Assembly (NCBI GenBank): GCA_008125075.1
Contig: VLTH01000002.1
Span: 1,108,849 to 1,171,674, forward strand
DNA from: Acetivibrio alkalicellulosi
Lineage (GTDB): Bacteria > Bacillota > Clostridia > Acetivibrionales > Acetivibrionaceae
Reading direction: 5' to 3'
Length of the DNA: 62,826 nucleotides
The position numbers were made by a program, and so were the translations under genes. How positions within the stretch are numbered: the first letter of the stretch is position 1; each line of letters begins with the position of its first letter. Shown one piece after another: positions 1 through 62,826 of this stretch. A model generated the notes under the pieces. That model ran no database searches and was not told where the DNA came from. It saw only the letters and a list, made by a program, of their open reading frames with translations.

Positions 1-1
1 T

Positions 2-172
2 GGGCAAGTAAAAGAAATATTAGAGAAGAGAAAGAAAGTATATGAAGCAGCTAGAAAACTGCATCCTGAACGATGGAAAAAACCTATACGAGACTGGGAG
101 CCAATTAAAGAAGTAGCTTTAAACCCAATAAAAGACGAACAAGAGGTATTAAAAGTCAAGGCTTGCAGGTAG
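2..172 (+). CDS. IS3-type transposase, C-terminal end only (cut by window edge)
   Basis: An open frame enters from the left edge and ends at TAG. The 56 visible residues include AARKLHPERW followed by a Pro/Lys-rich tail. This resembles the extreme C-terminus of IS3-family OrfB transposases (A..HPER.. followed by a short basic tail). No catalytic residue lies inside the window, so the assignment rests on the tail alone. An AT-rich perfect inverted repeat follows directly, as expected near an IS end or terminator. Confidence 0.5.
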   Translation, partial: GQVKEILEKRKKVYEAARKLHPERWKKPIRDWEPIKEVALNPIKDEQEVLKVKACR

Positions 173-180
173 CTAATACA

Positions 181-263
181 AAGAATAAAAATAAATTTTT
201 GGGGTTTAAAATTTATTTTTATTCTTCACGCGGAAGGGGTTTGGGGATATCGCGCAGATCCCC
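181..263. repeat. Two stem-loops downstream of the transposase fragment
   Basis: Bases 181-199 and 208-226 form a perfect 19-bp inverted repeat with an 8-nt loop. A second inverted repeat with GGGGAT/ATCCCC arms lies at 244-263. They could be the IS right end or transcription barriers. The stretch 264-566 beyond them is AT-rich, and I see no gene in it. Confidence 0.55.
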
Positions 264-566
264 AATAAAAACAAAAAAATGCACAAGCATTTTTACATTA
301 TTTAATACATACTACATTTTAATACTATATGCTTGTATCTTTATACAAACATTAATTAATAATAAATAAAGAAAATAAAATATTTAACAATAATTGAAAT
401 CAAAGTTTTTATTTTCTTCATAATATATAATTTTACATATTGCTTTAAAATTTATTTAAAAAATTTCGACAACTATCTTGACAAACGGCGCTAACATAAC
501 TTATTCCTCCATAAACATAGTAAATATCATTGCAACCTTGCAAAATTTGAACAATGAATATTTTAT

Positions 567-914
567 TTAGTATATTGAATTTCCACAGTTAATGTCAAAA
601 GGCATAATTAGCAACTTTTGAATATCCTTGAGATGATTTTTGAAAAACCATTCTGTTGCTTTACCGTAATTCTCCTTATTGTCGAATTCCCAATAAGAAA
701 AATACTTAACACACTTAATAATTTTGGTTAACTCTCGCGGCGGTTCTCCACTCTCGACACCATCAATGGTAAAAAAACGCTTAACATATTTGATATCAAT
801 ACAACCAATTTGCTGTTTTTGTTCGTCAGCTATCGTTGTTATCAATGTTTCAAATTCAATCAGTTTATCAGGTTTCACTTGAAATAGCTTAACCTCAGAA
901 AAACTATTTTTCAT
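567..914 (-). CDS. Small protein, possibly ABM-like (dimeric alpha/beta barrel)
   Basis: A 115-residue soluble protein. I start it at the ATG at 914 because GAGG lies 8 nt upstream and overlaps the alternative GTG at 923. The N-terminal half (KLFQVKPDKLIEFETLI, then a strand-rich CIDIKYVKRFF) recalls the beta-alpha-beta pattern of antibiotic-biosynthesis-monooxygenase or Dabb-type barrels. No catalytic residue can be named. It is the last gene of a run of four unrelated minus-strand genes, each separated from the next by a GC-rich palindromic element. It has no clear promoter of its own, which suggests a cassette-like origin. The function is unknown and the fold assignment is tentative. Confidence 0.6.
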   Translation of the reverse strand: MKNSFSEVKLFQVKPDKLIEFETLITTIADEQKQQIGCIDIKYVKRFFTIDGVESGEPPRELTKIIKCVKYFSYWEFDNKENYGKATEWFFKNHLKDIQKLLIMPFDINCGNSIY

Positions 915-1020
915 CTCACGCACCTCACAGTTATATCAATAATCTCTATTCCGTGCTTTTAAACAAATGTGAACTAAACTCATTTTAAACAATCACTTAA
1001 AGTTAGCATATAGTTCCATA

Positions 1021-1216
1021 AGGATTTCAGAGAACGTCGAGCGTCTCTGACGTCCGCCAGCCCTAGATAGCTCCTATCTTGGGTTGACGGATGTGGGCAG
1101 GATGACCCCGTGTTCACACTCCAGCGGCATTCTTCATGCTTAGCCCTTTACAGAGAAGCGTTGATATATGATGTTCCCTGCCCCGCAAAGACCAGACGAA
1201 GGCAGGACGCCGAGCC
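1021..1216 (-). repeat. Cassette-spacer palindrome, element A
   Basis: A GC-rich island in AT-rich DNA. It contains a central stem 1051-1063/1081-1093, with AGATAG-CTC-CTATCT at its tip (1065-1079). It also has GGGCAGGATGACCC at 1095-1108, CCCTTTAC at 1144-1151 and TTGATATATGATGT at 1161-1174, next to CCCTGCCCC. The same sub-motifs recur in elements B, C and D between the neighbouring genes. Arms around the TCTCTG motifs near 1030-1050 and 1150-1160 can pair, so the whole unit is an imperfect palindrome. Confidence 0.75.
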
Positions 1217-1461
1217 TTAAGGAAACCCCGATGTTACTAATTTTTTATTCATAAACAATTGTCAATTATCTAAAGTACAAAATACAATGCATTATACTTC
1301 TCTCTACTTAAAAACTATATCTATTTCGCAATGTTTTATTTGCTACAGCATTACTTCAAACTCTTTCTCTCAGTTCTTTGTTAGGTGCTTCATTCTATTA
1401 ATCAGTGGACTTACAGAGTTTAAAAGTCCGCCTCTAACAAACTATTTATTGTCAAATTATA

Positions 1462-2961
1462 CTAAATTTCATTTGATATATGAGCTATTGCAATTGTAAA
1501 TACATCTTCTAAAAAGCTTTTTATACTATTTTCTAGTTTTTCTACTCCAATATCAACTGATATAGTTAATGGTTTTATTTCTATAGGGATATTGACAAAT
1601 TTATTATTATTTACAATTCGATAATTCTTTTTACTAGAGGCACTTTTCTGGACATTATCATCTATAAATTCTAAAAATGCACCAATAGCTAAAGTACTAT
1701 CATCAAATCCATAATGATGAAGCGAAATTATTAAATTATATTTCTTTTTATCAGAAATTTTTATAAAAATTCTTACCCATCCTCTAGGTAAAGAGGGATT
1801 AAAATAGTAATTATGTTGTGTTGCATATTCAGCAATCTGTTTGTTAAAATAATAGTAATTATCACCATTTGGGCTTTCATCTTTGACATTTATAGTAGCC
1901 ATATCGCCAAGTTCTTCTTGAAGATTACTTCCTAATTTGTTCAATATAGTAACACAATAATTAAATATGTCGATTCTATTTTTACTAATTTGAATACTTC
2001 TTTCTTCTGCCTCAATACTCTTAAGCTTTTTAACTTTTTCAGAAAACACTCCAATGATTTGTTTAAAATTACTATCTTCAGATACCGTCTTCAAATTAAG
2101 CACAGATTCAATATTTCTTATTTGAACCTTGCAAAATAAATCTATTAACGATTGGTAATTACCATTATCAGCATTTTCCAGACTATCAATGTACTCCTTT
2201 TTTTCACTTCTCAAAATAGCAAATGGAAATAAATTCCCTTTTACCAAAATTAAACTAGCAATTAATCGAGCAATTCTGCCATTCCCATCTTGAAAAGGAT
2301 GAATTTGAGTAAAGGCATGGTGAAAAAAAGCAGCCTTAACAATAGGCGACACTCCTTTTTCTTCCAAATCATAATATATCTTTAATAATGCTTCAATTTC
2401 AGACTCTACCTGTTCTGGTGGGCAATACAAAAATCTTACATCATCATCTCTTTTAGGATTATTGGGGTGAATTTTAAACTGGCCTTTTAGCAATTTTACT
2501 GTACGATAGTTCCCTTCAGCATCTATAACTTCAATAGTATCTTGGTGCATTGTAATAATCTGATGTAACTCACGTAAATAACTCTTACTTATTTTTCTAT
2601 TAACCTTAACAAAATCAAATATAAAATCAATTGCTTTAAAATTATCTTCAAGGTGATTTATTAATTTTCTAGGTTGAATATTTGTATCACCATGTTGTAA
2701 ATAGGATTCAAAAAACCCTTCTTTAATAAATGTTTCGGTTATCCCCTGCTTTAAATCATATAACCTTTCAATAATTCCAGTTTCAATAGCTTGCTGCCTC
2801 TTTAATCTTTCGAGAAATCTTTCATATTCTTTTTCGTTCTGCTTAAGACTTTCCCTTTTTCTAAACCATGAAGGAGCAATATTATCAAATTTCACAGTAG
2901 ATGTCTTAACCCAGTTTTCGTCAAATGTTAACTGTCTCCATATGTATTTGTCATTTGTCAT
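1462..2961 (-). CDS. Fic domain protein (putative AMP transferase)
   Basis: A 499-residue cytosolic protein. The Fic signature HPFQDGNGRIAR begins at about residue 221; its His is the catalytic base, and the DGNGR loop binds nucleotide phosphates and Mg. Family members move AMP or another phosphate-containing group from a nucleotide to a hydroxyl side chain of a target protein. The sequence TFIKEG at residues 77-82 fits the class II inhibitory motif (S/T)xxxE(G/N), which would keep the enzyme self-inhibited. The start is the ATG at 2961, preceded by GGGAGG. An in-frame TTG 15 nt upstream sits in front of that site and is not used. The C-terminal ~200 residues are not recognised and may set target specificity. 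The gene lies between spacer elements A and B. There is no adjacent antitoxin gene, which agrees with a built-in inhibitor. Confidence 0.9.
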   Translation of the reverse strand: MTNDKYIWRQLTFDENWVKTSTVKFDNIAPSWFRKRESLKQNEKEYERFLERLKRQQAIETGIIERLYDLKQGITETFIKEGFFESYLQHGDTNIQPRKLINHLEDNFKAIDFIFDFVKVNRKISKSYLRELHQIITMHQDTIEVIDAEGNYRTVKLLKGQFKIHPNNPKRDDDVRFLYCPPEQVESEIEALLKIYYDLEEKGVSPIVKAAFFHHAFTQIHPFQDGNGRIARLIASLILVKGNLFPFAILRSEKKEYIDSLENADNGNYQSLIDLFCKVQIRNIESVLNLKTVSEDSNFKQIIGVFSEKVKKLKSIEAEERSIQISKNRIDIFNYCVTILNKLGSNLQEELGDMATINVKDESPNGDNYYYFNKQIAEYATQHNYYFNPSLPRGWVRIFIKISDKKKYNLIISLHHYGFDDSTLAIGAFLEFIDDNVQKSASSKKNYRIVNNNKFVNIPIEIKPLTISVDIGVEKLENSIKSFLEDVFTIAIAHISNEI

Positions 2962-3111
2962 TAGACTACCTCCCAAATAGTTTTTTTGTTCAAATTTTAT
3001 ATGTTCGTTGTATATAAATCAATAGAACATCTCCAGAATGATTCTTATGAAAATAATTACAATCTCATTCTAAACTTTATCACCACGAAATCTATATATT
3101 ATCACTTAAAC

Positions 3112-3366
3112 TCCAAAGGCCTTCCCTCCCCCGCCGCAGGACGCGGCGGCTTAGCAGGGAATATCATATATCGTCTACATGCGCGACGCCGTCTGAACCG
3201 GACCCCTGAGGATAACCCGTAAGTGCCGCTGTGCGGCCGGTGAAGCGGTGTGGTACGGTTCTTCTACATGGAATGACCCACGAAGCAATTCTACATGAAT
3301 TTCTACCCGTACCTTTACGAGCATGTGTTGATATATGATGTATGGTGCCCCGCGAAGCTTGCCCGC
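3112..3366 (-). repeat. Cassette-spacer palindrome, element B
   Basis: The longest spacer element. One end has GCAGGGAATATCATATATCG (from 3154). The other end has its approximate reverse complement around TTGATATATGATGT at 3328-3341, next to TGCCCCGCG. Inside lie ATGACCCACGAAGC (3273-3286), CCTTTAC (3312-3318) and a GC stem near 3225-3245. A separate hairpin of CCGCCGC/GCGGCGG type is at 3131-3150 and is mirrored in elements C and D. It separates the Fic gene from the next minus-strand gene. Confidence 0.75.
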
Positions 3367-3467
3367 AAAAGTCTTAGACTGATTTGAACTTTCCCTTTAA
3401 CAACTTTATTATAATCAATCATAAGACAAAAACATAGCTGATTGAAACTCAATATTTGCATTCTTTA

Positions 3468-3920
3468 TTATTCACTTATAAAACGCCATTTTAACTCATT
3501 TGCAATAACAAATGAAGTCATAGGCTCCTTTATTGCTGATCCACCCGCAACATTTTTCACATCAAAGTTTGCATTATCTGCCCAAACAATTAAATTATCA
3601 TCTAACCCTGTTATCAAATCGTTATCAAATGATAGATAAGAATCAAATATATCGCAAAAGTAGTTACTCTCCCAGCCAACCAAGTTCATCCTGCGAAGCC
3701 CTGAAAAACACAATTCTATTGTAATTGGATCCCATTGCCTTTGAAATATTATGTGAAGTTCCCTATCATTAGGTGCTCCAAAATACATATTCTTTTTATC
3801 ATCCACGCTTGCTCCACTAACATAGTTCAGTTCTTTTATACAAGAATCGTGAAATCCACCATAAGCTTTCATAAGCATTTCAATATCATCTTGTTTTTTT
3901 ACTTTATTCCACTGATTCAC
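3468..3920 (-). CDS. Uncharacterised 150-residue protein of the cassette-like array
   Basis: A soluble, acidic protein with no signal peptide. Its features include GGFHDSCIKELNYVSG near residue 25, an IIFQRQWDPITIELCF strand pair in the middle, and a Trp-rich WESNYFCDIF segment. The pattern (HDS near the N-terminus, then alternating beta strands) recalls small immunity-like or DUF families common in Firmicutes, but I cannot name the family. I choose the GTG at 3920, which has GAGG 8 nt upstream; the GTG at 3929 overlaps that site. Spacer elements B and C lie on either side. Confidence 0.6.
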   Translation of the reverse strand: MNQWNKVKKQDDIEMLMKAYGGFHDSCIKELNYVSGASVDDKKNMYFGAPNDRELHIIFQRQWDPITIELCFSGLRRMNLVGWESNYFCDIFDSYLSFDNDLITGLDDNLIVWADNANFDVKNVAGGSAIKEPMTSFVIANELKWRFISE

Positions 3921-4002
3921 TATAATCACCTCACAAAACCTAAAAAATCCTTAAATGTACTTAAAATGTTTGCTATAAATGAGACCTCGTCAGTCTTGCT
4001 AA

Positions 4003-4176
4003 AAGCACCATATATCATATATCGGTTTGTATCTGAGGTGGCTTTTCGCCTTAGATAGCTCCTATCTTAGGCGAAAAGCTGCGGGCAGGATGACCCACGA
4101 GAATGCCCTTTACTCAGATATATGGTTATGTGCTGCCCCATGACCCACGAAGCCAGAGCCACACGGACGTGGCACC
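4003..4176 (-). repeat. Cassette-spacer palindrome, element C
   Basis: The clearest palindrome of the set. The central stem pairs 4041-4058 with 4062-4079 (18 bp, one mismatch, CTC loop) and shares AGATAGCTCCTATCT with element A. Outer arms GTATCTGAG and CTCAGATAT flank it. The ends carry GCACCATATATCATATATCG (from 4005) and GGTTATGTGCTGCCCC (ending about 4139). GGGCAGGATGACCC (4083-4096) and ATGACCCACGAAGC (4140-4153) match elements A and B. Read on the minus strand, the left end contains ACATAAC, similar to an integron inverse core site. Confidence 0.8.
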
Positions 4177-4271
4177 TAAAACTCTTATTATTGGTTTTAG
4201 TTTACTAAAGTTTATTATTTCAAACTCAAATCTACAATATAATACAACTTATAAAAATTTTCAACTAATTT

Positions 4272-4880
4272 CTAAAGTACAGAAAACATTGCAACAATAG
4301 ACACACAAATATTAGCACCGCCATGTAGTAGCCAACTTGAAACTATAGACCCACCTGATTGCTTTTCATTAATCCAACCCATTAGACTTCCTAATACACC
4401 AGTAAATATAATAATGATAATACTCCTAAATGGTCCTACTAATGATAAAAACATTATGCCATGTAATAATCCGAAAAGCATTCCTTGAACAGTATTACCA
4501 ACTTTAAATCCAAATTTACCGGTAAGTCTTTTGGTCAAAAAACCCCTAAAGAATATTTCTTCAGATAGCCCAGTCTGTAAGAAAGCATATATCAATGCTG
4601 GAATTAAAGCTTTAGCACCTTGTCCAGTAAATTGTGCGGTTGCCAAATTTGAGTTTTCCACTAAAAAAGGTACTATCAAAAACAATATGATAAAAAAGAC
4701 TATAATGACTAGACATGATGCTATATACTTTCCTTTATTCTCAATTATTGGTTTCTTAAACCCTATCCATTTCAAAAAACCCGTATGTTTTCTGACAGTA
4801 AAAAGCCACCATATGAACGGTATTAGTGAGAATAGTACAATTTGAACTATAGCACTTAAAAGCATATTAATACTTTGCAT
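4272..4880 (-). CDS. CPBP/CAAX family intramembrane metalloprotease
   Basis: A 202-residue polytopic membrane protein with about five or six hydrophobic segments. The three conserved motifs of the CPBP (Rce1-like, ABI) family are present: SEEIFFRGFL with the Glu pair at 107-108 and Arg 112, FGLLH at 136-140, and LLHGGAN at 185-190 with His186 and Asn190. These residues form a membrane-embedded metal site. Bacterial relatives act in bacteriocin self-immunity, protein maturation or stress, so the substrate here cannot be predicted. The start at 4880 has AGGGGG upstream. It is the first gene of the minus-strand run of four, with spacer element D about 90 bp upstream and element C downstream. Confidence 0.9.
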   Translation of the reverse strand: MQSINMLLSAIVQIVLFSLIPFIWWLFTVRKHTGFLKWIGFKKPIIENKGKYIASCLVIIVFFIILFLIVPFLVENSNLATAQFTGQGAKALIPALIYAFLQTGLSEEIFFRGFLTKRLTGKFGFKVGNTVQGMLFGLLHGIMFLSLVGPFRSIIIIIFTGVLGSLMGWINEKQSGGSIVSSWLLHGGANICVSIVAMFSVL

Positions 4881-4970
4881 TTGTTATCCCCCTTATAAAT
4901 CGATTGATAATACTCAATACCATGTAATGTAATGTAATATAATATTTATTCACTTGCTCTTACTTATTAC

Positions 4971-5076
4971 TCCAGAGACTTTCCCAGCCGCATGGACGCG
5001 GCGGAGACAACTCCTCGTGGGGTGGCATATAACTTCTTTGTTTCTGAACATATGTTCGCCTATCCCTTTACTGGAC
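4971..5076 (-). repeat. Cassette-spacer palindrome, element D (shorter)
   Basis: This holds a GCCGC/GCGGC hairpin near 4987-5003 like the one at the edge of element B. It also holds GGTGGCATATAAC (ending about 5033), a GAACATATGTTC palindrome at 5046-5057 and CCCTTTAC at 5064-5071. It lacks the long central stem of A and C. On the minus strand the end reads GTTATATGCC, like an integron core site. The following 5077-5438 is AT-rich, and I see no gene in it. Confidence 0.6.
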
Positions 5077-5438
5077 ATTGTTTATATTAACCTATTTCGT
5101 ACATACCCATTATATTTTAACTTTGCCAATCATATTTTTTGCCAAACTGCACCATATTTAACTTACAAACATCTTATTGTTAAAAAATTTCTTTTGAAAT
5201 TGTGTCCTATACTCCATATTTTATCAGACCCCACTGGATTTTGTCCATTAATTTTTCATTTTTATGTTAAATGCACTTTAAATCAAAGATTACTTAGAAC
5301 ACATGTTCAACATGTTATAATTATACATCTACTTAAATCAAAAATCAAATCATAAATACCTATAAGCTCAGAATGAGAAACAAAATATATTTTGCTATTA
5401 TTTACATTATGTGTTTAGGAAATAACTAAATATTCCTG

Positions 5439-5444
5439 TATAAT
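5439..5444 (+). promoter_or_regulatory. Likely -10 box for the subtilase gene
   Basis: TATAAT lies 34 nt before the start codon, and the ribosome binding site AGGGGG follows. No good -35 hexamer is visible, so the promoter may be weak or use another sigma factor. Confidence 0.4.
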
Positions 5445-5477
5445 AAAAGTATAAAATTTTCTTAGGGGGTATTTTTT

Positions 5478-7961
5478 ATGAAACGTATAAATTTTTTTGT
5501 GATATTTGTTATTATCGCCTGTACTTTATTTAGTTTCTCAGTATCTTCTGCTTCTACTGATTATGAGCACTATAACTTAACTCAATATATGGAAGGACAA
5601 CTTATTGTCTCAATAGATAACAATTATGATTTTTCTATTCAGAGCACATCAGACAAATTATCAGATCACATTTCAATAATGGAGCAAAGTGGCTTTAAGG
5701 TTATAGATTCTCATATAGATCCCGTTAATAATAGTATTAGTATACAAAGATATAATGATTTTTCCATTCAAAGCTATGGTAACGATTTTAATCAGGATGT
5801 AATAGAAAATATGGGTTATGTCTCTTTAGTTGAATATCCTGATAATTTTGATTCCATGGAAAAAGCAATGTCCCATCTAAAAAGAATATTAACCGATAGC
5901 GGTAACAGTGTTAAATATATAGAGCCAAACTATATAGTACAAACCTTTGATGATTTTACTATTACCATGCACACTAATCAACGATGGCATTATAACATGA
6001 TTAATGCACCTGCTGCATGGAATATCACTACAGGCTCTAGTGCCGTTCGTATTGCTGTTTTAGATACGGGGATCGACCATAATCACCAAAATCTTAGGGA
6101 CATTGTTAATAGAGAACTAGGTGTATCATATGTTGGAAATGACACGATGGATAATAGGGGGCATGGTACACATGTTGCAGGAACTATAGCAAGTTACGGA
6201 AGTGTTTCAGGTGTTATGAACAACGCAACCCTTATTCCAATTAAGGTTTTAGATGATAATGGCAGAGGTACTTCCTTTGCAGTTCAACAGGGAATATTAC
6301 AAGCCTCAAGATTAAACGCAGATGTAATAAATATGTCCTTTGGTGGTTTTAATTTTTCTCGAAGCATGAATGACGCATGTCGTACAGCTGTTTCTCGAGG
6401 TTCTGTGTTAGTAGCTGCAACTGGAAATGATGGCGCGTCACCAATTGCTTATCCAGCAGCTTTTGATAGTGTTATAGCTGTGGGTTCAGTAAATTCAAGA
6501 AGAGAAAGGTCTAATTTTTCTAACTACGGTGATGGAATACATTTAATGGCACCTGGTGCTAATATATATAGTACAATACCTTCAAATAGATATGCATCTT
6601 ATTCAGGTACCTCTATGGCAGCACCTCACGTTTCAGGAGTTATTGGATTAATGCGCTCAGTTAATAGAGATATTTCTGTAGAAGATATAATTAGTATATT
6701 AACCAATACTGCTCAAAATGCAGGCAGCAGCAATTATTATGGACATGGCATTGTTGATGCACATGCCGCTGTTTTAGCTGCTAATAGCTCCTCTTCTGAT
6801 ATTCCTACAACTCACACTTCTATCACAACTGACAAACTTTTATATAATCGTGGTCAAAGTGTAACTTCTACTGCTCTTATAACAGACCAGCATGGAAGAC
6901 CACTTCACCAAGCAACTGTTAATTTTACATTTTCACGCCCAAATGGTTCTAGTTTTAATCAAAATATATTAACTAATCAGGCAGGAATTGCTCAATTAGT
7001 TACTAATTCTTCATCTTCAACTGCTTTAGGAACTTATACTATAAAAGCAGAAACAACTTTTGCAGGATATGTTTCTAGTTCAGATACAACTACCATCCAG
7101 TTTGTTGAGGAATCAAAAATAGCTCATTATAAGTTTGACGAAAATGATGGCATAATTGCTTATGATTCGACTGGAAAGTCAGGCACTTCAACTTTACATA
7201 ATGGTGCTTCATTTGTTTCTGGCTTAATTGGAAATGCTGTAAAACTAAATGGTACAAATGAGTATATTGAACTGCCTCAAGGAATTCTTGAAGAAGTAAC
7301 TAATTTCACTATAGCATTATGGGTTAAACTAGATAGTCTAAACACTTGGCAAAGAATATTTGATTTTGGAAATAACACTAATGTAAATATGTTCCTGACT
7401 TCAAATTCAAGCACTGGCAGCTTGCGTTTTGGAATAAAAAATGGTGGTTCTGAGCAGCAAATTAACTCATCTGAGAGTATTCCTATAGGCCGTTGGGTTC
7501 ATATTGCTGTTGTTCTTTCTGATGGAATTGGTACTATATATGTAGATGGAAAAGAAACTGCTAGAAACAACAATATTACAATTACACCATATCATTTAGG
7601 TCCAACACTTAACAATTATATTGGAAGATCACAATATCCCGATCCATACCTAAATGGAACAATAGATGATTTTAAAATATTTAACTATCCTCTTGATTCT
7701 GATGAGATTAATTCACTTTCAAGTATAAACATAAATCCACCTTCATTTATAATTGGTGATATAAATAATGATGGTAATATAGATTCATTAGACTTAATTT
7801 TACTAAGAAGATATATACTTAGCATAATAGATGACTTTCCAAATGCTGAAGCAAGATATGCAGCTGACATAAATGGTGATGGATTTATTAATTCAACAGA
7901 TTATACTTTGCTTAGGAGATATGTGTTAGAAATAATAAGTGAATTCCCCGTATCTAATTAA
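5478..7961 (+). CDS. Secreted subtilisin-like protease with LamG-type domain and dockerin
   Basis: An 827-residue exported protease. Residues 1-26 form a signal peptide, followed by a propeptide to about 165. The S8 domain has the catalytic triad Asp196 (VLDTGID), His229 (RGHGTHVAG) and Ser379 (GTSMAAPHV), with oxyanion Asn317. A beta-sandwich linker with Ig-like features (about 455-545) comes next. A concanavalin/LamG-like domain (about 548-750, beginning IAHYKFDE) follows. A type I dockerin closes the protein from about 760, with two Ca-binding repeats (GDINNDGNIDSLD and DINGDGFINSTD) each followed by LLRRY. The dockerin predicts attachment to a cellulosomal scaffoldin, so the protease probably acts on or near the cell-surface complex. 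It is monocistronic, with a strong ribosome binding site. Dockerin proteases are uncommon compared with dockerin glycosidases. Confidence 0.95.
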   Translation: MKRINFFVIFVIIACTLFSFSVSSASTDYEHYNLTQYMEGQLIVSIDNNYDFSIQSTSDKLSDHISIMEQSGFKVIDSHIDPVNNSISIQRYNDFSIQSYGNDFNQDVIENMGYVSLVEYPDNFDSMEKAMSHLKRILTDSGNSVKYIEPNYIVQTFDDFTITMHTNQRWHYNMINAPAAWNITTGSSAVRIAVLDTGIDHNHQNLRDIVNRELGVSYVGNDTMDNRGHGTHVAGTIASYGSVSGVMNNATLIPIKVLDDNGRGTSFAVQQGILQASRLNADVINMSFGGFNFSRSMNDACRTAVSRGSVLVAATGNDGASPIAYPAAFDSVIAVGSVNSRRERSNFSNYGDGIHLMAPGANIYSTIPSNRYASYSGTSMAAPHVSGVIGLMRSVNRDISVEDIISILTNTAQNAGSSNYYGHGIVDAHAAVLAANSSSSDIPTTHTSITTDKLLYNRGQSVTSTALITDQHGRPLHQATVNFTFSRPNGSSFNQNILTNQAGIAQLVTNSSSSTALGTYTIKAETTFAGYVSSSDTTTIQFVEESKIAHYKFDENDGIIAYDSTGKSGTSTLHNGASFVSGLIGNAVKLNGTNEYIELPQGILEEVTNFTIALWVKLDSLNTWQRIFDFGNNTNVNMFLTSNSSTGSLRFGIKNGGSEQQINSSESIPIGRWVHIAVVLSDGIGTIYVDGKETARNNNITITPYHLGPTLNNYIGRSQYPDPYLNGTIDDFKIFNYPLDSDEINSLSSININPPSFIIGDINNDGNIDSLDLILLRRYILSIIDDFPNAEARYAADINGDGFINSTDYTLLRRYVLEIISEFPVSN

Positions 7962-7970
7962 TAATGCTTT

Positions 7971-8128
7971 TATAAATAGACATTCATGAGCAAAAAACTC
8001 ACCAACATAGAATGAAAAGTATAAAGCGAATGAATGACGCTGCGCATGTGCATGTTTGCCAAGCAAACAAATTGCACGCGCATTAAATCAAAAGGTTCTA
8101 TTCTGAAAAGTATTTTCAGGATAGATAA
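7971..8128 (+). repeat. Dispersed structured repeat R1, copy 1
   Basis: About 155 bp built of several hairpins: GACATTCAT and GAATGA arms, a GCGCATGTGCATGTTTGC / GCAAAC...GCACGCGC stem, and CTATTCTGAAAA / TTTTCAGGATAG. Similar units lie at 10663-10804 and 28601-28753 in the opposite orientation. Copies 1 and 2 share an extra internal CTCACC...AAAAGTATAA segment that copy 3 lacks. Confidence 0.75.
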
Positions 8129-8129
8129 G

Positions 8130-8157
8130 AAAGAGGAAGTGTCAAACTTCCTCTCTC
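8130..8157 (-). terminator. Hairpin downstream of cotH copy 1
   Basis: GAGGAAGT and ACTTCCTC arms separated by 5 nt lie just past the cotH stop codon on the minus strand. The T-tract after the stem is only partial. Confidence 0.5.
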
Positions 8158-8182
8158 TTAAATCATTTCTTGTTTATAAACT

Positions 8183-10441
8183 TTAATAATGTGGCAGCGA
8201 AGTAATTATATCTAGAAGATACCTTCTTAGTATAATACAATCTGTTGAATCAATTTTTCCGTCTAAATTCAAATCTGCAACAGCATAAATATCTTCTACA
8301 GGTATACTGCTTATACCTAATACATACCTTCTTAAAAGAACATAATCTGTTGAATCAATTCTATTGTCACCATTTATATCACCAAGCATAACTGTTGGAT
8401 TTGTTGGAGTTGATGACTTTTGCCTGAAAACAGCAGTAATGCTCATATTATTTTGAGGGTTAAAAGTGATTGTTTCAGATTGTTGGGATACTCCAGTTAA
8501 TCCTTCCCATCTTTCAAACTCATAACCTTCTTTTGGTATTGCAGTGATAGTAATTGGAACACCATCAAAGTAAACTCCACTCCATCGACTTGGATTTGTA
8601 ACACCAGGAGTACTTTCATTAATATCCACTGAGTTTACTCTTACAAAACCTCTTAAACTATCAGTGTTTATATTTATAGTTGCCTCTCCTCTTACATCAC
8701 TTCTAAAATTACTTTGTATATGCTGCCTAACATATGGCCCACGGTTATTAGCAAAGTTTTTTAACACGTTCACATTCTCTTGCCAATTTTGAATCCTATG
8801 ATTCCATCTGTTATTGTGTTCAGGAATTGCACTTGCTATGTTTCCACTTAACTGATCAATGACACTATTTACTCTATCAGGAGTAAAAGCTGTGTTTAAG
8901 TGATCAGATAGACGGTTTATAAACTCTCTTCTAAACTCATCATTTTCTAGTAGAGAACTAAAAAGAACTACTGCCTCTGGATAGTTGGCTGTTAAAAATC
9001 CCTGTGATGCCACAGAAGCATGGCGAATAGTATCATTATCTACCTGCCCACCGTAATCAAGACCAAAACCAAAATCAGTATCTTTCATTGCAAATCTCCA
9101 TCTGCCATCTAAACCATATGGAGCATCTGGCTCATACGAACCACTATCAGTTTTATACTTCCATATAAGCTTATTATTTCCTGGCCAGTCTGTATTGGCA
9201 AAATATATATTTGAAGCATAGAAATCTATAAATGAATCAATATCTATCCTTGTTTTAATAGTATCATATATATCTTGTCTTCTCATATCATTGCTTCTTA
9301 CATAATTTAATACATTGTTTCTATAATCCTGTAGATCCTGCTCAGTTCCCTCATCAATATCGATTTCCTGAGTTATTTTAACATCAAGCATGGCAACTCT
9401 TTCATTATCCGCATCAGGATAATGGGACTGTACATATCTTCCATCAAAACGTTCTCTTACATTATGTATTCCCCAAAACTCACCATTAATAAAAACTACA
9501 GTTTGACGAAATGCCTGAATATCATGAGACATATGAGTAACAAGACTTTGCATCATTCCATCCCTCATCATAGTCTCCATCCAATCATTCCCTGAGTTTC
9601 TAAGTATAAGTCTCTTGAATCTGCTCATTTCTTCCCCTGATCCTCTTTGCTCATACCCAGGAAACATATTGTAATTAAACCAGTGTTGATCATCATAATC
9701 CCTCCTGGCATATAGGCGAAGTGATTTTTGTTGAAAATTCCTTGTAAAGCCACCATGTATTCTCACACCAGCATTTTGAGCAAATCCAAGTCTTCCATCA
9801 GCCTCATAAAACTCTATATGTATTGGCCTTTCCCAATCTCTACCCCTATTTTCAAAATTGTTCCCCATAAAAAGCCCTGTATTAGGATGGAAAAAACTAT
9901 CCTGATCTGTAGTAATAGAAATAACCGGAATACCATACCTGTTACTCATATTTGAATCTACAAAATATGTATGAGTAATTACCTTGCTTCTTGTTCCATT
10001 AGACGATACCGCCATTGCTCTTATAGGAGTTCCTTTAAACACCTGTCCTACAGGCTCTCTCCAAGGATTAGGGTTAAATGGATCCTCGAATCCCCATCCT
10101 GGATTAAAACCTCCCCCACCAAAATTTGGTCTTGGTGGTTCATACCTGATCATCGAAATCACATTGGGATCTTGTGTTCTATTTCTGATTTGAATACCAG
10201 TTGTATACTCATAAGTTCCCTGGACTCCTGGTGAAGGCTCGGAGCCATCAGTAGTATAATAAATTCTTGCAGTTGAATCACTTGCACTTAGGTAAAGTTC
10301 AAATGGCTGTGTGTAAAAGCCTCCCTGTTGAGAGAATGTTATCTCATCCACTTGAGCATAAACTTTTATATCTAGCATATACCCCATTATTGATATTAAA
10401 AGCATAGTCGAAATAACTATACTTGAAACTATTTTTTTCAC
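8183..10441 (-). CDS. Secreted CotH-family kinase with dockerin (copy 1)
   Basis: A 752-residue exported protein. A signal peptide (about 1-30) is followed by a chitobiase-C-terminal/FN3-like segment (VTFSQQGG-type start, YYTTDGSEP). The CotH domain (about 190-560) comes next, with SLRLYARRDYD, KRLILRNSGNDW, RDGMMQSL, WGIHNVRERFD and AMKDTDFGFG near residue 455. The last matches the metal-binding D.DFG-like motif of CotH protein kinases. A beta-repeat ITAIPKEGYEFERWEG (InlB/Flg_new-like) follows, and a type I dockerin from about 690 has two IDSTD...LLRRY repeats. CotH of Bacillus phosphorylates spore-coat proteins; here the dockerin suggests action on cellulosomal or surface proteins. The GTG start has GGAGG 7 nt upstream. 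The gene is closely similar along its whole length to the gene at 12850-15027, so it is a duplication. Inverted R1 repeats flank it. Confidence 0.93.
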   Translation of the reverse strand: MKKIVSSIVISTMLLISIMGYMLDIKVYAQVDEITFSQQGGFYTQPFELYLSASDSTARIYYTTDGSEPSPGVQGTYEYTTGIQIRNRTQDPNVISMIRYEPPRPNFGGGGFNPGWGFEDPFNPNPWREPVGQVFKGTPIRAMAVSSNGTRSKVITHTYFVDSNMSNRYGIPVISITTDQDSFFHPNTGLFMGNNFENRGRDWERPIHIEFYEADGRLGFAQNAGVRIHGGFTRNFQQKSLRLYARRDYDDQHWFNYNMFPGYEQRGSGEEMSRFKRLILRNSGNDWMETMMRDGMMQSLVTHMSHDIQAFRQTVVFINGEFWGIHNVRERFDGRYVQSHYPDADNERVAMLDVKITQEIDIDEGTEQDLQDYRNNVLNYVRSNDMRRQDIYDTIKTRIDIDSFIDFYASNIYFANTDWPGNNKLIWKYKTDSGSYEPDAPYGLDGRWRFAMKDTDFGFGLDYGGQVDNDTIRHASVASQGFLTANYPEAVVLFSSLLENDEFRREFINRLSDHLNTAFTPDRVNSVIDQLSGNIASAIPEHNNRWNHRIQNWQENVNVLKNFANNRGPYVRQHIQSNFRSDVRGEATININTDSLRGFVRVNSVDINESTPGVTNPSRWSGVYFDGVPITITAIPKEGYEFERWEGLTGVSQQSETITFNPQNNMSITAVFRQKSSTPTNPTVMLGDINGDNRIDSTDYVLLRRYVLGISSIPVEDIYAVADLNLDGKIDSTDCIILRRYLLDIITSLPHY

Positions 10442-10662
10442 GCTAAAACCTCCTTAAAAACTTAGTAAATATCGAAATGATCTAATAAAAATGTTACATA
10501 AAAACATAGATATTCAAAACACTATTTCACAGAGTATAGCTTGGCAAAAAATAGTTTTATAACTATTTTCCTACAACAAAACACAACTATATAAATAATT
10601 GACATCTCAAGAAATTACAACAATGTACATTTCTACATTTATTCTTGATATTAATTTAACTA

Positions 10663-10804
10663 TTCTGAAAATAAACTTCAGAATAGACCCCTTTGATTTA
10701 ATGTGTGCCTTTTGTTTGCTTAGCAAACAGGCAAATGCTCAAAGACATTCATTCACATTATACTTTTCCTCCTTTGTAGGTGAGCTTTATGCTCATGAAT
10801 GTCT
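10663..10804 (-). repeat. Dispersed structured repeat R1, copy 2 (inverted relative to copy 1)
   Basis: It carries the same hairpin modules as copy 1, in reverse orientation, including the CTCACC...AAAAGTATAA insert. With copy 1 it brackets cotH copy 1 as an inverted pair. It reaches the stop codon of the DUF4956 gene, so it may also serve as that transcript's 3' end. The stretch 10442-10662 upstream of cotH is AT-rich, with a small AAAATAGTT/AACTATTTT hairpin near 10550. Confidence 0.7.
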
Positions 10805-11555
10805 AATAATCTGGGGTTTCTGCATTCATTGATAAAACAATATTTAAGTTGCCATTTCTACATCGAAGTTCATCTATAAACTCTTTTTCGTTTGCATCTT
10901 TTTTCATTGAAACTACATAAACAAGCTCGAAAAGTGTGCCTAAATCAGTTGTCCTGACTTTTTTTAATTCATATTTTGTTGTATGCATTAAAAAAACTTC
11001 ATCAAATACACCCTGATAGTCTAAGTCTTCTGGAATAACTATTTTTAATAACTTATTATATGCTTTTCTTGAGCCAAAATTAGTTACACTTAAAGCTGTC
11101 ATAAATCCACACAACATAATTGTAAACAGTGCAGAATATCCATATAGTCCCACTCCGCAAGCTAAACCTGCTGCCACTGTAAAAAACACATATGCAATAT
11201 CCTTAGGATCTCCTGGTGCACTTCTAAAACGAATAATAGAAAATACTCCTGCCAAACTAAATGCCCTTGCCACATTGCTTCCAACTAACAAAATGATTAT
11301 AGCTATAATAGATGGAATCATAATTAATGTTAGTGTAAAATTTTGAGAATAATGACCTCTCGCATGAGTCTTAATATATGTAAATGCAATTAAGAGCCCT
11401 AATGTAAACGCAGTTATAAGTGTCATTAGTGCAGTTCCAATAGATAATTGTACTTCTGCCCCATCTGTAGCTAAACCATTAAAAATTGATATTACTGCAC
11501 TGCTAAAGGATAAGCTGGACTCTGTAACTGTGGTATTAAAAATTGTTTCAAGCAC
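10803..11555 (-). CDS. DUF4956 family membrane protein
   Basis: A 250-residue integral membrane protein with about four hydrophobic helices between residues 20 and 135 (ALMTLITAFTLGLLIAFTYI, FTLTLIMIPSIIAIIILLV and a glycine-rich pair). The conserved loop FSIIRFRSAPGDPKDIAYVF is diagnostic of the family. A soluble C-terminal domain of about 100 residues follows. The GTG start lies inside the 3' end of the VTC gene (64-bp overlap), with GGAAGGGG upstream, so the two are translationally coupled. DUF4956, VTC and CotH genes are often neighbours in Firmicutes. The biochemical role of DUF4956 is unknown; a membrane partner or channel for the VTC enzyme is an inference. Confidence 0.9.
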   Translation of the reverse strand: MLETIFNTTVTESSLSFSSAVISIFNGLATDGAEVQLSIGTALMTLITAFTLGLLIAFTYIKTHARGHYSQNFTLTLIMIPSIIAIIILLVGSNVARAFSLAGVFSIIRFRSAPGDPKDIAYVFFTVAAGLACGVGLYGYSALFTIMLCGFMTALSVTNFGSRKAYNKLLKIVIPEDLDYQGVFDEVFLMHTTKYELKKVRTTDLGTLFELVYVVSMKKDANEKEFIDELRCRNGNLNIVLSMNAETPDY

Positions 11556-12289
11556 TCAATACTTTCCCCTTCCATAATGTTTTGACTTTTCATTTTTTTA
11601 TATTCAACACCATACTTTGAAAAACTAGTCTTGAAAAGTTTATAATCACTTAACATACGAGACAGCCATATAGGTATGCTCTTTTCTGCTTTAACCTCCA
11701 TAAGATAAACATCTTCAGGTAAGAGCTTTTCGCCATAATCTCCGTATTCAAGCCTCAGATCTTTTCTTCTTGTTCTTATATTGGTATCAAACGTTATTCT
11801 TAAGTCTCTATTATTTATTCCAAAGTATGCTTTTCTATCATATGCTATATAGATCTTTGGAACAAGGTTATAAAGCCTAAGAAAATAACTGATTTCATTT
11901 AATACCTGTTTGTTCATATAACTTTTAATCTCAGGTTTTTCACAGGTATATACATATTTATATGCTTCTTTTAGTGCTAGTTTTGTCCTCCTTTTATTTA
12001 CAATTCCATTAACTTTCTTTTTTATTTCTAAATATACTTTTTCCTCTAATGAAGGTATTCCATACCCTCTTAATCTAAGTTTTTCTTTATACTTAGGTTT
12101 TGATATTGATTTTCTAATAAGTTCATTATTCATTGTATCGTAATATATATTGCATATTGTGTAGTATGGATGTAATTTATTATACTCATCTAACTCCATG
12201 TATTGTTTGAGAATGTGTTGAATCTCCTCGTATACTTTAGCAGTTAATATGAACTTTTTCTCGTATCTGTTAAAAACCTCAATTGCCAT
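11492..12289 (-). CDS. VTC-domain protein (polyphosphate polymerase-like)
   Basis: A 265-residue cytosolic protein of the CYTH-like tunnel fold. Key segments are RYEKKF near the N-terminus, YYDTMNNELIR, KEKLRLRGYG, and YLEIKKKVNGIVNKRRT, rich in the Lys/Arg/Glu residues that line the triphosphate tunnel. The yeast VTC4 homologue makes polyphosphate from ATP; in bacteria this domain usually sits with DUF4956 and CotH genes. A good ribosome binding site (AAGGAGGTG) lies 12 nt before this ATG. An ATG 9 nt upstream in another frame would give a five-codon peptide that overlaps the start. The downstream gene overlaps it. Confidence 0.9.
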   Translation of the reverse strand: MAIEVFNRYEKKFILTAKVYEEIQHILKQYMELDEYNKLHPYYTICNIYYDTMNNELIRKSISKPKYKEKLRLRGYGIPSLEEKVYLEIKKKVNGIVNKRRTKLALKEAYKYVYTCEKPEIKSYMNKQVLNEISYFLRLYNLVPKIYIAYDRKAYFGINNRDLRITFDTNIRTRRKDLRLEYGDYGEKLLPEDVYLMEVKAEKSIPIWLSRMLSDYKLFKTSFSKYGVEYKKMKSQNIMEGESIECLKQFLIPQLQSPAYPLAVQ

Positions 12290-12651
12290 AGCTCATTATC
12301 ACCTCCTTAGTCATTAATTTATCTCGCTTACAATGATGCATTGACCACAAATCATCTCCTTTCACAAAACTTAAGGAACAAACGAAATAACAACCTGAGT
12401 ACTATTTAAAATACAAATAATTCAGGCTATTTTCATCATTCCTAAAACATAATATTAATTGCAAAAAATATGGTATTACATTTACATTATTTTTTACAAT
12501 CAATATTCCCTTATATATAGGGTTCGGAGCAAATTTTTTTTTTTGTCAAGCAATATAATACTTTTGTATTCTTTTTTAAAAATTTTTCATAAAAAGTGTA
12601 TTTTTTAAATAAGCATCTATAAGCAAAAAGTTTACACATAAGATTAAAAGC

Positions 12652-12694
12652 ATCGCAGCGAAAACTGCAATCAAAGTAGTAAGTACGCTGCGAT
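12652..12694. repeat. Dispersed repeat R3, copy 1
   Basis: ATCGCAGCG and CGCTGCGAT form a perfect 9-bp inverted repeat around a conserved CTGCAATCAAAGTAGTAAG core. Related copies lie at 35907-36018 and 49064-49177. The rest of 12290-12650 is AT-rich, and I see no gene in it. Confidence 0.7.
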
Positions 12695-12730
12695 AATGAG
12701 TTAAATAAATTTATATATTGTCCATATAAG

Positions 12731-12835
12731 GAATGCCTTAGAAATAACTTCATATTCTCAAGGACAAAATCCCCATGTTTTAACGGGTTTTGGACGATGA
12801 GAATTGGATGTTATTTCTTAGCCATTCCTAAGAAT
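12731..12835. repeat. Palindromic repeat R2-like, copy 1
   Basis: Terminal arms AGGAATGCCTTAGAAATAAC and its approximate complement ending CATTCCT enclose a second stem (TTCTCA...CAAAATCCC with GGGTTTTG...TGAGAA). The ends match those of R2 copies at 17350, 21017 and 49176; the interior differs. It sits immediately downstream of cotH copy 2 and may act as its transcript end. Confidence 0.65.
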
Positions 12836-12849
12836 GCCTTAATTTTTAT

Positions 12850-15027
12850 CTAGTACGGAAGAGAATCAATTATTTCAAGAAGATATCTTCTTAAAATAAC
12901 ACAATCTGTAGAATCAATTCTACCATCTAAATTAAGATCTGCAACAGCATACTTATCCTCAGAAGGTATATTTGAAATACCTAAAACATATCTTCTAAGC
13001 AATACATAGTCTGTAGAATCAATTCTATTATCACCATTTAGATCACCAATCATTACAGGAATTTTAGTTGAAGACTCTTTAAAAACAGCTCTTATATTCA
13101 TATTGTTTTGTGGATTAACTGTAACTGTGTCAGATTCGCTTACTATTCCTTCCCATCTTTCAAATTCATAGCCTTCCTTAGCCACTGCCGTGATTGTAAC
13201 AGGAACACCATTAAAGTATATCCCTGTCCACTCACTGGAATTTGTAATTCCAGGTGTATTTTCTATAATATCAATAGAGTTCACTCTTATAAAACCTTTT
13301 GAATTATCCGTACTAAAGTTAATAGATGATGTACCTGTAATACCATTATTTCTGAAGTTATTGATTATGTGCTGTCTAACATATGCTGGTCTGTTATTTG
13401 CAAAATGTTTCAGTATCTCAATTTCTTCATCCCAGTCTTCAATTCTGTTCCATCGTCTAACTTGTTCTGGAATTATATGAGCTATATTACCACTCATTTC
13501 ATTAATCATATTATTAACTCTATCTGGAATAAAAGCAGTATTTAGATGATCTGCATAACGATTAATAAACTCAGTTCTAAATTCATCATTTTGCAATAAT
13601 GTTTTAAATATAAATACTGCCCACGGGCGATTAGCAGAAAACCCTGTTCCATCAGTTGAAGCATATCTCAAAGTATCGTGATCTACTTGCCCTCCGTATG
13701 ATAATCCAAAACCAAAATCAGTGTCTTTTATTGCCCATCTCCATCTACCGTCTAATCCATAAGGAGCATCCTTATCATAAGAGCCATTACGTGTATTGTA
13801 TCTCCATACAACCACATTATTTGCAGGCCAATCTGTATTTGCAAAATAAATTTGAGAAATTTGATAATCAATAAAATTATCTATGTCCATTTTTGTTTTA
13901 ACATAATCATATGTACTTTGCTGTCTAATGTCATTTTGTCCAAGATAGTTTTTAAAATCCCTGTAATCCTGGGCATCTTGTTCTGTTCCTTCATCTATAT
14001 CAATAATTTCTGTTCTACCACCTGAAATATCTAAAACAGCCACCCTATCTCTGTCAAGATCATAGTGTGTTTGAAAGTATCTGTTATCATAACGTTCTCT
14101 TATATTATATATGCCCCAAAATTCTCCATTTAAAAACACTACAGATGGTCTAAAAGCCTGAGTATCAACTCTCATATGTGAAACCATTCCCTGCATAAGT
14201 CCATCTCTAAACATGGAAAATTGTATATCATTTCCAGAAGCTCTAAGTAATAATCTTTTAAATCTTGTAATATCTTCTCCTGTTCCCTTTCCTTTAAGAC
14301 CTGGGAATACATCATAATCAAACCAGTGCTTTTCATCATATTCTCTTCTAGCATACAATCGAAATGATTTCTGAGGGTATTTTCTAGACCATCCCCCATG
14401 TATTCTGATTCCAGCGTTCTGAGAAAACCCAAGGGTTCCATCTTCTTCAAAAAACTCAAGATGAATAGACCTTTCCCATTCCTCTCCTCTATTTTCATAA
14501 TTTTCATTTACATATATTCCTGTCTCAGCATCAAAGAAGCTATCTCTATTGCCTGTTATAGAAATTACCGGAAGTTGATATCTTTGGCTCATATTAGGAT
14601 TAACAAAATATGAGTGAGTAATAACATTGCTCATTGAACCATCTTGACCAACAGATACAGCCCTTATTGTTGTACATTTAAAAACTTCTCCATCTGGCTC
14701 TATCCAAGGATGCCACATATCCGACCAAATGTTTGATATCATTGAAAGTACATTTGGTTCGCTAGTTCTATCTCTTACTTGTATGCTTCCAGAATACTCA
14801 TAAGTACCTTGATTTCCTAGAACAGGTTCGGAGCCATCTGTTGTGTAAAGTATAACTGCATTAGAGTCGTTAGTGTGAAGATGCAAATCAAAAGGCTGGG
14901 AATAAAACCCTCCCTTATGTGAAAAAACAACTTCACTCTGTGCAGCAATTGCAATATTAAAAAAACACCCAATTGCTATCAGTTGAAATATGGTGTAAAC
15001 TACCACCCTTGATACCATTTTTTTCAA
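12850..15027 (-). CDS. Secreted CotH-family kinase with dockerin (copy 2)
   Basis: A 725-residue paralogue of the gene at 8183-10441 with the same plan: signal peptide (about 1-29), FN3-like segment with LYTTDGSEP, CotH domain with SFRLYARREYD, LLRASGND, RDGLMQGM, WGIYNIRERYDNRYF and AIKDTDFGFG, a KEGYEFERWEG repeat, and a type I dockerin with two IDSTD...LLRRY units. The TTG start has GGGAGG 8 nt upstream. It is the first gene of the minus-strand set cotH2 - VTC - DUF4956 - cotH1. A gap of about 560 bp full of repeats separates it from the VTC gene, so it is probably transcribed on its own. Its dockerin Ser-Thr pairs at the cohesin-facing positions are the same in both repeats, as in typical type I dockerins. 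Confidence 0.93.
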   Translation of the reverse strand: MKKMVSRVVVYTIFQLIAIGCFFNIAIAAQSEVVFSHKGGFYSQPFDLHLHTNDSNAVILYTTDGSEPVLGNQGTYEYSGSIQVRDRTSEPNVLSMISNIWSDMWHPWIEPDGEVFKCTTIRAVSVGQDGSMSNVITHSYFVNPNMSQRYQLPVISITGNRDSFFDAETGIYVNENYENRGEEWERSIHLEFFEEDGTLGFSQNAGIRIHGGWSRKYPQKSFRLYARREYDEKHWFDYDVFPGLKGKGTGEDITRFKRLLLRASGNDIQFSMFRDGLMQGMVSHMRVDTQAFRPSVVFLNGEFWGIYNIRERYDNRYFQTHYDLDRDRVAVLDISGGRTEIIDIDEGTEQDAQDYRDFKNYLGQNDIRQQSTYDYVKTKMDIDNFIDYQISQIYFANTDWPANNVVVWRYNTRNGSYDKDAPYGLDGRWRWAIKDTDFGFGLSYGGQVDHDTLRYASTDGTGFSANRPWAVFIFKTLLQNDEFRTEFINRYADHLNTAFIPDRVNNMINEMSGNIAHIIPEQVRRWNRIEDWDEEIEILKHFANNRPAYVRQHIINNFRNNGITGTSSINFSTDNSKGFIRVNSIDIIENTPGITNSSEWTGIYFNGVPVTITAVAKEGYEFERWEGIVSESDTVTVNPQNNMNIRAVFKESSTKIPVMIGDLNGDNRIDSTDYVLLRRYVLGISNIPSEDKYAVADLNLDGRIDSTDCVILRRYLLEIIDSLPY

Positions 15028-15280
15028 AACTAATACCTCCCTAAAATATAATTTATTTTAAGACAAAAGAAAAGAATATAGGGACACTAGTGTGAAAAAA
15101 AGACATCTATTTTGCTTGTTAACAAAAGACAAAATATTATAATAGTATGTTATTTCTTACATTTTAATTTAAAGATTATGCTAGTTGTACTTTTCTAATA
15201 TCCATAAAAACACTTTTACTACTGTATTTAAAAAATATTTTTAAAATAAGTAGAAGTAAGGTACAATATTTACTTTATAA

Positions 15281-15312
15281 TTCTATTATAATCATATTAC
15301 AATAGAATTATC
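15281..15312. repeat. Palindrome upstream of cotH copy 2
   Basis: TAATTCTATT and AATAGAATTA arms, with one or two mismatches in between, lie about 250 bp upstream of cotH copy 2. This could be an operator or a weak bidirectional barrier. Nothing else in 15028-15567 looks like a gene. Confidence 0.4.
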
Positions 15313-15567
15313 AACTCTTTAAGACCATTATATAAATTTATCTTATATTATTTTCTATTAAGATGGTGTGCTGTTTTTAGCTCTAGGCAAGATATATTCC
15401 TTATTTGAAGCTTCAATGTTAAGAACTCTATAATATTTTAATGCTGTACTTATTTCAATTCAAAGGCTGTTTTAATAGTAGAAGCGCATCCCAGACATTT
15501 CTTAGAATTGTAATCATTACCTTGTGCTGAAATTTTCCTTCTATAATGGTAGAATTCCAACTTTAAT

Positions 15568-15622
15568 CTTCAGGCGGAGTAGAGTCTCCACCTGAAGCCC
15601 CGACATTTAACTTTAGCTAACC
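15568..15622 (-). repeat. Hairpin repeat R4, copy 1 (3' of aroE)
   Basis: CTTCAGG-C-GGAG and CTCC-A-CCTGAAG form a strong stem, followed by a conserved tail CCCGACATTTAACTTTAGCT. An almost identical unit lies 3' of glnS at 40770-40829. It directly follows the aroE stop, so it probably marks the 3' end of that transcript, although there is no U-tract. Confidence 0.6.
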
Positions 15623-15627
15623 TCTGT

Positions 15628-16512
15628 TCACTTATCATTTAAAATTTGTTTAAATGAGTTATAAATTTCCTTAATATCATTCTCTGAAAACTTAACACCT
15701 GTCCATATTTCATATGCGTTTATACCTTGATAAAAAAGCATGCCCATACCATTTATTGTTTTACACCCTTTTTTCTTTGCATCTGATAAAAATTTAGTTT
15801 CAGTAGGGTTATAAACTACATCATAAACAATATGATTCTTGTTAAAAAAACTAGCTTTTATTGGTGTCTGTTTAATGTCTGGAGCCATTCCTACAGATGT
15901 AGTATTAATAATTATGTCACTTTCATCAAAAGCCATTTTAAAAGTTTTATCTTCAAAACTGTATACTTGAACAACCTCTTTTATGTTTTCATTAACAACT
16001 TCTGCAAGCTCTATTGATTTTTCCTTTGTTCTATTCACTAGATTAATTTGATCAACTCCTTCAGAGGCAATTTTGACTGCCATAGAACGAGCTACTCCTC
16101 CAGCACCAATAAGAACAACTTTTTTCCCTTTAAATCCTGTTTGGGTCTCTTCCTTAAAAGATCTTAAAAATCCTTCTGCATCTGTGTTATAACCATAGAG
16201 CCTTCCATCAATTTTTTTTACAGTGTTTACAGCTCCCATTAAAATAGCTTCAATAGTGTTGTCATCAATAAACTTCATTATATCTCTTTTATATGGTATA
16301 GTTACATTAAACCCCACAAAATCTAAAGACTTCAATGCCTTAACCACAACATCTAAATTCTGCTTTTCTACTTTTAAAGGAATATATATAAGATCTAAAC
16401 CTAAAAGTGAACTTAGAGAATTGTGTAGCTCAGGTGATATTGAATGTTCTACTGGGTCACCTATAAGTCCTAGTAATTTTGTCTTTCCTGTTACTCTGAC
16501 ATCAATATTCAT
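15628..16512 (-). CDS. aroE: Shikimate dehydrogenase
   Basis: A 294-residue cytosolic enzyme that reduces 3-dehydroshikimate to shikimate with NADPH in aromatic amino acid synthesis. The N-terminal shikimate-binding part has GDPVEHSISPELHN and NVTIPYK with catalytic Lys75; Asp111 lies in NTDAEGF. The NADP Rossmann motif GAGGVAR is at 136-142, and NTTSVGM follows. The length is normal. The start is supported by AAAGGAG. It sits 36 bp downstream of yqeG on the same strand, the same order as in Bacillus apart from the missing yqeH, so the two are an operon. Confidence 0.97.
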   Translation of the reverse strand: MNIDVRVTGKTKLLGLIGDPVEHSISPELHNSLSSLLGLDLIYIPLKVEKQNLDVVVKALKSLDFVGFNVTIPYKRDIMKFIDDNTIEAILMGAVNTVKKIDGRLYGYNTDAEGFLRSFKEETQTGFKGKKVVLIGAGGVARSMAVKIASEGVDQINLVNRTKEKSIELAEVVNENIKEVVQVYSFEDKTFKMAFDESDIIINTTSVGMAPDIKQTPIKASFFNKNHIVYDVVYNPTETKFLSDAKKKGCKTINGMGMLFYQGINAYEIWTGVKFSENDIKEIYNSFKQILNDK

Positions 16513-16548
16513 AATTTTCTCCTTTATAATATTTTAACCCTTCCTTAA

Positions 16549-17043
16549 TTATTTCTTTTTTGCATACTTAGCTAATACAAATCTCTCGGCTAATCTTTTT
16601 ACTTTTATCAGCAGGAATTCTTTTTTGTCAATGGGTTTTACTAAAACTGTAAACATATTGAGTTTGTTTCCTCCATATATATCGGTAAATATCTGATCTC
16701 CAATAACTGCAGTTTCTTCTGGCTTAATTTCCATAATTTCCAATGCTTTCATGAATGACTTTCTTCTTGGTTTAGATGCCCTAGGAATAGCATTTACACC
16801 TAAATTCTCATTAAATCTCACAACTCTCTTAATAGAAGCGTTAGAAACAATACATATCTTAAATCCCATTGATTTTACCTTTTCAATCCATTTAACTGTA
16901 TTATCATCAGCTTCTTTTATATAGTCAGGCACTAAAGTATTGTCTATATCAAGAATAAGGCCTTTTATGTTGTTGTTAACTAAGTAATCTAAATCGATTT
17001 TTTGAACATTATCCTCTATTAAATCAGGGTAAAATTTTTTCAT
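16549..17043 (-). CDS. yqeG: YqeG family HAD phosphatase
   Basis: A 164-residue cytosolic protein of the HAD IIIA class. Motif I is LDIDNTL (nucleophile Asp32, acid Asp34) and motif IV is VIGDQIFTDIYGGN. The conserved Ser/Thr and Lys motifs lie in CIVSNAS and the SKPRRKSF segment. YqeG proteins resemble mitochondrial phosphatidylglycerophosphate phosphatase, but the physiological substrate in clostridia is unproven. GGAGG precedes the ATG. It is the first gene of an operon with aroE. Confidence 0.93.
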   Translation of the reverse strand: MKKFYPDLIEDNVQKIDLDYLVNNNIKGLILDIDNTLVPDYIKEADDNTVKWIEKVKSMGFKICIVSNASIKRVVRFNENLGVNAIPRASKPRRKSFMKALEIMEIKPEETAVIGDQIFTDIYGGNKLNMFTVLVKPIDKKEFLLIKVKRLAERFVLAKYAKKK

Positions 17044-17117
17044 ATTTTTTCCTCCATAATTTTTATGTTATTTTGTGCAAACCAAACTATGAAAAATCCT
17101 ATGTTGGCGTCTAATAA

Positions 17118-17170
17118 ATCGTAATAAAAGCTTGAGGCATCGAGCCCCGACCCTTTTAAGTCTTTCACGA
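17118..17170. repeat. Short dispersed repeat R5, copy 1
   Basis: The segment with AGGCATCGAGCC and ACCCTTTTAAGTCTTTCAC matches 20103-20160 closely. In this copy the flanking arms do not pair. A third partial match (AGTAGAAGCGCA) is near 15478. Confidence 0.5.
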
Positions 17171-17349
17171 CCTTCCTAAGCCCTTTATTAAAAAACTTTT
17201 CTTGCAACAAGCACTATAAAAATATAATAGCAAACATTGCAGACATATAGCAACATATAATATACTATTTATAATACTTTTTTAATCTATTACTTAAAAG
17301 TACTGGATTTTTATATGAAAAAGTTGCATAATAGATATATATTGTTTTT

Positions 17350-17460
17350 CCTTAGGGATACTGAAAATATAACTTCAGCTACAATTTCACTTTTAGGCCT
17401 TATTTAACTAAATTAGACCACGTGAAAAAACTAAAGTAATATTTCATCTCCCCTTAGTAT
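17350..17460. repeat. Palindromic repeat R2, copy 2 (leader of the aminotransferase gene)
   Basis: It begins CTTAGGGATACTGAAAATAT, contains AGGCCTTATTTAA, and ends with AAGTAATATTTC...CCCTTAG. The copy at 49176-49284 aligns with it over its full length, and 21017-21115 aligns more weakly. The ends are complementary. It lies about 90 bp before the aminotransferase start and would be part of its leader RNA or promoter region. The flanking AT-rich DNA of 17171-17349 shows nothing else. Confidence 0.7.
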
Positions 17461-17549
17461 TTAAAGAATATTATTTTATTATGATATTTGTTTTATCCAT
17501 TAATTTTGAATTTAAAAAATTTCTATAGTTTTTGAAAGGGGTTATCAAA

Positions 17550-18623
17550 ATGTCACTTAACATAAGAATTGAAAAAACTAAGAATCCCAAAACTAAACCG
17601 GATTCTAATAATTTAAAATTTGGAGAGTTATTTACAGATCATATGTTTATAATGGATTATACTGAAGGCATGGGCTGGCATGACCCTAGAATAGTTCCAT
17701 ACGGGCCTTTAGAACTAGAACCCTCTACTATGGTTTTTCATTATGGGCAAGCTATTTTTGAGGGACTAAAAGCATATAAGACTAAAGATAAAAAAATACT
17801 TTTGTTTAGACCTGAAAAAAATATGGAGAGAATAAATATTTCAAATGACAGGCTATGTATACCACCTATAGACGTAGATTTTGCAGTTGAAGCAGCAAAA
17901 ACACTTGTAAATTTAGAAAAAGATTGGATACCTGAAGCAGAAGGAACATCACTTTATGTTCGACCATTTATTATATCTACAGATCCATATTTAGGTGTAA
18001 GGCCTTCAATAACATACAAATTTATGATAATTCTGTCACCTGTTGGTGCATATTATAAAGAAGGTATAAATCCTGTTAAAATATACGTTGAAACCAATTA
18101 CGTTCGTGCTGTTAAGGGAGGTATTGGCTATTCAAAAACTCCTGGAAACTATGCTAGTAGCCTTAAGGCTCAGGTCGAAGCCATAGAAAAAGGTTATACT
18201 CAAGTTTTGTGGCTCGATGGAGTAGAAAAAAAATATATTGAAGAAGTAGGAACAATGAATGTCTTCTTTAATATAAACGGTGAAATAATTACCCCTTCCT
18301 TAGAAAGCGGCAGCATATTAGCTGGAATAACAAGAGCATCTACAATTGAACTATTAAAATCATGGGGAATTAAAGTAACTGAACGTAAAATCAGTATTGA
18401 TGAAATATATCAGGCTCATCTAGATGGTACACTTATTGAAGCCTTTGGGACTGGTACTGCTGCAGTAATTTCTCCTGTAGGTGAATTAAGTTGGAATGAA
18501 AAAACTATAATAATAAACAATGGAGAAATTGGAGAGCTATCTTCTAAAATATATAGTACTATAACAGGCATTCAGTATGGCAACATTTGCGATAATTTTG
18601 GTTGGATTGTTGAAGTTTCATAA
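17550..18623 (+). CDS. ilvE: Branched-chain amino acid aminotransferase
   Basis: A 357-residue PLP enzyme (fold type IV, the longer BCAT form) that interconverts leucine, isoleucine and valine with their 2-oxo acids, using glutamate/2-oxoglutarate. Recognisable are VFHYGQAIFEGLKAY near residue 63, RPEKNMERIN, the PLP-lysine segment GGIGYSKTPGNYASSL (Lys196) and EEVGTMNVFF with the conserved Glu, then GSILAGITR. The start is the ATG at 17550 with GAAAGGGG just upstream; the in-frame TTG at 17532 belongs to that site. It is monocistronic. No T-box sequence (AGGGTGG) is visible in the leader, which instead contains an R2 palindrome. Confidence 0.95.
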   Translation: MSLNIRIEKTKNPKTKPDSNNLKFGELFTDHMFIMDYTEGMGWHDPRIVPYGPLELEPSTMVFHYGQAIFEGLKAYKTKDKKILLFRPEKNMERINISNDRLCIPPIDVDFAVEAAKTLVNLEKDWIPEAEGTSLYVRPFIISTDPYLGVRPSITYKFMIILSPVGAYYKEGINPVKIYVETNYVRAVKGGIGYSKTPGNYASSLKAQVEAIEKGYTQVLWLDGVEKKYIEEVGTMNVFFNINGEIITPSLESGSILAGITRASTIELLKSWGIKVTERKISIDEIYQAHLDGTLIEAFGTGTAAVISPVGELSWNEKTIIINNGEIGELSSKIYSTITGIQYGNICDNFGWIVEVS

Positions 18624-18648
18624 GTTTCATAAGTTTCATAAGTTTCAT
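18613..18648 (+). repeat. Four tandem 9-bp units at the end of the aminotransferase gene
   Basis: The unit AAGTTTCAT is repeated four times without change, plus a partial fifth. The stop codon TAA falls between units one and two, so the array starts inside the coding sequence. Slippage could shift the length of the 3' untranslated region without altering the protein. Confidence 0.9.
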
Positions 18649-18713
18649 AAGTTTTTTATTACAGTAAAATTTTTGCAATAAAATAAATATACAAATTGAA
18701 AGGAGAAATAGTT

Positions 18714-19706
18714 ATGCCAGATCCAATAATTGTTATTTTTTTAGTGGGAGCTGCTATTGTATTTTTCTCAATCTTTTTTACCATCATTCCAGTAGGTCTT
18801 TGGATATCTGCTTTAGCTGCTAATGTTAGAGTAGGAATTTTGACCCTTATTGGAATGCGACTTAGAAGAGTTATACCTTCAAGAGTAGTAAATCCACTAA
18901 TCAAGGCTACAAAAGCAGGGCTTAATCTAGCAACAAACAAGCTAGAAGCTCACTACTTAGCAGGAGGAAATGTTGACAGAGTTGTAAATGCTCTTATTGC
19001 TGCTCAAAGAGCAAACATCCCTCTTGAGTTTGAAAGAGCTGCTGCAATAGACCTAGCAGGAAGAGACGTTCTTGAAGCAGTTCAAATGAGTGTAAATCCA
19101 AAAGTTATTGAAACTCCTGTTATTGCTGCAATTGCTAAAGACGGAATAGAGCTTCGTGCAAAAGCAAAAGTAACAGTTAGAGCAAATATCGACCGCTTAG
19201 TCGGTGGTGCTGGCGAGCAAACCATAATAGCCCGTGTAGGTGAAGGTGTTGTTACAACTGTTGGTTCTGCTCAAACTCACAAACAAGTCTTAGAAAATCC
19301 TGATGCTATTTCAAAAACCGTTTTGGGAAAAGGTCTTGATGCAGGAACTGCTTTTGAAATTCTATCAATTGATATTGCCGACATTGATGTAGGAAGAAAC
19401 GTAGGAGCTCAACTTCAAACAGACCAAGCTGAAGCTGACAAGCGCATAGCTCAGGCAAAAGCAGAAGAAAGAAGAGCTATGGCAGTAGCAAACGAGCAGG
19501 AAATGATAGCTAAAGTTCAAGAAATGAGAGCTAAAGTTGTAGAAGCCGAATCTGAGGTTCCAAAAGCTATGGCTTCAGCATTAAGAGAAGGCAAACTTGG
19601 GGTTATGGACTACTATAATATGCAAAACATAATATCTGACACTAAGATGAGAGAGAGTATTTCTGGTGCTGGCAAACAGAGTAATCCTTCACCTGAAAAG
19701 AAATAG
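18714..19706 (+). CDS. floA: Flotillin-like protein FloA (SPFH domain)
   Basis: A 330-residue membrane-associated scaffold of functional membrane microdomains. Residues 5-30 form a hydrophobic hairpin/transmembrane segment. A conserved SPFH-like domain follows ([64 protein letters not shown]). An Ala/Glu-rich coiled coil (about 240-300) then drives oligomerisation. The length equals Bacillus YqfA/FloA. The start is the ATG at 18714, preceded by AAAGGAG. A small gene follows by 30 bp on the same strand, probably cotranscribed. Confidence 0.95.
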
Positions 19707-19736
19707 CCTTCTTTAAAGAAAAGGAGTTGTTTATCT

Positions 19737-20081
19737 ATGGGCGATATTATTTTTGATATATTAGAAACTATTGCATCAGAGTTAAAGGGTAATAACAAAC
19801 CTCCTGTTAAAAAACAGTATGGTAATCAACAAAGAATTAATACTACTAATCAAAATCAAAAAAAACAATCCTCAAAAAAGATTGTAGGCTCTCGTGATCC
19901 TATTGTTGTTGAACAAGCTGAAAAAAAACAAGAATTGCAAAAACAGGTTGAAAAAAAACCAATAGTAAGCGCCTCAAATCTACCTGACTTTTCAAACCTT
20001 TCTAATGATGATGTTTTACGAGGAATTGTTTTCTCTGAGCTTCTTAGTAAACCAAAATCATTAAGAAGAGGTAGACTATAG
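19737..20081 (+). CDS. Small low-complexity protein cotranscribed with floA
   Basis: A 114-residue hydrophilic protein with no membrane segment. The N-terminus GDIIFDILETIASELKG is a short amphipathic helix. The middle (about 22-85) is Gln/Asn/Lys-rich and probably disordered. The C-terminus DDVLRGIVFSELLSKPKSLR looks like an ordered, conserved peptide. AAAGGAG precedes the ATG. Its position 30 bp after floA suggests a role in microdomains or as a FloA partner, which is inference only. I do not recognise a named family. Confidence 0.7.
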   Translation: MGDIIFDILETIASELKGNNKPPVKKQYGNQQRINTTNQNQKKQSSKKIVGSRDPIVVEQAEKKQELQKQVEKKPIVSASNLPDFSNLSNDDVLRGIVFSELLSKPKSLRRGRL

Positions 20082-20102
20082 TTGCTTAAGTTGTCTTTTT
20101 AG

Positions 20103-20160
20103 AGTAGAAGCGCAAGTGAAAACTTAGGGCATCAAGCCATACCCTTTTAAGCCTTTCACT
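20103..20160. repeat. Short dispersed repeat R5, copy 2
   Basis: AAGTGAAA and TTTCACTT arms enclose AGGGCATCAAGCCATACCCTT, which itself can pair. It matches 17118-17170. Confidence 0.55.
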
Positions 20161-20180
20161 TTGTTATAAGACATAAAATA

Positions 20181-20225
20181 AAAACATCTTGCACTTACTT
20201 AATAATAAGTGCAAGATGTTTTTTA
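20181..20225. terminator. Strong bidirectional terminator between floA operon and rubrerythrin
   Basis: AACATCTTGCACTTA pairs perfectly with TAAGTGCAAGATGTT, with T-rich DNA on one side and A-rich on the other. It serves both converging transcripts. Confidence 0.9.
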
Positions 20226-20232
20226 AAAAATA

Positions 20233-20826
20233 TTAATAATTTTCTACAAAAACTTCAAAATGTGCTTGTGGATGAACACATGCTGGACATTTAACTGGTG
20301 CCCCGTCTCCTTCGTGAATATATCCACAGTTTCGACATTTCCATAATACCTTACTATCCTTCTTAAATACAGTTTCATTTGATATATTAGCTGCTAATTT
20401 TTTATATCTTGTCTCATGTTTTTCTTCTACTTTAGCAATCATTCTAAAAGCTACAGCAACTTCTGGAAAACCTTCTTCATCAGCTACCTTTGCAAACTCT
20501 GGATAAAGATCAGTCCACTCCTCATTTTCTCCTGCTGCAGCAGCTTCTAAATTTTCTTTAGTTGTACTTTGTGCTACAGGATAACTTGCATTAATTTCTA
20601 TCATAGATGGAAGTTCACCGTTTAATCCTTCTAATAAAAGCTTATAAAATCTTTTTGCATGCTCTTTTTCATTATCAGCTGTTTCTATAAAAATTCCTTC
20701 GATTTGTCTGTATCCTTCCTTATTTGCAATACTTGCATAATAAGTATATCTGTTTCTTGCTTGAGACTCGCCTGCAAAGGCCTTCATCAAATTCTCCATT
20801 GTCTTTGTACCCTTTAAACTTTTCAT
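20233..20826 (-). CDS. rbr: Rubrerythrin
   Basis: A 197-residue non-haem iron peroxidase that removes hydrogen peroxide in anaerobes. The ferritin-like four-helix domain (about 1-145) has [12 protein letters not shown] with Glu20, EKEH (53-56) and, in the second half, [10 protein letters not shown], giving the two ExxH di-iron motifs. The C-terminal rubredoxin-like domain binds one iron through WKCRNCGY and VKCPACVHP. The start at 20826 has GGAGG upstream; the longer frame start at 20850 precedes that site. It is monocistronic and convergent with the floA operon. Confidence 0.96.
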
Positions 20827-21016
20827 TTTGTACCTCCTATTTTTAATCAATGATATTATAAGTACCCATACTATTATACATTAAAACACTTATCTTTCAA
20901 ATGACTTTCTTCCCCAAACTATTACATTAATCTTAAATTTTTTTTAATTTTTTGTATTTTTTCGAAAACTTCATAAGATTTATGTTAAAATATAATAGAA
21001 AATATAATATGTGTAG

Positions 21017-21115
21017 TTAGGGATGCTTAAACTATAGTTTTTACTACAAGGTCTATTTAATTCCAAATAGTTACCGTGAAAAGTATATGTAAGACTTCAA
21101 AAATTCCCTAGTAAT
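21017..21115. repeat. Palindromic repeat R2, copy 3 (upstream of the LCP gene)
   Basis: It starts TTAGGGATGCTTAAACTATA and ends near TTCCCTAGTA, with AAGGTCTATTTAA and ACCGTGAAAA in the middle, parallel to copy 2. It is more diverged. It lies 48 bp before the LCP gene and so probably in its leader. Confidence 0.55.
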
Positions 21116-21163
21116 CAAGTACTATTTTTTACAAAAGCAAAAAATAATTTAGGGGTATATAAA

Positions 21164-22246
21164 ATGAAAAATATTAAAAAATCAATTTTGATTTGGTCAA
21201 GTGTATTGTTAGTAACAGGACTAATTATGCTATTATTTTCTAAGCTAGGTTATTCTGGTAACCAAGACTCAATTAATCTAATTACTCATGAAAATCCATT
21301 AGACACAATTAACCAAAATAATATAATAAGTTCATTTTTAAACAGAAAATATACTCCTGTTTTTAATAATGAAGAAGAGGAAGAAATAGATTATGATGCT
21401 ATTTTAGGCTTAACACAAGGCCCTAGATATTCAAATCAACTTGTTGCACCAGGTAGTAAAAACATATTATTTACAGGATCGGATACCGTCTCAGGACTTA
21501 ATGACACCATCGGTATATTGAGTATAGATAGTCAAAACAAGAAAATAAAGGTGATAATGTTTCCAAGGGATCTATATATAGATTATAACTTAAAAGTACG
21601 CTACTATCTTGATATACATAACAGAAACCGCCCTGATTATTATAAGATAAACAGTGCTCATCATATTGGTCCATTTTTACAGCAAGAGGGCAAATTTAAT
21701 TTATTTTCAATTAATTTTCTTGCAGAAGTAATTAATGAGGTTTTTGATATTAAGGTTGACGATTACATTAGTATAAACCCTGGTGGCTTTGCTGAAATTG
21801 TCAATATCTTTGGCGGAGTAAATATGTATGTTCCCTATAATATGTATTATGAGGACCCCTTTCAAGACCTTTATATTAATCTTGAAAAAGGCCAACATAG
21901 ACTAAATGGAAAAACGGCTGAAGGTTTTGTCAGATTTCGTCAGGGTTACGATGAAGAAGGAAATCTTATTAATTATGGAGATTTTGAAAGGAAGAAAAAT
22001 CAGATAAACTTTATAAAAGCATTTATAGATCAGCATGGAACAATAAGCAATGTAAACAAAATACCTGAGCTTATAGGTTCTTTAAGCAGAAATATTAGGC
22101 ATAGTATGGGGATTGGAGACATCCTGACTTCATATATAGGTCTTGCAAGAGATGTTATAACTAATGAGTATGAATTTGAAAGCATTACAGTTTCGGGTAA
22201 AGGTAAAATTATTAATAGAACATATTATGTTATAATTGAAGACTAA
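21164..22246 (+). CDS. LytR-CpsA-Psr (LCP) family protein
   Basis: A 360-residue protein with one N-terminal transmembrane helix (about 8-28) and an extracellular LCP domain. LCP enzymes transfer lipid-linked glycopolymers such as teichoic acid or capsule to peptidoglycan. Conserved parts are NILFTGSDTVSGLNDTI with the substrate-binding Asp, VIMFPRDLYIDY with the key Arg, INSAHHIGP, GGFAEIVNIFGGVNMYVP, LNGKTAEGFVRFRQG and GDFERKKNQINFIKA. An unusual acidic stretch (EEEEEID) precedes the domain. AGGGG lies before the ATG. It is monocistronic. Confidence 0.92.
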   Translation: MKNIKKSILIWSSVLLVTGLIMLLFSKLGYSGNQDSINLITHENPLDTINQNNIISSFLNRKYTPVFNNEEEEEIDYDAILGLTQGPRYSNQLVAPGSKNILFTGSDTVSGLNDTIGILSIDSQNKKIKVIMFPRDLYIDYNLKVRYYLDIHNRNRPDYYKINSAHHIGPFLQQEGKFNLFSINFLAEVINEVFDIKVDDYISINPGGFAEIVNIFGGVNMYVPYNMYYEDPFQDLYINLEKGQHRLNGKTAEGFVRFRQGYDEEGNLINYGDFERKKNQINFIKAFIDQHGTISNVNKIPELIGSLSRNIRHSMGIGDILTSYIGLARDVITNEYEFESITVSGKGKIINRTYYVIIED

Positions 22247-22311
22247 CATCTAGCATTTATCAAAGCAAAGATTTAGTACGGTAAGTATTCTTTAATGTTT
22301 TAGGTATTCTT

Positions 22312-22337
22312 AAGGTGGAAACCCTCTCCACCTTAAG
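22312..22337. terminator. Hairpin between converging LCP and 2-oxoacid oxidoreductase genes
   Basis: AAGGTGGA and TCCACCTT arms around a 7-nt loop lie between two convergent stop codons. The stem is GC-rich, but a good U-tract is lacking on either side. Confidence 0.55.
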
Positions 22338-22357
22338 TTTAAGTAAGTGTTTTAAAA

Positions 22358-23212
22358 TTATATAAACTCATTAATGTATTCTTTTAAACTTTGAGAAGAA
22401 ATATTTTCTAAATCAATTAGAGCTTTATCATCTTTTAGAAAGTCAACTTTGTCGTGATATGTCTCAAATTCCTTTTTGTATATTATTCCTATTGGTATTT
22501 TGTCTCCCCACTCCATAGATTTTTCAATTGCCTTATGCTTATCACTAAAATCATAGTTTTCATCCAGTTTATAAATTCTTTTATTGTACCATGAAAATGT
22601 GTTTACTTTGTTAAAACTCACACATGGCTGAAGTATATCTAAAAAAGCGTACCCTCTGTATTTTATTGCTTCTTTCATAATAGACACTAAATGCTCCTTA
22701 TCTCCACTAAAAGCTCGTGCTACAAACCCTGCACCTAATGATAAAGCAAGTAAAATTGGATTCATTGGTATATTAACTGAACCAATGGGTTGAACTTGTG
22801 TCTTGTGACCAACATCTGTAGTTGGAGATGCCTGCCCCTTTGTGAGTCCGTAAATTTGATTGTTGTGTACAAAATGAGCAATATCTATATTCCTTCTTAT
22901 ATTGTGAATAAAATGATTCCCACCTTCTCCGTAAGTGTCACCATCCCCCGAATCTATTATAACTGTCATATCCTTGTTTACAATTTTTATAGCAGCTGCT
23001 GGAGGAACAGCTCTTCCATGAAGACCACAAAAGCCATTTGTATTAATATACTGTGGAGTTTTTGCCGCCTGACCTATACCTGCTGCCACTACCACCTTAT
23101 GAGGTTCAATTTTAAGATCACAAAGAGCTGTCTTTAAAGCATCAAGTATGTTAAAGTTACCACATCCTGGGCACCAAGCAGTTTCAAATGTATTTAAATT
23201 GCATTCGCTCAT
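22358..23212 (-). CDS. 2-oxoacid:ferredoxin oxidoreductase, beta subunit
   Basis: A 284-residue TPP-binding subunit. WCPGCGNFNILDAL holds the first Cys pair of the iron-sulfur cluster. The TPP/Mg motif is GDGDTYGEGGNHF...NN, followed by QIYGLTKGQASPTT. With the alpha-gamma fusion encoded just upstream it oxidatively decarboxylates a 2-oxo acid (2-oxoglutarate or a branched/aryl acid) to an acyl-CoA, reducing ferredoxin. It starts 1 nt after the upstream stop, with its ribosome binding site inside the upstream gene, so translation is coupled. The substrate cannot be read from sequence alone. Confidence 0.93.
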   Translation of the reverse strand: MSECNLNTFETAWCPGCGNFNILDALKTALCDLKIEPHKVVVAAGIGQAAKTPQYINTNGFCGLHGRAVPPAAAIKIVNKDMTVIIDSGDGDTYGEGGNHFIHNIRRNIDIAHFVHNNQIYGLTKGQASPTTDVGHKTQVQPIGSVNIPMNPILLALSLGAGFVARAFSGDKEHLVSIMKEAIKYRGYAFLDILQPCVSFNKVNTFSWYNKRIYKLDENYDFSDKHKAIEKSMEWGDKIPIGIIYKKEFETYHDKVDFLKDDKALIDLENISSQSLKEYINEFI

Positions 23213-23213
23213 G

Positions 23214-24890
23214 TTATTTAACCTCCATCATCTTATTGAATATTTCTTGACCACTTATTGGTCTTCCATCATATTTTAATATACTGCTATTACACCTTAT
23301 TCCTGTTACCTCCATTATAATTGAAGCTAACTGTCCTGTTGCATTTTGCTCAACATTCACAATAGTAGTAGCATTTTTAGCCTTTTCATTTAGCAGCTTT
23401 ATAGGAAGAGGCCATACATCACCAAACACCATCGCTCCATATTTTCTATCTGAGCTATTATTTAATAGATTAACAGCCTCTTTGACAGGTCCATCAAGAG
23501 AACCCCATGCTAAAATCAACACCTTAGCATCCTCTTCACCATAGTAAGATGGTTCTATAAGTTCTTCTTTTAGTAATTCAAGCTTGTTTAGCCTTTTATT
23601 AGTCATATTTATTCTAACTTCAGAGGATTCTGTGATTTTACCAAATTCATCATGTTCATCACTGTCAACTAATACTCTGGTTCCTTTAATTTTGCCAGGT
23701 ATAATTCTTGGTGATATGCCACTTTTGGTTAATTCATATGTTTTATACTCTTTATCCTTTATATACTCATCATCATTTAAGTATCTATTTATCTCAACCT
23801 TAGTAACATCAAAAGGTGTAACTGTGCATGTTGAATCTGCAAGATATTGATCACCCACAATAATAACTGGTATTCTATATTTATCCGCTATGTTAAACGC
23901 TCTAACAGTCTGATAAAAACAGTCGTGAGGATTTTTAAGTGCAATAACCATTCTAGGAAATTCACCATGGGAAGCAGATATTATAAACTTTAAATCCGAC
24001 TGTTCAGTTCTAGTTGGAAAACCTGTTACAGGTCCAGGTCTTTGAATTTCTGCTATTACCAGAGGTAACTCCTGCATTCCACTAAGGCCTAAAGCTTCTA
24101 CCATAAGAGCAAATCCCCCACCAGAAGTACCTGTCATTGCTCTAACCCCTGCATATGATGCTCCTATTGCCATATTAATTGCAGCAATTTCATCTTCTGC
24201 CTGCTCAACAACTATTTTTGCCTCTTGCATTTTTGATGCCAAATAATTCATAATACTAGTTGAAGGAGTCATTGGATAGGCAGAATAAAACTTACATCCT
24301 GCTGCAAGAACGCCAAGTCCAATAGCATCATTACCATTAATAAGAATTTTATCATCTTTCTTTGAATAATTTAAATTATATATTGGATCAACAAGATTAT
24401 TTCCTTCTTTTAGAGCTGTAATATTTTGTGATGCAGCATCGCTACTAAATAGCTCCTCTATAACTTTTTCCACACAAGATAAATTTAAGTTAAAAAGTTT
24501 AAATAGTGAACCAATAGCAACACTTCCAATTACTTTAACATTACCAATCTTTTTTGCCGAAGACTTTAAAGGTAACTTTTTCAATCCTTTATGCTCATAT
24601 TGAGCACTTTCATCTGCTATAATAAAACCATTATCAGAAAGTCTTTCAATGTGAAGAGATATAGTTTCATCATTTAAAGCTATTATTCCATTAATTTCAT
24701 CTCTGTGAGAACTAAAACTTGTATCTCCAAATCGAATCTGGGTAAAATTGTGACCTCCTCTTACTCTAGACATATAATCTCTTATGGTAAATATCTCAAA
24801 TCCCATTCTTTTTAATGCCTTTTCAATTATAAATGTAAGAGTTTCCATACCCTGACCAGCAGAACCACCAATTAGAATATTATAATCCAT
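23214..24890 (-). CDS. 2-oxoacid:acceptor oxidoreductase, fused gamma-alpha subunit
   Basis: A 558-residue protein. Residues about 1-180 form the gamma domain (GGSAGQGMETLTFI, SRVRGGHNFTQIRFG). The rest is the pyrimidine-binding alpha subunit (ISINGNDA-type start, GCKFYSAYPMTPSTSIMNYL, EQAEDEIAAINMAIGASYAG, MTGTSGGGFALM, RPGPVTGFPTRTEQSDL). This gamma-alpha fusion with a separate beta is the two-subunit KorAB-type architecture. It is the first gene of a two-gene operon. The upstream 24891-25442 is AT-rich and has no other gene that I can see. Confidence 0.93.
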   Translation of the reverse strand: MDYNILIGGSAGQGMETLTFIIEKALKRMGFEIFTIRDYMSRVRGGHNFTQIRFGDTSFSSHRDEINGIIALNDETISLHIERLSDNGFIIADESAQYEHKGLKKLPLKSSAKKIGNVKVIGSVAIGSLFKLFNLNLSCVEKVIEELFSSDAASQNITALKEGNNLVDPIYNLNYSKKDDKILINGNDAIGLGVLAAGCKFYSAYPMTPSTSIMNYLASKMQEAKIVVEQAEDEIAAINMAIGASYAGVRAMTGTSGGGFALMVEALGLSGMQELPLVIAEIQRPGPVTGFPTRTEQSDLKFIISASHGEFPRMVIALKNPHDCFYQTVRAFNIADKYRIPVIIVGDQYLADSTCTVTPFDVTKVEINRYLNDDEYIKDKEYKTYELTKSGISPRIIPGKIKGTRVLVDSDEHDEFGKITESSEVRINMTNKRLNKLELLKEELIEPSYYGEEDAKVLILAWGSLDGPVKEAVNLLNNSSDRKYGAMVFGDVWPLPIKLLNEKAKNATTIVNVEQNATGQLASIIMEVTGIRCNSSILKYDGRPISGQEIFNKMMEVK

Positions 24891-25442
24891 TTTCTCACCT
24901 CATGTATTTATTGTTATTTTCACAATCTAATCTTACCATATTTTTAAACTAAAATCTCGTGGCATACAACCCTTCGTTCTAGAAATTCTAATAAAAAATC
25001 TCTCTCTTAAGTAAACTTGCTATTATTACTTTAAGATATGTACATAAACTTCTTGATATTTACCACAAAAAAATTTTTTTAAACAGTTTTTGATCTATTA
25101 AAATAATTTTTAAAATCAGTATATTTAATAATTAGAAACTTTAACTTCTTTGTATAAATATTGCCTTAATAAATTAACCTGTTTTGTATAAATTAATACT
25201 ATAGATTTATGCTATAAAATTATTTCATATTGCATCAGTGTATAAACCTGGAAATATATCTTCTGAAAATTTACTAAAAAAGTGAATTTTCCAACATGTA
25301 CAATATGCAAATTATAGACATTAATAAACATACATTTCCTAGTCATAATATGGTAGCAGGTTAGAGAATATGTTCCTGTTTTTATTGATCAAACAATTGG
25401 CACTTGAGTAATAAAATTAATGGTAATTTTGGAGGAGTTTTT

Positions 25443-25769
25443 ATGCAAACACATATCCACAAATATAAGTTTGACTCTAAAGAACATAATAGTCATATGC
25501 ATAAAATCCTTGGGTATACAGACTACGTGATAGGAGTGGACTCTTTTCATATTCATACCTTTTTTGGTATATCTTCTTACAAGAGTCATACCCACTACTT
25601 TTCAGGTTTTACTGGCCTACCTATAAAAACAAAACATGGTCACATTCATAAGATGGAAGGTAAATTAGAATTAAATCATATGCATGAACATGTATTTCAC
25701 AATTTCACAGAAGAAGAAGTTGGGTATACAACTCACAAGCTACTAAACAAATTATTAAGTACTTTGTAA
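25443..25769 (+). CDS. YmaF family histidine-rich protein
   Basis: A 108-residue hydrophilic protein with about 20 histidines in repeated HxH or HxxxH patterns (QTHIHKY, NSHMHKI, FHIHTFFG, KSHTHYFSG, HGHIHKM, LNHMHEHVFH). This matches the YmaF family, whose function is unknown; metal binding is a reasonable inference. The ATG at 25443 follows GGAGG. Its last codons (…STL, stop) lie within the first copy of a direct repeat that continues downstream. Confidence 0.85.
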   Translation: MQTHIHKYKFDSKEHNSHMHKILGYTDYVIGVDSFHIHTFFGISSYKSHTHYFSGFTGLPIKTKHGHIHKMEGKLELNHMHEHVFHNFTEEEVGYTTHKLLNKLLSTL

Positions 25770-25930
25770 AATATTAAAATTTATTTTAATGTTTTACAAA
25801 TGTACTTCCTCTGTTTGTGGTCTTAATATTCTTCCTGTTCATACTTATATAAGACCACATGTACTTTGTAACACATTTAAATTTATTTTATTGTTTTACA
25901 AATGTACTTCCTCTGTTTGTGGTCTTAATA
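25760..25930 (+). repeat. Pair of ~70-bp direct repeats, each partly palindromic
   Basis: Copies at 25760-25828 and 25861-25930 share GTACTTTGTAA, TTTATTTTA, TTTTACAAATGTACTTCC and TCTGTTTGTGGTCTTAATA with few mismatches. Each can fold through GTAC...TTGTAA / TTTTACAAATGTAC. In the second copy AAGACCACA and TGTGGTCTT add an outer stem. The first copy begins inside the ymaF stop region. 25931-26120 is AT-rich without a gene. Confidence 0.85.
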
Positions 25931-26126
25931 ACCTCTTTTTCATATTAATATGTATGTTAAAATATCAATACATGCATATTTTTTCTATTCTATTTTTAAA
26001 AACCTTGTTTTTAAAGGCAAAAAGCTAATTATTAATTTTTTTTTGAATTTTTTCAAAGAATGACTTGCATTTTTAATAAAAAAAGTATATCATATATAGT
26101 ATAGTATTAATTTAATATTTTTGTGG

Positions 26127-26235
26127 TATAATAAAAGACAATGTTGTTATTTATTATATAATTAAGCAAAATATATTTTGGTGAACAAAGGCGTTTCTTA
26201 ATTCATTTGATTCGTCTTTTTTATTGTTCTTTTTT
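26127..26235 (+). promoter_or_regulatory. Leader of glutamine synthetase gene: -10 box and candidate conditional terminator
   Basis: TATAAT at 26127-26132 predicts a transcript with a leader of about 285 nt. Within it GAACAA (26183-26188) pairs with TTGTTC (26224-26229) and an inner GGCG/CGTC helix, followed directly by six T residues, so it could be a terminator. Clostridial glutamine synthetase and nitrogen genes are sometimes controlled by ANTAR-type antitermination. I do not see clear twin hexaloops, so the mechanism is open. Confidence 0.45.
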
Positions 26236-26422
26236 AAGTAGTTAACTGTCTAGAATTAAACTTCTACAATTTAAATGTAGGATCTATCTTCTTTAAAGTG
26301 TAAAGTAGTACTAACAATGACAGTCTTTAAATTAATAAACTTAATTATTATGTTTAAAAAATGCAATATAAGTTTTGTAAAATTAGCTAATATCATTTTA
26401 TAGAAAGAAAGGAGATTTTAAT

Positions 26423-28531
26423 ATGTATAAAGATCAAACATATTCATTATCAGAAGTATTTGGCTCATATGTCTTCAATGACGTTATCATGAGAGAGCGC
26501 CTACCTAAACCAACTTATAAAGCCTTGAAAAAAACTATTGAAGAAGGAATTTCTCTTAACCCACAAGTTGCAGAAGTAGTTGCAAATGCAATGAAAGACT
26601 GGGCTATTGAAAAGGGTGCTACACATTACACTCATTGGTTCCAACCAATGACAGGAATCACTGCTGAAAAGCATGACTCATTTATTTCTCCAACATCTGA
26701 CGGAAAAGTAATAATGGAGTTTTCTGGTAAAGAATTAATTAAAGGTGAACCTGATGCCTCTTCTTTCCCCTCAGGTGGATTGAGAGTAACTTTTGAAGCA
26801 AGAGGATATACAGCATGGGATTGCACATCTCCTGCTTTTGTTAAGGATAGTACTCTATATATTCCAACAGCTTTTTGTTCGTATACAGGAGAAGTTCTTG
26901 ACAAAAAAACACCTCTATTGCGCTCAATGGAAACTATCTCCAAGGAAGCTCTTCGTGTTTTAAGCGTTTTTGGAAACACAACATCTACAAAAGTTGTAAC
27001 TACTGTAGGAGCTGAACAGGAATACTTTTTAGTGGATAAAGAAACTTATCTAAAGCGTAAGGATATTGTTTACACTGGAAGAACCTTATTTGGAGCAAAG
27101 CCACCTAAGGGTCAGGAAATGGAAGATCATTATTTTGGCACTCTAAAGGAAAGAATTTCACTTTTCATGAAAGAATTAGATCAAGAGCTATGGAAACTTG
27201 GGGTTTCTGCAAAAACAAAGCACAACGAAGTAGCTCCTGCTCAACATGAAATAGCTCCTATTTTTACTACAACAAACATTGCAACTGACCATAATCAAAT
27301 TATTATGGATACCCTTAAAAAAATTGCTTTAAGACATGGTCTGGTGTGCCTTCTTCATGAAAAGCCATTTGCCGGTGTAAATGGGTCTGGAAAGCATAAC
27401 AACTGGTCACTTAGTACAAATGATGGTCAAAACTTATTGGATCCAGGCACTACACCTCATGAGAATGCTCAATTTCTTGTTTTTCTGTGTGCCGTAATAA
27501 AAGCTGTTGATGATTATGCGGATCTTATAAGAGCCTCCGCTGCAAATCCTGGGAATGACCATCGCTTAGGTGCTAATGAAGCTCCTCCTGCAATAATATC
27601 TGTTTTCTTAGGGGATCAGCTTACAGATATTTTAGAACAAATTGAAAATGGTGGAGCAAAGTCCTGCAAACAAGGTGGAGAACTTAAAATTGGAGTGTCA
27701 ACACTTCCAGATCTTCCAAAAGACACTACTGACAGAAATAGAACATCTCCATTTGCATTTACAGGTAATAAATTTGAATTTAGAATGGTTCCCTCTTCAG
27801 CTTCTATTGCTGGTCCAAACTTCGTGCTAAATACAATAGTTGCTGAAGTACTTGGCCAAATTGCTGATAGATTAGAAAAAGCAAAAGATAGAGATTTAGA
27901 GGTACAGCTTATTTTAAAAGAAATAGTTACAAACCACAAAAGAGTAATTTTTAATGGAAATAATTACTCTGATGAATGGGTTGAGGAAGCGACTAAAAGA
28001 GGACTTCCAAATATCCGTTCAACAGTAGAAGCAACTAAAACAATAATAGACGAAAAAAATCTACAACTGTTTGAAAAACACGGCATATTTACAAAGCATG
28101 AACTTCATTCACGCTACGAAATTATTTTAGAACACTATATAAAAACCATAAACATAGAAGCCTTGACAACTATTGAAATTGCTAAACGCCAAATTTTACC
28201 TTCAGTTATAGAATTTACTTCACTTGTTGCAAACTCAATAAACTCAATTAAAAGTACTGGTATTGATGTTGATATATCTGCTCAATCAGAAATTTTAACA
28301 GAAGTTTCTTCATTATTAGCTGATTTAAAGAAAAACATAGTCCTTTTAGAAAAATCAGTTCTAGATGCATCAAATTCAAACGATGACACTTATGACAAAG
28401 CATTAATATATAAAGATAATGTTTTTGTAAAAATGTCTCAATTAAGGTCAGTAGCTGACAAACTCGAAACAATAGTAGATGATAAACTCTGGCCATTTCC
28501 AACTTATGGAGAATTACTTTTTAACATATAG
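26423..28531 (+). CDS. glnN: Glutamine synthetase, type III
   Basis: A 702-residue ATP-dependent enzyme making glutamine from glutamate and ammonia, the type III dodecamer found in clostridia and Bacteroidetes. The N-terminal GSIII signature FGSYVFNDVIMRERLP is at about 13-28. THYTHWFQPMTG, KPFAGVNGSGKHNNWSL (ATP/glutamate site), NPGNDHRLGANEAPPAIISVFLG and NRTSPFAFTGNKFEFRMVPSS follow. A helical C-terminal region of about 170 residues, typical of type III, ends the protein. The length is normal. AAAGGAG precedes the ATG, and a strong hairpin terminator follows, so it is monocistronic. Confidence 0.97.
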   Translation: MYKDQTYSLSEVFGSYVFNDVIMRERLPKPTYKALKKTIEEGISLNPQVAEVVANAMKDWAIEKGATHYTHWFQPMTGITAEKHDSFISPTSDGKVIMEFSGKELIKGEPDASSFPSGGLRVTFEARGYTAWDCTSPAFVKDSTLYIPTAFCSYTGEVLDKKTPLLRSMETISKEALRVLSVFGNTTSTKVVTTVGAEQEYFLVDKETYLKRKDIVYTGRTLFGAKPPKGQEMEDHYFGTLKERISLFMKELDQELWKLGVSAKTKHNEVAPAQHEIAPIFTTTNIATDHNQIIMDTLKKIALRHGLVCLLHEKPFAGVNGSGKHNNWSLSTNDGQNLLDPGTTPHENAQFLVFLCAVIKAVDDYADLIRASAANPGNDHRLGANEAPPAIISVFLGDQLTDILEQIENGGAKSCKQGGELKIGVSTLPDLPKDTTDRNRTSPFAFTGNKFEFRMVPSSASIAGPNFVLNTIVAEVLGQIADRLEKAKDRDLEVQLILKEIVTNHKRVIFNGNNYSDEWVEEATKRGLPNIRSTVEATKTIIDEKNLQLFEKHGIFTKHELHSRYEIILEHYIKTINIEALTTIEIAKRQILPSVIEFTSLVANSINSIKSTGIDVDISAQSEILTEVSSLLADLKKNIVLLEKSVLDASNSNDDTYDKALIYKDNVFVKMSQLRSVADKLETIVDDKLWPFPTYGELLFNI

Positions 28532-28550
28532 TTTAGTCCTCTAAGAACAT

Positions 28551-28591
28551 AGATAATAACTTTCACTATTTTATAAGTGAAAGTTATTATC
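28551..28591. terminator. Terminator after glutamine synthetase
   Basis: A perfect 17-bp stem (28551-28567 with 28575-28591) with a 7-nt loop, only a few bases after the stop codon. It is AT-rich, with T residues both inside and after the stem. Confidence 0.8.
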
Positions 28592-28600
28592 TTATTATGC

Positions 28601-28753
28601 GACATTCATTCCCTTTATGCTCATGAATGTCTATTCTGAAAATTCTTTTCAGAATAGGACCTTTGATTTTATGCGCGTGCAATTTGTTTGCTTCGCAAAC
28701 ATGCACATGCGCAGCGACATTCATTCGCTTTATGCTCATGAATGTCTATTCTG
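28601..28753 (-). repeat. Dispersed structured repeat R1, copy 3
   Basis: It contains the R1 hairpins GACATTCAT/ATGAATGTC (twice), CTATTCTGAAAA/TTTTCAGAATAG and the GCGCGTGCAATTTGTTTGC / GCAAACATGCACATGCGC stem. It reaches into the stop codon of the 2-oxoacid oxidoreductase gamma gene and probably forms its 3' end. Confidence 0.75.
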
Positions 28754-29285
28754 CTGAATAATTAAATCCATATTCAAGGGCTTCCATTTCTTGTGGAATC
28801 AAATTATGCTTTTTCTCAGGTAATATTTTATATAGTGCCTTTTCAAAGTTTTCTTTTAAAACAATTCCTGTTGCGGAAATAAGCTTTCCTAAAAGAATAA
28901 TATTTGCAAATGTTATATTTCCCATATCAAAAGCTGTTTTTGTTGCTGGTATACTATATAAACTAATATCATCACGGTTTGGAATATTATTAACTAATGA
29001 ACTGTCCATAATAATTAACCCTCCTGTCTCAACTACTTTTTCAAACTTTTCAAGTGAAGGGTTATTCATAACTATTAATGATGTTGCATTATTTAAAACA
29101 GGTGATCCAATAGCTTTATCCGAAACTATAACATGACAATTAGCTGTTCCTCCCCTCATTTCAGGGCCATATGAGGGTAAACAGGAAACACTTCTGTTTT
29201 CAAGCATTCCACAATAGGCAAGTATTCTTCCGGCCGATAATACACCTTGACCACCAAAACCTGATATGATAACTTTTTCTATCAT
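28746..29285 (-). CDS. 2-oxoacid:ferredoxin oxidoreductase, gamma subunit
   Basis: A 179-residue subunit with the Rossmann-like start IISGFGGQGVLSAGRILAY and PSYGPEMRGGTANC, standard for the gamma (KorC/VorC) family. It has a separate polypeptide for each of four subunits, unlike the fused system at 22358-24890. It starts 3 nt after the beta stop, so it is coupled. Last gene of the operon. Confidence 0.94.
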   Translation of the reverse strand: MIEKVIISGFGGQGVLSAGRILAYCGMLENRSVSCLPSYGPEMRGGTANCHVIVSDKAIGSPVLNNATSLIVMNNPSLEKFEKVVETGGLIIMDSSLVNNIPNRDDISLYSIPATKTAFDMGNITFANIILLGKLISATGIVLKENFEKALYKILPEKKHNLIPQEMEALEYGFNYSAE

Positions 29286-29288
29286 TTG

Positions 29289-30035
29289 TTATACCTCCAT
29301 ATTCTCACCCTTAAAGTTTCCTAATGGATAAAAATCGATCATTTTTTCCCTTATCCATTCTAAGGCTTTTGCAGGGCTCATTCCCCAATTAGTAGGGCAT
29401 GAAGATAAAACCTCAACTATTGCAAAACCCTTATTCGACATCTGAACTTTGAAGGCTTTTTTAATAGCTTTCTTTGTATTTATAATCCCTTTTATATCAT
29501 GAACTGAAGCTCTCTCTATAAAAACCGCTCCCTCTATTGTTGAAAGGAGCTCACATACTTTTAAAGGAAAACCATGGTTTTCAGCAACTCTTCCATAAGG
29601 TGACGTAGATGTTACCTGATTCATCAATGTTGTTGGCGCCATTTGACCAGCAGTCATTCCATAAATAGCATTATTTACAAATATAGTGGTTAGTTTTTCT
29701 CCTCTTGTAGCAGCATGTATTATTTCACCAGTACCAATAGCAGCTAAATCTCCATCTCCCTGATAAGTAAACACTACATTTTCAGGATTAGCTCTTTTTA
29801 TTCCTGTTCCTACAGCAGGAGCCCTACCATGAGCAGCTTGTACCATATCACAATTAAAGTAATCATAATTGTTATAGGAACATCCAACAGGTGATATTCC
29901 TATAGTCTTTCCCTCTATATCAAGTTCGTCTATCACTTCAGCTATTATTCTGTGTACTATGCCATGAGTACAACCTGGACAGTAATGCATTGGTATATCA
30001 GCTAATGCGTGTGGCTTTTTAACAACTGTTGCCAT
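29289..30035 (-). CDS. 2-oxoacid:ferredoxin oxidoreductase, TPP-binding beta subunit
   Basis: A 248-residue subunit. HYCPGCTHGIVHRI carries conserved cysteines. The TPP motif is QGDGDLAAIGTGEII...NNAIYGMTAGQMAPTT. It binds the thiamine diphosphate that decarboxylates the 2-oxo acid. It lies 37 bp after the alpha gene and 3 bp before the gamma gene in the same operon. Confidence 0.94.
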   Translation of the reverse strand: MATVVKKPHALADIPMHYCPGCTHGIVHRIIAEVIDELDIEGKTIGISPVGCSYNNYDYFNCDMVQAAHGRAPAVGTGIKRANPENVVFTYQGDGDLAAIGTGEIIHAATRGEKLTTIFVNNAIYGMTAGQMAPTTLMNQVTSTSPYGRVAENHGFPLKVCELLSTIEGAVFIERASVHDIKGIINTKKAIKKAFKVQMSNKGFAIVEVLSSCPTNWGMSPAKALEWIREKMIDFYPLGNFKGENMEV

Positions 30036-30072
30036 TTCAACTTTCTCCTTCCAAGTTTTTTCAATTTTATAT

Positions 30073-31131
30073 TTAACTACGTGTAATTTTCTTAATTTCT
30101 TCTAAAATTTCAGCTTCATCTGGTATCATACCACCCATTCTACCATGAAAATGAACAGGTTTCTTACCATTTACCGCCAACCTTACATCCTCTAACATTT
30201 GACCTGCATTTAATTCTACTGTCAAAAAAGCTTTAGGCACATGTGCATATTTTTCAAATTCTTTAACAGGAAATGGCCATAAGCTAATTGGTCTTATTAA
30301 TCCCACTTTTATGCCTTCTTTTTGTGCCATAGGAATTACATTACTTATAATCCTTGCAACTGTGCCAAATGCAGCAACAATTACATCTGCATCTTCACAA
30401 TTATAACTTTCTACTCTTATCTCATTTTTCTCAATTTCTTTATATTTAGCTTGAAGCTTTCGATTGTGCTCCTCTAAAACTTCGGGTTTTATGTATATAG
30501 AAGTAATAATATTTTTCTCTCTTTTCATACCTGTTCCAGTAGTAGCCCATGGTTTTTCAATATGTATATTATTCTCTACATCTTTAAATTCAACTGTTTC
30601 CATCATTTGCCCTAATATGCCTTCTCCCATTATCATTGTAATTGTTCTGTATTTGTCTGAAATGTTAAAGGCATCCACAGTAAGTTCATATAACTCTTGG
30701 ATACTATAAGGCGCCAAAACAACCATTTTATAATCTCCATGTCCTCCTCCCTTCACAGCTTGAAAATAGTCACACTGTGCTGGAAGTATACCACCAAGTC
30801 CTGGGCCACATCTAACAATATTTACAATAACCGCCGGTAGTTCTGCACATGCAATAAATGATATTCCTTCTTGTTTAAGGCTAATTCCTGGACTTGATGA
30901 TGAAGTCATAACTCTAACTCCTGCACTAGCTGCACCATATACCATATTTATAGCTGCTGTTTCACTTTCAGCCTGCAAAAAAGTACCACCTACTTCCGGC
31001 ATTTTTTTTGCTAAATAATGTGCTATTTCTGTTTGAGGTGTTATGGGGTATCCAAAATAAAATCTGCATCCAGCTCTTAAAGCAGCTTCTGCTATCACCT
31101 CATTACCTTTCATTAAAAACTTTTCTCCCAT
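30073..31131 (-). CDS. 2-oxoacid:ferredoxin oxidoreductase, alpha subunit
   Basis: A 352-residue subunit of the VorB/KorA type. GCRFYFGYPITPQTEIAHYL, LQAESETAAINMVYGAASAG and SSSSPGISLKQEG form the pyrimidine-binding domain. GLIRPISLWPFPVKEF marks the C-terminal transketolase-like domain. AGGAGG precedes the ATG. Four-subunit enzymes of this order (ferredoxin, alpha, beta, gamma) are usually annotated as 2-oxoisovalerate or 2-oxoglutarate oxidoreductases. The nearby branched-chain aminotransferase is not linked closely enough to decide. Confidence 0.94.
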   Translation of the reverse strand: MGEKFLMKGNEVIAEAALRAGCRFYFGYPITPQTEIAHYLAKKMPEVGGTFLQAESETAAINMVYGAASAGVRVMTSSSSPGISLKQEGISFIACAELPAVIVNIVRCGPGLGGILPAQCDYFQAVKGGGHGDYKMVVLAPYSIQELYELTVDAFNISDKYRTITMIMGEGILGQMMETVEFKDVENNIHIEKPWATTGTGMKREKNIITSIYIKPEVLEEHNRKLQAKYKEIEKNEIRVESYNCEDADVIVAAFGTVARIISNVIPMAQKEGIKVGLIRPISLWPFPVKEFEKYAHVPKAFLTVELNAGQMLEDVRLAVNGKKPVHFHGRMGGMIPDEAEILEEIKKITRS

Positions 31132-31219
31132 TTTATTAAAATCCTCCTGTTTTCCAAAACCATTAACAAGCTATCTATCAAACATCATAAGCTATTTTTT
31201 ATTTTTTAACAGTCTTTGT

Positions 31220-31423
31220 CTACTTTTCTACTTCAATGACACAATCAGGACATATCATTGCACAAAAACCACATCCTGTACACAAATCCATATCTTTAAC
31301 TCCAGCAGGATGAAAACCTTTTAGATTAAATTTATCCTTCATAATTACAATTTTTCTTGGACATACAGCAACACAAAGTTTACATCCTTTACATCTATCT
31401 TCTTTAAAACTAACTTTTGCCAT
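31220..31423 (-). CDS. 2[4Fe-4S] ferredoxin, delta subunit of the oxidoreductase
   Basis: A 67-residue protein with two CxxCxxCxxxCP motifs: CKGCKLCVAVCP and CTGCGFCAMICP. It passes electrons from the TPP centre to soluble ferredoxin. GGGGG precedes the ATG. The gene is 88 bp before the alpha gene. Confidence 0.95.
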   Translation of the reverse strand: MAKVSFKEDRCKGCKLCVAVCPRKIVIMKDKFNLKGFHPAGVKDMDLCTGCGFCAMICPDCVIEVEK

Positions 31424-31435
31424 TATAATCCCCCA

Positions 31436-31915
31436 TTATTTGTTATACTTACTATGTTTAGACCAAAAACTCTTTTTGTTACTACATAACTCCTTATCCT
31501 TCTTTTCAAGTTCACTAATAAACCTATTTAATATATTCTTATTGAAAATATCTATATCAACAATTTCCACACCATACTCAATCCCTTTTTCATTATTACA
31601 TTTTCTCTTAATACAACCTGAAAAACATATTTTTTTATTTGATGAAATAAACACTTCAAAAAAATATTCTTCATCTTGATTCTTTGTATCATTTTTTTTA
31701 AATTAGATTCCAGCTCCTCTTTTACTACAAAAGCAGATCCTCCACTGCTCATATTTATCATAATAGCAAATATTCCATTATTACTTTTTTGTCATTTTTA
31801 ATTATTGAACACAAATATACATCATACCTATAACCCAGTTTTTAGCATTGCAGTGACTTGTCCTAATTATAGTTCCTTCTTCAAGGAATTGGCTTAAAGC
31901 CACTTTTTCATCCAC
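31436..31915 (-). pseudogene. Frameshifted PilZ-domain gene
   Basis: A good ribosome binding site (AGGAGGGG) and GTG at 31915 open a frame reading DEKVALSQFLEEGTIIRTSH. Coherent sequence then continues in other frames: YDVYLCSIIKNDKKVIME, IMINMSSGGSAFVVKEEL, and FISSNKKICFSGCIKRK followed by YGVEIVDIDIFNKNILNRF. Together these give a YcgR/PilZ-like domain (S.GG.. motif, final FISELE helix) broken by at least three frameshifts. PilZ domains bind cyclic di-GMP. It sits inside the operon between the ATPase and the ferredoxin, so it has decayed in place. Confidence 0.7.
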
Positions 31916-31930
31916 TACAATCCCCTCCTG

Positions 31931-32599
31931 TTAATCCCATGGTAATTTAATGTTCTTCTCTAAACATAAAACTTCACATTCAACTAATTTTTCTATACCA
32001 CTTATATATTTACAAAATCCACTGACAAATTCAATAGGAATTTTTTCTTTGTCAGACACCTCTTTTATAAGCATATGTCCGTTCATAACATCATCAATAG
32101 TGGTATTTACTAATAAATTAGTGTTATTTACTAGCCTTGTAACTTTAAGTCCGGATACATTTTCTATTTCTCTTATCATACCTCTTATTTTCGGTATTGA
32201 ATCAGTCATAGGCCTTTTTGTATTAATGACAAAATACATTTCATAACCTTCCCTTAACAACTCTTCATTGTATCTTGCTAAAGCTTTTGCTCCTAAATCG
32301 TCGCCACCAACATCAAAAACTGCATTATACTCTTTTTTTTCAATTAATGCATTTGTCTCAGGGGAAAGTGCTGGAACATCAACATTTGTATTTGCATATA
32401 TAGGACTTATCAAATAAACACTGTTGTCCGATAATATTTTTTTTGCATCTGTAGCTCTAAAATACGGATTAATAATATCAAAGTCCACAATTGCAGTTTT
32501 AAATCCAGACCTTGAAAGATTTAGTGCAAAATTAATTGAGATTTCAGTTTTTCCACTTCCAAAATGTCCAGTAAAAATACTTATCCTTTTTCTTGACAT
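31931..32599 (-). CDS. P-loop ATPase (MinD/ParA/CobQ-like) linked to the oxidoreductase operon
   Basis: A 222-residue cytosolic protein. Walker A is TGHFGSGKTE (about 10-19). VDFDIINPYFRATDA and FDVGGDDLGAKAL look like switch/Walker B regions. No iron-sulfur ligand cluster is obvious. Its place directly upstream of the oxidoreductase genes on the same strand suggests a role in cofactor insertion or regulation, which is inference. Confidence 0.85.
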   Translation of the reverse strand: MSRKRISIFTGHFGSGKTEISINFALNLSRSGFKTAIVDFDIINPYFRATDAKKILSDNSVYLISPIYANTNVDVPALSPETNALIEKKEYNAVFDVGGDDLGAKALARYNEELLREGYEMYFVINTKRPMTDSIPKIRGMIREIENVSGLKVTRLVNNTNLLVNTTIDDVMNGHMLIKEVSDKEKIPIEFVSGFCKYISGIEKLVECEVLCLEKNIKLPWD

Positions 32600-32627
32600 G
32601 AGTCACTCCTTTATATTAAAATATTTA

Positions 32628-33392
32628 TTAATTTTTTTTGTATCCTATTAGATCTTTTACTACTTCAGCTGCCATAATAAGTCCTACTACTGAAGGTACA
32701 AATGACATACTTCCTGGAATCTGATGCCTGACAGTACATTTCCGAGTAGTTCCTTCAGGACAAACACAAGTAGTATTACAACTTGAGTTTTCTGTTTCAA
32801 AAGGCTTAGCAGGTTCTTCTTTTGAATATACAACTTTAAGCGAATCTATGTTTCTCTTTTTTAGTTCCTTTCTTATCACTTTTGCTAAAGGACAAACTGA
32901 AGTACTATAAATGTCTGCTACTAAAAATCCTGTTGGATCAAATTTATTTCCTGCTCCCATACTGCATATAATGGGAATACCCATATTTTTTGCTCTGACA
33001 ATAAGATCTATTTTTCCAGTCACTGTATCAATTGCGTCTATAATGTAGTCATAATCATTAAAAACTAGTTCATTTGCCGTATCAGGCATGTAAAACTCCT
33101 GGTATATAGTTACCTCAGCCTTTGGATTTATTTCAAGTATCCTATCTCTCATAACTTCAACTTTAGCTTTACCAATAGTCTTTCTTGTAGCATGTATTTG
33201 TCTGTTTATATTGGTAATACAAATACAGTCATCATCAATAAGAACAAACTTACCAACTCCTGATCTAACTAAAGCTTCTACGGCAAATGTACCTACTCCA
33301 CCAATTCCAAATATTGCAACTTTGCTGTTGTTTAATTTATTAATTGCTTCTTCACCAATTAATAATTCTGTTCTTGAAAACTCATGTAACAT
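32628..33392 (-). CDS. tcdA: tRNA threonylcarbamoyladenosine dehydratase (E1-like)
   Basis: About 254 residues. The adenylation motif is AIFGIGGVGTFAVEALVRSG, with LIDDDCICITNINRQ and DYIIDAIDTVTGK, as in ThiF/MoeB/TcdA proteins. TcdA cyclises t6A to ct6A at position 37 of ANN-decoding tRNAs using ATP. A Cys-rich insert, CNTTCVCPEGTTRKC, lies near residue 205. I start at the ATG at 33392, with GGGTG upstream; the GTG at 33398 is an alternative. It runs in the same direction as the ATPase gene, with a 28-bp gap. Confidence 0.9.
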   Translation of the reverse strand: MLHEFSRTELLIGEEAINKLNNSKVAIFGIGGVGTFAVEALVRSGVGKFVLIDDDCICITNINRQIHATRKTIGKAKVEVMRDRILEINPKAEVTIYQEFYMPDTANELVFNDYDYIIDAIDTVTGKIDLIVRAKNMGIPIICSMGAGNKFDPTGFLVADIYSTSVCPLAKVIRKELKKRNIDSLKVVYSKEEPAKPFETENSSCNTTCVCPEGTTRKCTVRHQIPGSMSFVPSVVGLIMAAEVVKDLIGYKKN

Positions 33393-33448
33393 AAACACAC
33401 CCTATCTCACTTTTTAAAAACATAATCACTTAAGAATTTCCAGCACTT

Positions 33449-34033
33449 TTATGACATTTTACTGCAAACTTCAAACATTCTTTTTGCCAGTATGTTTGCT
33501 CTCTTTATTGCATAATCATCTTTTTCAGCTGGTCTATGAGCACACACTCCATGATGACCGCAATCATCTTCATTATATCCATCTCCAACTATAATCATTC
33601 CCTGTACAAGCATAATATCATGTAAAGCTTTAATAGTAGTCTCCTGTCCACCATATTTAGAGCCACCAACACTGACTGCTGCAGCGACTTTATTATAAAG
33701 AGCTTTTTCACTTCTTAGCATTCTTGTTTTATCGAAAAAGGCTTTTAACTGAGCAGTGACAGTTCCAAAATAAGATGGGCTGCCAAATAAGATTCCATCA
33801 GCTTTTTTAAGTTCTTCATATGCATCATCAAGCTTTGTGTTTTTAAAACATACACCTGAGCATGGATTACTACAAGCAATACAGAAATTATGCTTTGCAC
33901 TGTCTAAAAGTTCTTGTATATGAAAAATTTTCGTCTCGGCACCTAACTCTTTTAATTTATCAAATACAGAATTAATTAAAAATACAGTATTCCCGTTCTT
34001 ATTTGGACTACCATTAAGACCTATAATTAACAA
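33449..34033 (-). CDS. Flavodoxin-fold iron-sulfur flavoprotein
   Basis: A 194-residue protein of the NADPH-dependent FMN reductase/Isf family. The FMN-phosphate loop GLNGSPNKNGNT is near the N-terminus. The cysteine cluster CIACSNPCSGVC near residues 50-62 would bind a 4Fe-4S cluster. FGSPSYFGTVTAQLKAFFDKT binds the flavin ring. The TTG at 34033 is the likely start, with AGGAG 8 nt before it; the GTG at 34042 touches that site. A redox role (oxygen/peroxide response or electron transfer) is likely, but the partner is unknown. Confidence 0.85.
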   Translation of the reverse strand: MLIIGLNGSPNKNGNTVFLINSVFDKLKELGAETKIFHIQELLDSAKHNFCIACSNPCSGVCFKNTKLDDAYEELKKADGILFGSPSYFGTVTAQLKAFFDKTRMLRSEKALYNKVAAAVSVGGSKYGGQETTIKALHDIMLVQGMIIVGDGYNEDDCGHHGVCAHRPAEKDDYAIKRANILAKRMFEVCSKMS

Positions 34034-34335
34034 TTTAATCACTCCTATTTAATAATATTAATGTTATCATAATAATAAAAAGTACTCAACAAAACTATTT
34101 TAAAAAAACTATAACATCTACAATTATAACTTTAATATTATGTATTGCAAAGTATAATTTTTTATAAAAGCTATTCAACAAGTAATTTTCGCAAGTTGAA
34201 ACTCTCAGTAATGTAAGGATCAGCTTAAATATTTGTGGATGTTATATTTTCATCAATCCTAACTATATATATTTTAAACATCAATATTATATACTATGGG
34301 ATGCACATTATTTAAGTGAAGAAAAATATATAAAA

Positions 34336-34368
34336 AAGCTTATAACCTTCTCTCCTGGCTATAAGCTT
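34336..34368 (-). terminator. Terminator of the trp operon
   Basis: On the minus strand AAGCTTATA...TATAAGCTT (9-bp perfect stem, 15-nt loop) is followed by six T residues. It lies about 80 bp after the trpF stop. The remaining 34034-34335 is AT-rich. Near 34209-34266 an R2-like pair of ends (TAAGGATCAGC and CATCAATCCTA) can be seen, but no gene. Confidence 0.85.
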
Positions 34369-34450
34369 ACTAAACTTAAAATACTTAATAATATATATTC
34401 AAAGTATATGGGAAATAATCTATATTAATCATGTGCCTTTTTGCGAAGTT

Positions 34451-35086
34451 CTAATTTTCCGTTATACTTCTCACCTTATTTATAAAATCTTTTATTTTTT
34501 CTCCATCCTTTAGTCCTTCAGTTTCTACACTACTACTAGTGTCAACCACAGAAGGACTAAGTAGCTTTATTGCTTTGTGTACATTTTCAGTATTTAATCC
34601 TCCTGCTAAAACTATTCTTCCATATTCTTTTGCTCTATAAGCTAGGTTCCAGTCAAAAACTTTACCAATCCCTCCATAAGTCCCCTCAATATACGTATCA
34701 AGAACAAAAGCATCTATTTCTTTATATAGACCCATTATATTGATTGATTCTTCATCTCTTACCCGTATTGCCTTCCAAATCTCAGTTTTACTATTAATAG
34801 TTTTCTTTATTTCATTCAAATATTGTGGGCTTTCATCTCCATGAAGTTGTATGCAATCAAGATTTAAGTCAGCAACAATTCTTGCTACTCTTGCTATATC
34901 CTCATTAACAAATACCCCAACAACCTTCACATCAGTTGATAATGCCTGTCTTAACTCTTTTGCGTAATCCATAGAGACTTCACGTCTGCTTTTTGCAAAA
35001 ACTAACCCAATATATTCAGGTAGGTATTTGTTTATATAATCTATATCTTCTTTCCTTTTTAACCCACAAATTTTTACTTTTGTCAT
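34451..35086 (-). CDS. trpF: Phosphoribosylanthranilate isomerase
   Basis: A 211-residue TIM barrel catalysing the Amadori rearrangement in tryptophan synthesis. KICGLKRKEDIDYI contains the catalytic Cys; GLVFAKSRREV, CIQLHGDESPQYL, VLDTYIEGTYGGIGKVFDW (catalytic Asp, phosphate loop) and LAGGLNTENVHKAI follow. The start overlaps the trpC stop (ATGA), so the two are coupled. It is the last gene of the operon, followed by a terminator. trpB and trpA are not adjacent. Confidence 0.96.
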   Translation of the reverse strand: MTKVKICGLKRKEDIDYINKYLPEYIGLVFAKSRREVSMDYAKELRQALSTDVKVVGVFVNEDIARVARIVADLNLDCIQLHGDESPQYLNEIKKTINSKTEIWKAIRVRDEESINIMGLYKEIDAFVLDTYIEGTYGGIGKVFDWNLAYRAKEYGRIVLAGGLNTENVHKAIKLLSPSVVDTSSSVETEGLKDGEKIKDFINKVRSITEN

Positions 35087-35871
35087 ACATTCACCGCTTT
35101 TAATTCCTGTATTTTTTCTACAATTGATGGAGCTCTCATAAAAGTTTCTCCGATTAAAACAGCATCTACTCCTAAATCTTTTAAATATTTCATGTCTTGT
35201 GCAGTTTTTATTCCACTCTCACTAACCACTGCTCTATCATGCGGTATATAATTCATTAACTTTTCAGTTGTTTCTATATCCACACTAAAAGTTTTTAAGT
35301 CTCTGTTGTTAATTCCAATAATTTTTGCTCCTGATTCTAAAGCTCTTTCAAGTTCCTCTCTATCGTGTACTTCTACTAAACACTGCATTCCAAGAATACC
35401 TGCAACAATCTGAAATTTTTTTAATTGATCATCAGAAAGTATAGAAACAATAAGTAGTATTGCATCTGCACCTAAACATCTTGATTGATATATTTGCCAC
35501 AAGTCTATTATAAAATCTTTTCTTAAAATTGGTAAAGCAATATTCTGTCTTATTTTTACTAAGTAATCATCGTGACCTAAAAAGAATTCTTTTTCCGTAA
35601 GAACAGATATAGCCTGAACATTAGATTCGCTATACTCCTTAGCTATTTTTAAAGGATCAAAATCATCTTTTATAATTCCCTTTGAAGGAGATGCTTTTTT
35701 TACTTCAGCAATTATTGATATCTGATTTGACCTTTTAAGTGCACTATAAAAATCTAAAGTCTTATGCATTCCAGGCCTTAAAATTTTTTGCTTAAAGCCT
35801 TCTATTGAAATTTTACTCATTTCATTCTTTAATTGTTTCTTTTTTTCTTCTACAATTTTATCTAAAATCAT
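35083..35871 (-). CDS. trpC: Indole-3-glycerol phosphate synthase
   Basis: A 262-residue TIM barrel. ISIIAEVKKASPSKG (catalytic Lys), SVLTEKEFFLGHDDYL, ILRKDFIID, GINNRDLKTF and VSESGIKTAQDM are the hallmark segments. The start is the ATG at 35871 with GGAGG just upstream. It overlaps trpF by 4 bp. Between it and trpD lies a repeat-bearing gap of about 217 bp, unusual inside a biosynthetic operon. Confidence 0.96.
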   Translation of the reverse strand: MILDKIVEEKKKQLKNEMSKISIEGFKQKILRPGMHKTLDFYSALKRSNQISIIAEVKKASPSKGIIKDDFDPLKIAKEYSESNVQAISVLTEKEFFLGHDDYLVKIRQNIALPILRKDFIIDLWQIYQSRCLGADAILLIVSILSDDQLKKFQIVAGILGMQCLVEVHDREELERALESGAKIIGINNRDLKTFSVDIETTEKLMNYIPHDRAVVSESGIKTAQDMKYLKDLGVDAVLIGETFMRAPSIVEKIQELKAVNV

Positions 35872-35906
35872 ATTTACCTCCAAAGCCTTATTCTTTTTGA
35901 AATACT

Positions 35907-36018
35907 TATATACTATTCTTCTTAAAAAGTTTGATTTTTTATCAAACTTTTTAGAAGATATAGTTCATCTGTTTATTGCAGCGGAACTTACTACTTTGAT
36001 TGCAGCTTCCGCTGAGAT
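35907..36018 (-). repeat. Dispersed repeat R3, copy 2 (inside the trp operon)
   Basis: On the minus strand it aligns with 49064-49177 along its length: an inverted repeat AGCGGAAGCTGC...CCGCTGCAAT, then GAACTATATCTTCTAAAAAG, then the hairpin AAAAAGTTTGAT/ATCAAACTTTTT and AGAATAGTATATAAG. It splits trpD from trpC and may attenuate or process the message. Confidence 0.8.
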
Positions 36019-36088
36019 ATATTATTCCATGACAAAACCTTTATTTATCTATAACTAAACCTGTTCTCTAACAGTTCTTATCCTATAA

Positions 36089-37102
36089 TTAAAATGAATT
36101 TGATAAATCTTTTAATTGATTTAGCTTTTCCATGGCTTTACCACTATCAATTATTTCTATAGCAAGTTCAATTCCCTCTTCAATACTTTCAGCTGCTTTT
36201 CCCACATAAAGAGCTGCTGCAGAATTTAATAATACAATATCCCTTTTATTGCCTTTGTCCCCATTAAAGATAGACAACATAATATCTACATTTTGTTTTG
36301 TGTCTCCTCCTGTCAACTCTTCCTTTGTGGACAGTAAAAACCCATATTCTCTTGGATCAATATAATAATTTACAACTCTTTTATCCCTTACCTCAGAAAC
36401 TTTTGTCTGAGCAGTTGTAGTTATCTCATCCATTCCGTCTAAACCGTGAATTACCATTGCTCTTTCTACTCCTAAATTTATAAGAACATTGGCAATAGGC
36501 TCAGTAAGCTTCTCATTAAAAACTCCCAACACTTGCCCCTTTGCATTTGCAGGATTGGTCAATGGTCCTAGAATATTAAAAATAGTTCTTATTCCCAATT
36601 CTTTTCTTGGGCCTGCCGCATATTTCATGGATTTATGAAATATAGGAGCAAACATAAAACCTATGCCCACTTTTTCAATACACTCTTTTACCTGTTTAGA
36701 AGAAAGGTTTATGTTTATCCCAAGACTTTCTAGAACATCGGCACTTCCACTTTTACTTGATACAGATCTATTTCCATGCTTAGCAACTGTAACGCCTCCT
36801 GCTGCAGCTATAAAAGCTGTAGCTGTAGAGATATTAAATGTATTAGAACCATCTCCACCTGTTCCACATGTATCTATATAGTATTCTACTTCCGGAGTAA
36901 ACTTATCAGCCTTTTGTCTCATTACCTTCGCACATCCTGTTATTTCTTCTATGGTTTCACCTTTCATCCTAAGAGCAGTAATAAAACTTCCAATCTGTGA
37001 CTGAGTTGCATTTCCATCCATAATATAATTTAAGGAATCTATCGCCTCTTGTTCTTTTAAGTCTATTCCCTCAACTAGTTTTGCTATTACCTCTTTTATC
37101 AT
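36089..37102 (-). CDS. trpD: Anthranilate phosphoribosyltransferase
   Basis: A 337-residue enzyme joining anthranilate to PRPP. DTCGTGGDGSNTFNIST is the PRPP-binding loop. HGNRSVSSKSGSADVLE, GFMFAPIFHKSMKY and RTIFNILGPLTNPA follow. The start is the ATG at 37102 preceded by GAGAGGAG, which gives the normal family length. It is third in the operon, 101 bp after trpG. Confidence 0.97.
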   Translation of the reverse strand: MIKEVIAKLVEGIDLKEQEAIDSLNYIMDGNATQSQIGSFITALRMKGETIEEITGCAKVMRQKADKFTPEVEYYIDTCGTGGDGSNTFNISTATAFIAAAGGVTVAKHGNRSVSSKSGSADVLESLGININLSSKQVKECIEKVGIGFMFAPIFHKSMKYAAGPRKELGIRTIFNILGPLTNPANAKGQVLGVFNEKLTEPIANVLINLGVERAMVIHGLDGMDEITTTAQTKVSEVRDKRVVNYYIDPREYGFLLSTKEELTGGDTKQNVDIMLSIFNGDKGNKRDIVLLNSAAALYVGKAAESIEEGIELAIEIIDSGKAMEKLNQLKDLSNSF

Positions 37103-37203
37103 ACATAATCTCCTCTCTTCTATTCTCTTCATGTCTATGTTTATCTTAATCTTAATCTAAGACATACCTTAAGCTCCCATATTTAGCTTTATCTAAATCA
37201 CTC

Positions 37204-37782
37204 TTAGCTCACTCTTATAAAGTTTCTTAATATTTCTTTTCCTTCAGGTGTTAATATAGATTCTGGATGAAATTGTATTCCAAATACCGGAAAAGACTCG
37301 TGCTTAAGTCCCATAATCTCTCCATCAGGTGTCTTCGCCGTAACTTTAAGGCATTTTGGCAAAGTGCCTTTTTCAACTATAAGAGAATGGTACCTTCCAA
37401 CCCTAAGCTCTGAAGGAAGTTTGGCAAAAATTTCACAGTCAGTGTCAATTTGTATATTCGAGGACTTCCCATGCATCAACTCTTTGGCATGTATCACTCG
37501 ACCTCCAAATGCTTCACCAATAGCCTGATGTCCAAGGCATACGCCCATTATAGGAATGTGGGGACCTAAGTCTCTGATTAATTGTATACATATCCCTGCA
37601 TCCTTAGGAAATCCTGGTCCAGGGGAAACTACTATGTGAGAAGGATTTTTTTCTCTTAACTCTTCAATTGTTATCTTGTCATTTCTAAACACTTCAATAT
37701 CAGGACATATCTCACCTACATACTGATAAAGGTTATACGTAAAGGAATCATAATTGTCAATAATAATAATTCTTTTTTTCAT
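37204..37782 (-). CDS. trpG: Anthranilate synthase glutaminase component
   Basis: A 192-residue class I glutamine amidotransferase. The nucleophile Cys lies in MGVCLGHQAIGEAFGG; His/Glu are in GIQFHPESILTPEG. SPGPGFPKDAG forms the oxyanion strand. It supplies ammonia to TrpE and may also serve PabA function in folate synthesis, as in other Firmicutes. The start overlaps the trpE stop by 4 bp. Confidence 0.96.
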   Translation of the reverse strand: MKKRIIIIDNYDSFTYNLYQYVGEICPDIEVFRNDKITIEELREKNPSHIVVSPGPGFPKDAGICIQLIRDLGPHIPIMGVCLGHQAIGEAFGGRVIHAKELMHGKSSNIQIDTDCEIFAKLPSELRVGRYHSLIVEKGTLPKCLKVTAKTPDGEIMGLKHESFPVFGIQFHPESILTPEGKEILRNFIRVS

Positions 37783-39263
37783 TTTATTTCACCTACTTCC
37801 TCTAAAGCCTTAAGAAGTGCTTTTGCCTTATTTATACACTCTTCATATTCATTTTCTGGAACTGAATCAGCTACAATTCCTGCACCTGCCTGAACATAAG
37901 CCTTACCATCTTTAAATATCATGGTTCTTATAGTTATACAACTGTCTAAGTTACCATTAAAACTAAGATATCCTATAGCTCCTCCATATGGTCCTCTTTT
38001 GACAGTCTCAAGTTCATCTATTATTTCCATGGCCCTCACTTTAGGTGCTCCTGATAATGTGCCTGCTGGTAGAATTGACATCATAGCATCAAAAGGTGTT
38101 TTATCGTCTTTAAGCTTTCCTGAAACATTAGTAACAATATGCATTACATGTGAGTATCTCTCTATATGCATTAAATCTGATACCTTGACTGTTCCATATT
38201 TTGAGACTCTTCCAATGTCATTTCTTCCTAGGTCAACCAACATTGTATGTTCTGCAATTTCTTTTTTGTCAGATAGAAGATCTTTTTCTAATGCCTCATC
38301 TTCTTCTTTTGTCTCACCTCTTTTTCTTGTTCCTGCTATAGGACAAGTTTCAACAGTTCCATCTTCCACTCTGGCCAGCATTTCAGGAGAAGATCCTACA
38401 ATCTTGTAATCATCAAATTTAAGATAATACATGTAGGGTGAAGGATTTATAATTCTTAAGACTCTGTAAACATTAAATGGATGTTGATCGGTCTCCACAC
38501 ATAGACGCTGGGAAAGGACTACTTGGAATATATCTCCATTTCGAATGTACTCCTTTGCCTTTAACACATTTTGACAATATGAATCCTTTGAAATATTGGT
38601 TGTATATTTAAACTCTTTACTTTTTTCACTAAAGTCAGGAGTAAAATTGTCAACTATCTTCCATCTTGTCTCAAGTATTTCTCTGTAAATACTCTTTATT
38701 CGGTCAACAACGCTGTTATATCCCCTTTCTATGTTTCCATTAACCTTAAGATTAACAATAATATGAATTTTCTGCTTTAAATGATCAAAAACCAGTACTT
38801 CATCAGTAAACATAAAATGACACTCAGGTAAATTTAAATCATCTTCAGGTATTTGAGTAAGATCTTCATAATACCTTATAAGATCATACCCAAAAAATCC
38901 TACTGCTCCTCCATTAAACCTAGGAAGTTTTGGAATACTGGCTCCTTTATATTCCCTCATTAGTTTCCTTATAATCTCTACTGGATTTCCATACTCTTCT
39001 TTTATTAATCCATTTTTATCTTCAATAACTGTTTTATTGTTGTAACTTTTTACTTTTAAAAAAGGATTCCGTCCTATAATAGAATACCTTGCCCATTTTT
39101 CGCCTCCCTCAACACTTTCAAGCAAAAAGCAATACCTGCTGTCTTCAAACCTTTTAAAAAGGCTGATTGGAGTTTCCATATCTGCATAAACCTCCATAGA
39201 TACAGGTATTATGTTATAATCTTTTGCCAATTTTTTAACATCTTCAATACATGGATAAAACAT
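37779..39263 (-). CDS. trpE: Anthranilate synthase component I
   Basis: A 494-residue chorismate-binding enzyme. The N-terminal part has LLESVEGGEKWARYSIIG, whose LLES motif helps form the tryptophan feedback site. The catalytic half contains GDIFQVVLSQR, INPSPYMYYL, GSSPEMLARV, PIAGTRKRG, MLVDLGRNDIGRV, ILPAGTLSGAPKVRAM and QAGAGIVADSVPENEY. First gene of the operon, with AAAGGAGG before the ATG. A leader with a TRAP-like site and terminator lies directly upstream. Confidence 0.97.
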   Translation of the reverse strand: MFYPCIEDVKKLAKDYNIIPVSMEVYADMETPISLFKRFEDSRYCFLLESVEGGEKWARYSIIGRNPFLKVKSYNNKTVIEDKNGLIKEEYGNPVEIIRKLMREYKGASIPKLPRFNGGAVGFFGYDLIRYYEDLTQIPEDDLNLPECHFMFTDEVLVFDHLKQKIHIIVNLKVNGNIERGYNSVVDRIKSIYREILETRWKIVDNFTPDFSEKSKEFKYTTNISKDSYCQNVLKAKEYIRNGDIFQVVLSQRLCVETDQHPFNVYRVLRIINPSPYMYYLKFDDYKIVGSSPEMLARVEDGTVETCPIAGTRKRGETKEEDEALEKDLLSDKKEIAEHTMLVDLGRNDIGRVSKYGTVKVSDLMHIERYSHVMHIVTNVSGKLKDDKTPFDAMMSILPAGTLSGAPKVRAMEIIDELETVKRGPYGGAIGYLSFNGNLDSCITIRTMIFKDGKAYVQAGAGIVADSVPENEYEECINKAKALLKALEEVGEIK

Positions 39264-39310
39264 GAATAACGCCTCCTTTTAAATAAGGAAAACATGAGAT
39301 AGGACTAAAC

Positions 39311-39338
39311 TAAAAAAACCAGGATACAGAAACCTGGT
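39311..39338 (-). terminator. Attenuator terminator in the trp leader
   Basis: In the transcript ACCAGG pairs with CCTGGT across a 9-nt loop and is followed by seven U residues. It sits between the NAG-triplet array and the trpE start, where a TRAP-controlled terminator is expected. Confidence 0.85.
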
Positions 39339-39371
39339 ATTAGGACAAAACTAATAAAATCCAAAAATCAC

Positions 39372-39414
39372 CTAGTCTCTTCTCATCTCTTCTCAACTCT
39401 TCTCATCTTGCCTT
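39372..39414 (-). promoter_or_regulatory. TRAP-like RNA-binding site in the trp leader
   Basis: On the minus strand nine NAG triplets (AAG, AAG, six GAG, then UAG) follow each other with exactly 2-nt spacers, a strict 5-nt period. Bacillus TRAP (MtrB) binds 11 such triplets, preferring GAG and UAG, and thereby lets a downstream terminator form when tryptophan is plentiful. The terminator at 39311-39338 fits. No mtrB gene is in this window. Confidence 0.8.
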
Positions 39415-39554
39415 ACATCTTTTAGCCACTCTTTTGTGAAAATCAAATACAAAAAAATAGCTTAAAATAATATACTAATAATTCCAACAATCTTGACTTT
39501 AGTGTTATTATACCATAATATATTTCTCAAAGGCAACAATTATTTTGTACAGGA

Positions 39555-39752
39555 GGTGCATTTAGTGAATGTGAAGAAAAACATTCCAGAAACTTAAGTT
39601 ACGCAGTCTAGAGCCTGTAAATGCTCCTCAGGGTCGAGCAAAACTCGCTATCGCTCAAACAATGCTCTCCCTTTCCTCGTCGCATTAACAGGCTCTACAA
39701 CTTGCTTCACAATGTTTCTTCCATGTTTTTCTTCACTTAAAAAATATGCACC
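39555..39752. repeat. 198-bp long palindrome (MITE-like or structured RNA)
   Basis: The ends are GGTGCAT and ATGCACC. The arms share AGTGAA, TGAAGAAAAACAT, AGAAAC, TAGAGCCTGT and ATGC in mirror order. The loop (about 39625-39681) is GC-richer and carries its own GAGC...GCTC and AGGG...CCCT helices. It lies upstream of the mutarotase-like gene and the trp leader. No coding potential. Confidence 0.85.
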
Positions 39753-39794
39753 CTTTATACAGAAAGTTTTTTATAAATATTTAGGAGGTTTTTA

Positions 39795-40676
39795 ATGAAG
39801 GATTCAAATACTAATCTTATACTAAAAAATGACAGACTAAAAGTTGAAATTAGCTACCCTGGAAAACAATATACCGGTTCTAGGTTTGATTGGACTGGTT
39901 TTATAACTGGTGTTTACCTTGATAACAAATACTCTTTTTGTGCTAAAGAATCACAAATAGAAGGTCAGGGCTCTGGCGGAATAGGTTTTTGTAATGAGTT
40001 TGGAATAAATACTCCAATAGGTTACAACGAAATAAAACCCGGCGAGAAATTTCCCAAAATAGGTGTTGGTCTTTTAACCCGCCCTGACCAATCTGATTAT
40101 TTCTTTTTTGATAAATACCAAGTTTCACCTTTTGATTTTACAATATTCCAGGACTCAAACAGTATAACATTTGTATCTCAGCCAAAAGAATGTAATGGCT
40201 ATGCTGTAAAAATGACAAAGAAATTAACCTTATCCCAGAACACACTAACTATAAATTATCATTTAGAAAACACAGGAAGCCAGGAAATTATAACGGAAGA
40301 ATACTGTCATAATTTTATTTCTATTAACAATAATCTTATTGGACCTGGTTATGTTTTAAGATTTCCATATAACTTAATAATAAAAGATTTACCCAATGTT
40401 TTAGAATTTAGTGGCAATGAAATTCGGTTAACAAAAAAACCATCTAAAGACTTTAACTGCCAGCCTAAAGGCTTTGATACTGTACAAAATCACTACTGGG
40501 AACTTCTTTATACACCTTTAAAAACAGGAGTAAGAGAATACAGTGATTTTCCTTTAAAATATGTGGCACTTTGGGGAACTACCCATGTAATTAGTCCAGA
40601 GGTATTTATAGATGTAAAAATAAAACCTGGTAAAACACAAGAGTGGTCAAGAAGATATGAATTTTTTACATATTAA
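39795..40676 (+). CDS. Galactose-mutarotase-like protein
   Basis: A 293-residue soluble protein that looks all-beta. GSRFDWTGFITGVYLDNKYSFC, GGIGFCNEFGI, the mid-protein strand run KMTKKLTLSQNTLTINYHLEN and EEYCHNFISINNN (with a conserved His) fit the aldose-1-epimerase/carbohydrate-mutarotase superfold. The exact sugar is unknown. AGGAGG precedes the ATG. It is alone on its strand, between the trp leader and glnS. Confidence 0.75.
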   Translation: MKDSNTNLILKNDRLKVEISYPGKQYTGSRFDWTGFITGVYLDNKYSFCAKESQIEGQGSGGIGFCNEFGINTPIGYNEIKPGEKFPKIGVGLLTRPDQSDYFFFDKYQVSPFDFTIFQDSNSITFVSQPKECNGYAVKMTKKLTLSQNTLTINYHLENTGSQEIITEEYCHNFISINNNLIGPGYVLRFPYNLIIKDLPNVLEFSGNEIRLTKKPSKDFNCQPKGFDTVQNHYWELLYTPLKTGVREYSDFPLKYVALWGTTHVISPEVFIDVKIKPGKTQEWSRRYEFFTY

Positions 40677-40723
40677 TGATGTATTGATAAAAGATAATGG
40701 CTCTATGCCACAATTTTTTTATC

Positions 40724-40769
40724 TTATTCTAAGACCTCCATCTTCTATAAGGTGGAGGTCTTAGAATAA
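40724..40769. terminator. Perfect 16-bp stem between converging genes
   Basis: TTATTCTAAGACCTCC (40724-40739) pairs with 40754-40769. It follows the mutarotase-like gene and also lies 3' of glnS. There is no clean U-tract, so termination may depend on stem strength. Confidence 0.6.
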
Positions 40770-40829
40770 TCATCTTCAGGTAGAGTAGCGTCTCCACCTA
40801 AAGCCCTGATATTTAGCTCTAGCTAACCG
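40770..40829 (-). repeat. Hairpin repeat R4, copy 2 (3' of glnS)
   Basis: It has the same CTTCAGG...GAG / CTC-ACCT-AAG stem and CCCTGATATTTAGCT tail as the copy 3' of aroE (15568-15622). Both lie just after a stop codon, in the same orientation. Confidence 0.65.
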
Positions 40830-40845
40830 GTCAACTTACTTGCTA

Positions 40846-42567
40846 CTACTTATTTGAAATTTTTGCCCATGTATCTTTTAAAGATACAGTTCTGTTAAAA
40901 ACCAACTCATCTTTTGTTGAGTCAACCATATCAACGCAAAAATATCCTAATCTCATAAACTGAAACATATCTCCTGATTTTGCATCTTTAAGACTAGGTT
41001 CAAGTTTACAAGAATGTAAAACTTCAATGGATTTTGGGTTAATTTCATCAATAAAATCAACACCTTCATTGGCACCAGGATTTTGAACACTAAATAAGTG
41101 ATCATATAAACGAACCTGTGCATCAACTGCATGGTTACTGGACACCCAGTGTATTGTTCCTTTTACCTTTCTTCCGTCAGGTGAGTTTCCTCCCTTAGAT
41201 TCTGGATCATAAGTACAGTGAACTTCAATGACTTCACCTGTTGCTTCATCTTTTTTAACGTCTACACACTTTATAAAATAAGTACTTTTAAGCCTTACTT
41301 CTTTTCCTGGTGCTAATCTAAAATACTTCTTAGGAGGATCTTCACAAAAATCATCCTGCTCAATATATAGCACTTTTGAAAAAGGCACTTTCCTTGTCCC
41401 AGAATTAGGGTCCTCAGGATTATTTGACACTTCAAACTCTTCTACTAAATCGTCAGGATAATTATCAATTATCACTTTTAAAGGTTTTAATACAGCCATT
41501 ACCCTTTGTGCTTTTTGATTTAATTCTTCACGTATACAATGCTCTAAAAGAGCAATGTCAACAGTACTATTGCTTTTTGCAACACCAATTTTGCCACAAA
41601 ACTCCCTGATTGATGAAGGTGTATATCCTCTTCTTCTCATAGCTGATATTGTTGGCATCCTTGGATCATTCCATCCCTCAACATGCCCCTCTTTTACAAG
41701 TTGTAAAAGCTTTCTCTTGCTTAAAACTGTATGGGTCAAATTAAGACGAGCAAATTCAATCTGTCTTGATTTACACTCTAAATCTATTGTTTCTAAGAAC
41801 CAGTTATAAAGTGGTCTATGATCTTCAAATTCAAGGGTGCAAATAGAATGTGTTATTCCCTCATATGAATCAGACAGGGGATGGGCAAAATCATACATTG
41901 GATATATGCACCAATCATTGCCTGTTCTATGGTGTTTTGCTCTCATTATCCTGTAAATTACAGGATCCCTCATATTAAGGTTTGGAGAAGACATATCTAT
42001 TTTTGCTCTAAGTACCCTTGAACCATCCTCGAACTCCCCATTTTTCATTTTGACAAACAATTCCATATTCTCTTCAATTGTACGATTTCTATAGGGACTA
42101 TCTTTTCCTGGTTCAGTAAGAGTTCCTCTATATTCTCTTATTTCATCTGCATTTAGGTCGCAAACAAATGCTTTTCCCATCTCAATTAACTTTATAGCAC
42201 AATCGTAAATCATATGAAAATAACCAGATGCATAAAAGAGTCTATCTTCCCAATCAACTCCTAACCACTTAACATCTTCTATAATTGACTCTACATATTC
42301 ATTTTCTTCTTTGCTAGGATTTGTGTCATCAAACCTCAAATTAAACTTACCATTATTATTAGAGGCAATTCCATAATTTAGACATATTGATTTTGCATGT
42401 CCAATGTGAAGATAACCATTTGGTTCAGGTGGAAATCTAGTATGAACCCTTTTACCAAACCTATTTTCCTCAGTATCCTTATCAATAATATCCTGAATAA
42501 AGTTTGAATATATCTCTTTTTCTTCTGGAATATTTTCATTATTTTTTTCATCAGTTTTCATATTCAT
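40846..42567 (-). CDS. glnS: Glutaminyl-tRNA synthetase
   Basis: A 573-residue class I synthetase. [16 protein letters not shown] holds the HIGH motif and VLSKRKL the KMSKS equivalent. FDDTNPSKE and the C-terminal anticodon-binding beta barrels ([26 protein letters not shown]) are of GlnRS rather than GluRS type. GlnRS is irregularly distributed in Firmicutes, most of which use GatCAB, so it is likely an old transfer. GGGAGG precedes the ATG. Confidence 0.96.
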
Positions 42568-42663
42568 TTTTGCTTCCTCCCATTTACATAAAAATTCCTA
42601 ATCAATGTATTCATATAATTACGTTATGTATAAATCAAGCTAGAATAATACTATTATATACAA

Positions 42664-43107
42664 TTAATCATTTCTTTCAATACTTATTTTTTCACTATCT
42701 CGAAATACCCACAATTTATATCCCAAAAAATTTACTATTTGAGCTATAACTATTACAATTAGTTTTGCAATTAGTTTATCAAGCCCTAGTGTATCAACTA
42801 ATAGTGTCAAAGCTAATAGTGTTAAAGATAATGAAACTATATTAATAATTACAAACTTAACTAATTGCTCAGTTGTCTTTTTGTTTTTACCTGAATCTTT
42901 AAACGTCCATATTTTGTTAAGCAAAAAACTATTAGCTATTCCAAAAGAGTACCCTAAAATCTGAGCAATCTGATAGTTTATACCCATAAATTCTATAGCT
43001 GTCCAATAAACAATCGTATCGACTAATGTATTACTAACTCCAACTATTCCAAATTTGATTACTTGTCCACTAAGCATATAGTTTACTATTTTTCCAAGAC
43101 CCCTCAC
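42664..43107 (-). CDS. GtrA family membrane protein
   Basis: A 147-residue protein with four transmembrane helices and the GtrA pattern (FGIVGVSNTLVDTIVYW, GYSFGIANSFLLNKIWTF, FLGYKLWVFRD). Members are thought to help polyprenyl-phosphate-linked sugars cross the membrane or to assist glycosyltransferases. The GTG at 43107 has GGAGG 8 nt before it; a TTG at 43122 lies within that site. It lies 60 bp after the NlpC/P60 gene on the same strand, suggesting a cell-envelope unit. Confidence 0.9.
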   Translation of the reverse strand: MRGLGKIVNYMLSGQVIKFGIVGVSNTLVDTIVYWTAIEFMGINYQIAQILGYSFGIANSFLLNKIWTFKDSGKNKKTTEQLVKFVIINIVSLSLTLLALTLLVDTLGLDKLIAKLIVIVIAQIVNFLGYKLWVFRDSEKISIERND

Positions 43108-43167
43108 AATATTTTCCTCCAAATAAAACTCTTATAAAAGAGCCGTTTCCAACCTCTTTAAATCTTG

Positions 43168-43920
43168 TTACTCTAAATATGCCCATCTAAGAATTACAGC
43201 TGGTTCTTTGTACCAATTGTTATTCTCACTTGGTACTTTTTCTATAATAACCTTTCTATGTGCAGGATCAGCCTGTATCCATTCATTGTTTCCTATATAG
43301 GCCATTGTATGTATTCCATTTTGAGTAACCATTATATCTCCTTCTTTGAGCATACTATGATCAAAGCCATTTAAGTTTTCAATTGAAATAATCGGAACAG
43401 TAAGACCTCTGTATTCTTCTTTCATAGCTTCAGCTGAAAAGTCGAAAACCCATAGATATAAAGCCTTTCTTATATACTTAGGACTTAGATTTCTGACTCC
43501 TAATTTAAAATAAGCATCTATAACTCCCCTTCTTACCAAACCAGAACAGTCTATTCCGAAAATGCTTTCTCCCCCCCATAGATATACTGTTCCCTCATAT
43601 CTTTTTAGGGATTCTATGTATTCATTTCGAATTACCTCTTTGTCAATAGTTTTACCATCAATAAACAGTAGCCACAAAACAGTTATAAAAAGTAGTACTA
43701 AAAATCCTTTATATATTTTAAATTTATAAAATAAAAAACTGCTATATAGTAGTATAGAAATTATGTTTGCAAATATCATAAGATTTGTTATTGATCTATT
43801 TATTGGATTATAAAGTAAAACTGCCAGCACAAAAAACAATACTAAAAACAAAATCCCATGAATTACTTTTCCAGTTTTATATCTTTTTGAGTTTGACAAT
43901 GATTCAATAATACCCTTCAC
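43168..43920 (-). CDS. Membrane-anchored NlpC/P60 peptidase
   Basis: A 250-residue protein. Three transmembrane helices lie in the first ~90 residues. The rest is an NlpC/P60-like domain: YLWGGESIFGIDCSGLVRRG holds the catalytic Cys, IHTMAYIGNNEWI the His, and ADPAHRKV the polar third residue. Such enzymes cut peptidoglycan stem peptides outside the cell. An N-terminal three-helix anchor instead of a signal peptide is less usual. The start is a GTG with GGAGG upstream. Confidence 0.87.
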   Translation of the reverse strand: MKGIIESLSNSKRYKTGKVIHGILFLVLFFVLAVLLYNPINRSITNLMIFANIISILLYSSFLFYKFKIYKGFLVLLFITVLWLLFIDGKTIDKEVIRNEYIESLKRYEGTVYLWGGESIFGIDCSGLVRRGVIDAYFKLGVRNLSPKYIRKALYLWVFDFSAEAMKEEYRGLTVPIISIENLNGFDHSMLKEGDIMVTQNGIHTMAYIGNNEWIQADPAHRKVIIEKVPSENNNWYKEPAVILRWAYLE

Positions 43921-43949
43921 TTTTTTAGTTCCTCCACTTTATAATTTGT

Positions 43950-44939
43950 TCAACCTGAAAAACTGCATAGACTTTCTATTAATAGTTTAACTGCATTTTC
44001 GATATCCGTCAAACATGCTGTTTCTACAGGACTATGTACGTACCTGCAGGGAATAGAAATAGCTCCTGATGGTACTCCTCCTGCTGATATATGTATTGCT
44101 CCAGGATCACTTCCCCCAGCTTCTAAAACCTCATACTGATATGGTATATTTATTTTCTTTGCACTATTTTCTAAAAGTTTCTTTACTTTTGGATGACATA
44201 TAATTGATCTATCTTTAATTTTAATTGCAGGGCCTTTTCCACATTTAACTTCCATAAGATGAGAATTAGGAGTATCCCCTGTCAAAGTAACATCTACAGC
44301 AATTGCTAAATCAGGCTTTATTTGATAAGCAGCAGTTTTAGCCCCTCTAAGCCCAAGCTCCTCCTGAACTGTAAAAACATAATATATTTCATTTTCAGTT
44401 TTAGGCATATTGTTTATTGCATCTATTACTACTGCACATCCACTTCTGTCATCTAATGCTTTTGAAATAATAATGTTCCCCTGCTTAACACAATCTCCAA
44501 CAAAGCATGCTACATCACCAATTCCAACAAGTTTTAATGCCTCTTCCTTACTATCTACCCCAATATCTATATACATTTTAGATAACTTTAAATTTTTTAA
44601 ATCATCAAGCTTTTGCTCATAGTGCAAAGCTCCAATTGTTCCATTATTAAATCTTACTTTTTGACCAATAGAGTTGTACTGATTTACTCCTCCAATACTT
44701 GAAAATCTAACAAATCCATTGTCATCTATAAATGTTGCCATCACCCCTATTTCATCCATATGAGCAGCAACCATAATCTTTTTACCATTTCCTTTTTTTA
44801 CAGCAATTAGATTGCCTAATGTATCTACAGTTATCTGGTCTACTTTTCCCTTTATCTCTTCTTTTATAACATTTCTAATTTCTTCTTCGTTTCCAGATAC
44901 TCCCGTTGTTTGAGTAAGTTTTTTTAGTAAATCAAACAT
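43950..44939 (-). CDS. M42 family aminopeptidase (copy 1)
   Basis: A 329-residue dinuclear metallo-aminopeptidase forming tetrahedral complexes. Metal and catalytic residues sit in VAAHMDEIGVMA, ALDDRSGC, TVQEELGLRGA, AVDVT, and CRYVHSPVETA. Older annotations call such proteins endoglucanase CelM. Third in transcription order of three tandem paralogues. GGAGG precedes the ATG. Confidence 0.95.
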   Translation of the reverse strand: MFDLLKKLTQTTGVSGNEEEIRNVIKEEIKGKVDQITVDTLGNLIAVKKGNGKKIMVAAHMDEIGVMATFIDDNGFVRFSSIGGVNQYNSIGQKVRFNNGTIGALHYEQKLDDLKNLKLSKMYIDIGVDSKEEALKLVGIGDVACFVGDCVKQGNIIISKALDDRSGCAVVIDAINNMPKTENEIYYVFTVQEELGLRGAKTAAYQIKPDLAIAVDVTLTGDTPNSHLMEVKCGKGPAIKIKDRSIICHPKVKKLLENSAKKINIPYQYEVLEAGGSDPGAIHISAGGVPSGAISIPCRYVHSPVETACLTDIENAVKLLIESLCSFSG

Positions 44940-45035
44940 TTTATTTCCTCCATTTATATTATTATTCCATCATTATATTTTCAATTTATATTGTTTTAAA
45001 GTCAATGGAGCCTATTTTTAGCCTTATAGTTAACT

Positions 45036-46094
45036 TTACTCCATATTTAAATCATCTCTGAACGAATTAATAAGTTCTGGATTTTTATCAAATTGCTCTA
45101 AAGACATGTGTACAATTTTCATGCAACTTTCAAAATCACTTTTACTCATAACAGATACAGGTGAGTGTATATACCTGCAAGGAACAGAAATAGCTGCTAC
45201 CACTACTCCTCCTTTTGCTGTCTGTATTTTCCCTGCATCATTTCCCCCTGAAGTAGTTTGTTTATATTGTACAGGCACTCCATTTTCTTTTGCCAGATTA
45301 AAAATATAATTCACCAGTTTTTTGTTTCCGTATGCCCCTCTATCCATTATTGTAATAGCTGCACCTTCCCCAAGTATTGTTGAATACTCATACTTTTCAA
45401 CGTCAGGAACATCTGAGCATGTAGTACCTTCTATAACAAGTGCCATATCAGGATATATTCTATATGAAGCCACTTGAGCTCCTCGAAGTCCTACTTCCTC
45501 TTGCACTGTAAAACATATATATAAGTCAAATTCATAATTTTTACCTTTTAATATTTCAAGTAAAATGGCACATCCTACTCTGTCATCTAAAGCCTTTGCT
45601 TTAATTGTATTATCACCTAAGGTTAAGTATTTGCTGTAAAAAGCTACATATTCTCCTAGAGAAACTAATTTTTCAGCCTCTTCTTTTTTATCAGCACCTA
45701 TATCAATATACATTTTTTTTATATCAATGTTGCTTTCCCTCTCTGAAGTTTGTTGAAGATGTATGGGTTTAGCTCCAATTACCCCGGAAATCTTTTTATC
45801 TCCCACAAGAACTCTTTTTCCTAAAAGAATTCTTTGATCTATACCACCTACAGCTGCAAATTTAAGCATTCCACCTTCTGTGTATCCAGTCACCATAAGT
45901 CCAACTTCATCCATATGAGCACAAAGCATTAGCTTATATTTAGGGTTTCTCCCTTTTTTTAAACATATTAGATTTCCAATAGAATCTATAGTTATTTCAT
46001 CACAATACCCTTTAGCCTCTTTTTTAATAAATTCTCTTACTTCATCTTCATTTCCAGATACCCCATTTAGCTCTGTCAATTCTTTTAACAACAT
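45036..46094 (-). CDS. M42 family aminopeptidase (copy 2)
   Basis: A 352-residue paralogue with LCAHMDEVGLMV, ALDDRVGC, TVQEEVGLRGA, VIEGTTCSD and CRYIHSPVSVM. The start lies within the last bases of copy 3 (10-bp overlap), with GGGGGAG upstream, so translation is coupled. Sequence differences from copies 1 and 3 suggest different peptide preferences. Confidence 0.95.
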   Translation of the reverse strand: MLLKELTELNGVSGNEDEVREFIKKEAKGYCDEITIDSIGNLICLKKGRNPKYKLMLCAHMDEVGLMVTGYTEGGMLKFAAVGGIDQRILLGKRVLVGDKKISGVIGAKPIHLQQTSERESNIDIKKMYIDIGADKKEEAEKLVSLGEYVAFYSKYLTLGDNTIKAKALDDRVGCAILLEILKGKNYEFDLYICFTVQEEVGLRGAQVASYRIYPDMALVIEGTTCSDVPDVEKYEYSTILGEGAAITIMDRGAYGNKKLVNYIFNLAKENGVPVQYKQTTSGGNDAGKIQTAKGGVVVAAISVPCRYIHSPVSVMSKSDFESCMKIVHMSLEQFDKNPELINSFRDDLNME

Positions 46095-47134
46095 GATATC
46101 TCCCCCATTTCGTTCCCGATTGTTGAAATAAATCCCGAAATAAGTTTCCCTGCGTTTTTAATATCATTTAAGTGCACCGTTTCAACTGTTGTGTGCATAT
46201 ACTTAAGTGGGAAAGAAACTAAAAGGGTTGGAACTCCTGTTTTTGAAACTTGTATTGCCCATGCCTCCGTACCTGTATTTCCAGGTTCTACATCAATTTG
46301 ATAGGGTATATTTTCTTCTTTTGCATACTCAATCAATTCTTTCGTTAGTTTAGTATGAAGATTTGGCCCTATGCCAATGGCCGGACCTTTACCTAATTGG
46401 TATACCGAATCCTTACTTACATCAGGAATATCTCCATGACATGCATCTAAAACAATTGCCATATCAGGACAAACATTATATGCTGCTATAATTGCACCTC
46501 TAAGGCCAACTTCTTCCTGTACTGTAGCTACAAAATGAACATCCCAATCGTAACGAAGTTTATCAAGCCTTTCCATTATATCAATTAAAATTGCCACACC
46601 AGCACGATTATCAAGAGATTTTGAGCTAAACTTGTTATTCTTTAGTACCATAGGCTTTGCACTAAAGCTTATAAAATCTCCAACCTCTACACATTCTTTA
46701 ACTTCATTGTATGAAAGACCTGTATCAATTGATAAATCTTTAATATTAACTGCTTTTTTGGACTCTTCAGGTTTTAATAAATGAGGTGGCTTAGCCCCAA
46801 TAATACCCTGTATATCTTTCTTCCCATGTATTGTTACTTCCTGTGCTAAAAGAATTTTCCCATCAATACCTCCAATGTTTGAAAAAGAAACAAATCCTTT
46901 CTCATCAATGCCTTTTACTATGAAACCTATTTCATCCAAATGTGCAGTTACCATAATTTTTTTATTGATTTTACCATATCCTTTTTTAATGCCTATAACA
47001 TTGTAAAATTGGTCAATTATTGTTTCATCACAATACTTAGCAAACATTCTTTTTATATATTTAGATAATTTCTCCTCTCGGCCTGAAATGCCTGGGTATG
47101 TACTTATATCTTTTAAAATACTTATATAGTCCAT
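46085..47134 (-). CDS. M42 family aminopeptidase (copy 3)
   Basis: A 349-residue paralogue, first in transcription order: VTAHLDEIGFIV, SLDNRAGVAIL, TVQEEVGLRGA, VLDACHGDIPD and LKYMHTTVETVH. The first motif has Leu in place of Met (AHLDE), an accepted variant. AGAGGTG precedes the ATG. The three genes form a peptide-utilisation operon. Confidence 0.95.
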   Translation of the reverse strand: MDYISILKDISTYPGISGREEKLSKYIKRMFAKYCDETIIDQFYNVIGIKKGYGKINKKIMVTAHLDEIGFIVKGIDEKGFVSFSNIGGIDGKILLAQEVTIHGKKDIQGIIGAKPPHLLKPEESKKAVNIKDLSIDTGLSYNEVKECVEVGDFISFSAKPMVLKNNKFSSKSLDNRAGVAILIDIMERLDKLRYDWDVHFVATVQEEVGLRGAIIAAYNVCPDMAIVLDACHGDIPDVSKDSVYQLGKGPAIGIGPNLHTKLTKELIEYAKEENIPYQIDVEPGNTGTEAWAIQVSKTGVPTLLVSFPLKYMHTTVETVHLNDIKNAGKLISGFISTIGNEMGEISCC

Positions 47135-47253
47135 TAGTTCACCTCTTAAATCAATTAATAATAGTATAATTATAGATTATAACAAATATAATATGTTTTA
47201 TTAATAGAAATTTATCCAAATAAAAAAAATTAAATAAATAAATAAAAAAACTC

Positions 47254-47282
47254 TTGACTAATACACATTTTTTTATTATACT
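47254..47282 (+). promoter_or_regulatory. Sigma-A promoter of the tRNA cluster
   Basis: TTGACT (47254-47259), a 17-bp spacer, then TATACT (47277-47282). The first tRNA begins 22 nt further on. Confidence 0.85.
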
Positions 47283-47304
47283 AGTCTTTGTCGCGTTAAA
47301 ATAA

Positions 47305-47381
47305 GGGCTTTTAGCTCAGTTGGTTAGAGCAACCGGCTCATAACCGGTAGGTCCGGGGTTCGAGTCCCTGAAGGCCCACCA
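47305..47381 (+). tRNA. tRNA with CAT anticodon (Met, or Ile2 after lysidine modification)
   Basis: 77 nt including encoded CCA. The acceptor stem is GGGCTTT/AAGGCCC and the anticodon loop CTCATAA sits on an ACCGG/CCGGT stem. The GGCTCATAACC arm resembles tRNA-Ile2, whose C34 becomes lysidine, but elongator Met cannot be excluded. Confidence 0.93.
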
Positions 47382-47384
47382 TGT

Positions 47385-47460
<76 letters not shown>

Positions 47461-47476
47461 TAATTTCATAATTTAC

Positions 47477-47558
47477 GGAGGGGTTCCCGAGTGGCCAAAG
47501 GGGGCAGACTGTAAATCTGTTGGCTCCGCCTTCGATGGTTCGAATCCATCTCCCTCCA
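47477..47558 (+). tRNA. tRNA-Tyr (GTA)
   Basis: 82 nt, class II with a long variable arm. The acceptor is GGAGGGG/TCCCTCC and the loop CTGTAAA. CCA is not encoded (CTCA follows the discriminator A), unlike the two tRNAs before it. Confidence 0.94.
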
Positions 47559-47562
47559 CTCA

Positions 47563-47601
47563 AAAACCAAAAAACCTTGACAATCAAGGTTTTTTTGGTT
47601 T
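47563..47601. terminator. Terminator of the tRNA cluster, also facing murD
   Basis: AAAACCTTGA and TCAAGGTTTT with a CAA loop, extended by AAAACCAAA/TTTGGTTTT, give a long stem with seven T residues. The symmetrical shape can end both converging transcripts. Confidence 0.9.
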
Positions 47602-47627
47602 TATTAGTATACTTAGAAGTTCACACA

Positions 47628-49043
47628 TTAATATATTTTATCTTTCTTGGTAAGAGATTTAACTATCTCCTTAAACTTTTTTCCTCTTTCATCAAAATTT
47701 TTAAACATATCAAAACTTGCACTTGCAGGAGACATTATCACAATATCTCCACAGCATGCAATATCATATGCTGTTTTGACTGCTTCCTCAAGGGAACTAC
47801 ACTTATTAACACTAATTTCTTTCCCCTTGCCTGTTCGCTCTATTTCATTATCCAACGCTTTTTTAATTTTTGATGAGGTTTGACCAATAAGCACTAAACC
47901 TTTAACCTTTTTTGCTATTACTTCTCCCATAACATCATAGGGAATATTTTTATCATATCCTCCACAAATCAATATGACTTTTTGCCTAAAAGAATTGACC
48001 CCTGCGATAGTTCTAGAAGGACTACTAGCAATTGAATCATTATAAAATCTTATGCCTTCAATTTCTCCAACCAACTCAATCCTATGCTCTACTCCTTTAA
48101 ACTCTGACGCTACTTTTTTAATTGTTTTTATATCAACAAAATCTATAACTGCACAAATTGCTGCAAGGTAGTTTTCTACATTATGCATACCAGGAATAAT
48201 AATCTGGTCAATATTAATAATTTCAACTTCTTTAACCCCATCATTGTAAACAATACAATTATTTCTTATATATGCACCATTAATAGCTTGTTCTAACCTG
48301 CTAAAGTTCACTACCCTTCCCTTTGCATCATTCTGAAAGCTTCTAGTAATACTGTTATCAAGGTTTAAAATCAATCTATCCCTATCTGATTGATACATAA
48401 AAATATTCTTTTTAGCCCCCACATACTCATCCATAGATTTATGATAATCTAAATGATTAGGTGAAATATTTGTAACTACTGCTATTTCAGGACTTCTCTT
48501 AATGGTATGAAGTTGGAAACTACTTAGTTCTAAAACAACCTTGTCTGTTTCTTTTATTTCATCAATCTTGCTTAATAAAGGTATACCTATGTTTCCACCA
48601 AGCCAGCAATTATGACCTTGTTCTTTTAACATTTCATAAATCAAAGTAGTAGTAGTAGTTTTGCCATCACTTCCTGTAACTGCAAAAATCTGAGCTGGAC
48701 ATAAATCAAAAAAAACTTCCATTTCAGATGTAATAATGGCGCCTTCTTCACTTGCAGATATAATCTCTGGTACATCATATCTCATTCCAGGAGTCCTAAA
48801 AATAATATCAAAACCCTTTAACTTTTCTAAGTATCTCTCTCCTAAACTATATTTTATGTCTAGTTTATCAAAATCACTTACTATACAATTAATATCACTT
48901 TTAGAACACCTATCAAAAGCAGTAATTTCAGCATCTAAATTATACAAGTATTTAATAAGTGGAATATTGCTAATTCCAATTCCTAATACTGCTACCTTTT
49001 TATTTTTAATATAATCTTTAAAATCATTGAGCTTATTCAACAT
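47628..49043 (-). CDS. murD: UDP-N-acetylmuramoylalanine--D-glutamate ligase
   Basis: A 471-residue cytosolic ligase adding D-Glu to UDP-MurNAc-Ala in peptidoglycan synthesis. VLGIGISNIPLIKYL is the UDP site, TGSDGKTTTTTLIYEML the ATP loop, ELSSFQL, TNISPNHLDYH and EHRIELVGE further Mur motifs, with GGYDKNIPY in the C-terminal domain. The start is the ATG at 49043, where GGAGG is 5 nt upstream. It stands alone, away from any dcw cluster. The upstream 200 bp is filled by R3 and R2 repeats. Confidence 0.97.
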   Translation of the reverse strand: MLNKLNDFKDYIKNKKVAVLGIGISNIPLIKYLYNLDAEITAFDRCSKSDINCIVSDFDKLDIKYSLGERYLEKLKGFDIIFRTPGMRYDVPEIISASEEGAIITSEMEVFFDLCPAQIFAVTGSDGKTTTTTLIYEMLKEQGHNCWLGGNIGIPLLSKIDEIKETDKVVLELSSFQLHTIKRSPEIAVVTNISPNHLDYHKSMDEYVGAKKNIFMYQSDRDRLILNLDNSITRSFQNDAKGRVVNFSRLEQAINGAYIRNNCIVYNDGVKEVEIINIDQIIIPGMHNVENYLAAICAVIDFVDIKTIKKVASEFKGVEHRIELVGEIEGIRFYNDSIASSPSRTIAGVNSFRQKVILICGGYDKNIPYDVMGEVIAKKVKGLVLIGQTSSKIKKALDNEIERTGKGKEISVNKCSSLEEAVKTAYDIACCGDIVIMSPASASFDMFKNFDERGKKFKEIVKSLTKKDKIY

Positions 49044-49063
49044 GATGCCTCCTATAACCTCAT

Positions 49064-49177
49064 ATCGCAGCGTAAGCTGCAATCATAGTAGTTAAGTTCC
49101 GCTGCGATAAACAGAGGAACTATATCTTCTAAAAAGTTTGCTAAAAAAACAAACTTTTTGAGAAGAATAGTATATAA
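49064..49177 (+). repeat. Dispersed repeat R3, copy 3
   Basis: ATCGCAGCG (49064-49072) and CGCTGCGAT (49100-49108) flank the shared GCTGCAATCATAGTAG core. GAACTATATCTTCTAAAAAG and AAAAAGTTTG/CAAACTTTTT hairpins follow. It aligns end to end with 35907-36018. Confidence 0.8.
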
Positions 49178-49284
49178 GGAATGTCTTAAAATATTACTTC
49201 CACTTTTACTTTTTAAAAAGCCTATTATTAAATAAGGCCTGTATTGAAATAGTCGTAGAAGTTATATTTTTAGCATTCCTAACT
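49176..49284 (-). repeat. Palindromic repeat R2, copy 4
   Basis: Read on the minus strand it begins TTAGGAATGCTAAAAATATA, contains AGGCCTTATTTAA and ends AAGTAATATTT...CATTCCT, matching 17350-17460. The ends pair with each other. It abuts R3 copy 3, and the R3-R2 order is repeated near 12.7 kb. Confidence 0.75.
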
Positions 49285-49321
49285 ATGTATATTTTTTGCC
49301 TAATTCTTATATGAGAGTTTT

Positions 49322-49864
49322 CTAATATATCTTTTTTCTCCTGTTTTGATATTTAAATTGCATTAGGGTTTTATCCCATTTGCGCTCCCATTTTTCTGAA
49401 CCAAATAACTTTGCAAACTCAACACATTGCATTAAAAATGCTTCTTCATTTTTTTTATTATTTCGAGCTAATCTATCACGTAGCGAAAGAAATGTTCCAT
49501 ACTTGTCATATAAAACAACATTTTCTCTACATATCATATATAAAAAGGTTCCCACCATTTTGTCTTTATAAAGTATTTCCTCAAATATTTCCGTTGTATA
49601 AAAAAGAAGTTTTACATTAATATATTTTTCTCTTAACAATTCAAGCTTTATAGATTCATTAAAAGTAATATATTGGTCTAAACTAGTCTCATTACCTAAT
49701 AATATCAAGAACTCATAATCACTTTGTGATGTATTATCCCCTCTTGCTCTAGAACCATACAACACAATACTAAAAATTTCAACTGACAACTCCTCTGATG
49801 ATTTCTCCAGTAGATCTAAAACACGATTAATAATTCTGTCATTAACAAGACTAAATCTCTTCAT
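49322..49864 (-). CDS. Nucleotidyltransferase-domain protein (MNT-like)
   Basis: A 180-residue protein. The pol-beta-type motif LYGSRARGDNTSQSDYEFLI (GSRxRGD...S.D) is at about residues 36-55, with a possible third acidic residue in the next strand (VKLLFY region). Small proteins of this kind serve as antitoxins to HEPN toxins or as aminoglycoside-type transferases. No HEPN gene is next to it; the C-terminal ~80 residues are helical and may include a partner-like domain. AAAGGGG precedes the ATG. Confidence 0.82.
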   Translation of the reverse strand: MKRFSLVNDRIINRVLDLLEKSSEELSVEIFSIVLYGSRARGDNTSQSDYEFLILLGNETSLDQYITFNESIKLELLREKYINVKLLFYTTEIFEEILYKDKMVGTFLYMICRENVVLYDKYGTFLSLRDRLARNNKKNEEAFLMQCVEFAKLFGSEKWERKWDKTLMQFKYQNRRKKIY

Positions 49865-50932
49865 TAATATACATCCCCTTTAAACAATAATATTTTATTT
49901 GTTTAAACAAAACACATACACATATAAATAAAAATAAACTTAAATAATAGATTTCTTTTTTTATGATATTTAAAAGTCTTTTTTAAAAGCCGTGATACTA
50001 CTTTAAAATTAGGGTTATAAATACTCTTATAAAAGCTAAAGTTTTAGTTAATTCTATTAATTCATAATTAATTATACCTTTTGTAATCTTAAAATACTAC
50101 TTTTATTTGATACAAACTAAAATAGAAATCTATAGTCCAAGTGATGTAATCGACCAGAATCTACTTTTGTTTGATAAATTTTTACATGTTTTATATAACT
50201 ATTATTCTATATTTATAGTAAATCTTAAATAAATAATAACATGCATAATTTTTTATTATGTTTTTGTAACAATTTACGCTTTTTATTAAAAACAATATAT
50301 CATACTTTTTATTCTATGCATAGAGCTATTTAAAAAAATAATTCATAATTTCGTAAAAAAATATCCAAATAATTGCTGAATTCACTTGCAAATTCTTTAA
50401 ATTTTTAGTAAAATATATATTGACTTGAATATGAACTATTGTAGACAAATGGCAATTTTGTTACTAATATAGTTCTAATATGATAGATACATGAATATTA
50501 ATTTAAAAGGGTTAATTTCTTGTACCGCTTGAAAACTTTATATAGATTTTAAGAATTTTTTTAGCTTTAACTTATTTGTATATATTTAATTCACTGTATT
50601 TTTCAAGTTCTTTCTGTTTTTCTTTTTTTGTTAATTTGTAATTATTTTATCTTTTTGATGTTAATAAGTTCTAAAAATTTTTAGGTTTTATTATAAAAAG
50701 CTTTATGAACAACAAAAGCTTTATCTTGCAAACAGAAATAATTAACCTTATCTTTTTATATAATCTTTTAAAGAATTATTATGTAAAAGATTTAACATTT
50801 AAAATCTCATTCAAAAATTCGACTTATAATTGGACTAAAAACGCTGACTTAAAAATATTATTATTTTAGAGTATTCTTTAAACTTAATTTTTGACAAACA
50901 AGTACACATTTTATAATAAAGGGTGGTTATTT
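49865..50932. other. Gene-free AT-rich stretch
   Basis: Just over 1 kb of very AT-rich DNA with no plausible reading frame on either strand. I see no clear RNA gene, tandem array or IS end. A TTGACT-like box near 50420 has no matching -10 at the usual distance. Confidence 0.6.
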
Positions 50933-51232
50933 ATGCTTAAATTAAAAAAGAAAAAAATACCAACACAATACAAATTAGTTAATGCAGGCGACTTAGTTCT
51001 AGCACCATGTGCACAAGATGTTTACAGAAAAGCAGTAGTTGTTTCTTACCAAGAAATACAAAACAATCCGACATTAAGAATAAAATTTAATACTGGCTCC
51101 ATTAATTTTGTATCTGCAAACTTATGCTATAAGGTTGTTAAAGGAATTGCCGTTCCTTTAGAAAAACCAAAAACAAAAGTTCAACGGTTTTGTCTTTGGT
51201 TTTTAAGAAGATTTGGATTAGCAGAGGTGTAA
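50933..51232 (+). CDS. Small basic protein, SH3/Tudor-like, unknown function
   Basis: A 99-residue protein beginning LKLKKKKIPTQ. The core VNAGDLVLAPCAQDVYRKAVV...NPTLRIKFNTGSINFVSANLCYKVV has the strand-turn pattern of small beta barrels (Tudor/KOW-like), suggesting nucleic-acid or protein binding. The Arg/Trp-rich tail QRFCLWFLRRFG could be an amphipathic helix. The start is the ATG at 50933 after AGGGTGG. It has its own terminator. I do not recognise the family. Confidence 0.65.
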   Translation: MLKLKKKKIPTQYKLVNAGDLVLAPCAQDVYRKAVVVSYQEIQNNPTLRIKFNTGSINFVSANLCYKVVKGIAVPLEKPKTKVQRFCLWFLRRFGLAEV

Positions 51233-51262
51233 TGTTTTTTAATTACTCAAAAGATATAAAGA

Positions 51263-51298
51263 ATTCCTCTTAACAAATTCCTAAGAGGAGTCTTTTTT
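51263..51298 (+). terminator. Terminator of the small basic protein gene
   Basis: TTCCTCTTA pairs with TAAGAGGAG across a loop, followed by six T residues. Confidence 0.85.
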
Positions 51299-51326
51299 CA
51301 TGTTCAAAACTAGTGGTTCTTCATTT

Positions 51327-51947
51327 TTATCTTTCCATCTTTATTTTGCTTATACTAACCTTTATATTTTCTAAACTAAAGCCTCTATGCATTAAAAACG
51401 AATACACTTTTCTGGTGACTACTGGATCATTTAAGTCATATTTCCCAAATTTTTTTCTAACAAGTCTTTCTATTAAAACATCTTCATCATATTCAAGATC
51501 ACTTAGCACCTCTTCAATAATATCTTCACAAATCCCTTTGTTTAATAGCTCAAATCTAAGCATTTTTTTTGATTTAGGCTTTAGTTTAATCCGTTCATAA
51601 ACATATTTTTGTGCATATATCACATCATTTAAATATCCCATAGATTTGAGCTCATCTATAGCAAGTTTTATTACATCTTCGTCAAATCCCTTTAATAGTA
51701 GTTTTGATGACAGTTCTTTTTCACTTAAAAGCTTAAATGAAAGATACTTAATAGCCTGTGACTTTGCTGTTTTAAATAGAATATTTTTTTTGATAAATTC
51801 TATCTCTTCTTCAGTTATTGATTTAATATCATAAAAACTAAGACGATAATAATCTTCTTCCGAAAGGGAAAAAGCATACTTATCATCAATAAAAACAGAA
51901 TACATTTTTTTATTTTTTTTGTTTTTTTCAACAGAAGTTATTTTCAT
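51327..51947 (-). CDS. recX: Regulatory protein RecX
   Basis: A 206-residue helical protein of three-helix repeats. AIKYLSFKLLSEKELSSKLL, AIDELKSMGYLNDVIYAQKY and KVYSFLMHRGFSLENIK are the repeat cores. RecX binds RecA filaments and limits their activity. It lies 39 bp after recA on the same strand, the usual order in Firmicutes and probably one transcript. Confidence 0.93.
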   Translation of the reverse strand: MKITSVEKNKKNKKMYSVFIDDKYAFSLSEEDYYRLSFYDIKSITEEEIEFIKKNILFKTAKSQAIKYLSFKLLSEKELSSKLLLKGFDEDVIKLAIDELKSMGYLNDVIYAQKYVYERIKLKPKSKKMLRFELLNKGICEDIIEEVLSDLEYDEDVLIERLVRKKFGKYDLNDPVVTRKVYSFLMHRGFSLENIKVSISKIKMER

Positions 51948-51986
51948 TTATACTCACCAATTAAATTTTATGATAAGTCAAGTTTA

Positions 51987-53027
51987 TTACTCCACATCCA
52001 ACTCATCATCATCTTCTTCAATATGGGCATCAATACTCTTTAAAAAAGCTTGATTATAATTTTCTCTTATTTTAGCCTCAATTTCATTTAATGTGTTAGG
52101 GTTTTCTCTTAAAAACTGCTTAGCATTTTCTCTACCCTGTCCAATTTTTTGTCCATTATAAGAGAACCATGCTCCACTTTTATTTACAATGTCAAGATTT
52201 ACTCCAACATCTAAAACATTTCCTTCTTTTGAAATTCCCAAACCATAGATAATGTCAAACTCAGCTTCCTTAAAAGGAGGTGCAATCTTATTCTTAACAA
52301 CTTTAACCTTGGTTCTGTTACCTATAATTTCATTAGACTGCTTAATTGCTTCTATTCTTCTCACATCAAGCCTAACAGAAGAATAAAATTTAAGAGCACG
52401 ACCACCAGGTGTAGTTTCAGGATTTCCGAACATAATACCAACCTTTTCTCTTAACTGATTAATAAATATTGCTGTTGTTTTTGATTTATTAATTACTCCC
52501 GAAAGTTTTCTTAATGCTTGTGACATAAGTCTTGCCTGTAAACCTACATGAGAATCTCCCATTTCACCATCGATTTCAGCTTTTGGAACTAACGCCGCAA
52601 CAGAATCAATTACAATAACATCTATTGCTCCACTTCTAACTAAAGCTTCAGCGATTTCTAAAGCCTGCTCTCCTGTATCAGGCTGTGATACTATAAGATT
52701 GTTAATATTAACCCCAAGTTTTTTAGCATATACAGGATCAAGAGCATGCTCAGCATCAATAAAAGCAGCTTCTCCACCAGCCTTTTGAGCTTCTGCAATT
52801 ATATGCAAAGCTACAGTTGTCTTACCTGAAGATTCAGGACCAAATATCTCAACTACTCTACCTCTAGGTACACCTCCAACTCCTAGTGCTATATCAAGCC
52901 CTAGAGCACCTGTGGGTATTGTTTCTATATTCAGATGAGTATTCTCGCCTAATTTCATAATAGCGCCTTTTCCAAATTGTTTTTCAATTTGTCCAAATGC
53001 AATTTCCAATGCCTTTTGTTTTTCCAT
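51987..53027 (-). CDS. recA: Recombinase RecA
   Basis: A 346-residue DNA-dependent ATPase for strand exchange and LexA self-cleavage. Walker A is [33 protein letters not shown] contains Walker B and the L1 region, and [20 protein letters not shown] holds L2. The acidic C-tail [10 protein letters not shown] is typical. AGGAGGGTG precedes the ATG. Confidence 0.99.
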
Positions 53028-53048
53028 AATTAATCACCCTCCTGTTTT

Positions 53049-53097
53049 CGAACATGCGTTCTAATTTATTATACCTCAATTTTAGCAAATAAGTCAA
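53049..53097 (-). promoter_or_regulatory. recA promoter with SOS (LexA) box
   Basis: On the minus strand TTGACT (53092-53097) and TATAAT (53068-53073) are 18 bp apart. The palindrome GAAC-GCAT-GTTC, extended to AGAACGCATGTTCG, lies just downstream at 53049-53062 and matches the Gram-positive LexA box (CGAAC-N4-GTTCG). Confidence 0.93.
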
Positions 53098-53128
53098 TAA
53101 CTTTTTAAAAGTATAGGTGTAATTTAAC

Positions 53129-53370
53129 TTTTTTCTTTCAAAGTTCTATTCAAGATGGAAAGAGGATTTAGTTATTGTTAATCCTGATACTGTTATTGGC
53201 TGGCATAAAACAGCTTTTAAGCTTCCCGTCTAAAAACGTGGTAGACCTAAAATTTCATCATCTAAACTTTAAGGAGTTACACAGGATGATATTGTTGAAT
53301 TGTCTAAAAAAGGGTGTAAAAAATATCTTATAAGGATGAAAAGGTACAGCATATTCTTGATTGAGTTAAT
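53129..53370 (+). pseudogene. Chimeric remnant of two transposase genes
   Basis: Bases 53129-53258 match the rve-type transposase gene at about 56112-56255 (TTTCAAAGTTCTATTC..., TGGCATAAAACAGCTTTTAA, CGTGGTAGACCTAAAATTTC). After a short gap, 53262-53368 match the IS110 transposase at about 57940-58050 (AAGGAGTTACACAGGATGA...). The first part has an internal deletion and stops. Thus pieces of two different elements were fused by deletion and then decayed. A further match links 53370-53420 with 60570-60617. Confidence 0.85.
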
Positions 53371-53465
53371 ACCTTTTAGAATACATTCCAGCTCTAAATT
53401 GACCCAAAATAAATTTTTGGGAAATTTAAGAACTCCGGCAGCTTTTGAAGCACCAGAGTTCTTTA

Positions 53466-53851
53466 CTATTGCAAATTTAAAAGCTTTTTCAATTCTTCAA
53501 CAGGCATTTCTGTGAATTTTGAAATGGTTTCAATATCAATACCCGAACTTAGCATATTTTTTGCAATTTTTAATGAATTTTCTAATTTAGCAGAGCTAAT
53601 CATATTAGCTCTTTCATGTAATGAATTTTCCCTAGCTTGATATAGTTCAATTGATTCCTTATCAGAACTTAAATATTCAAGTTTAGCTTCAGCTCTTTTA
53701 ATTGCACTATCCATTTCAATCAACTCCTTCAATTCATCTTCTGACAACATTTTATCAAAAAATTTGAGCCATCTATGAAGATAATTTGTCTTTATATCTT
53801 TATTCTTAAAACGTCTAAATTTAGGCATTTCAATAAAATGAATCCCAAAAT
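53466..53851 (-). pseudogene. Rpn-family (PD-(D/E)XK) transposase/nuclease, C-terminal fragment
   Basis: Reads FIEMPKFRRFKNKDIKTNYL, then HRWLKFFDKMLSEDELKELIEMDSAIKRAEAKLEYLS, and a helical tail ending in a degenerate EMPVEELKKLL motif. This is the C-terminal part of the Rpn/PDDEXK_2 recombination-promoting nuclease family. The catalytic N-terminus is missing; upstream DNA belongs to another broken gene, so the fragment is a deletion product. Confidence 0.75.
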
Positions 53852-54350
53852 TCATCAATAGCATTTACTCCTAATGACTGTGCAGCTCTAATTACTCTGT
53901 GATTACGATTTGATTGATTAATCCAATGATGTTCTTCAACTCTTTCAGGAAATACTCCTTAAGTTTTCAAATAAAGTTCTAAGTCTATCTCCAGCACCAA
54001 TAGAAGCATCATTAGTAACTAATATATTATCTCCAATAGTTCCAACTTATGGAAGTGAATTATCTAGTACTCTCTTATTAAGAGTTGGGTCTTGAGGAAA
54101 TGTATCTACTATTACATTGTCTTCTTTAGTTCTCCAATTTGTACCAGAATAATAATAACTCCTAATGTGACTAGGCATTGTAGGTGCATTAGCTTTATCA
54201 ATATATTCTTGAATAAAAGAAGGCTTTGTACTTTGCCATCTTTGTAATCTATATTGTTGTCTATACCATGTATTACTTAAACTTTTGTTAAGTAAACTGT
54301 ACCAATTTTTACGGCTAAAATTCTCACTTTTCAAACATGCCGACAATTTT
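53852..54350 (-). pseudogene. Broken gene of unknown function, possibly a toxin domain
   Basis: Coherent protein-like sequence on the minus strand is split by a stop and at least one frameshift: WYSLLNKSLSNTWYRQQYRL, SFIQEYIDKANAPTMPSHIR and DPTLNKRVLDNSLP, stop, VGTIGDNILVTNDASIGAGD, shift, then PERVEEHHWINQSNRNHRVI and AAQSLGVNAIDEFWDSFY. The EEHHWINQ...NRNHR segment is His-rich like some nuclease toxins. I do not recognise the family. It lies between an immunity-like gene and the Rpn fragment. Confidence 0.5.
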
Positions 54351-54356
54351 TGATGA

Positions 54357-55262
54357 TTACGTTTCTTTAGTTGGCAAAAAGTTTTCTTTATCGTCATCAT
54401 CAATTATCATTCTTCTAAATGTAGATTCAGAAGGAGACAAGCGAAAAATGGCTTTAGGTAATATCGGCAAAAAGAACTTTTTTAGTTTTCTTAAGTCATC
54501 ATCAGACACATTGTTTATATTTTCTGTTAGTTGTAAAAACGCGCCTCCATAAGGTAGTCTTTTTACTAAGTATACTGGAGCTTCTTTTTCAATGTACTCT
54601 ATTCCTCCAAGTAGTTCTACATGTCTATAACTTAAGAAATTTCCCCAAGAGTATCCTCTGAAATATCTGTCAAATTGCCTTGAAGCATATGTATAATTTA
54701 GAGCAATATATCTTTCATGTGCACTAAAGGCTTCATATATAGGCATACTATCAATTGTAATAAAACCTCCAACACTATTAATTTTACTTGTTAGCTCCTC
54801 AATTATTCTTACAAAAGTATTGGTAACATATTCTGGAACACACCCTTTGTAAAGCAGTATTGTTACATTAAACTCAAGCAAAGAAGCCTGCTCAGGTTTT
54901 TCAGGATCTGTATGAAAATTCAAACCAATAAAGTTAGGAGACATTCTCGCAAGTTCAGAATCCGGATTATTACCTATTGCCTGATTAATATCTTTATCTA
55001 TGTGCATCATATAAATTTTTTGCACTCTATCATTTAGTAATAAAAGTTTTGTACTGTTCCAATCATCACTATCATATTTGTATTCTCTGTGTTTTATACT
55101 TTTTCCTTTAAGGTTATATATTAAATCTTTATTCAATGGATTTACAATTTTATCGGCAAATTCTTCTATCACATCAATTATAACTTGACCTTTTCCAACA
55201 AAAGAATCATATGTAGATATGCAGCCATAAATGCTAATTCTGCTTAAATCTGATTTATGCAA
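54357..55262 (-). CDS. Immunity-protein-like gene (DUF3396/type VI immunity style), unknown function
   Basis: A 301-residue soluble protein without a signal peptide. The second half (FITIDSMPIYEAFSAHERYI, ASRQFDRYFRGYSWGNFLS, HVELLGGIEYIEKEAPVYLV, RLPYGGAFLQLTEN, KKFFLPILP) has the look of immunity proteins paired with RHS/polymorphic toxins, where a Trp/Gly-rich core ends in a Leu-Pro motif. The start is a TTG with AGAGGTG upstream. The adjacent broken gene may be what is left of its toxin. The family assignment is tentative. Nothing else is visible in 55263-55609. Confidence 0.55.
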   Translation of the reverse strand: MHKSDLSRISIYGCISTYDSFVGKGQVIIDVIEEFADKIVNPLNKDLIYNLKGKSIKHREYKYDSDDWNSTKLLLLNDRVQKIYMMHIDKDINQAIGNNPDSELARMSPNFIGLNFHTDPEKPEQASLLEFNVTILLYKGCVPEYVTNTFVRIIEELTSKINSVGGFITIDSMPIYEAFSAHERYIALNYTYASRQFDRYFRGYSWGNFLSYRHVELLGGIEYIEKEAPVYLVKRLPYGGAFLQLTENINNVSDDDLRKLKKFFLPILPKAIFRLSPSESTFRRMIIDDDDKENFLPTKET

Positions 55263-55609
55263 TTAAAAACACCTCTTCCTTTCACTATTATATCTAACGT
55301 AAGTTGCTCTCATAACCTAAAAATCATCTCTGATTTTTATACTGTTTTATGCTTATTGTACCAAATGTTAAAATGAACTTTTTAAATGTTTCAAACATCC
55401 AATAAAGTAATTTAATTACTTTATTGGTATGGTATAATATGCTTATAATTGCAGACAAAAATCAACTCAAATTGACTTTTGACTGCTTGTTATATTAATT
55501 AGTTAAAAGTACCTTCTACCTTCTAAAAAGAAACTTAGATATTATTGTGATTACTATTAGCAAGTATTCTAATTATAATTATTTAAATTTAATAATTATC
55601 GTAATAGTA

Positions 55610-55865
55610 TTAAATTATATCATATTTGTATACAGCTTCTCCACTTATATTAGGTACATTTTTACTTATTACCCTATTTAACTCATCGTAAATTCGTACC
55701 ATTTCTCCTGTATCGTCTGTCACTTTTATTTGGTTTCGATTATCATCATATTCATATGATATTGTTACTGTTGAATGCAGGGGCTTAGATGCAACTTCTT
55801 CTTTAAGCCTTCCATGAATATCATACTCATATTTATAATTCTTGATTTCTGTAATACATGCAGTT
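55610..55865 (-). pseudogene. RHS/YD-repeat fragment
   Basis: The minus-strand frame reads KNYKYEYDIHGRLKEEVASK, TVTISYEYDDNRNQIKVTDD, GEMVRIYDELNRVISKNVPN and AVYKYDII, then stops. These are two to three YD repeats (Y.YD..GRL; YEYD). Both ends are truncated. It probably derives from an RHS gene whose C-terminal part, or a relative, lies at 58724-60211 in the opposite orientation. Confidence 0.8.
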
Positions 55866-55904
55866 ACAATATTTAAAGTAAATTATGTTATTGGAGACGA
55901 TAAA

Positions 55905-56648
55905 ATGTTTGATTATAAAGGTATTCATTTATATGTGAAACAATGGTTACAAATGTTACTTGGTTTTATATTAATAAAATTTATGTCTGAGGAAGAAAAA
56001 GATGCAGAAATATTGGCTCTTAGAAGTCAGGTATCGCTTTTTAACCTACAGGTAATTGATAAAAAAATACCTAAACCAACTGTTACACCCGAATACCGTC
56101 AGTTATGGGTTTTACTTTCAAAGTTCTATTCAAAATGGAAAGAGGATTTGGTTATTGTTAAGCCTGAAACTGTTATTAGTTGGCATAAAACAGCTTTTAA
56201 ATTTCACTGGATGTTGAAGTCAAAAAAACGTGGTAGACCTAAAATTTCAAGAAAAACAATTGAGCTTATCAAGCGTATACATAAGGAAAACCCTTTATTG
56301 TCACCTGAAAAGATACACGAAAGATTAGTTGACCATAATATAACTGATACTCCTTCTCCAAATACAATTGCTAAGTATATTCCAGAAGTTAGAAAGCCAC
56401 CAAGTGAAAAGCAAAAACAGTCTTGGAAAACATTCCTTAAAAATCATAGAAAGGAAATTTGGGCTATGGATTTCTTTACTGTACCAACTCTTTATTTTAA
56501 AGTGTTGTATGTCTTTATTATAATCAGCCATGACAGAAGAAAGATTGAACACTTTGCAGTTACAACTAACCCATCCTCGGCATGGGTAGCACAACAAATA
56601 AGGGAAGCAACTCCATTTGGAGAAACACCAAAGTATTTAAATTCATGA
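55905..56648 (+). pseudogene. Truncated transposase with integrase (rve/DDE) core
   Basis: 247 codons from the ATG at 55905 (GGAG 8 nt upstream). A helix-rich N-terminus with EEEKDAEILALRSQVSLFNL and a homeodomain-like KRGRPKISRKTIELIKRIHK, NPLLSPEKIHERLVD, then an integrase core with IWAMDFFTVPT (first Asp) and IISHDRRKIEHFAV (near the second Asp). It ends before the third catalytic acidic residue (FGETPKYLNS, stop), so it is probably inactive. An internal piece of the same element is found at 53129-53258. Confidence 0.8.
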
Positions 56649-56947
56649 TAATTCTCCATTCCGCCGCTGTCGCTGGCGGCACAAATAGTAATGAAAAATT
56701 GGTGTGCGACTTTCACCAAATTTGGTTATCATTAAACTGAGGAGAAGATATACTACAAAGCACGGTAGGATCAGTCGTAGATTACTCTCTCAGTTCAAAA
56801 CAGTATGATAATTAGTGTAAGAATCATCTTTCAAGCACAAATAAGTGGTTCTATTAGACCGCACGCTAATCATTGTTTTAGCTAATCGTTAAATGTGTGA
56901 TGATTCAGTCAATGTCTTTCTCCCTAACAACCAAAGGAGGTTTTGCT

Positions 56948-57246
56948 ATGAAAGTTGTTTATTCTATTTGTTGTGGTATCGATGTACACAAAACTTTTCT
57001 CGTTGCCACAATTATTACTTCCCAAGAAATAACCCCACATTACTCTAAGAAGAGATTTTCAACATTTAACAAGTCTCTTCTTCAATTCAAGCAATGGTTA
57101 ATTGACAACAACTGCTATGATGTTTGCATGGAGTCTACAGGGAAGTATTGGGTTCCAGTCTATAACCTTTTGGAAGATACCATCCGTATTACTGTTGCCA
57201 ATCCAAAATGGGTAAAGGCTGTAAAAGGAAATAAGGATGATACCAA
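56948..57246 (+). pseudogene. IS110-family transposase, N-terminal part interrupted by a second IS110
   Basis: The ATG at 56948 after AAAGGAGG opens KVVYSICCGIDVHKTFLVAT (first Asp of the DEDD fold), VCMESTGKYWVPVYNLLED (Glu) and NPKWVKAVKGNKDDTK. At about 57246 the expected KDAKW-type continuation is replaced by unrelated sequence leading into another IS110 gene. The missing 3' half is not found after that gene. 56649-56947 contains IS-end-like sequence, including a small GC hairpin near 56660. Confidence 0.8.
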
Positions 57247-57357
57247 AGTACTCAATATTTGTTGCGGTGGCTGTAAGTTGGTCATAACGCTGTTGTTAGG
57301 GATGTTTAAAGGGTTTAGCTCTTTGAAAATTATATATATGAAAGTGAGGTTTTTAAA
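57247..57357 (+). mobile_element. Left non-coding end of the intact IS110 element (candidate bridge RNA)
   Basis: About 110 nt between the point where the first IS110 gene is cut and the ATG of the second. IS110-group elements encode a bridge RNA in the non-coding DNA upstream of the transposase that specifies donor and target. This stretch contains TTGCGGTGGCTGTAAG and TTGTTAGGGATG segments that could be loop arms, but I have not established a fold. Confidence 0.4.
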
Positions 57358-58599
57358 ATGTTCCAACATCCTAAAATGAGGTATGTTTATTGTGGCATTG
57401 ATAGTCATAAAGATACTCATACCGCTGTTATTTTAAATTGTTTCTTTGAAAAGCTTGCAGAGTTTACATTTAAAAATGTTCCTTCTGACTTTGAAAATTT
57501 TTTGACTAAAGCAAATAGGCAAAAGTCAAAGGATATTTCAATTGTTTTTGGTCTTGAAGATGTAAGTGCATATGGTCGCAATCTTGCTGTATACCTTCAT
57601 TCTAAAGGTTATAGTGTTAAGCATGTTAATTCATCACTTGTTGCACATGAAAGAAATTCCTTAAATACACTTCATAAATCAGATAGTTTTGATGGTGAAT
57701 GTGCTGCAAGAGTTCTAATTAATAGGCTTGATTTTCTTCCTCAATTCAATCCTTATGATAAGTTCTGGACACTTTCAAAGCTTGTCAGAAGAAGGAATTC
57801 ACTTATGAAAACGGGCATGGGATTAAAGAATCAACTTCACGACTATGTTATGCAACATTACCCAAGTTATAAAAAGTGGTTTCCTAATATTGATTCTAAA
57901 AGCTGTCTTGTATTTTTTGAAAAATATCCTTCACCATTTAAACTTGAAGGAGTTACACAGGATGACATTGTTGAATTGTTTAAAAAAGAGTGTAAAAAAA
58001 TATCTTATAAAGATGAAAAGGCAAAGCTTATTCTTGATTGTGTTACTAAAGATGGTTATTCAAAAGTGGAACATCAGGAATTTATTGATGAAGTTATTAT
58101 TTCAACTGTAAAGGAATTAAAAAATGTAATTGCTGAAACAAAAGAAGTTGAAAAGTTAATCAAGGAGTTCTTGCCCCAATTTGGGTACAAGCTTCAAAGC
58201 ATGAGGGGCATTGATGATATTGCAGCAGCTAATCTTATAAATGAAATTGGAGATATTGACCGTTTTTCCAATGCTGCAAAGTTATCACGGTATGCAGGAA
58301 TAAGTCCTGTTAGTTATTCCTCAGGTAAAACAGATTTACAGTTTGCCAATGAAAGAGGTAACAGAAAGCTTAACGGAATACTTTTTAAAATAGCTGTTAC
58401 TCTTTGCAACACAGGAGGAAAACACAAAAGACTTACAAACCCTATTTTTTATGATTATTATAAAAAGAAAATATCAGAAGGTAAGACAAGTAAACAAGCT
58501 TTTAAATGTGTTCAGAGGAGACTTGTAAATATTATTTTTTCTATGATGAAAAACAAAACAGAATATCAAAACCCACCTACAAGAAATTTAGAAGGATAA
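57358..58599 (+). CDS. IS110-family transposase, apparently intact
   Basis: A 413-residue DEDD recombinase. The N-terminal RuvC-like domain has CGIDSHKDTHTAV, FGLEDVSAYGRNLA and HKSDSFDGECAARVL. A helical middle follows, then the C-terminal Tnp domain with MRGIDDIAAANLINEIGDI, RYAGISPVSYSSGK (catalytic Ser) and NERGNRKLNGILFKIA. The start is close behind a GAGG. The length is full. It was inserted into an older IS110 copy. Confidence 0.95.
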   Translation: MFQHPKMRYVYCGIDSHKDTHTAVILNCFFEKLAEFTFKNVPSDFENFLTKANRQKSKDISIVFGLEDVSAYGRNLAVYLHSKGYSVKHVNSSLVAHERNSLNTLHKSDSFDGECAARVLINRLDFLPQFNPYDKFWTLSKLVRRRNSLMKTGMGLKNQLHDYVMQHYPSYKKWFPNIDSKSCLVFFEKYPSPFKLEGVTQDDIVELFKKECKKISYKDEKAKLILDCVTKDGYSKVEHQEFIDEVIISTVKELKNVIAETKEVEKLIKEFLPQFGYKLQSMRGIDDIAAANLINEIGDIDRFSNAAKLSRYAGISPVSYSSGKTDLQFANERGNRKLNGILFKIAVTLCNTGGKHKRLTNPIFYDYYKKKISEGKTSKQAFKCVQRRLVNIIFSMMKNKTEYQNPPTRNLEG

Positions 58600-58723
58600 A
58601 ACATTTCTTTAATTTGGCACTGGCAACAGTGCCTGTCCTATAAAAAAATTAAAATCCGTGAATCTTATTTTTAATAATAAAAATATATGGTATAATGTGT
58701 ATTGTTAATAAGTTGTAATTTAA

Positions 58724-60211
58724 TTGAACCTTGAAAAAATGGCACTGGTGAAAGTGTCTACATATATTAATGAAGAAACTCTGACAGTTAAGGAATATGA
58801 ATTTGACAAGGTAGTGCTTGAGGTTAATGGAGCGGGACAGCAGGTAGGTAGGAATCTATATGGCACTAATCTGCTTATGAGAACTGTTGACAACGAGTCC
58901 TACTACTATATGTACAACGGTCATGCAGATGTAACAGCATTGATTAACACTACAACAGGTGTAGTTGCAGCTACTTACTATTATGATGCATTTGGTAACA
59001 TCTTAGAGCAGACAGGTAATGTTAACAATAATATAACTTATGCAGGTTACCAGTGGGATGAAGAAACAGAATTGTATTACCTAAATGCAAGGCATTATGA
59101 CCCTAAGATTGCAAGATTTTTGCAAGAGGATACATATAGAGGAAGTATTAATGATCCATTGAGTTTGAACCTGTATAGTTATTGTGCAAATAATCCTATT
59201 ACTTATTATGATCCAACAGGACATAGTTGGGAAAGAATAAAACAGGGTGCTAATATAATAAAAGAAAGTGCTAGGATAGTTAATCAAGGAGCTAATTGGA
59301 TTAATGATAAAGCAACCCAAGCAAAACATTATATCAATAAAGCTGAAGAAACTTGGATATTTACTAGTAGCCGTGTAGTTACTTTCCTTTATGACATATC
59401 ACCAGCAATTTATGAAGAACAAGACTTTGGAATAAGCTATGAAGAGTATATACCTTACTATCTGATTGATAATAAAGGAAATTTTACTGGAACTAATAAT
59501 GATGCCAAAATAGCTTTTGATATAAAATACATGATTGATGAAGATTTTAGAAAAAAAGCAGATGTAAAATATAATTTCTATAATATTGAACAATCAAGTA
59601 TAAATCGTCAACAAAGTGCTTGGAATATCCAAAACACAAACATAGAACAACCTTCCATACGTGAAGGTATACAAGCAACTATCCATTTCTATGATCCAAG
59701 CACGAATAATGTAAATAGAGACTTTCAACAGGGAATATTAATGGGTGGGGGCTCATTAACTGGTGGTTATAGTGAGTTTAATTGGAGATTGCAAGATAAT
59801 ATAAAGAAGCCAGGTACTCATGATGGATGGATAGGTGGATTCACAAAAGTTTCTACTGGAAATGCTAAAGGGAAAATAGGAATTGGCAATGAATATGTAA
59901 AATTATCAACCAAAGGAGTTGTTGATGTTTTAACTGCTACTGCACAAGGAGGTCTGCATTATAAAGAGGGATTTGGATTAGGTGCAAAAATAAAAGCAGC
60001 TGTTTTATCTGGACGATTAACAAGAGAGTTTGAGTTATTTGATTGGGAAATTGAATTTGGAGTAACAGGAGACTTGCTTAGTATAGGTGCTGAAGTAACG
60101 TTAGGAATATTTCCTGATGAAACGGGTCATAAAAACTTTGATGCTAGAGCAAATGCAGGAGCTGGGTTATTTGGTGGAGGTTTTGTTTTCAGAGCAACGG
60201 CCCCACGTTAG
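58724..60211 (+). CDS. RHS repeat protein, C-terminal part with variable toxin-like tail (5' truncated)
   Basis: 495 codons. No ribosome binding site or signal sequence is visible, and the text begins within YD repeats, so the 5' end was lost next to the IS110. The RHS core is intact (about 85-165): YYYDAFGNILEQ, YAGYQWDEETELYYLNARHY, RFLQEDTYRG and NLYSYCANNPITYYDPTGHS. The following ~330 residues are the variable tip. Its last 130 residues are Gly/Ala-rich (GGLHYKEGFGLGAKIKAAVL, GDLLSIGAEVTLGIFPDE, GAGLFGGGFVF) and do not match a nuclease motif that I know. A -10-like TATAAT lies at about 58691. It is probably not secreted in its present form. Confidence 0.85.
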   Translation: MNLEKMALVKVSTYINEETLTVKEYEFDKVVLEVNGAGQQVGRNLYGTNLLMRTVDNESYYYMYNGHADVTALINTTTGVVAATYYYDAFGNILEQTGNVNNNITYAGYQWDEETELYYLNARHYDPKIARFLQEDTYRGSINDPLSLNLYSYCANNPITYYDPTGHSWERIKQGANIIKESARIVNQGANWINDKATQAKHYINKAEETWIFTSSRVVTFLYDISPAIYEEQDFGISYEEYIPYYLIDNKGNFTGTNNDAKIAFDIKYMIDEDFRKKADVKYNFYNIEQSSINRQQSAWNIQNTNIEQPSIREGIQATIHFYDPSTNNVNRDFQQGILMGGGSLTGGYSEFNWRLQDNIKKPGTHDGWIGGFTKVSTGNAKGKIGIGNEYVKLSTKGVVDVLTATAQGGLHYKEGFGLGAKIKAAVLSGRLTREFELFDWEIEFGVTGDLLSIGAEVTLGIFPDETGHKNFDARANAGAGLFGGGFVFRATAPR

Positions 60212-60222
60212 GAGTGATGTTG

Positions 60223-60495
60223 ATGGTTGGCAAAAAAAGATTATACAATGATATATTTTATACATATTTTAAAAAGCACTACTGTTTAAAATGCAATTCA
60301 AAAATGAAATTAATTAAGTGCTCAAAAATTATAAATTCAAAATCAGAGGAAGCAAAAAAGTACGATTTTGAACTTGGGAATACTTTTTTAATTGGTGATA
60401 TTGAATTTGTTTGGGATGAGCTTAAATGTTTTAAATGCGGTTTTCAAATATCAATAAAAGAAAAGAAAAAGCTTGAAAGAGAGCACAAAAAATAG
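60223..60495 (+). CDS. Small zinc-ribbon protein, candidate immunity partner of the RHS tail
   Basis: A 90-residue basic protein starting at the ATG at 60223 (GGAG 8 nt upstream, 11 bp after the RHS stop). Two Cys pairs, HYCLKCNSKM and LKCFKCGFQ, suggest a zinc ribbon. KIINSKSEEAKKYDFELGNTF lies between them. The tight spacing after an RHS tip is typical of immunity genes, but the protein could also be a general accessory. Function not demonstrated. Confidence 0.65.
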   Translation: MVGKKRLYNDIFYTYFKKHYCLKCNSKMKLIKCSKIINSKSEEAKKYDFELGNTFLIGDIEFVWDELKCFKCGFQISIKEKKKLEREHKK

Positions 60496-60564
60496 GTTGT
60501 GCCTTGCAAAAATTCAATTAGTTCGAAACACACTAATATTTAACAAGAAACTAAGAACTTAAAC

Positions 60565-60600
60565 AGAGCTGGAATCCCTTTTAGAGGATATTCCAGCTCT
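60565..60600. terminator. Hairpin after the RHS unit
   Basis: AGAGCTGGAAT (60565-60575) pairs perfectly with ATTCCAGCTCT (60590-60600). The half-site and following AAAATAAATTTTTG reappear at 53380-53420. There is no long U-tract. 60601-60779 shows no gene. Confidence 0.6.
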
Positions 60601-60779
60601 CTATTTACTCAAAAATAAATTTTTGCATAATTAATGCTGGAAACCAGCATATGATATCAGAAACTTCCGATAAATTCAACGCTTCTTGATAGATTAAGAA
60701 TCCCACTATATAAATATTAATTTCAAATTGTAGCAAATTTAAACCATAACACAGATGCACAAAAGCCTTAAGTACTAAT

Positions 60780-61247
60780 TTAATCTATTAACATTCCATA
60801 TTTATTATGATTTTTTAGAAATATTTTCAATTCAGGAATTAGTTTATTAATATATTCGTCTATAAAATTCTGAATAAATGGAGCAACTAGATACTGAGTA
60901 CCTTCTGGTGGTATTAAGCCACAATCAAGGTAATCTATGTAATCTGTAGATCCAATCATTGATGGATCAATTAGTATTATTAATACCATAAAAAAAGATG
61001 TAATGAAGTCAAGTCTTGAAATGATTTCATTGCTGTTAAGAGTTTTAAAAGATGAGTCTATAAGTTCTGATTGAAAAATATGTACCTTTGTGCCAGATAT
61101 GCAAGTTTGGAGTTTTCCTCTCATGATAATAAGTGTTGAGAAATCACCTATAAATTCCATCAATTTTTTTATTTTAGCTTTAAAACTAACATAATCCTTG
61201 CGTTCTGTAATAAATTTTCTTGTTTCTTCCAAATTCTCGAACTCCAC
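60780..61247 (-). CDS. Uncharacterised 155-residue protein in the toxin/immunity region
   Basis: Mostly helical, with one hydrophobic stretch FITSFFMVLIILIDPSMIG in the middle and GLIPPEGTQYLVAPFIQNFI after it; otherwise charged. The GTG start has GGGAG 8 nt upstream. A role as an orphan immunity protein is suggested only by location. I do not recognise the family. Confidence 0.6.
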   Translation of the reverse strand: MEFENLEETRKFITERKDYVSFKAKIKKLMEFIGDFSTLIIMRGKLQTCISGTKVHIFQSELIDSSFKTLNSNEIISRLDFITSFFMVLIILIDPSMIGSTDYIDYLDCGLIPPEGTQYLVAPFIQNFIDEYINKLIPELKIFLKNHNKYGMLID

Positions 61248-61560
61248 AATAACATCTCCCTCATATATGTTCTTCGTAGCTTAAGTCAAATTACATATAT
61301 ATTACCTCATGAATCTTGTATTTATCATATCACTTAAATTAAATATCAAAAAGACAAAAAAATTGCAATTATAAAATAACTCCCACATTAATAAAAACCA
61401 TATAGCCATAATAAAGCTCTTATTTTCATTGATACCAAATGATATTCAACATATAACTTATACTAGCTTTCCTTACTCCCTAAAAATAAATTTTTGTCTA
61501 GTAAAGAAAAATAGTACCGTAAGAATAGAAAAAAGTCTTATAGATGTATGTTTCTATTTT

Positions 61561-61716
61561 TTATACTTTCAATTTAATGTCAGGAATTTCAACATCAATA
61601 ACTGCTCGAAGCTTTTCAAGAACATCTAATCCAGTAAGTCCCCTCAATTCGCTTTTATAGTTGTGATAGTGAAGTGTCGGGGTGACAAAAACAAGTTCTA
61701 CATAATAATAGGCAAA
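61561..61716 (-). pseudogene. Possible gene remnant
   Basis: A minus-strand frame of 51 codons with protein-like text: VELVFVTPTLHYHNYKSELR, GLTGLDVLEKLRAVIDVEIP. It has no start or ribosome binding site and is bounded by stops. The rest of 61248-61805 holds nothing I can identify. Confidence 0.3.
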
Positions 61717-61805
61717 TTAACAACTAAAGCTACTACATCACTCTAGGATCAGGTTTTAAACAAAAAAGAAAACAGGAATATTTTTCCGATATATAATAGT
61801 ATTAT

Positions 61806-62111
61806 CTAACTTATGCATAATGGGATTGTGCTAACTTTTGTTTCGTTGTTTTTATTCCTCACAATATACCGACATTTTCCATTTGATATTTCGATATTAC
61901 ATTTATAATCGCATTCTGGAGAATGCTCATTCCCTGTATAACTATGATATGTATCATTTTTAAACTCTTTACAAATAATATATTTCACAAATTCATTGCC
62001 ATTAAAATTTTCGAAGTTTTCATCGGCACAAATGATATAAAATTGAACAATGCCATGATTTAGTGTTTCATAATATGCACAAAAACTTTTATTTCTTCTC
62101 CACGAATTCAT
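61806..62111 (-). CDS. Uncharacterised small protein
   Basis: About 101 residues from the ATG at 62111 (AAAGAGTG upstream); an open frame extends to 62174 without a better site. MNSWRRNKSFCAYYETLNHG, FYIICADENFENFNGNEFV, and a Cys/His-containing HSPECDYKCNIEISNGKCRY. Small, soluble and in the same accessory region. The family is unknown. Confidence 0.5.
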   Translation of the reverse strand: MNSWRRNKSFCAYYETLNHGIVQFYIICADENFENFNGNEFVKYIICKEFKNDTYHSYTGNEHSPECDYKCNIEISNGKCRYIVRNKNNETKVSTIPLCIS

Positions 62112-62302
62112 AATTGTCACTCTTTCTATTGGTATTTTTGTAATTATTTTATCATGTTGGTCTGAATACTTCAATATTCTAAGAGATGAAAACCAATATT
62201 TATAAAAGTATAGAATTATAGTTAAATATTAAATCAAACCATAACATAATTACGTTAGCTATTGTTATTTTCTGTATCACAAAAATCAAGAATTATAATT
62301 AC

Positions 62303-62826
62303 CTTTGCAGTTATACTTCCAGTTTCAGTAATCCTCAAAGGCTCAACAATATTACTTTCAAAGACTTCAAAGCTGCTTCAACATAAGGCTTCAAAAGCAC
62401 AACATATTACTTTCAGAGATACTACAAACTGCTCAACAGTAGCTTTTCAGATGCTTATGTTTTGCTTATTAGTAAACAGGATACCGCAAACAAGACTTCT
62501 AAGCTTACATAAGCCAAACTATGCTTTTCTACAGGCGTTTTTCAAAAATATAGTGCGGAAAGATTGCACATTTTGAAAAACAAGCCATTGTAAGAAAATG
62601 CATGTAAAGGCTTTGATGTATAGCTTTAGAAGCTTTAAGGCATTGGTCTGTACTATAAGTAAAACATAAGCATCTGAAAGCTACTGTTGGAGCAGTTTGT
62701 AGTATCTCTGAAAGTAATATGTATTGTGTCTTTGAAGCCTTCTGTTAGAGCAGTTTTATAGTCTCTTAAATGTGATACTGTTGAGCCTTTGGAGATTACC
62801 TGTATGTGGTAGTAGAAACTGCAACA
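62303..62826. repeat. Very long inverted repeat (hairpin of at least 520 bp) at the window edge
   Basis: Left arm 62303-62547 and right arm 62571-62826 are complementary along almost their whole length around a 23-nt loop. Best stretch: about 70 bp from CATATTACTTTCAGAGATAC (62403) matches the complement of 62655-62726 nearly perfectly. Further out, CAAAGGCTCAAC (62336) mirrors GTTGAGCCTTTG (62780). Each arm also contains two related units of about 57 bp in tandem (AACA.TATTACTTTCA.AGA start). Short frames inside are not coding-like. The repeat may continue beyond the window. Confidence 0.85.

Follow-up and report, generated by a model that had tools for sequence, protein, structure and literature searches.

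The locus raises the question of whether the GC-rich palindromes that separate four unrelated genes are recombination sites and, if so, which enzyme moves the genes between them. We put at about 0.8 the probability that the window, i.e., the whole 62,826-nt stretch of Acetivibrio alkalicellulosi DNA that was analyzed, contains the start of an integron-type cassette array, one of several in the genome that a 364-aa recombinase moves. The sequence-only reading of this DNA had proposed an integron-like array of single-gene cassettes, an interpretation that the evidence below supports.

Sites and cassettes of the window array

ORF calls and a Pfam search gave four minus-strand genes in the window array (Table 1). 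Two of the earlier gene assignments, Fic and CPBP, were borne out by Pfam; the gene called 'ABM-like' had no Pfam match. The Fic protein is matched by PADLOC models PDC-S04 and SoFic. The GC-rich palindromes in the gaps do share sub-motifs, as had been described: a 46-nt block occurs three times, and a 49-nt block, which contains the AGATAGCTCCTATCT hairpin, occurs twice. Three of the four proposed elements (A, C, and D) are full attC-type sites according to a covariance model, but the fourth GC-rich stretch (~4951-5042) differs: it is the hairpin at the 5' end of the first cassette and adjoins an attI-type site. The ends ACATAAC and GTTATAT had been ascribed to C and D; the former is found in D only, C (and A) having ATATATC, and the latter is at the attI junction.

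A cassette would comprise one gene (sometimes two) plus the folded attC-type site behind it. Its first base would be the one that follows the G of a G^TT (or G^AT) core, and its last base the G of the core after that. In both cassette 2 and cassette 3, the first 19 positions of the two ends show complementarity at 18. Cassette 4 lacks its end; the covariance model search found no attC behind its gene, which is followed by what we take to be an IS3-like gene whose end lies at the window start.

Table 1. Features of the window array, with the recombinase gene found elsewhere in the genome
Feature	Position	Strand	Remarks
Gene, 118 aa	567-923	-	no Pfam match
Fic gene	1462-2976	-	Pfam E 1e-19
Gene, 153 aa	3468-3929	-	no Pfam match
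Rce1/CPBP gene	4272-4880	-	Pfam E 4.8e-16
Cassette 1: CPBP/Rce1-like gene (4272-4880) and own attC-type site	4023..5032	-	junctions read from sequence
Cassette 2: 153-aa gene (3468-3929) and own site	3172..4022	-	junctions from sequence
Cassette 3: Fic-domain gene (1462-2976) and own site	1035..3171	-	junctions from sequence
Cassette 4, start only: 118-aa gene (567-923)	567..1034	-	
attC-type element D	4009..4139	-	model R1 98.9 bits; D in training set
attC-type element C	3158..3344	-	model R1 114.4 bits; C in training set
attC-type element A	1021..1177	-	model R1 123.1 bits; A in training set
attI-type site, array start: CGAAATAGGTTAATATAAACAATGTCCAG...CGAACATATGTTC...AAGAAG	5033..~5105	-	junction G^TT between 5033 and 5032
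TATAAT-containing stretch just upstream of attI	5106..5122	-	possible cassette promoter
Tyrosine recombinase, 364 aa	C2:801977-803071	array strand	directly before R2 array

Used as a query, element A had 18 matches in its own genome at E ≤ 0.001, itself included, and these were clustered. The alignment of 20 own-genome elements, three window elements among them, had a stem covariation score of 0.587, whereas 500 shuffles averaged 0.190 and none of them scored as high. In the inner helices, 91.5% and 86.9% of cells were paired. In alignment A1, R'' always has its A and C, and R' its G and final T (20 of 20), with A or T as the middle base; many cores are ATC/GAT in place of AAC/GTT. The sites thus have the architecture of integron attC sites, namely an imperfect palindrome with R''/R' cores and a paired inner stem. 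At E ≤ 1, the covariance model had 51 matches spread over 24 own-genome sources; they cluster between small same-strand genes, and 46 were kept, three window copies of L018 matches and two weak matches being dropped. The kept sites separate genes: overlap with ORFs of ≥120 aa is <20% for 43 of them and 50% or more for 3. Among relatives, 154 of 166 sites were kept; one duplicate, nine cut by contig ends, and two others were left out. A rewritten attC finder gave 6, 9, 7, 6, and 2 matches in five own array segments versus 0-4 in shuffled and 1-4 in opposite-strand controls, and its matches included IS ends. Site counts were therefore based on the covariance model, together with the neighbour test described below.

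In 19 of 20 own cassettes and 100 of 107 from relatives, the longest ORF runs in the direction of the array, and a single ORF of ≥75 aa is present in 17 and 77 of these, respectively (counts exclude cassettes of ≥3 kb or ≤150 nt, or with N). The products include methyltransferases, an Mrr nuclease, an M23 peptidase, Fic, and DUF3885, or have no family, so that these are one-gene cassettes of the same polarity and unrelated functions, as in integrons. Some likely carry defence genes (Fic, Mrr/TIR-like).

An attI-type site is present in five copies in the genome (E ≤ 4.4e-10), at array starts. One copy is directly 3' of the recombinase gene, which reproduces the integron pattern of an attI adjoining the integrase gene and of a common array start; the other four, that of the window array included, have no recombinase beside them. 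The attI site, which has an inverted-repeat box (CGAAC..GTTCG type) near its junction, would be the entry point, at which cassettes excised as circles would be inserted, and a promoter at attI might drive the first cassettes. The TATAATGGGTAT stretch, which contains TATAAT, is kept in four of the five copies and is missing from the copy behind the recombinase gene.

Cassette boundaries and transfer of whole cassettes

If crossover takes place at G^TT, the outer R' of site i should match the R'' of site i+1. Such a match (≥6 of 8 bases) was found for 94 of 133 neighbours, compared with 16 of 179 within the same site, 6 of 132 in reversed order, and 56 of 840 other pairs; permutation within loci gave a mean of 23.8 and a maximum of 39 (2000 permutations). 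The input was 200 sites, with the R' core readable in 183 and R'' in 194. The second core base (A/T) tracks the next cassette (0.94) more closely than its own site (0.64), which places the crossover after the G. The unit is therefore bounded by G^TT and its outer R' comes from the following cassette, as in integrons. Some loci lack the neighbour signal, namely the genome's own R2 array (3.0 versus 3.1 within its sites) and L112, L127, and L161, where it was lower. The canonical integrons of G368, G182, and Kovacikia, chosen for comparison, offered too short a run of consecutive sites to serve as a control.

Whole cassettes are common to different species from junction to junction: A. alkalicellulosi and G002 have two, one of 1128 nt with 98% identity and one of 878 nt with 96%, and G005 and G009 have one of 978 nt with 97%. 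The recA identities for these two comparisons are 83.3% and 87.4%; recA served as the yardstick since a housekeeping DNA probe had no match in five relatives. Cassette content otherwise varies between related species, the level at which presence and absence were compared. Whole-array BLAST without filtering returned mostly intron- and IS-like copies. After filtering, 36 inter-genome matches had a junction at the start in nine cases, at the end in four, and at both in three; many of these matches are partial cassettes or other common DNA.

These results bear on two alternatives. The palindromes might be structured RNA 3' elements, terminators, or MITEs, as their strong folding and their position in gaps between genes would allow. 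A 3' element or MITE, however, predicts neither a match between the end of one element and the start of the next nor a swapping of complete gene units at the core, and an Rfam search of the window found three tRNAs only, with no family at gathering score on the elements. We regard this explanation as extremely improbable. Alternatively, the arrays might be fossils resembling CALINs, formerly mobile and now inactive repeats, as is suggested by the group-II-intron-like and IS-like insertions that break them and by the lost site of window cassette 4. This reading is very unlikely: whole cassettes that are 96-98% identical between species at 83-87% recA identity point to recent movement. Site architecture, unit boundaries, and shared whole cassettes thus all support the sequence-only reading's suggestion that the palindromes are recombination sites.

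The recombinase and its linkage to arrays

The sequence-only reading had looked to an array end for a recombinase, and one array indeed has the gene of a tyrosine recombinase related to IntI at its start. This enzyme has an N-terminal domain of ~80 residues and lacks the ~41-residue I2 insert ('additional domain', I2/patch III region) that characterizes IntI-type integrases. The spacing from GxKDR to HxLRH is 64 in this enzyme and seven orthologues and 63-68 in all 79 relatives with a readable frame (from 80 foreign loci), versus 105 in five of five canonical IntI measured, Kovacikia IntI being left out. Alignment to IntI4 from the PDB fell into two pieces, with IntI4 residues ~180-238 skipped. 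The recombinase scored 222.7 bits with TIGR02249, below the cut-off of 265, and 228.4 bits with NCBIfam NF040815, above the cut-off of 220. Its AlphaFold model was moderate only (pLDDT 75.7, pTM 0.49), and the first three Foldseek matches to this model were to IntI4 (2a3v, TM 0.44-0.57).

In a 58-row tree that included ~30 of the 79 foreign rows, the I2-less family was sister to IntI (family support 97/95), and ten Xer rows formed a separate clade (100/100) opposite IntI plus the I2-less family (100/100). The recombinase thus falls outside the clade of the XerC/D/A chromosome-dimer resolvases. A quick 99-row tree had nested IntI inside the I2-less family; as the 58-row tree with its Xer rows gave sisters, nesting is not claimed. 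The IS91-type recombinases (C2:823850-824707, 1093873-1094952, and C2:439 kb) have their own clade and were set aside as integrase candidates. The first two lie inside arrays, and the partner of one is presumably a Y1-type transposase-like protein.

Full-length recombinase (E ≤ 1e-40) is present in 8 of 60 genomes, that of A. alkalicellulosi included. Seven full-length copies have >1 kb of sequence behind them, and in six of these (A. alkalicellulosi, G002, G004, G009, and G040 twice) an attC-type site follows within ~1.2 kb, recombinase and array sharing one strand in each. The G002 gene is listed with one in-frame TGA. G045 has a recombinase and no site by finder or model, part of the stretch being masked; G036 has no site in a genome-wide model search, its contig ending 727 nt behind the recombinase gene. 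G017, G020, G042, G044, G047, and G050, all multi-contig drafts, have 6-20 sites and no full-length recombinase at E ≤ 1e-40.

The neighbour test is also passed by arrays that lie behind relatives of the recombinase in Bacteroidota and in two further Bacillota (26 of 44 pairs versus 1 of 44 reversed). Of the 80 foreign loci, 47 were searched with model R1, which had only 8 matches; the sites at these loci thus have other sequences, and the finder was used to look for them. Also in favour of the linkage, contigs end within 3 kb downstream of the recombinase at 47 of the 80 loci, and upstream at 8. An attI-type box often lies behind the 364-aa-type gene, and palindromic boxes precede the junction in several orthologues, though not obviously in every one.

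The 364-aa recombinase is thus the probable enzyme; it would act in trans on the other attI copies and presumably on folded single strands. True cassette arrays could also have another mover, i.e., a lost canonical IntI, the tyrosine recombinase of IS91-like elements, or host XerC/D. Four of five attI copies without an adjoining recombinase, several genomes with sites and without the full-length enzyme, and IS91-type partner recombinases inside arrays (and near sites in G009 C3) fit this possibility, as does the I2 insert being held essential in print. Another mover is nonetheless unlikely, because canonical IntI is absent above the model cut-off from the genome itself and occurs in 2 of 398 genomes of a phylum sample, and because genes of the 364-aa type immediately precede sites in several genera and arrays in other phyla, and are often followed by an attI-type box.

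Relation to known integrons

Taken with cassette movement as read from sequence comparison, the system most probably represents a class of integrons whose integrase lacks I2. Like sedentary chromosomal integrons, it has large arrays of single-gene, same-strand cassettes starting at attI, attC-type palindromes with AAC..GTT cores and a boundary after the G of G^TT, and group-II-intron-like insertions at the R' core. It differs in the missing insert and extra N-terminal domain of its recombinase, in its many ATC..GAT cores, and in having five attI copies with one beside the recombinase. In integrons, intI is usually divergent from the cassettes, whereas here the recombinase gene is on the array strand. 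The classical attC R box is 7-8 nt, whereas cassette-end complementarity here spans 19 positions (15 in other phyla), with a fixed mismatch at position 11.

XerC, XerD, and XerA share the core fold and the lack of I2, and the matching NF040815 is itself XerA-type ('site-specific tyrosine recombinase/integron integrase'), but the Xer rows are a separate clade and we know of no Xer enzymes that serve cassette arrays. Criteria requiring the insert would probably label the present arrays CALINs, from which the system differs in having a linked, conserved recombinase and an attI-type site; the recombinase directly precedes the R2 array, and the window array has an attI but no recombinase beside it. 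A recombinase without the IntI-specific insert, five attI-type copies, and similar systems beyond the group lay outside the reach of the sequence-only reading.

Two papers explain integrase use of single-stranded attC by gain of the I2 helix (PMC7790495, PMC4792948), and the published view that attC recombination needs this insert counts against our preferred explanation. The 2008 survey retained only insert-containing matches (PMC2426708), an archaeal study took the insert as a defining characteristic (PMC9668308), and for Firmicutes IntegronFinder 2.0 reports a single complete integron, that of Limnochorda pilosa (PMC9024848). The 'Integron-like' tyrosine recombinase subgroup has insert-less members that are not tied to cassette arrays in the passages describing it (PMC8138268). 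Searches of the open-access literature turned up no report of such a class; it may have been overlooked because surveys require the insert.

It is probable, although less so than the reading of the window itself, that this is a second, deep integron class in Bacillota, Bacteroidota, and probably further phyla, whose integrase never had (or lost) I2. If so, its sister position to IntI suggests that attC-type cassette capture is older than, or independent of, I2, and folded sites would be recognized by some other feature, e.g., the 15-19-position cassette-end stem with its mismatch at 11 or the N-terminal domain. If genomes with tens of cassettes do have a linked I2-less recombinase, gene capture of the integron type is more widespread than has been counted, an integrase may have been missed in some 'CALIN' clusters, and the origin of integrons becomes directly testable with living I2-less enzymes. 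Cassettes move between species, some of them with likely defence genes.

Cassette sites and unit boundaries

On re-examination, both the four genes and the palindromes that the sequence-only reading had taken for an integron-like array of single-gene cassettes proved real. The window spans C2:1108849-1171674 in the 5.3 Mb, three-contig (C1 to C3) genome of A. alkalicellulosi. Element A, one of its attC-type sites, matched 18 positions at E ≤ 0.001 in that genome, and ORF maps of the clusters showed small genes in long runs, largely sharing a strand and separated by GC-rich gaps. In an alignment of 20 elements (A1), the sites, read in gene direction, follow the pattern ACATCATAT-A[A/T]C-AA-stem ... 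stem-(a few nt)-C-G[T/A]T-ATATGAAAT; all 20 keep A and C in R'' and G and the final T in R' (the outer core repeats), with A or T as middle base. The inner stems covary strongly; the outer R''/R' helix is only 70.6% paired inside a single site.

With a covariance model built on this alignment, 24 sources from the same genome yielded 51 matches (E ≤ 1); all but one, where contig 3 begins, fall in the four array regions. At E ≤ 0.01, 18 of 60 genomes, this one included, have at least one match. Up to 49 candidates were scored per genome, making the high counts lower bounds: at least 49 in G002, 44 in G009, 41 in A. alkalicellulosi, 33 in G040, 20 in G017 and 16 in G005 (G numbers denote related genomes). 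Contig edges interrupt arrays here and in many draft relatives, and array repeats probably broke the assemblies. An 8-bp inverted repeat (TTTGTTAG/CTAACAAA) between the 3' side of the window's Fic gene and element A resembles the core letters in inverted order and may be a terminator.

Integron crossover occurs after the G of R', so that the outer R' of one site is part of the next cassette and must pair with R'' of the next site. Among 200 model sites from this genome and its relatives, at least six of eight outer bases paired in 94 of 133 such neighbours (mean 5.59), versus 16 of 179 within one site (3.66), 6 of 132 neighbours in reversed order (3.42) and 56 of 840 other pairs of a locus (3.43); when R'' was shuffled within loci 2000 times, the number of agreeing neighbours averaged 23.8 and peaked at 39. 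A cruder finder pointed the same way more weakly (mean 4.12 for 111 pairs, versus 3.09, 2.83 and 2.94), the signal being absent at some loci. In the window, cassette 2 starts with ATATATGATATATGGTGC and its inverted end is identical but for one letter; cassette 3 agrees likewise.

Where neighbours agree (94 pairs), the match extends through position 19, falling from 0.95 to 0.76 over positions 12-19 (0.82-0.68 in the unselected 133); at position 20 it is at background (0.23). The sole fixed mismatch is at position 11 (0.03 match, 0.93 transition). A free cassette circle would thus have a long outer stem that is flawed at one constant position, and the integrated site is poorly paired there; we speculate that this difference favours insertion over excision.

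A recombinase without the IntI insert

The sequence-only reading suggested looking for a recombinase at an array end, and a 364-aa tyrosine recombinase does directly precede one of the genome's own arrays. It matches Phage_integrase (5.2e-41) and SAM-like domains and passes the NF040815 cut-off; against the integron integrase model TIGR02249 it scores 222.7, under the cut-off of 265. Aligned to IntI4 (2a3v), it gives two separate segments and passes over the IntI insert (I2, about 41 residues). The GxKDR-HxLRH spacing is 64 in this enzyme and seven orthologues and 63-68 in all 79 readable relatives among the best 80 of 571, versus 105 in five of five measured canonical IntI and 69-70 in two Xer-like proteins of the same genome. 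Eight aligned orthologues (A2) share an N-terminal domain, predicted to be beta-beta-alpha-beta-beta-alpha, whose fold may be HARP-like.

In a tree of ten Xer (outgroup), 6 IntI and 42 I2-less sequences, with relatives from the best 80 of 571, IntI and the I2-less family are sisters (100/100 and 97/95). Four of the 42 are IS91-type partners. The tyrosine recombinases of what we take to be IS91-like units inside or near arrays form a clade within the family and also carry the C-terminal SP[M/F/L]D.

Full-length recombinase occurs in 8 of 60 genomes, twice in G040. Six of the seven copies followed by more than 1 kb (A. alkalicellulosi, G002, G004, G009 and both of G040) precede a same-strand site within about 1.2 kb; G045 has none in that interval. 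Sequence ends 209 nt behind the gene in G005 and 727 nt behind it in G036, and in G018 the recombinase gene is broken and a finder site follows it. This linkage strongly suggests that the I2-less integrase is the enzyme of these arrays.

A scan of genome contigs extended the survey; the loci named are the best 80 of 571 relatives, and all counts here refer to them. In 47 of 80 the contig stops no more than 3 kb downstream of the recombinase gene, and in 8 of 80 it does so upstream, as expected if repeats lie behind it. Downstream, a strict finder located 88 sites on one strand of 330 kb; upstream, on both strands of 1.33 Mb, it located 24. At least two sites occur in 20 of 56 loci having at least 600 nt downstream. 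At least six of eight bases agreed in 26 of 44 neighbours, versus 5 of 88 within sites, 1 of 44 in reversed order and 7 of 146 for other pairs. These 26 pairs match through position 15, with position 11 matching in none. They come from 14 loci, to which our claim of arrays outside the group is confined: twelve Bacteroidota (including Flavobacterium, Algoriphagus and Aequorivita), Halanaerobacter and Fusibacter. The remainder include archaeal, Nitrospirota and Spirochaetota loci.

Features of the arrays and of I2-less recombinases (C, contigs; L, locus segments)
Feature	Location	Detail
Tyrosine recombinase	C2:801977-803071	364 aa
Element A match clusters	C1:662-704 kb; C2:809-835 kb; C2:1093-1113 kb; C1 end	
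attI-type copy	C2:803059	starts at 3' end of recombinase gene
attI-type copy	C2:1113881	window
attI-type copies	C1:661298; C2:1092114	
attI-type copy	C2:2670518 (L174 518-607)	264-aa gene next
Hairpin-plus-stretch, putative 5' element	window 4951-5030; C2:1092201-1092279; G002, G009, G040 array starts	
Shared cassette	C2:1104047-1105174 vs G002	98%, 1128 nt
Shared cassette	C2:827600-828477 vs G002	96%, 878 nt
Shared cassette	G005 vs G009	97%, 978 nt
Presumed intron-like insertions	A1 rows R2_828318, R3b_1104141, R4_1108919; C1 near 663.2, 670.1, 671.2 kb (L010)	
Presumed IS91-like units	C2:823850-825876; C2:439 kb; C2:1093873-1094952	
Inverted repeat TTTGTTAG/CTAACAAA	window 1377-1446	8 bp
Arrays at contig edges	C3:1865-1981 (L046); C1 end (L019)	
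I2-less relatives (best 80 of 571)	L085-L087, L089, L095, L099, L106, L118, L136	Nitrospirota, Spirochaetota, WOR-3, archaeal records

Cassette movement and likeness to integrons

The 90 bases ahead of the window's first cassette, an attI-type site, are present in five genome copies, the window's included (E ≤ 4.4e-10), all ending in G|TT or G|AT and then continuing with differing sequences. The copy at C2:2670518, after which the model search found no site, is a nearly empty platform. Inverted-repeat boxes (e.g. ACGAACnTATGTTCGT, AACGACATATGTCGTT) lie ahead of the junction behind several orthologues and some relatives in other groups, and are not obvious behind every recombinase. About 20-60 nt past many junctions stands a small hairpin (e.g. 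CCGCCACATCGTGTGGCGG), then a TTAGG..GGCTTTG[G/A]AG-type stretch; this appears to be a 5' element common to many cassettes.

Exchange of cassette units found support in inter-genome matches (at least 300 nt and 80%, intron-like sequences removed; n = 36). Junctions stand in both genomes at the match start in 9, at the match end in 4 and at both in 3. These three are 96-98% identical, and recA DNA identity is 83.3% (A. alkalicellulosi/G002) and 87.4% (G005/G009); the cassettes have probably moved between species recently.

Directly behind the R' core letters G[T/A]T[A/C], some six sites have sequence that starts GTACGCCAAGC and that we take to be group-II-intron-like. In integrons, class C-attC introns likewise insert at attC, a hint by analogy that retroelements also treat the array sites as attC sites.

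Titles and abstract openings of open-access papers, a scope without subscription papers or bioRxiv, described neither integrons with insert-less integrases nor clostridial cassette arrays; the group names looked for were not found in PMC8352920. The literature basis is the portions consulted of PMC9024848, PMC8618304, PMC8138268, PMC4792948, PMC9668308, PMC2426708 and PMC7790495.

As far as sequence can show, these are mobile attC-type cassette arrays. They would work by a single-strand mechanism. Lacking the defining insert, the system is not an IntI integron, yet it appears to work like one.
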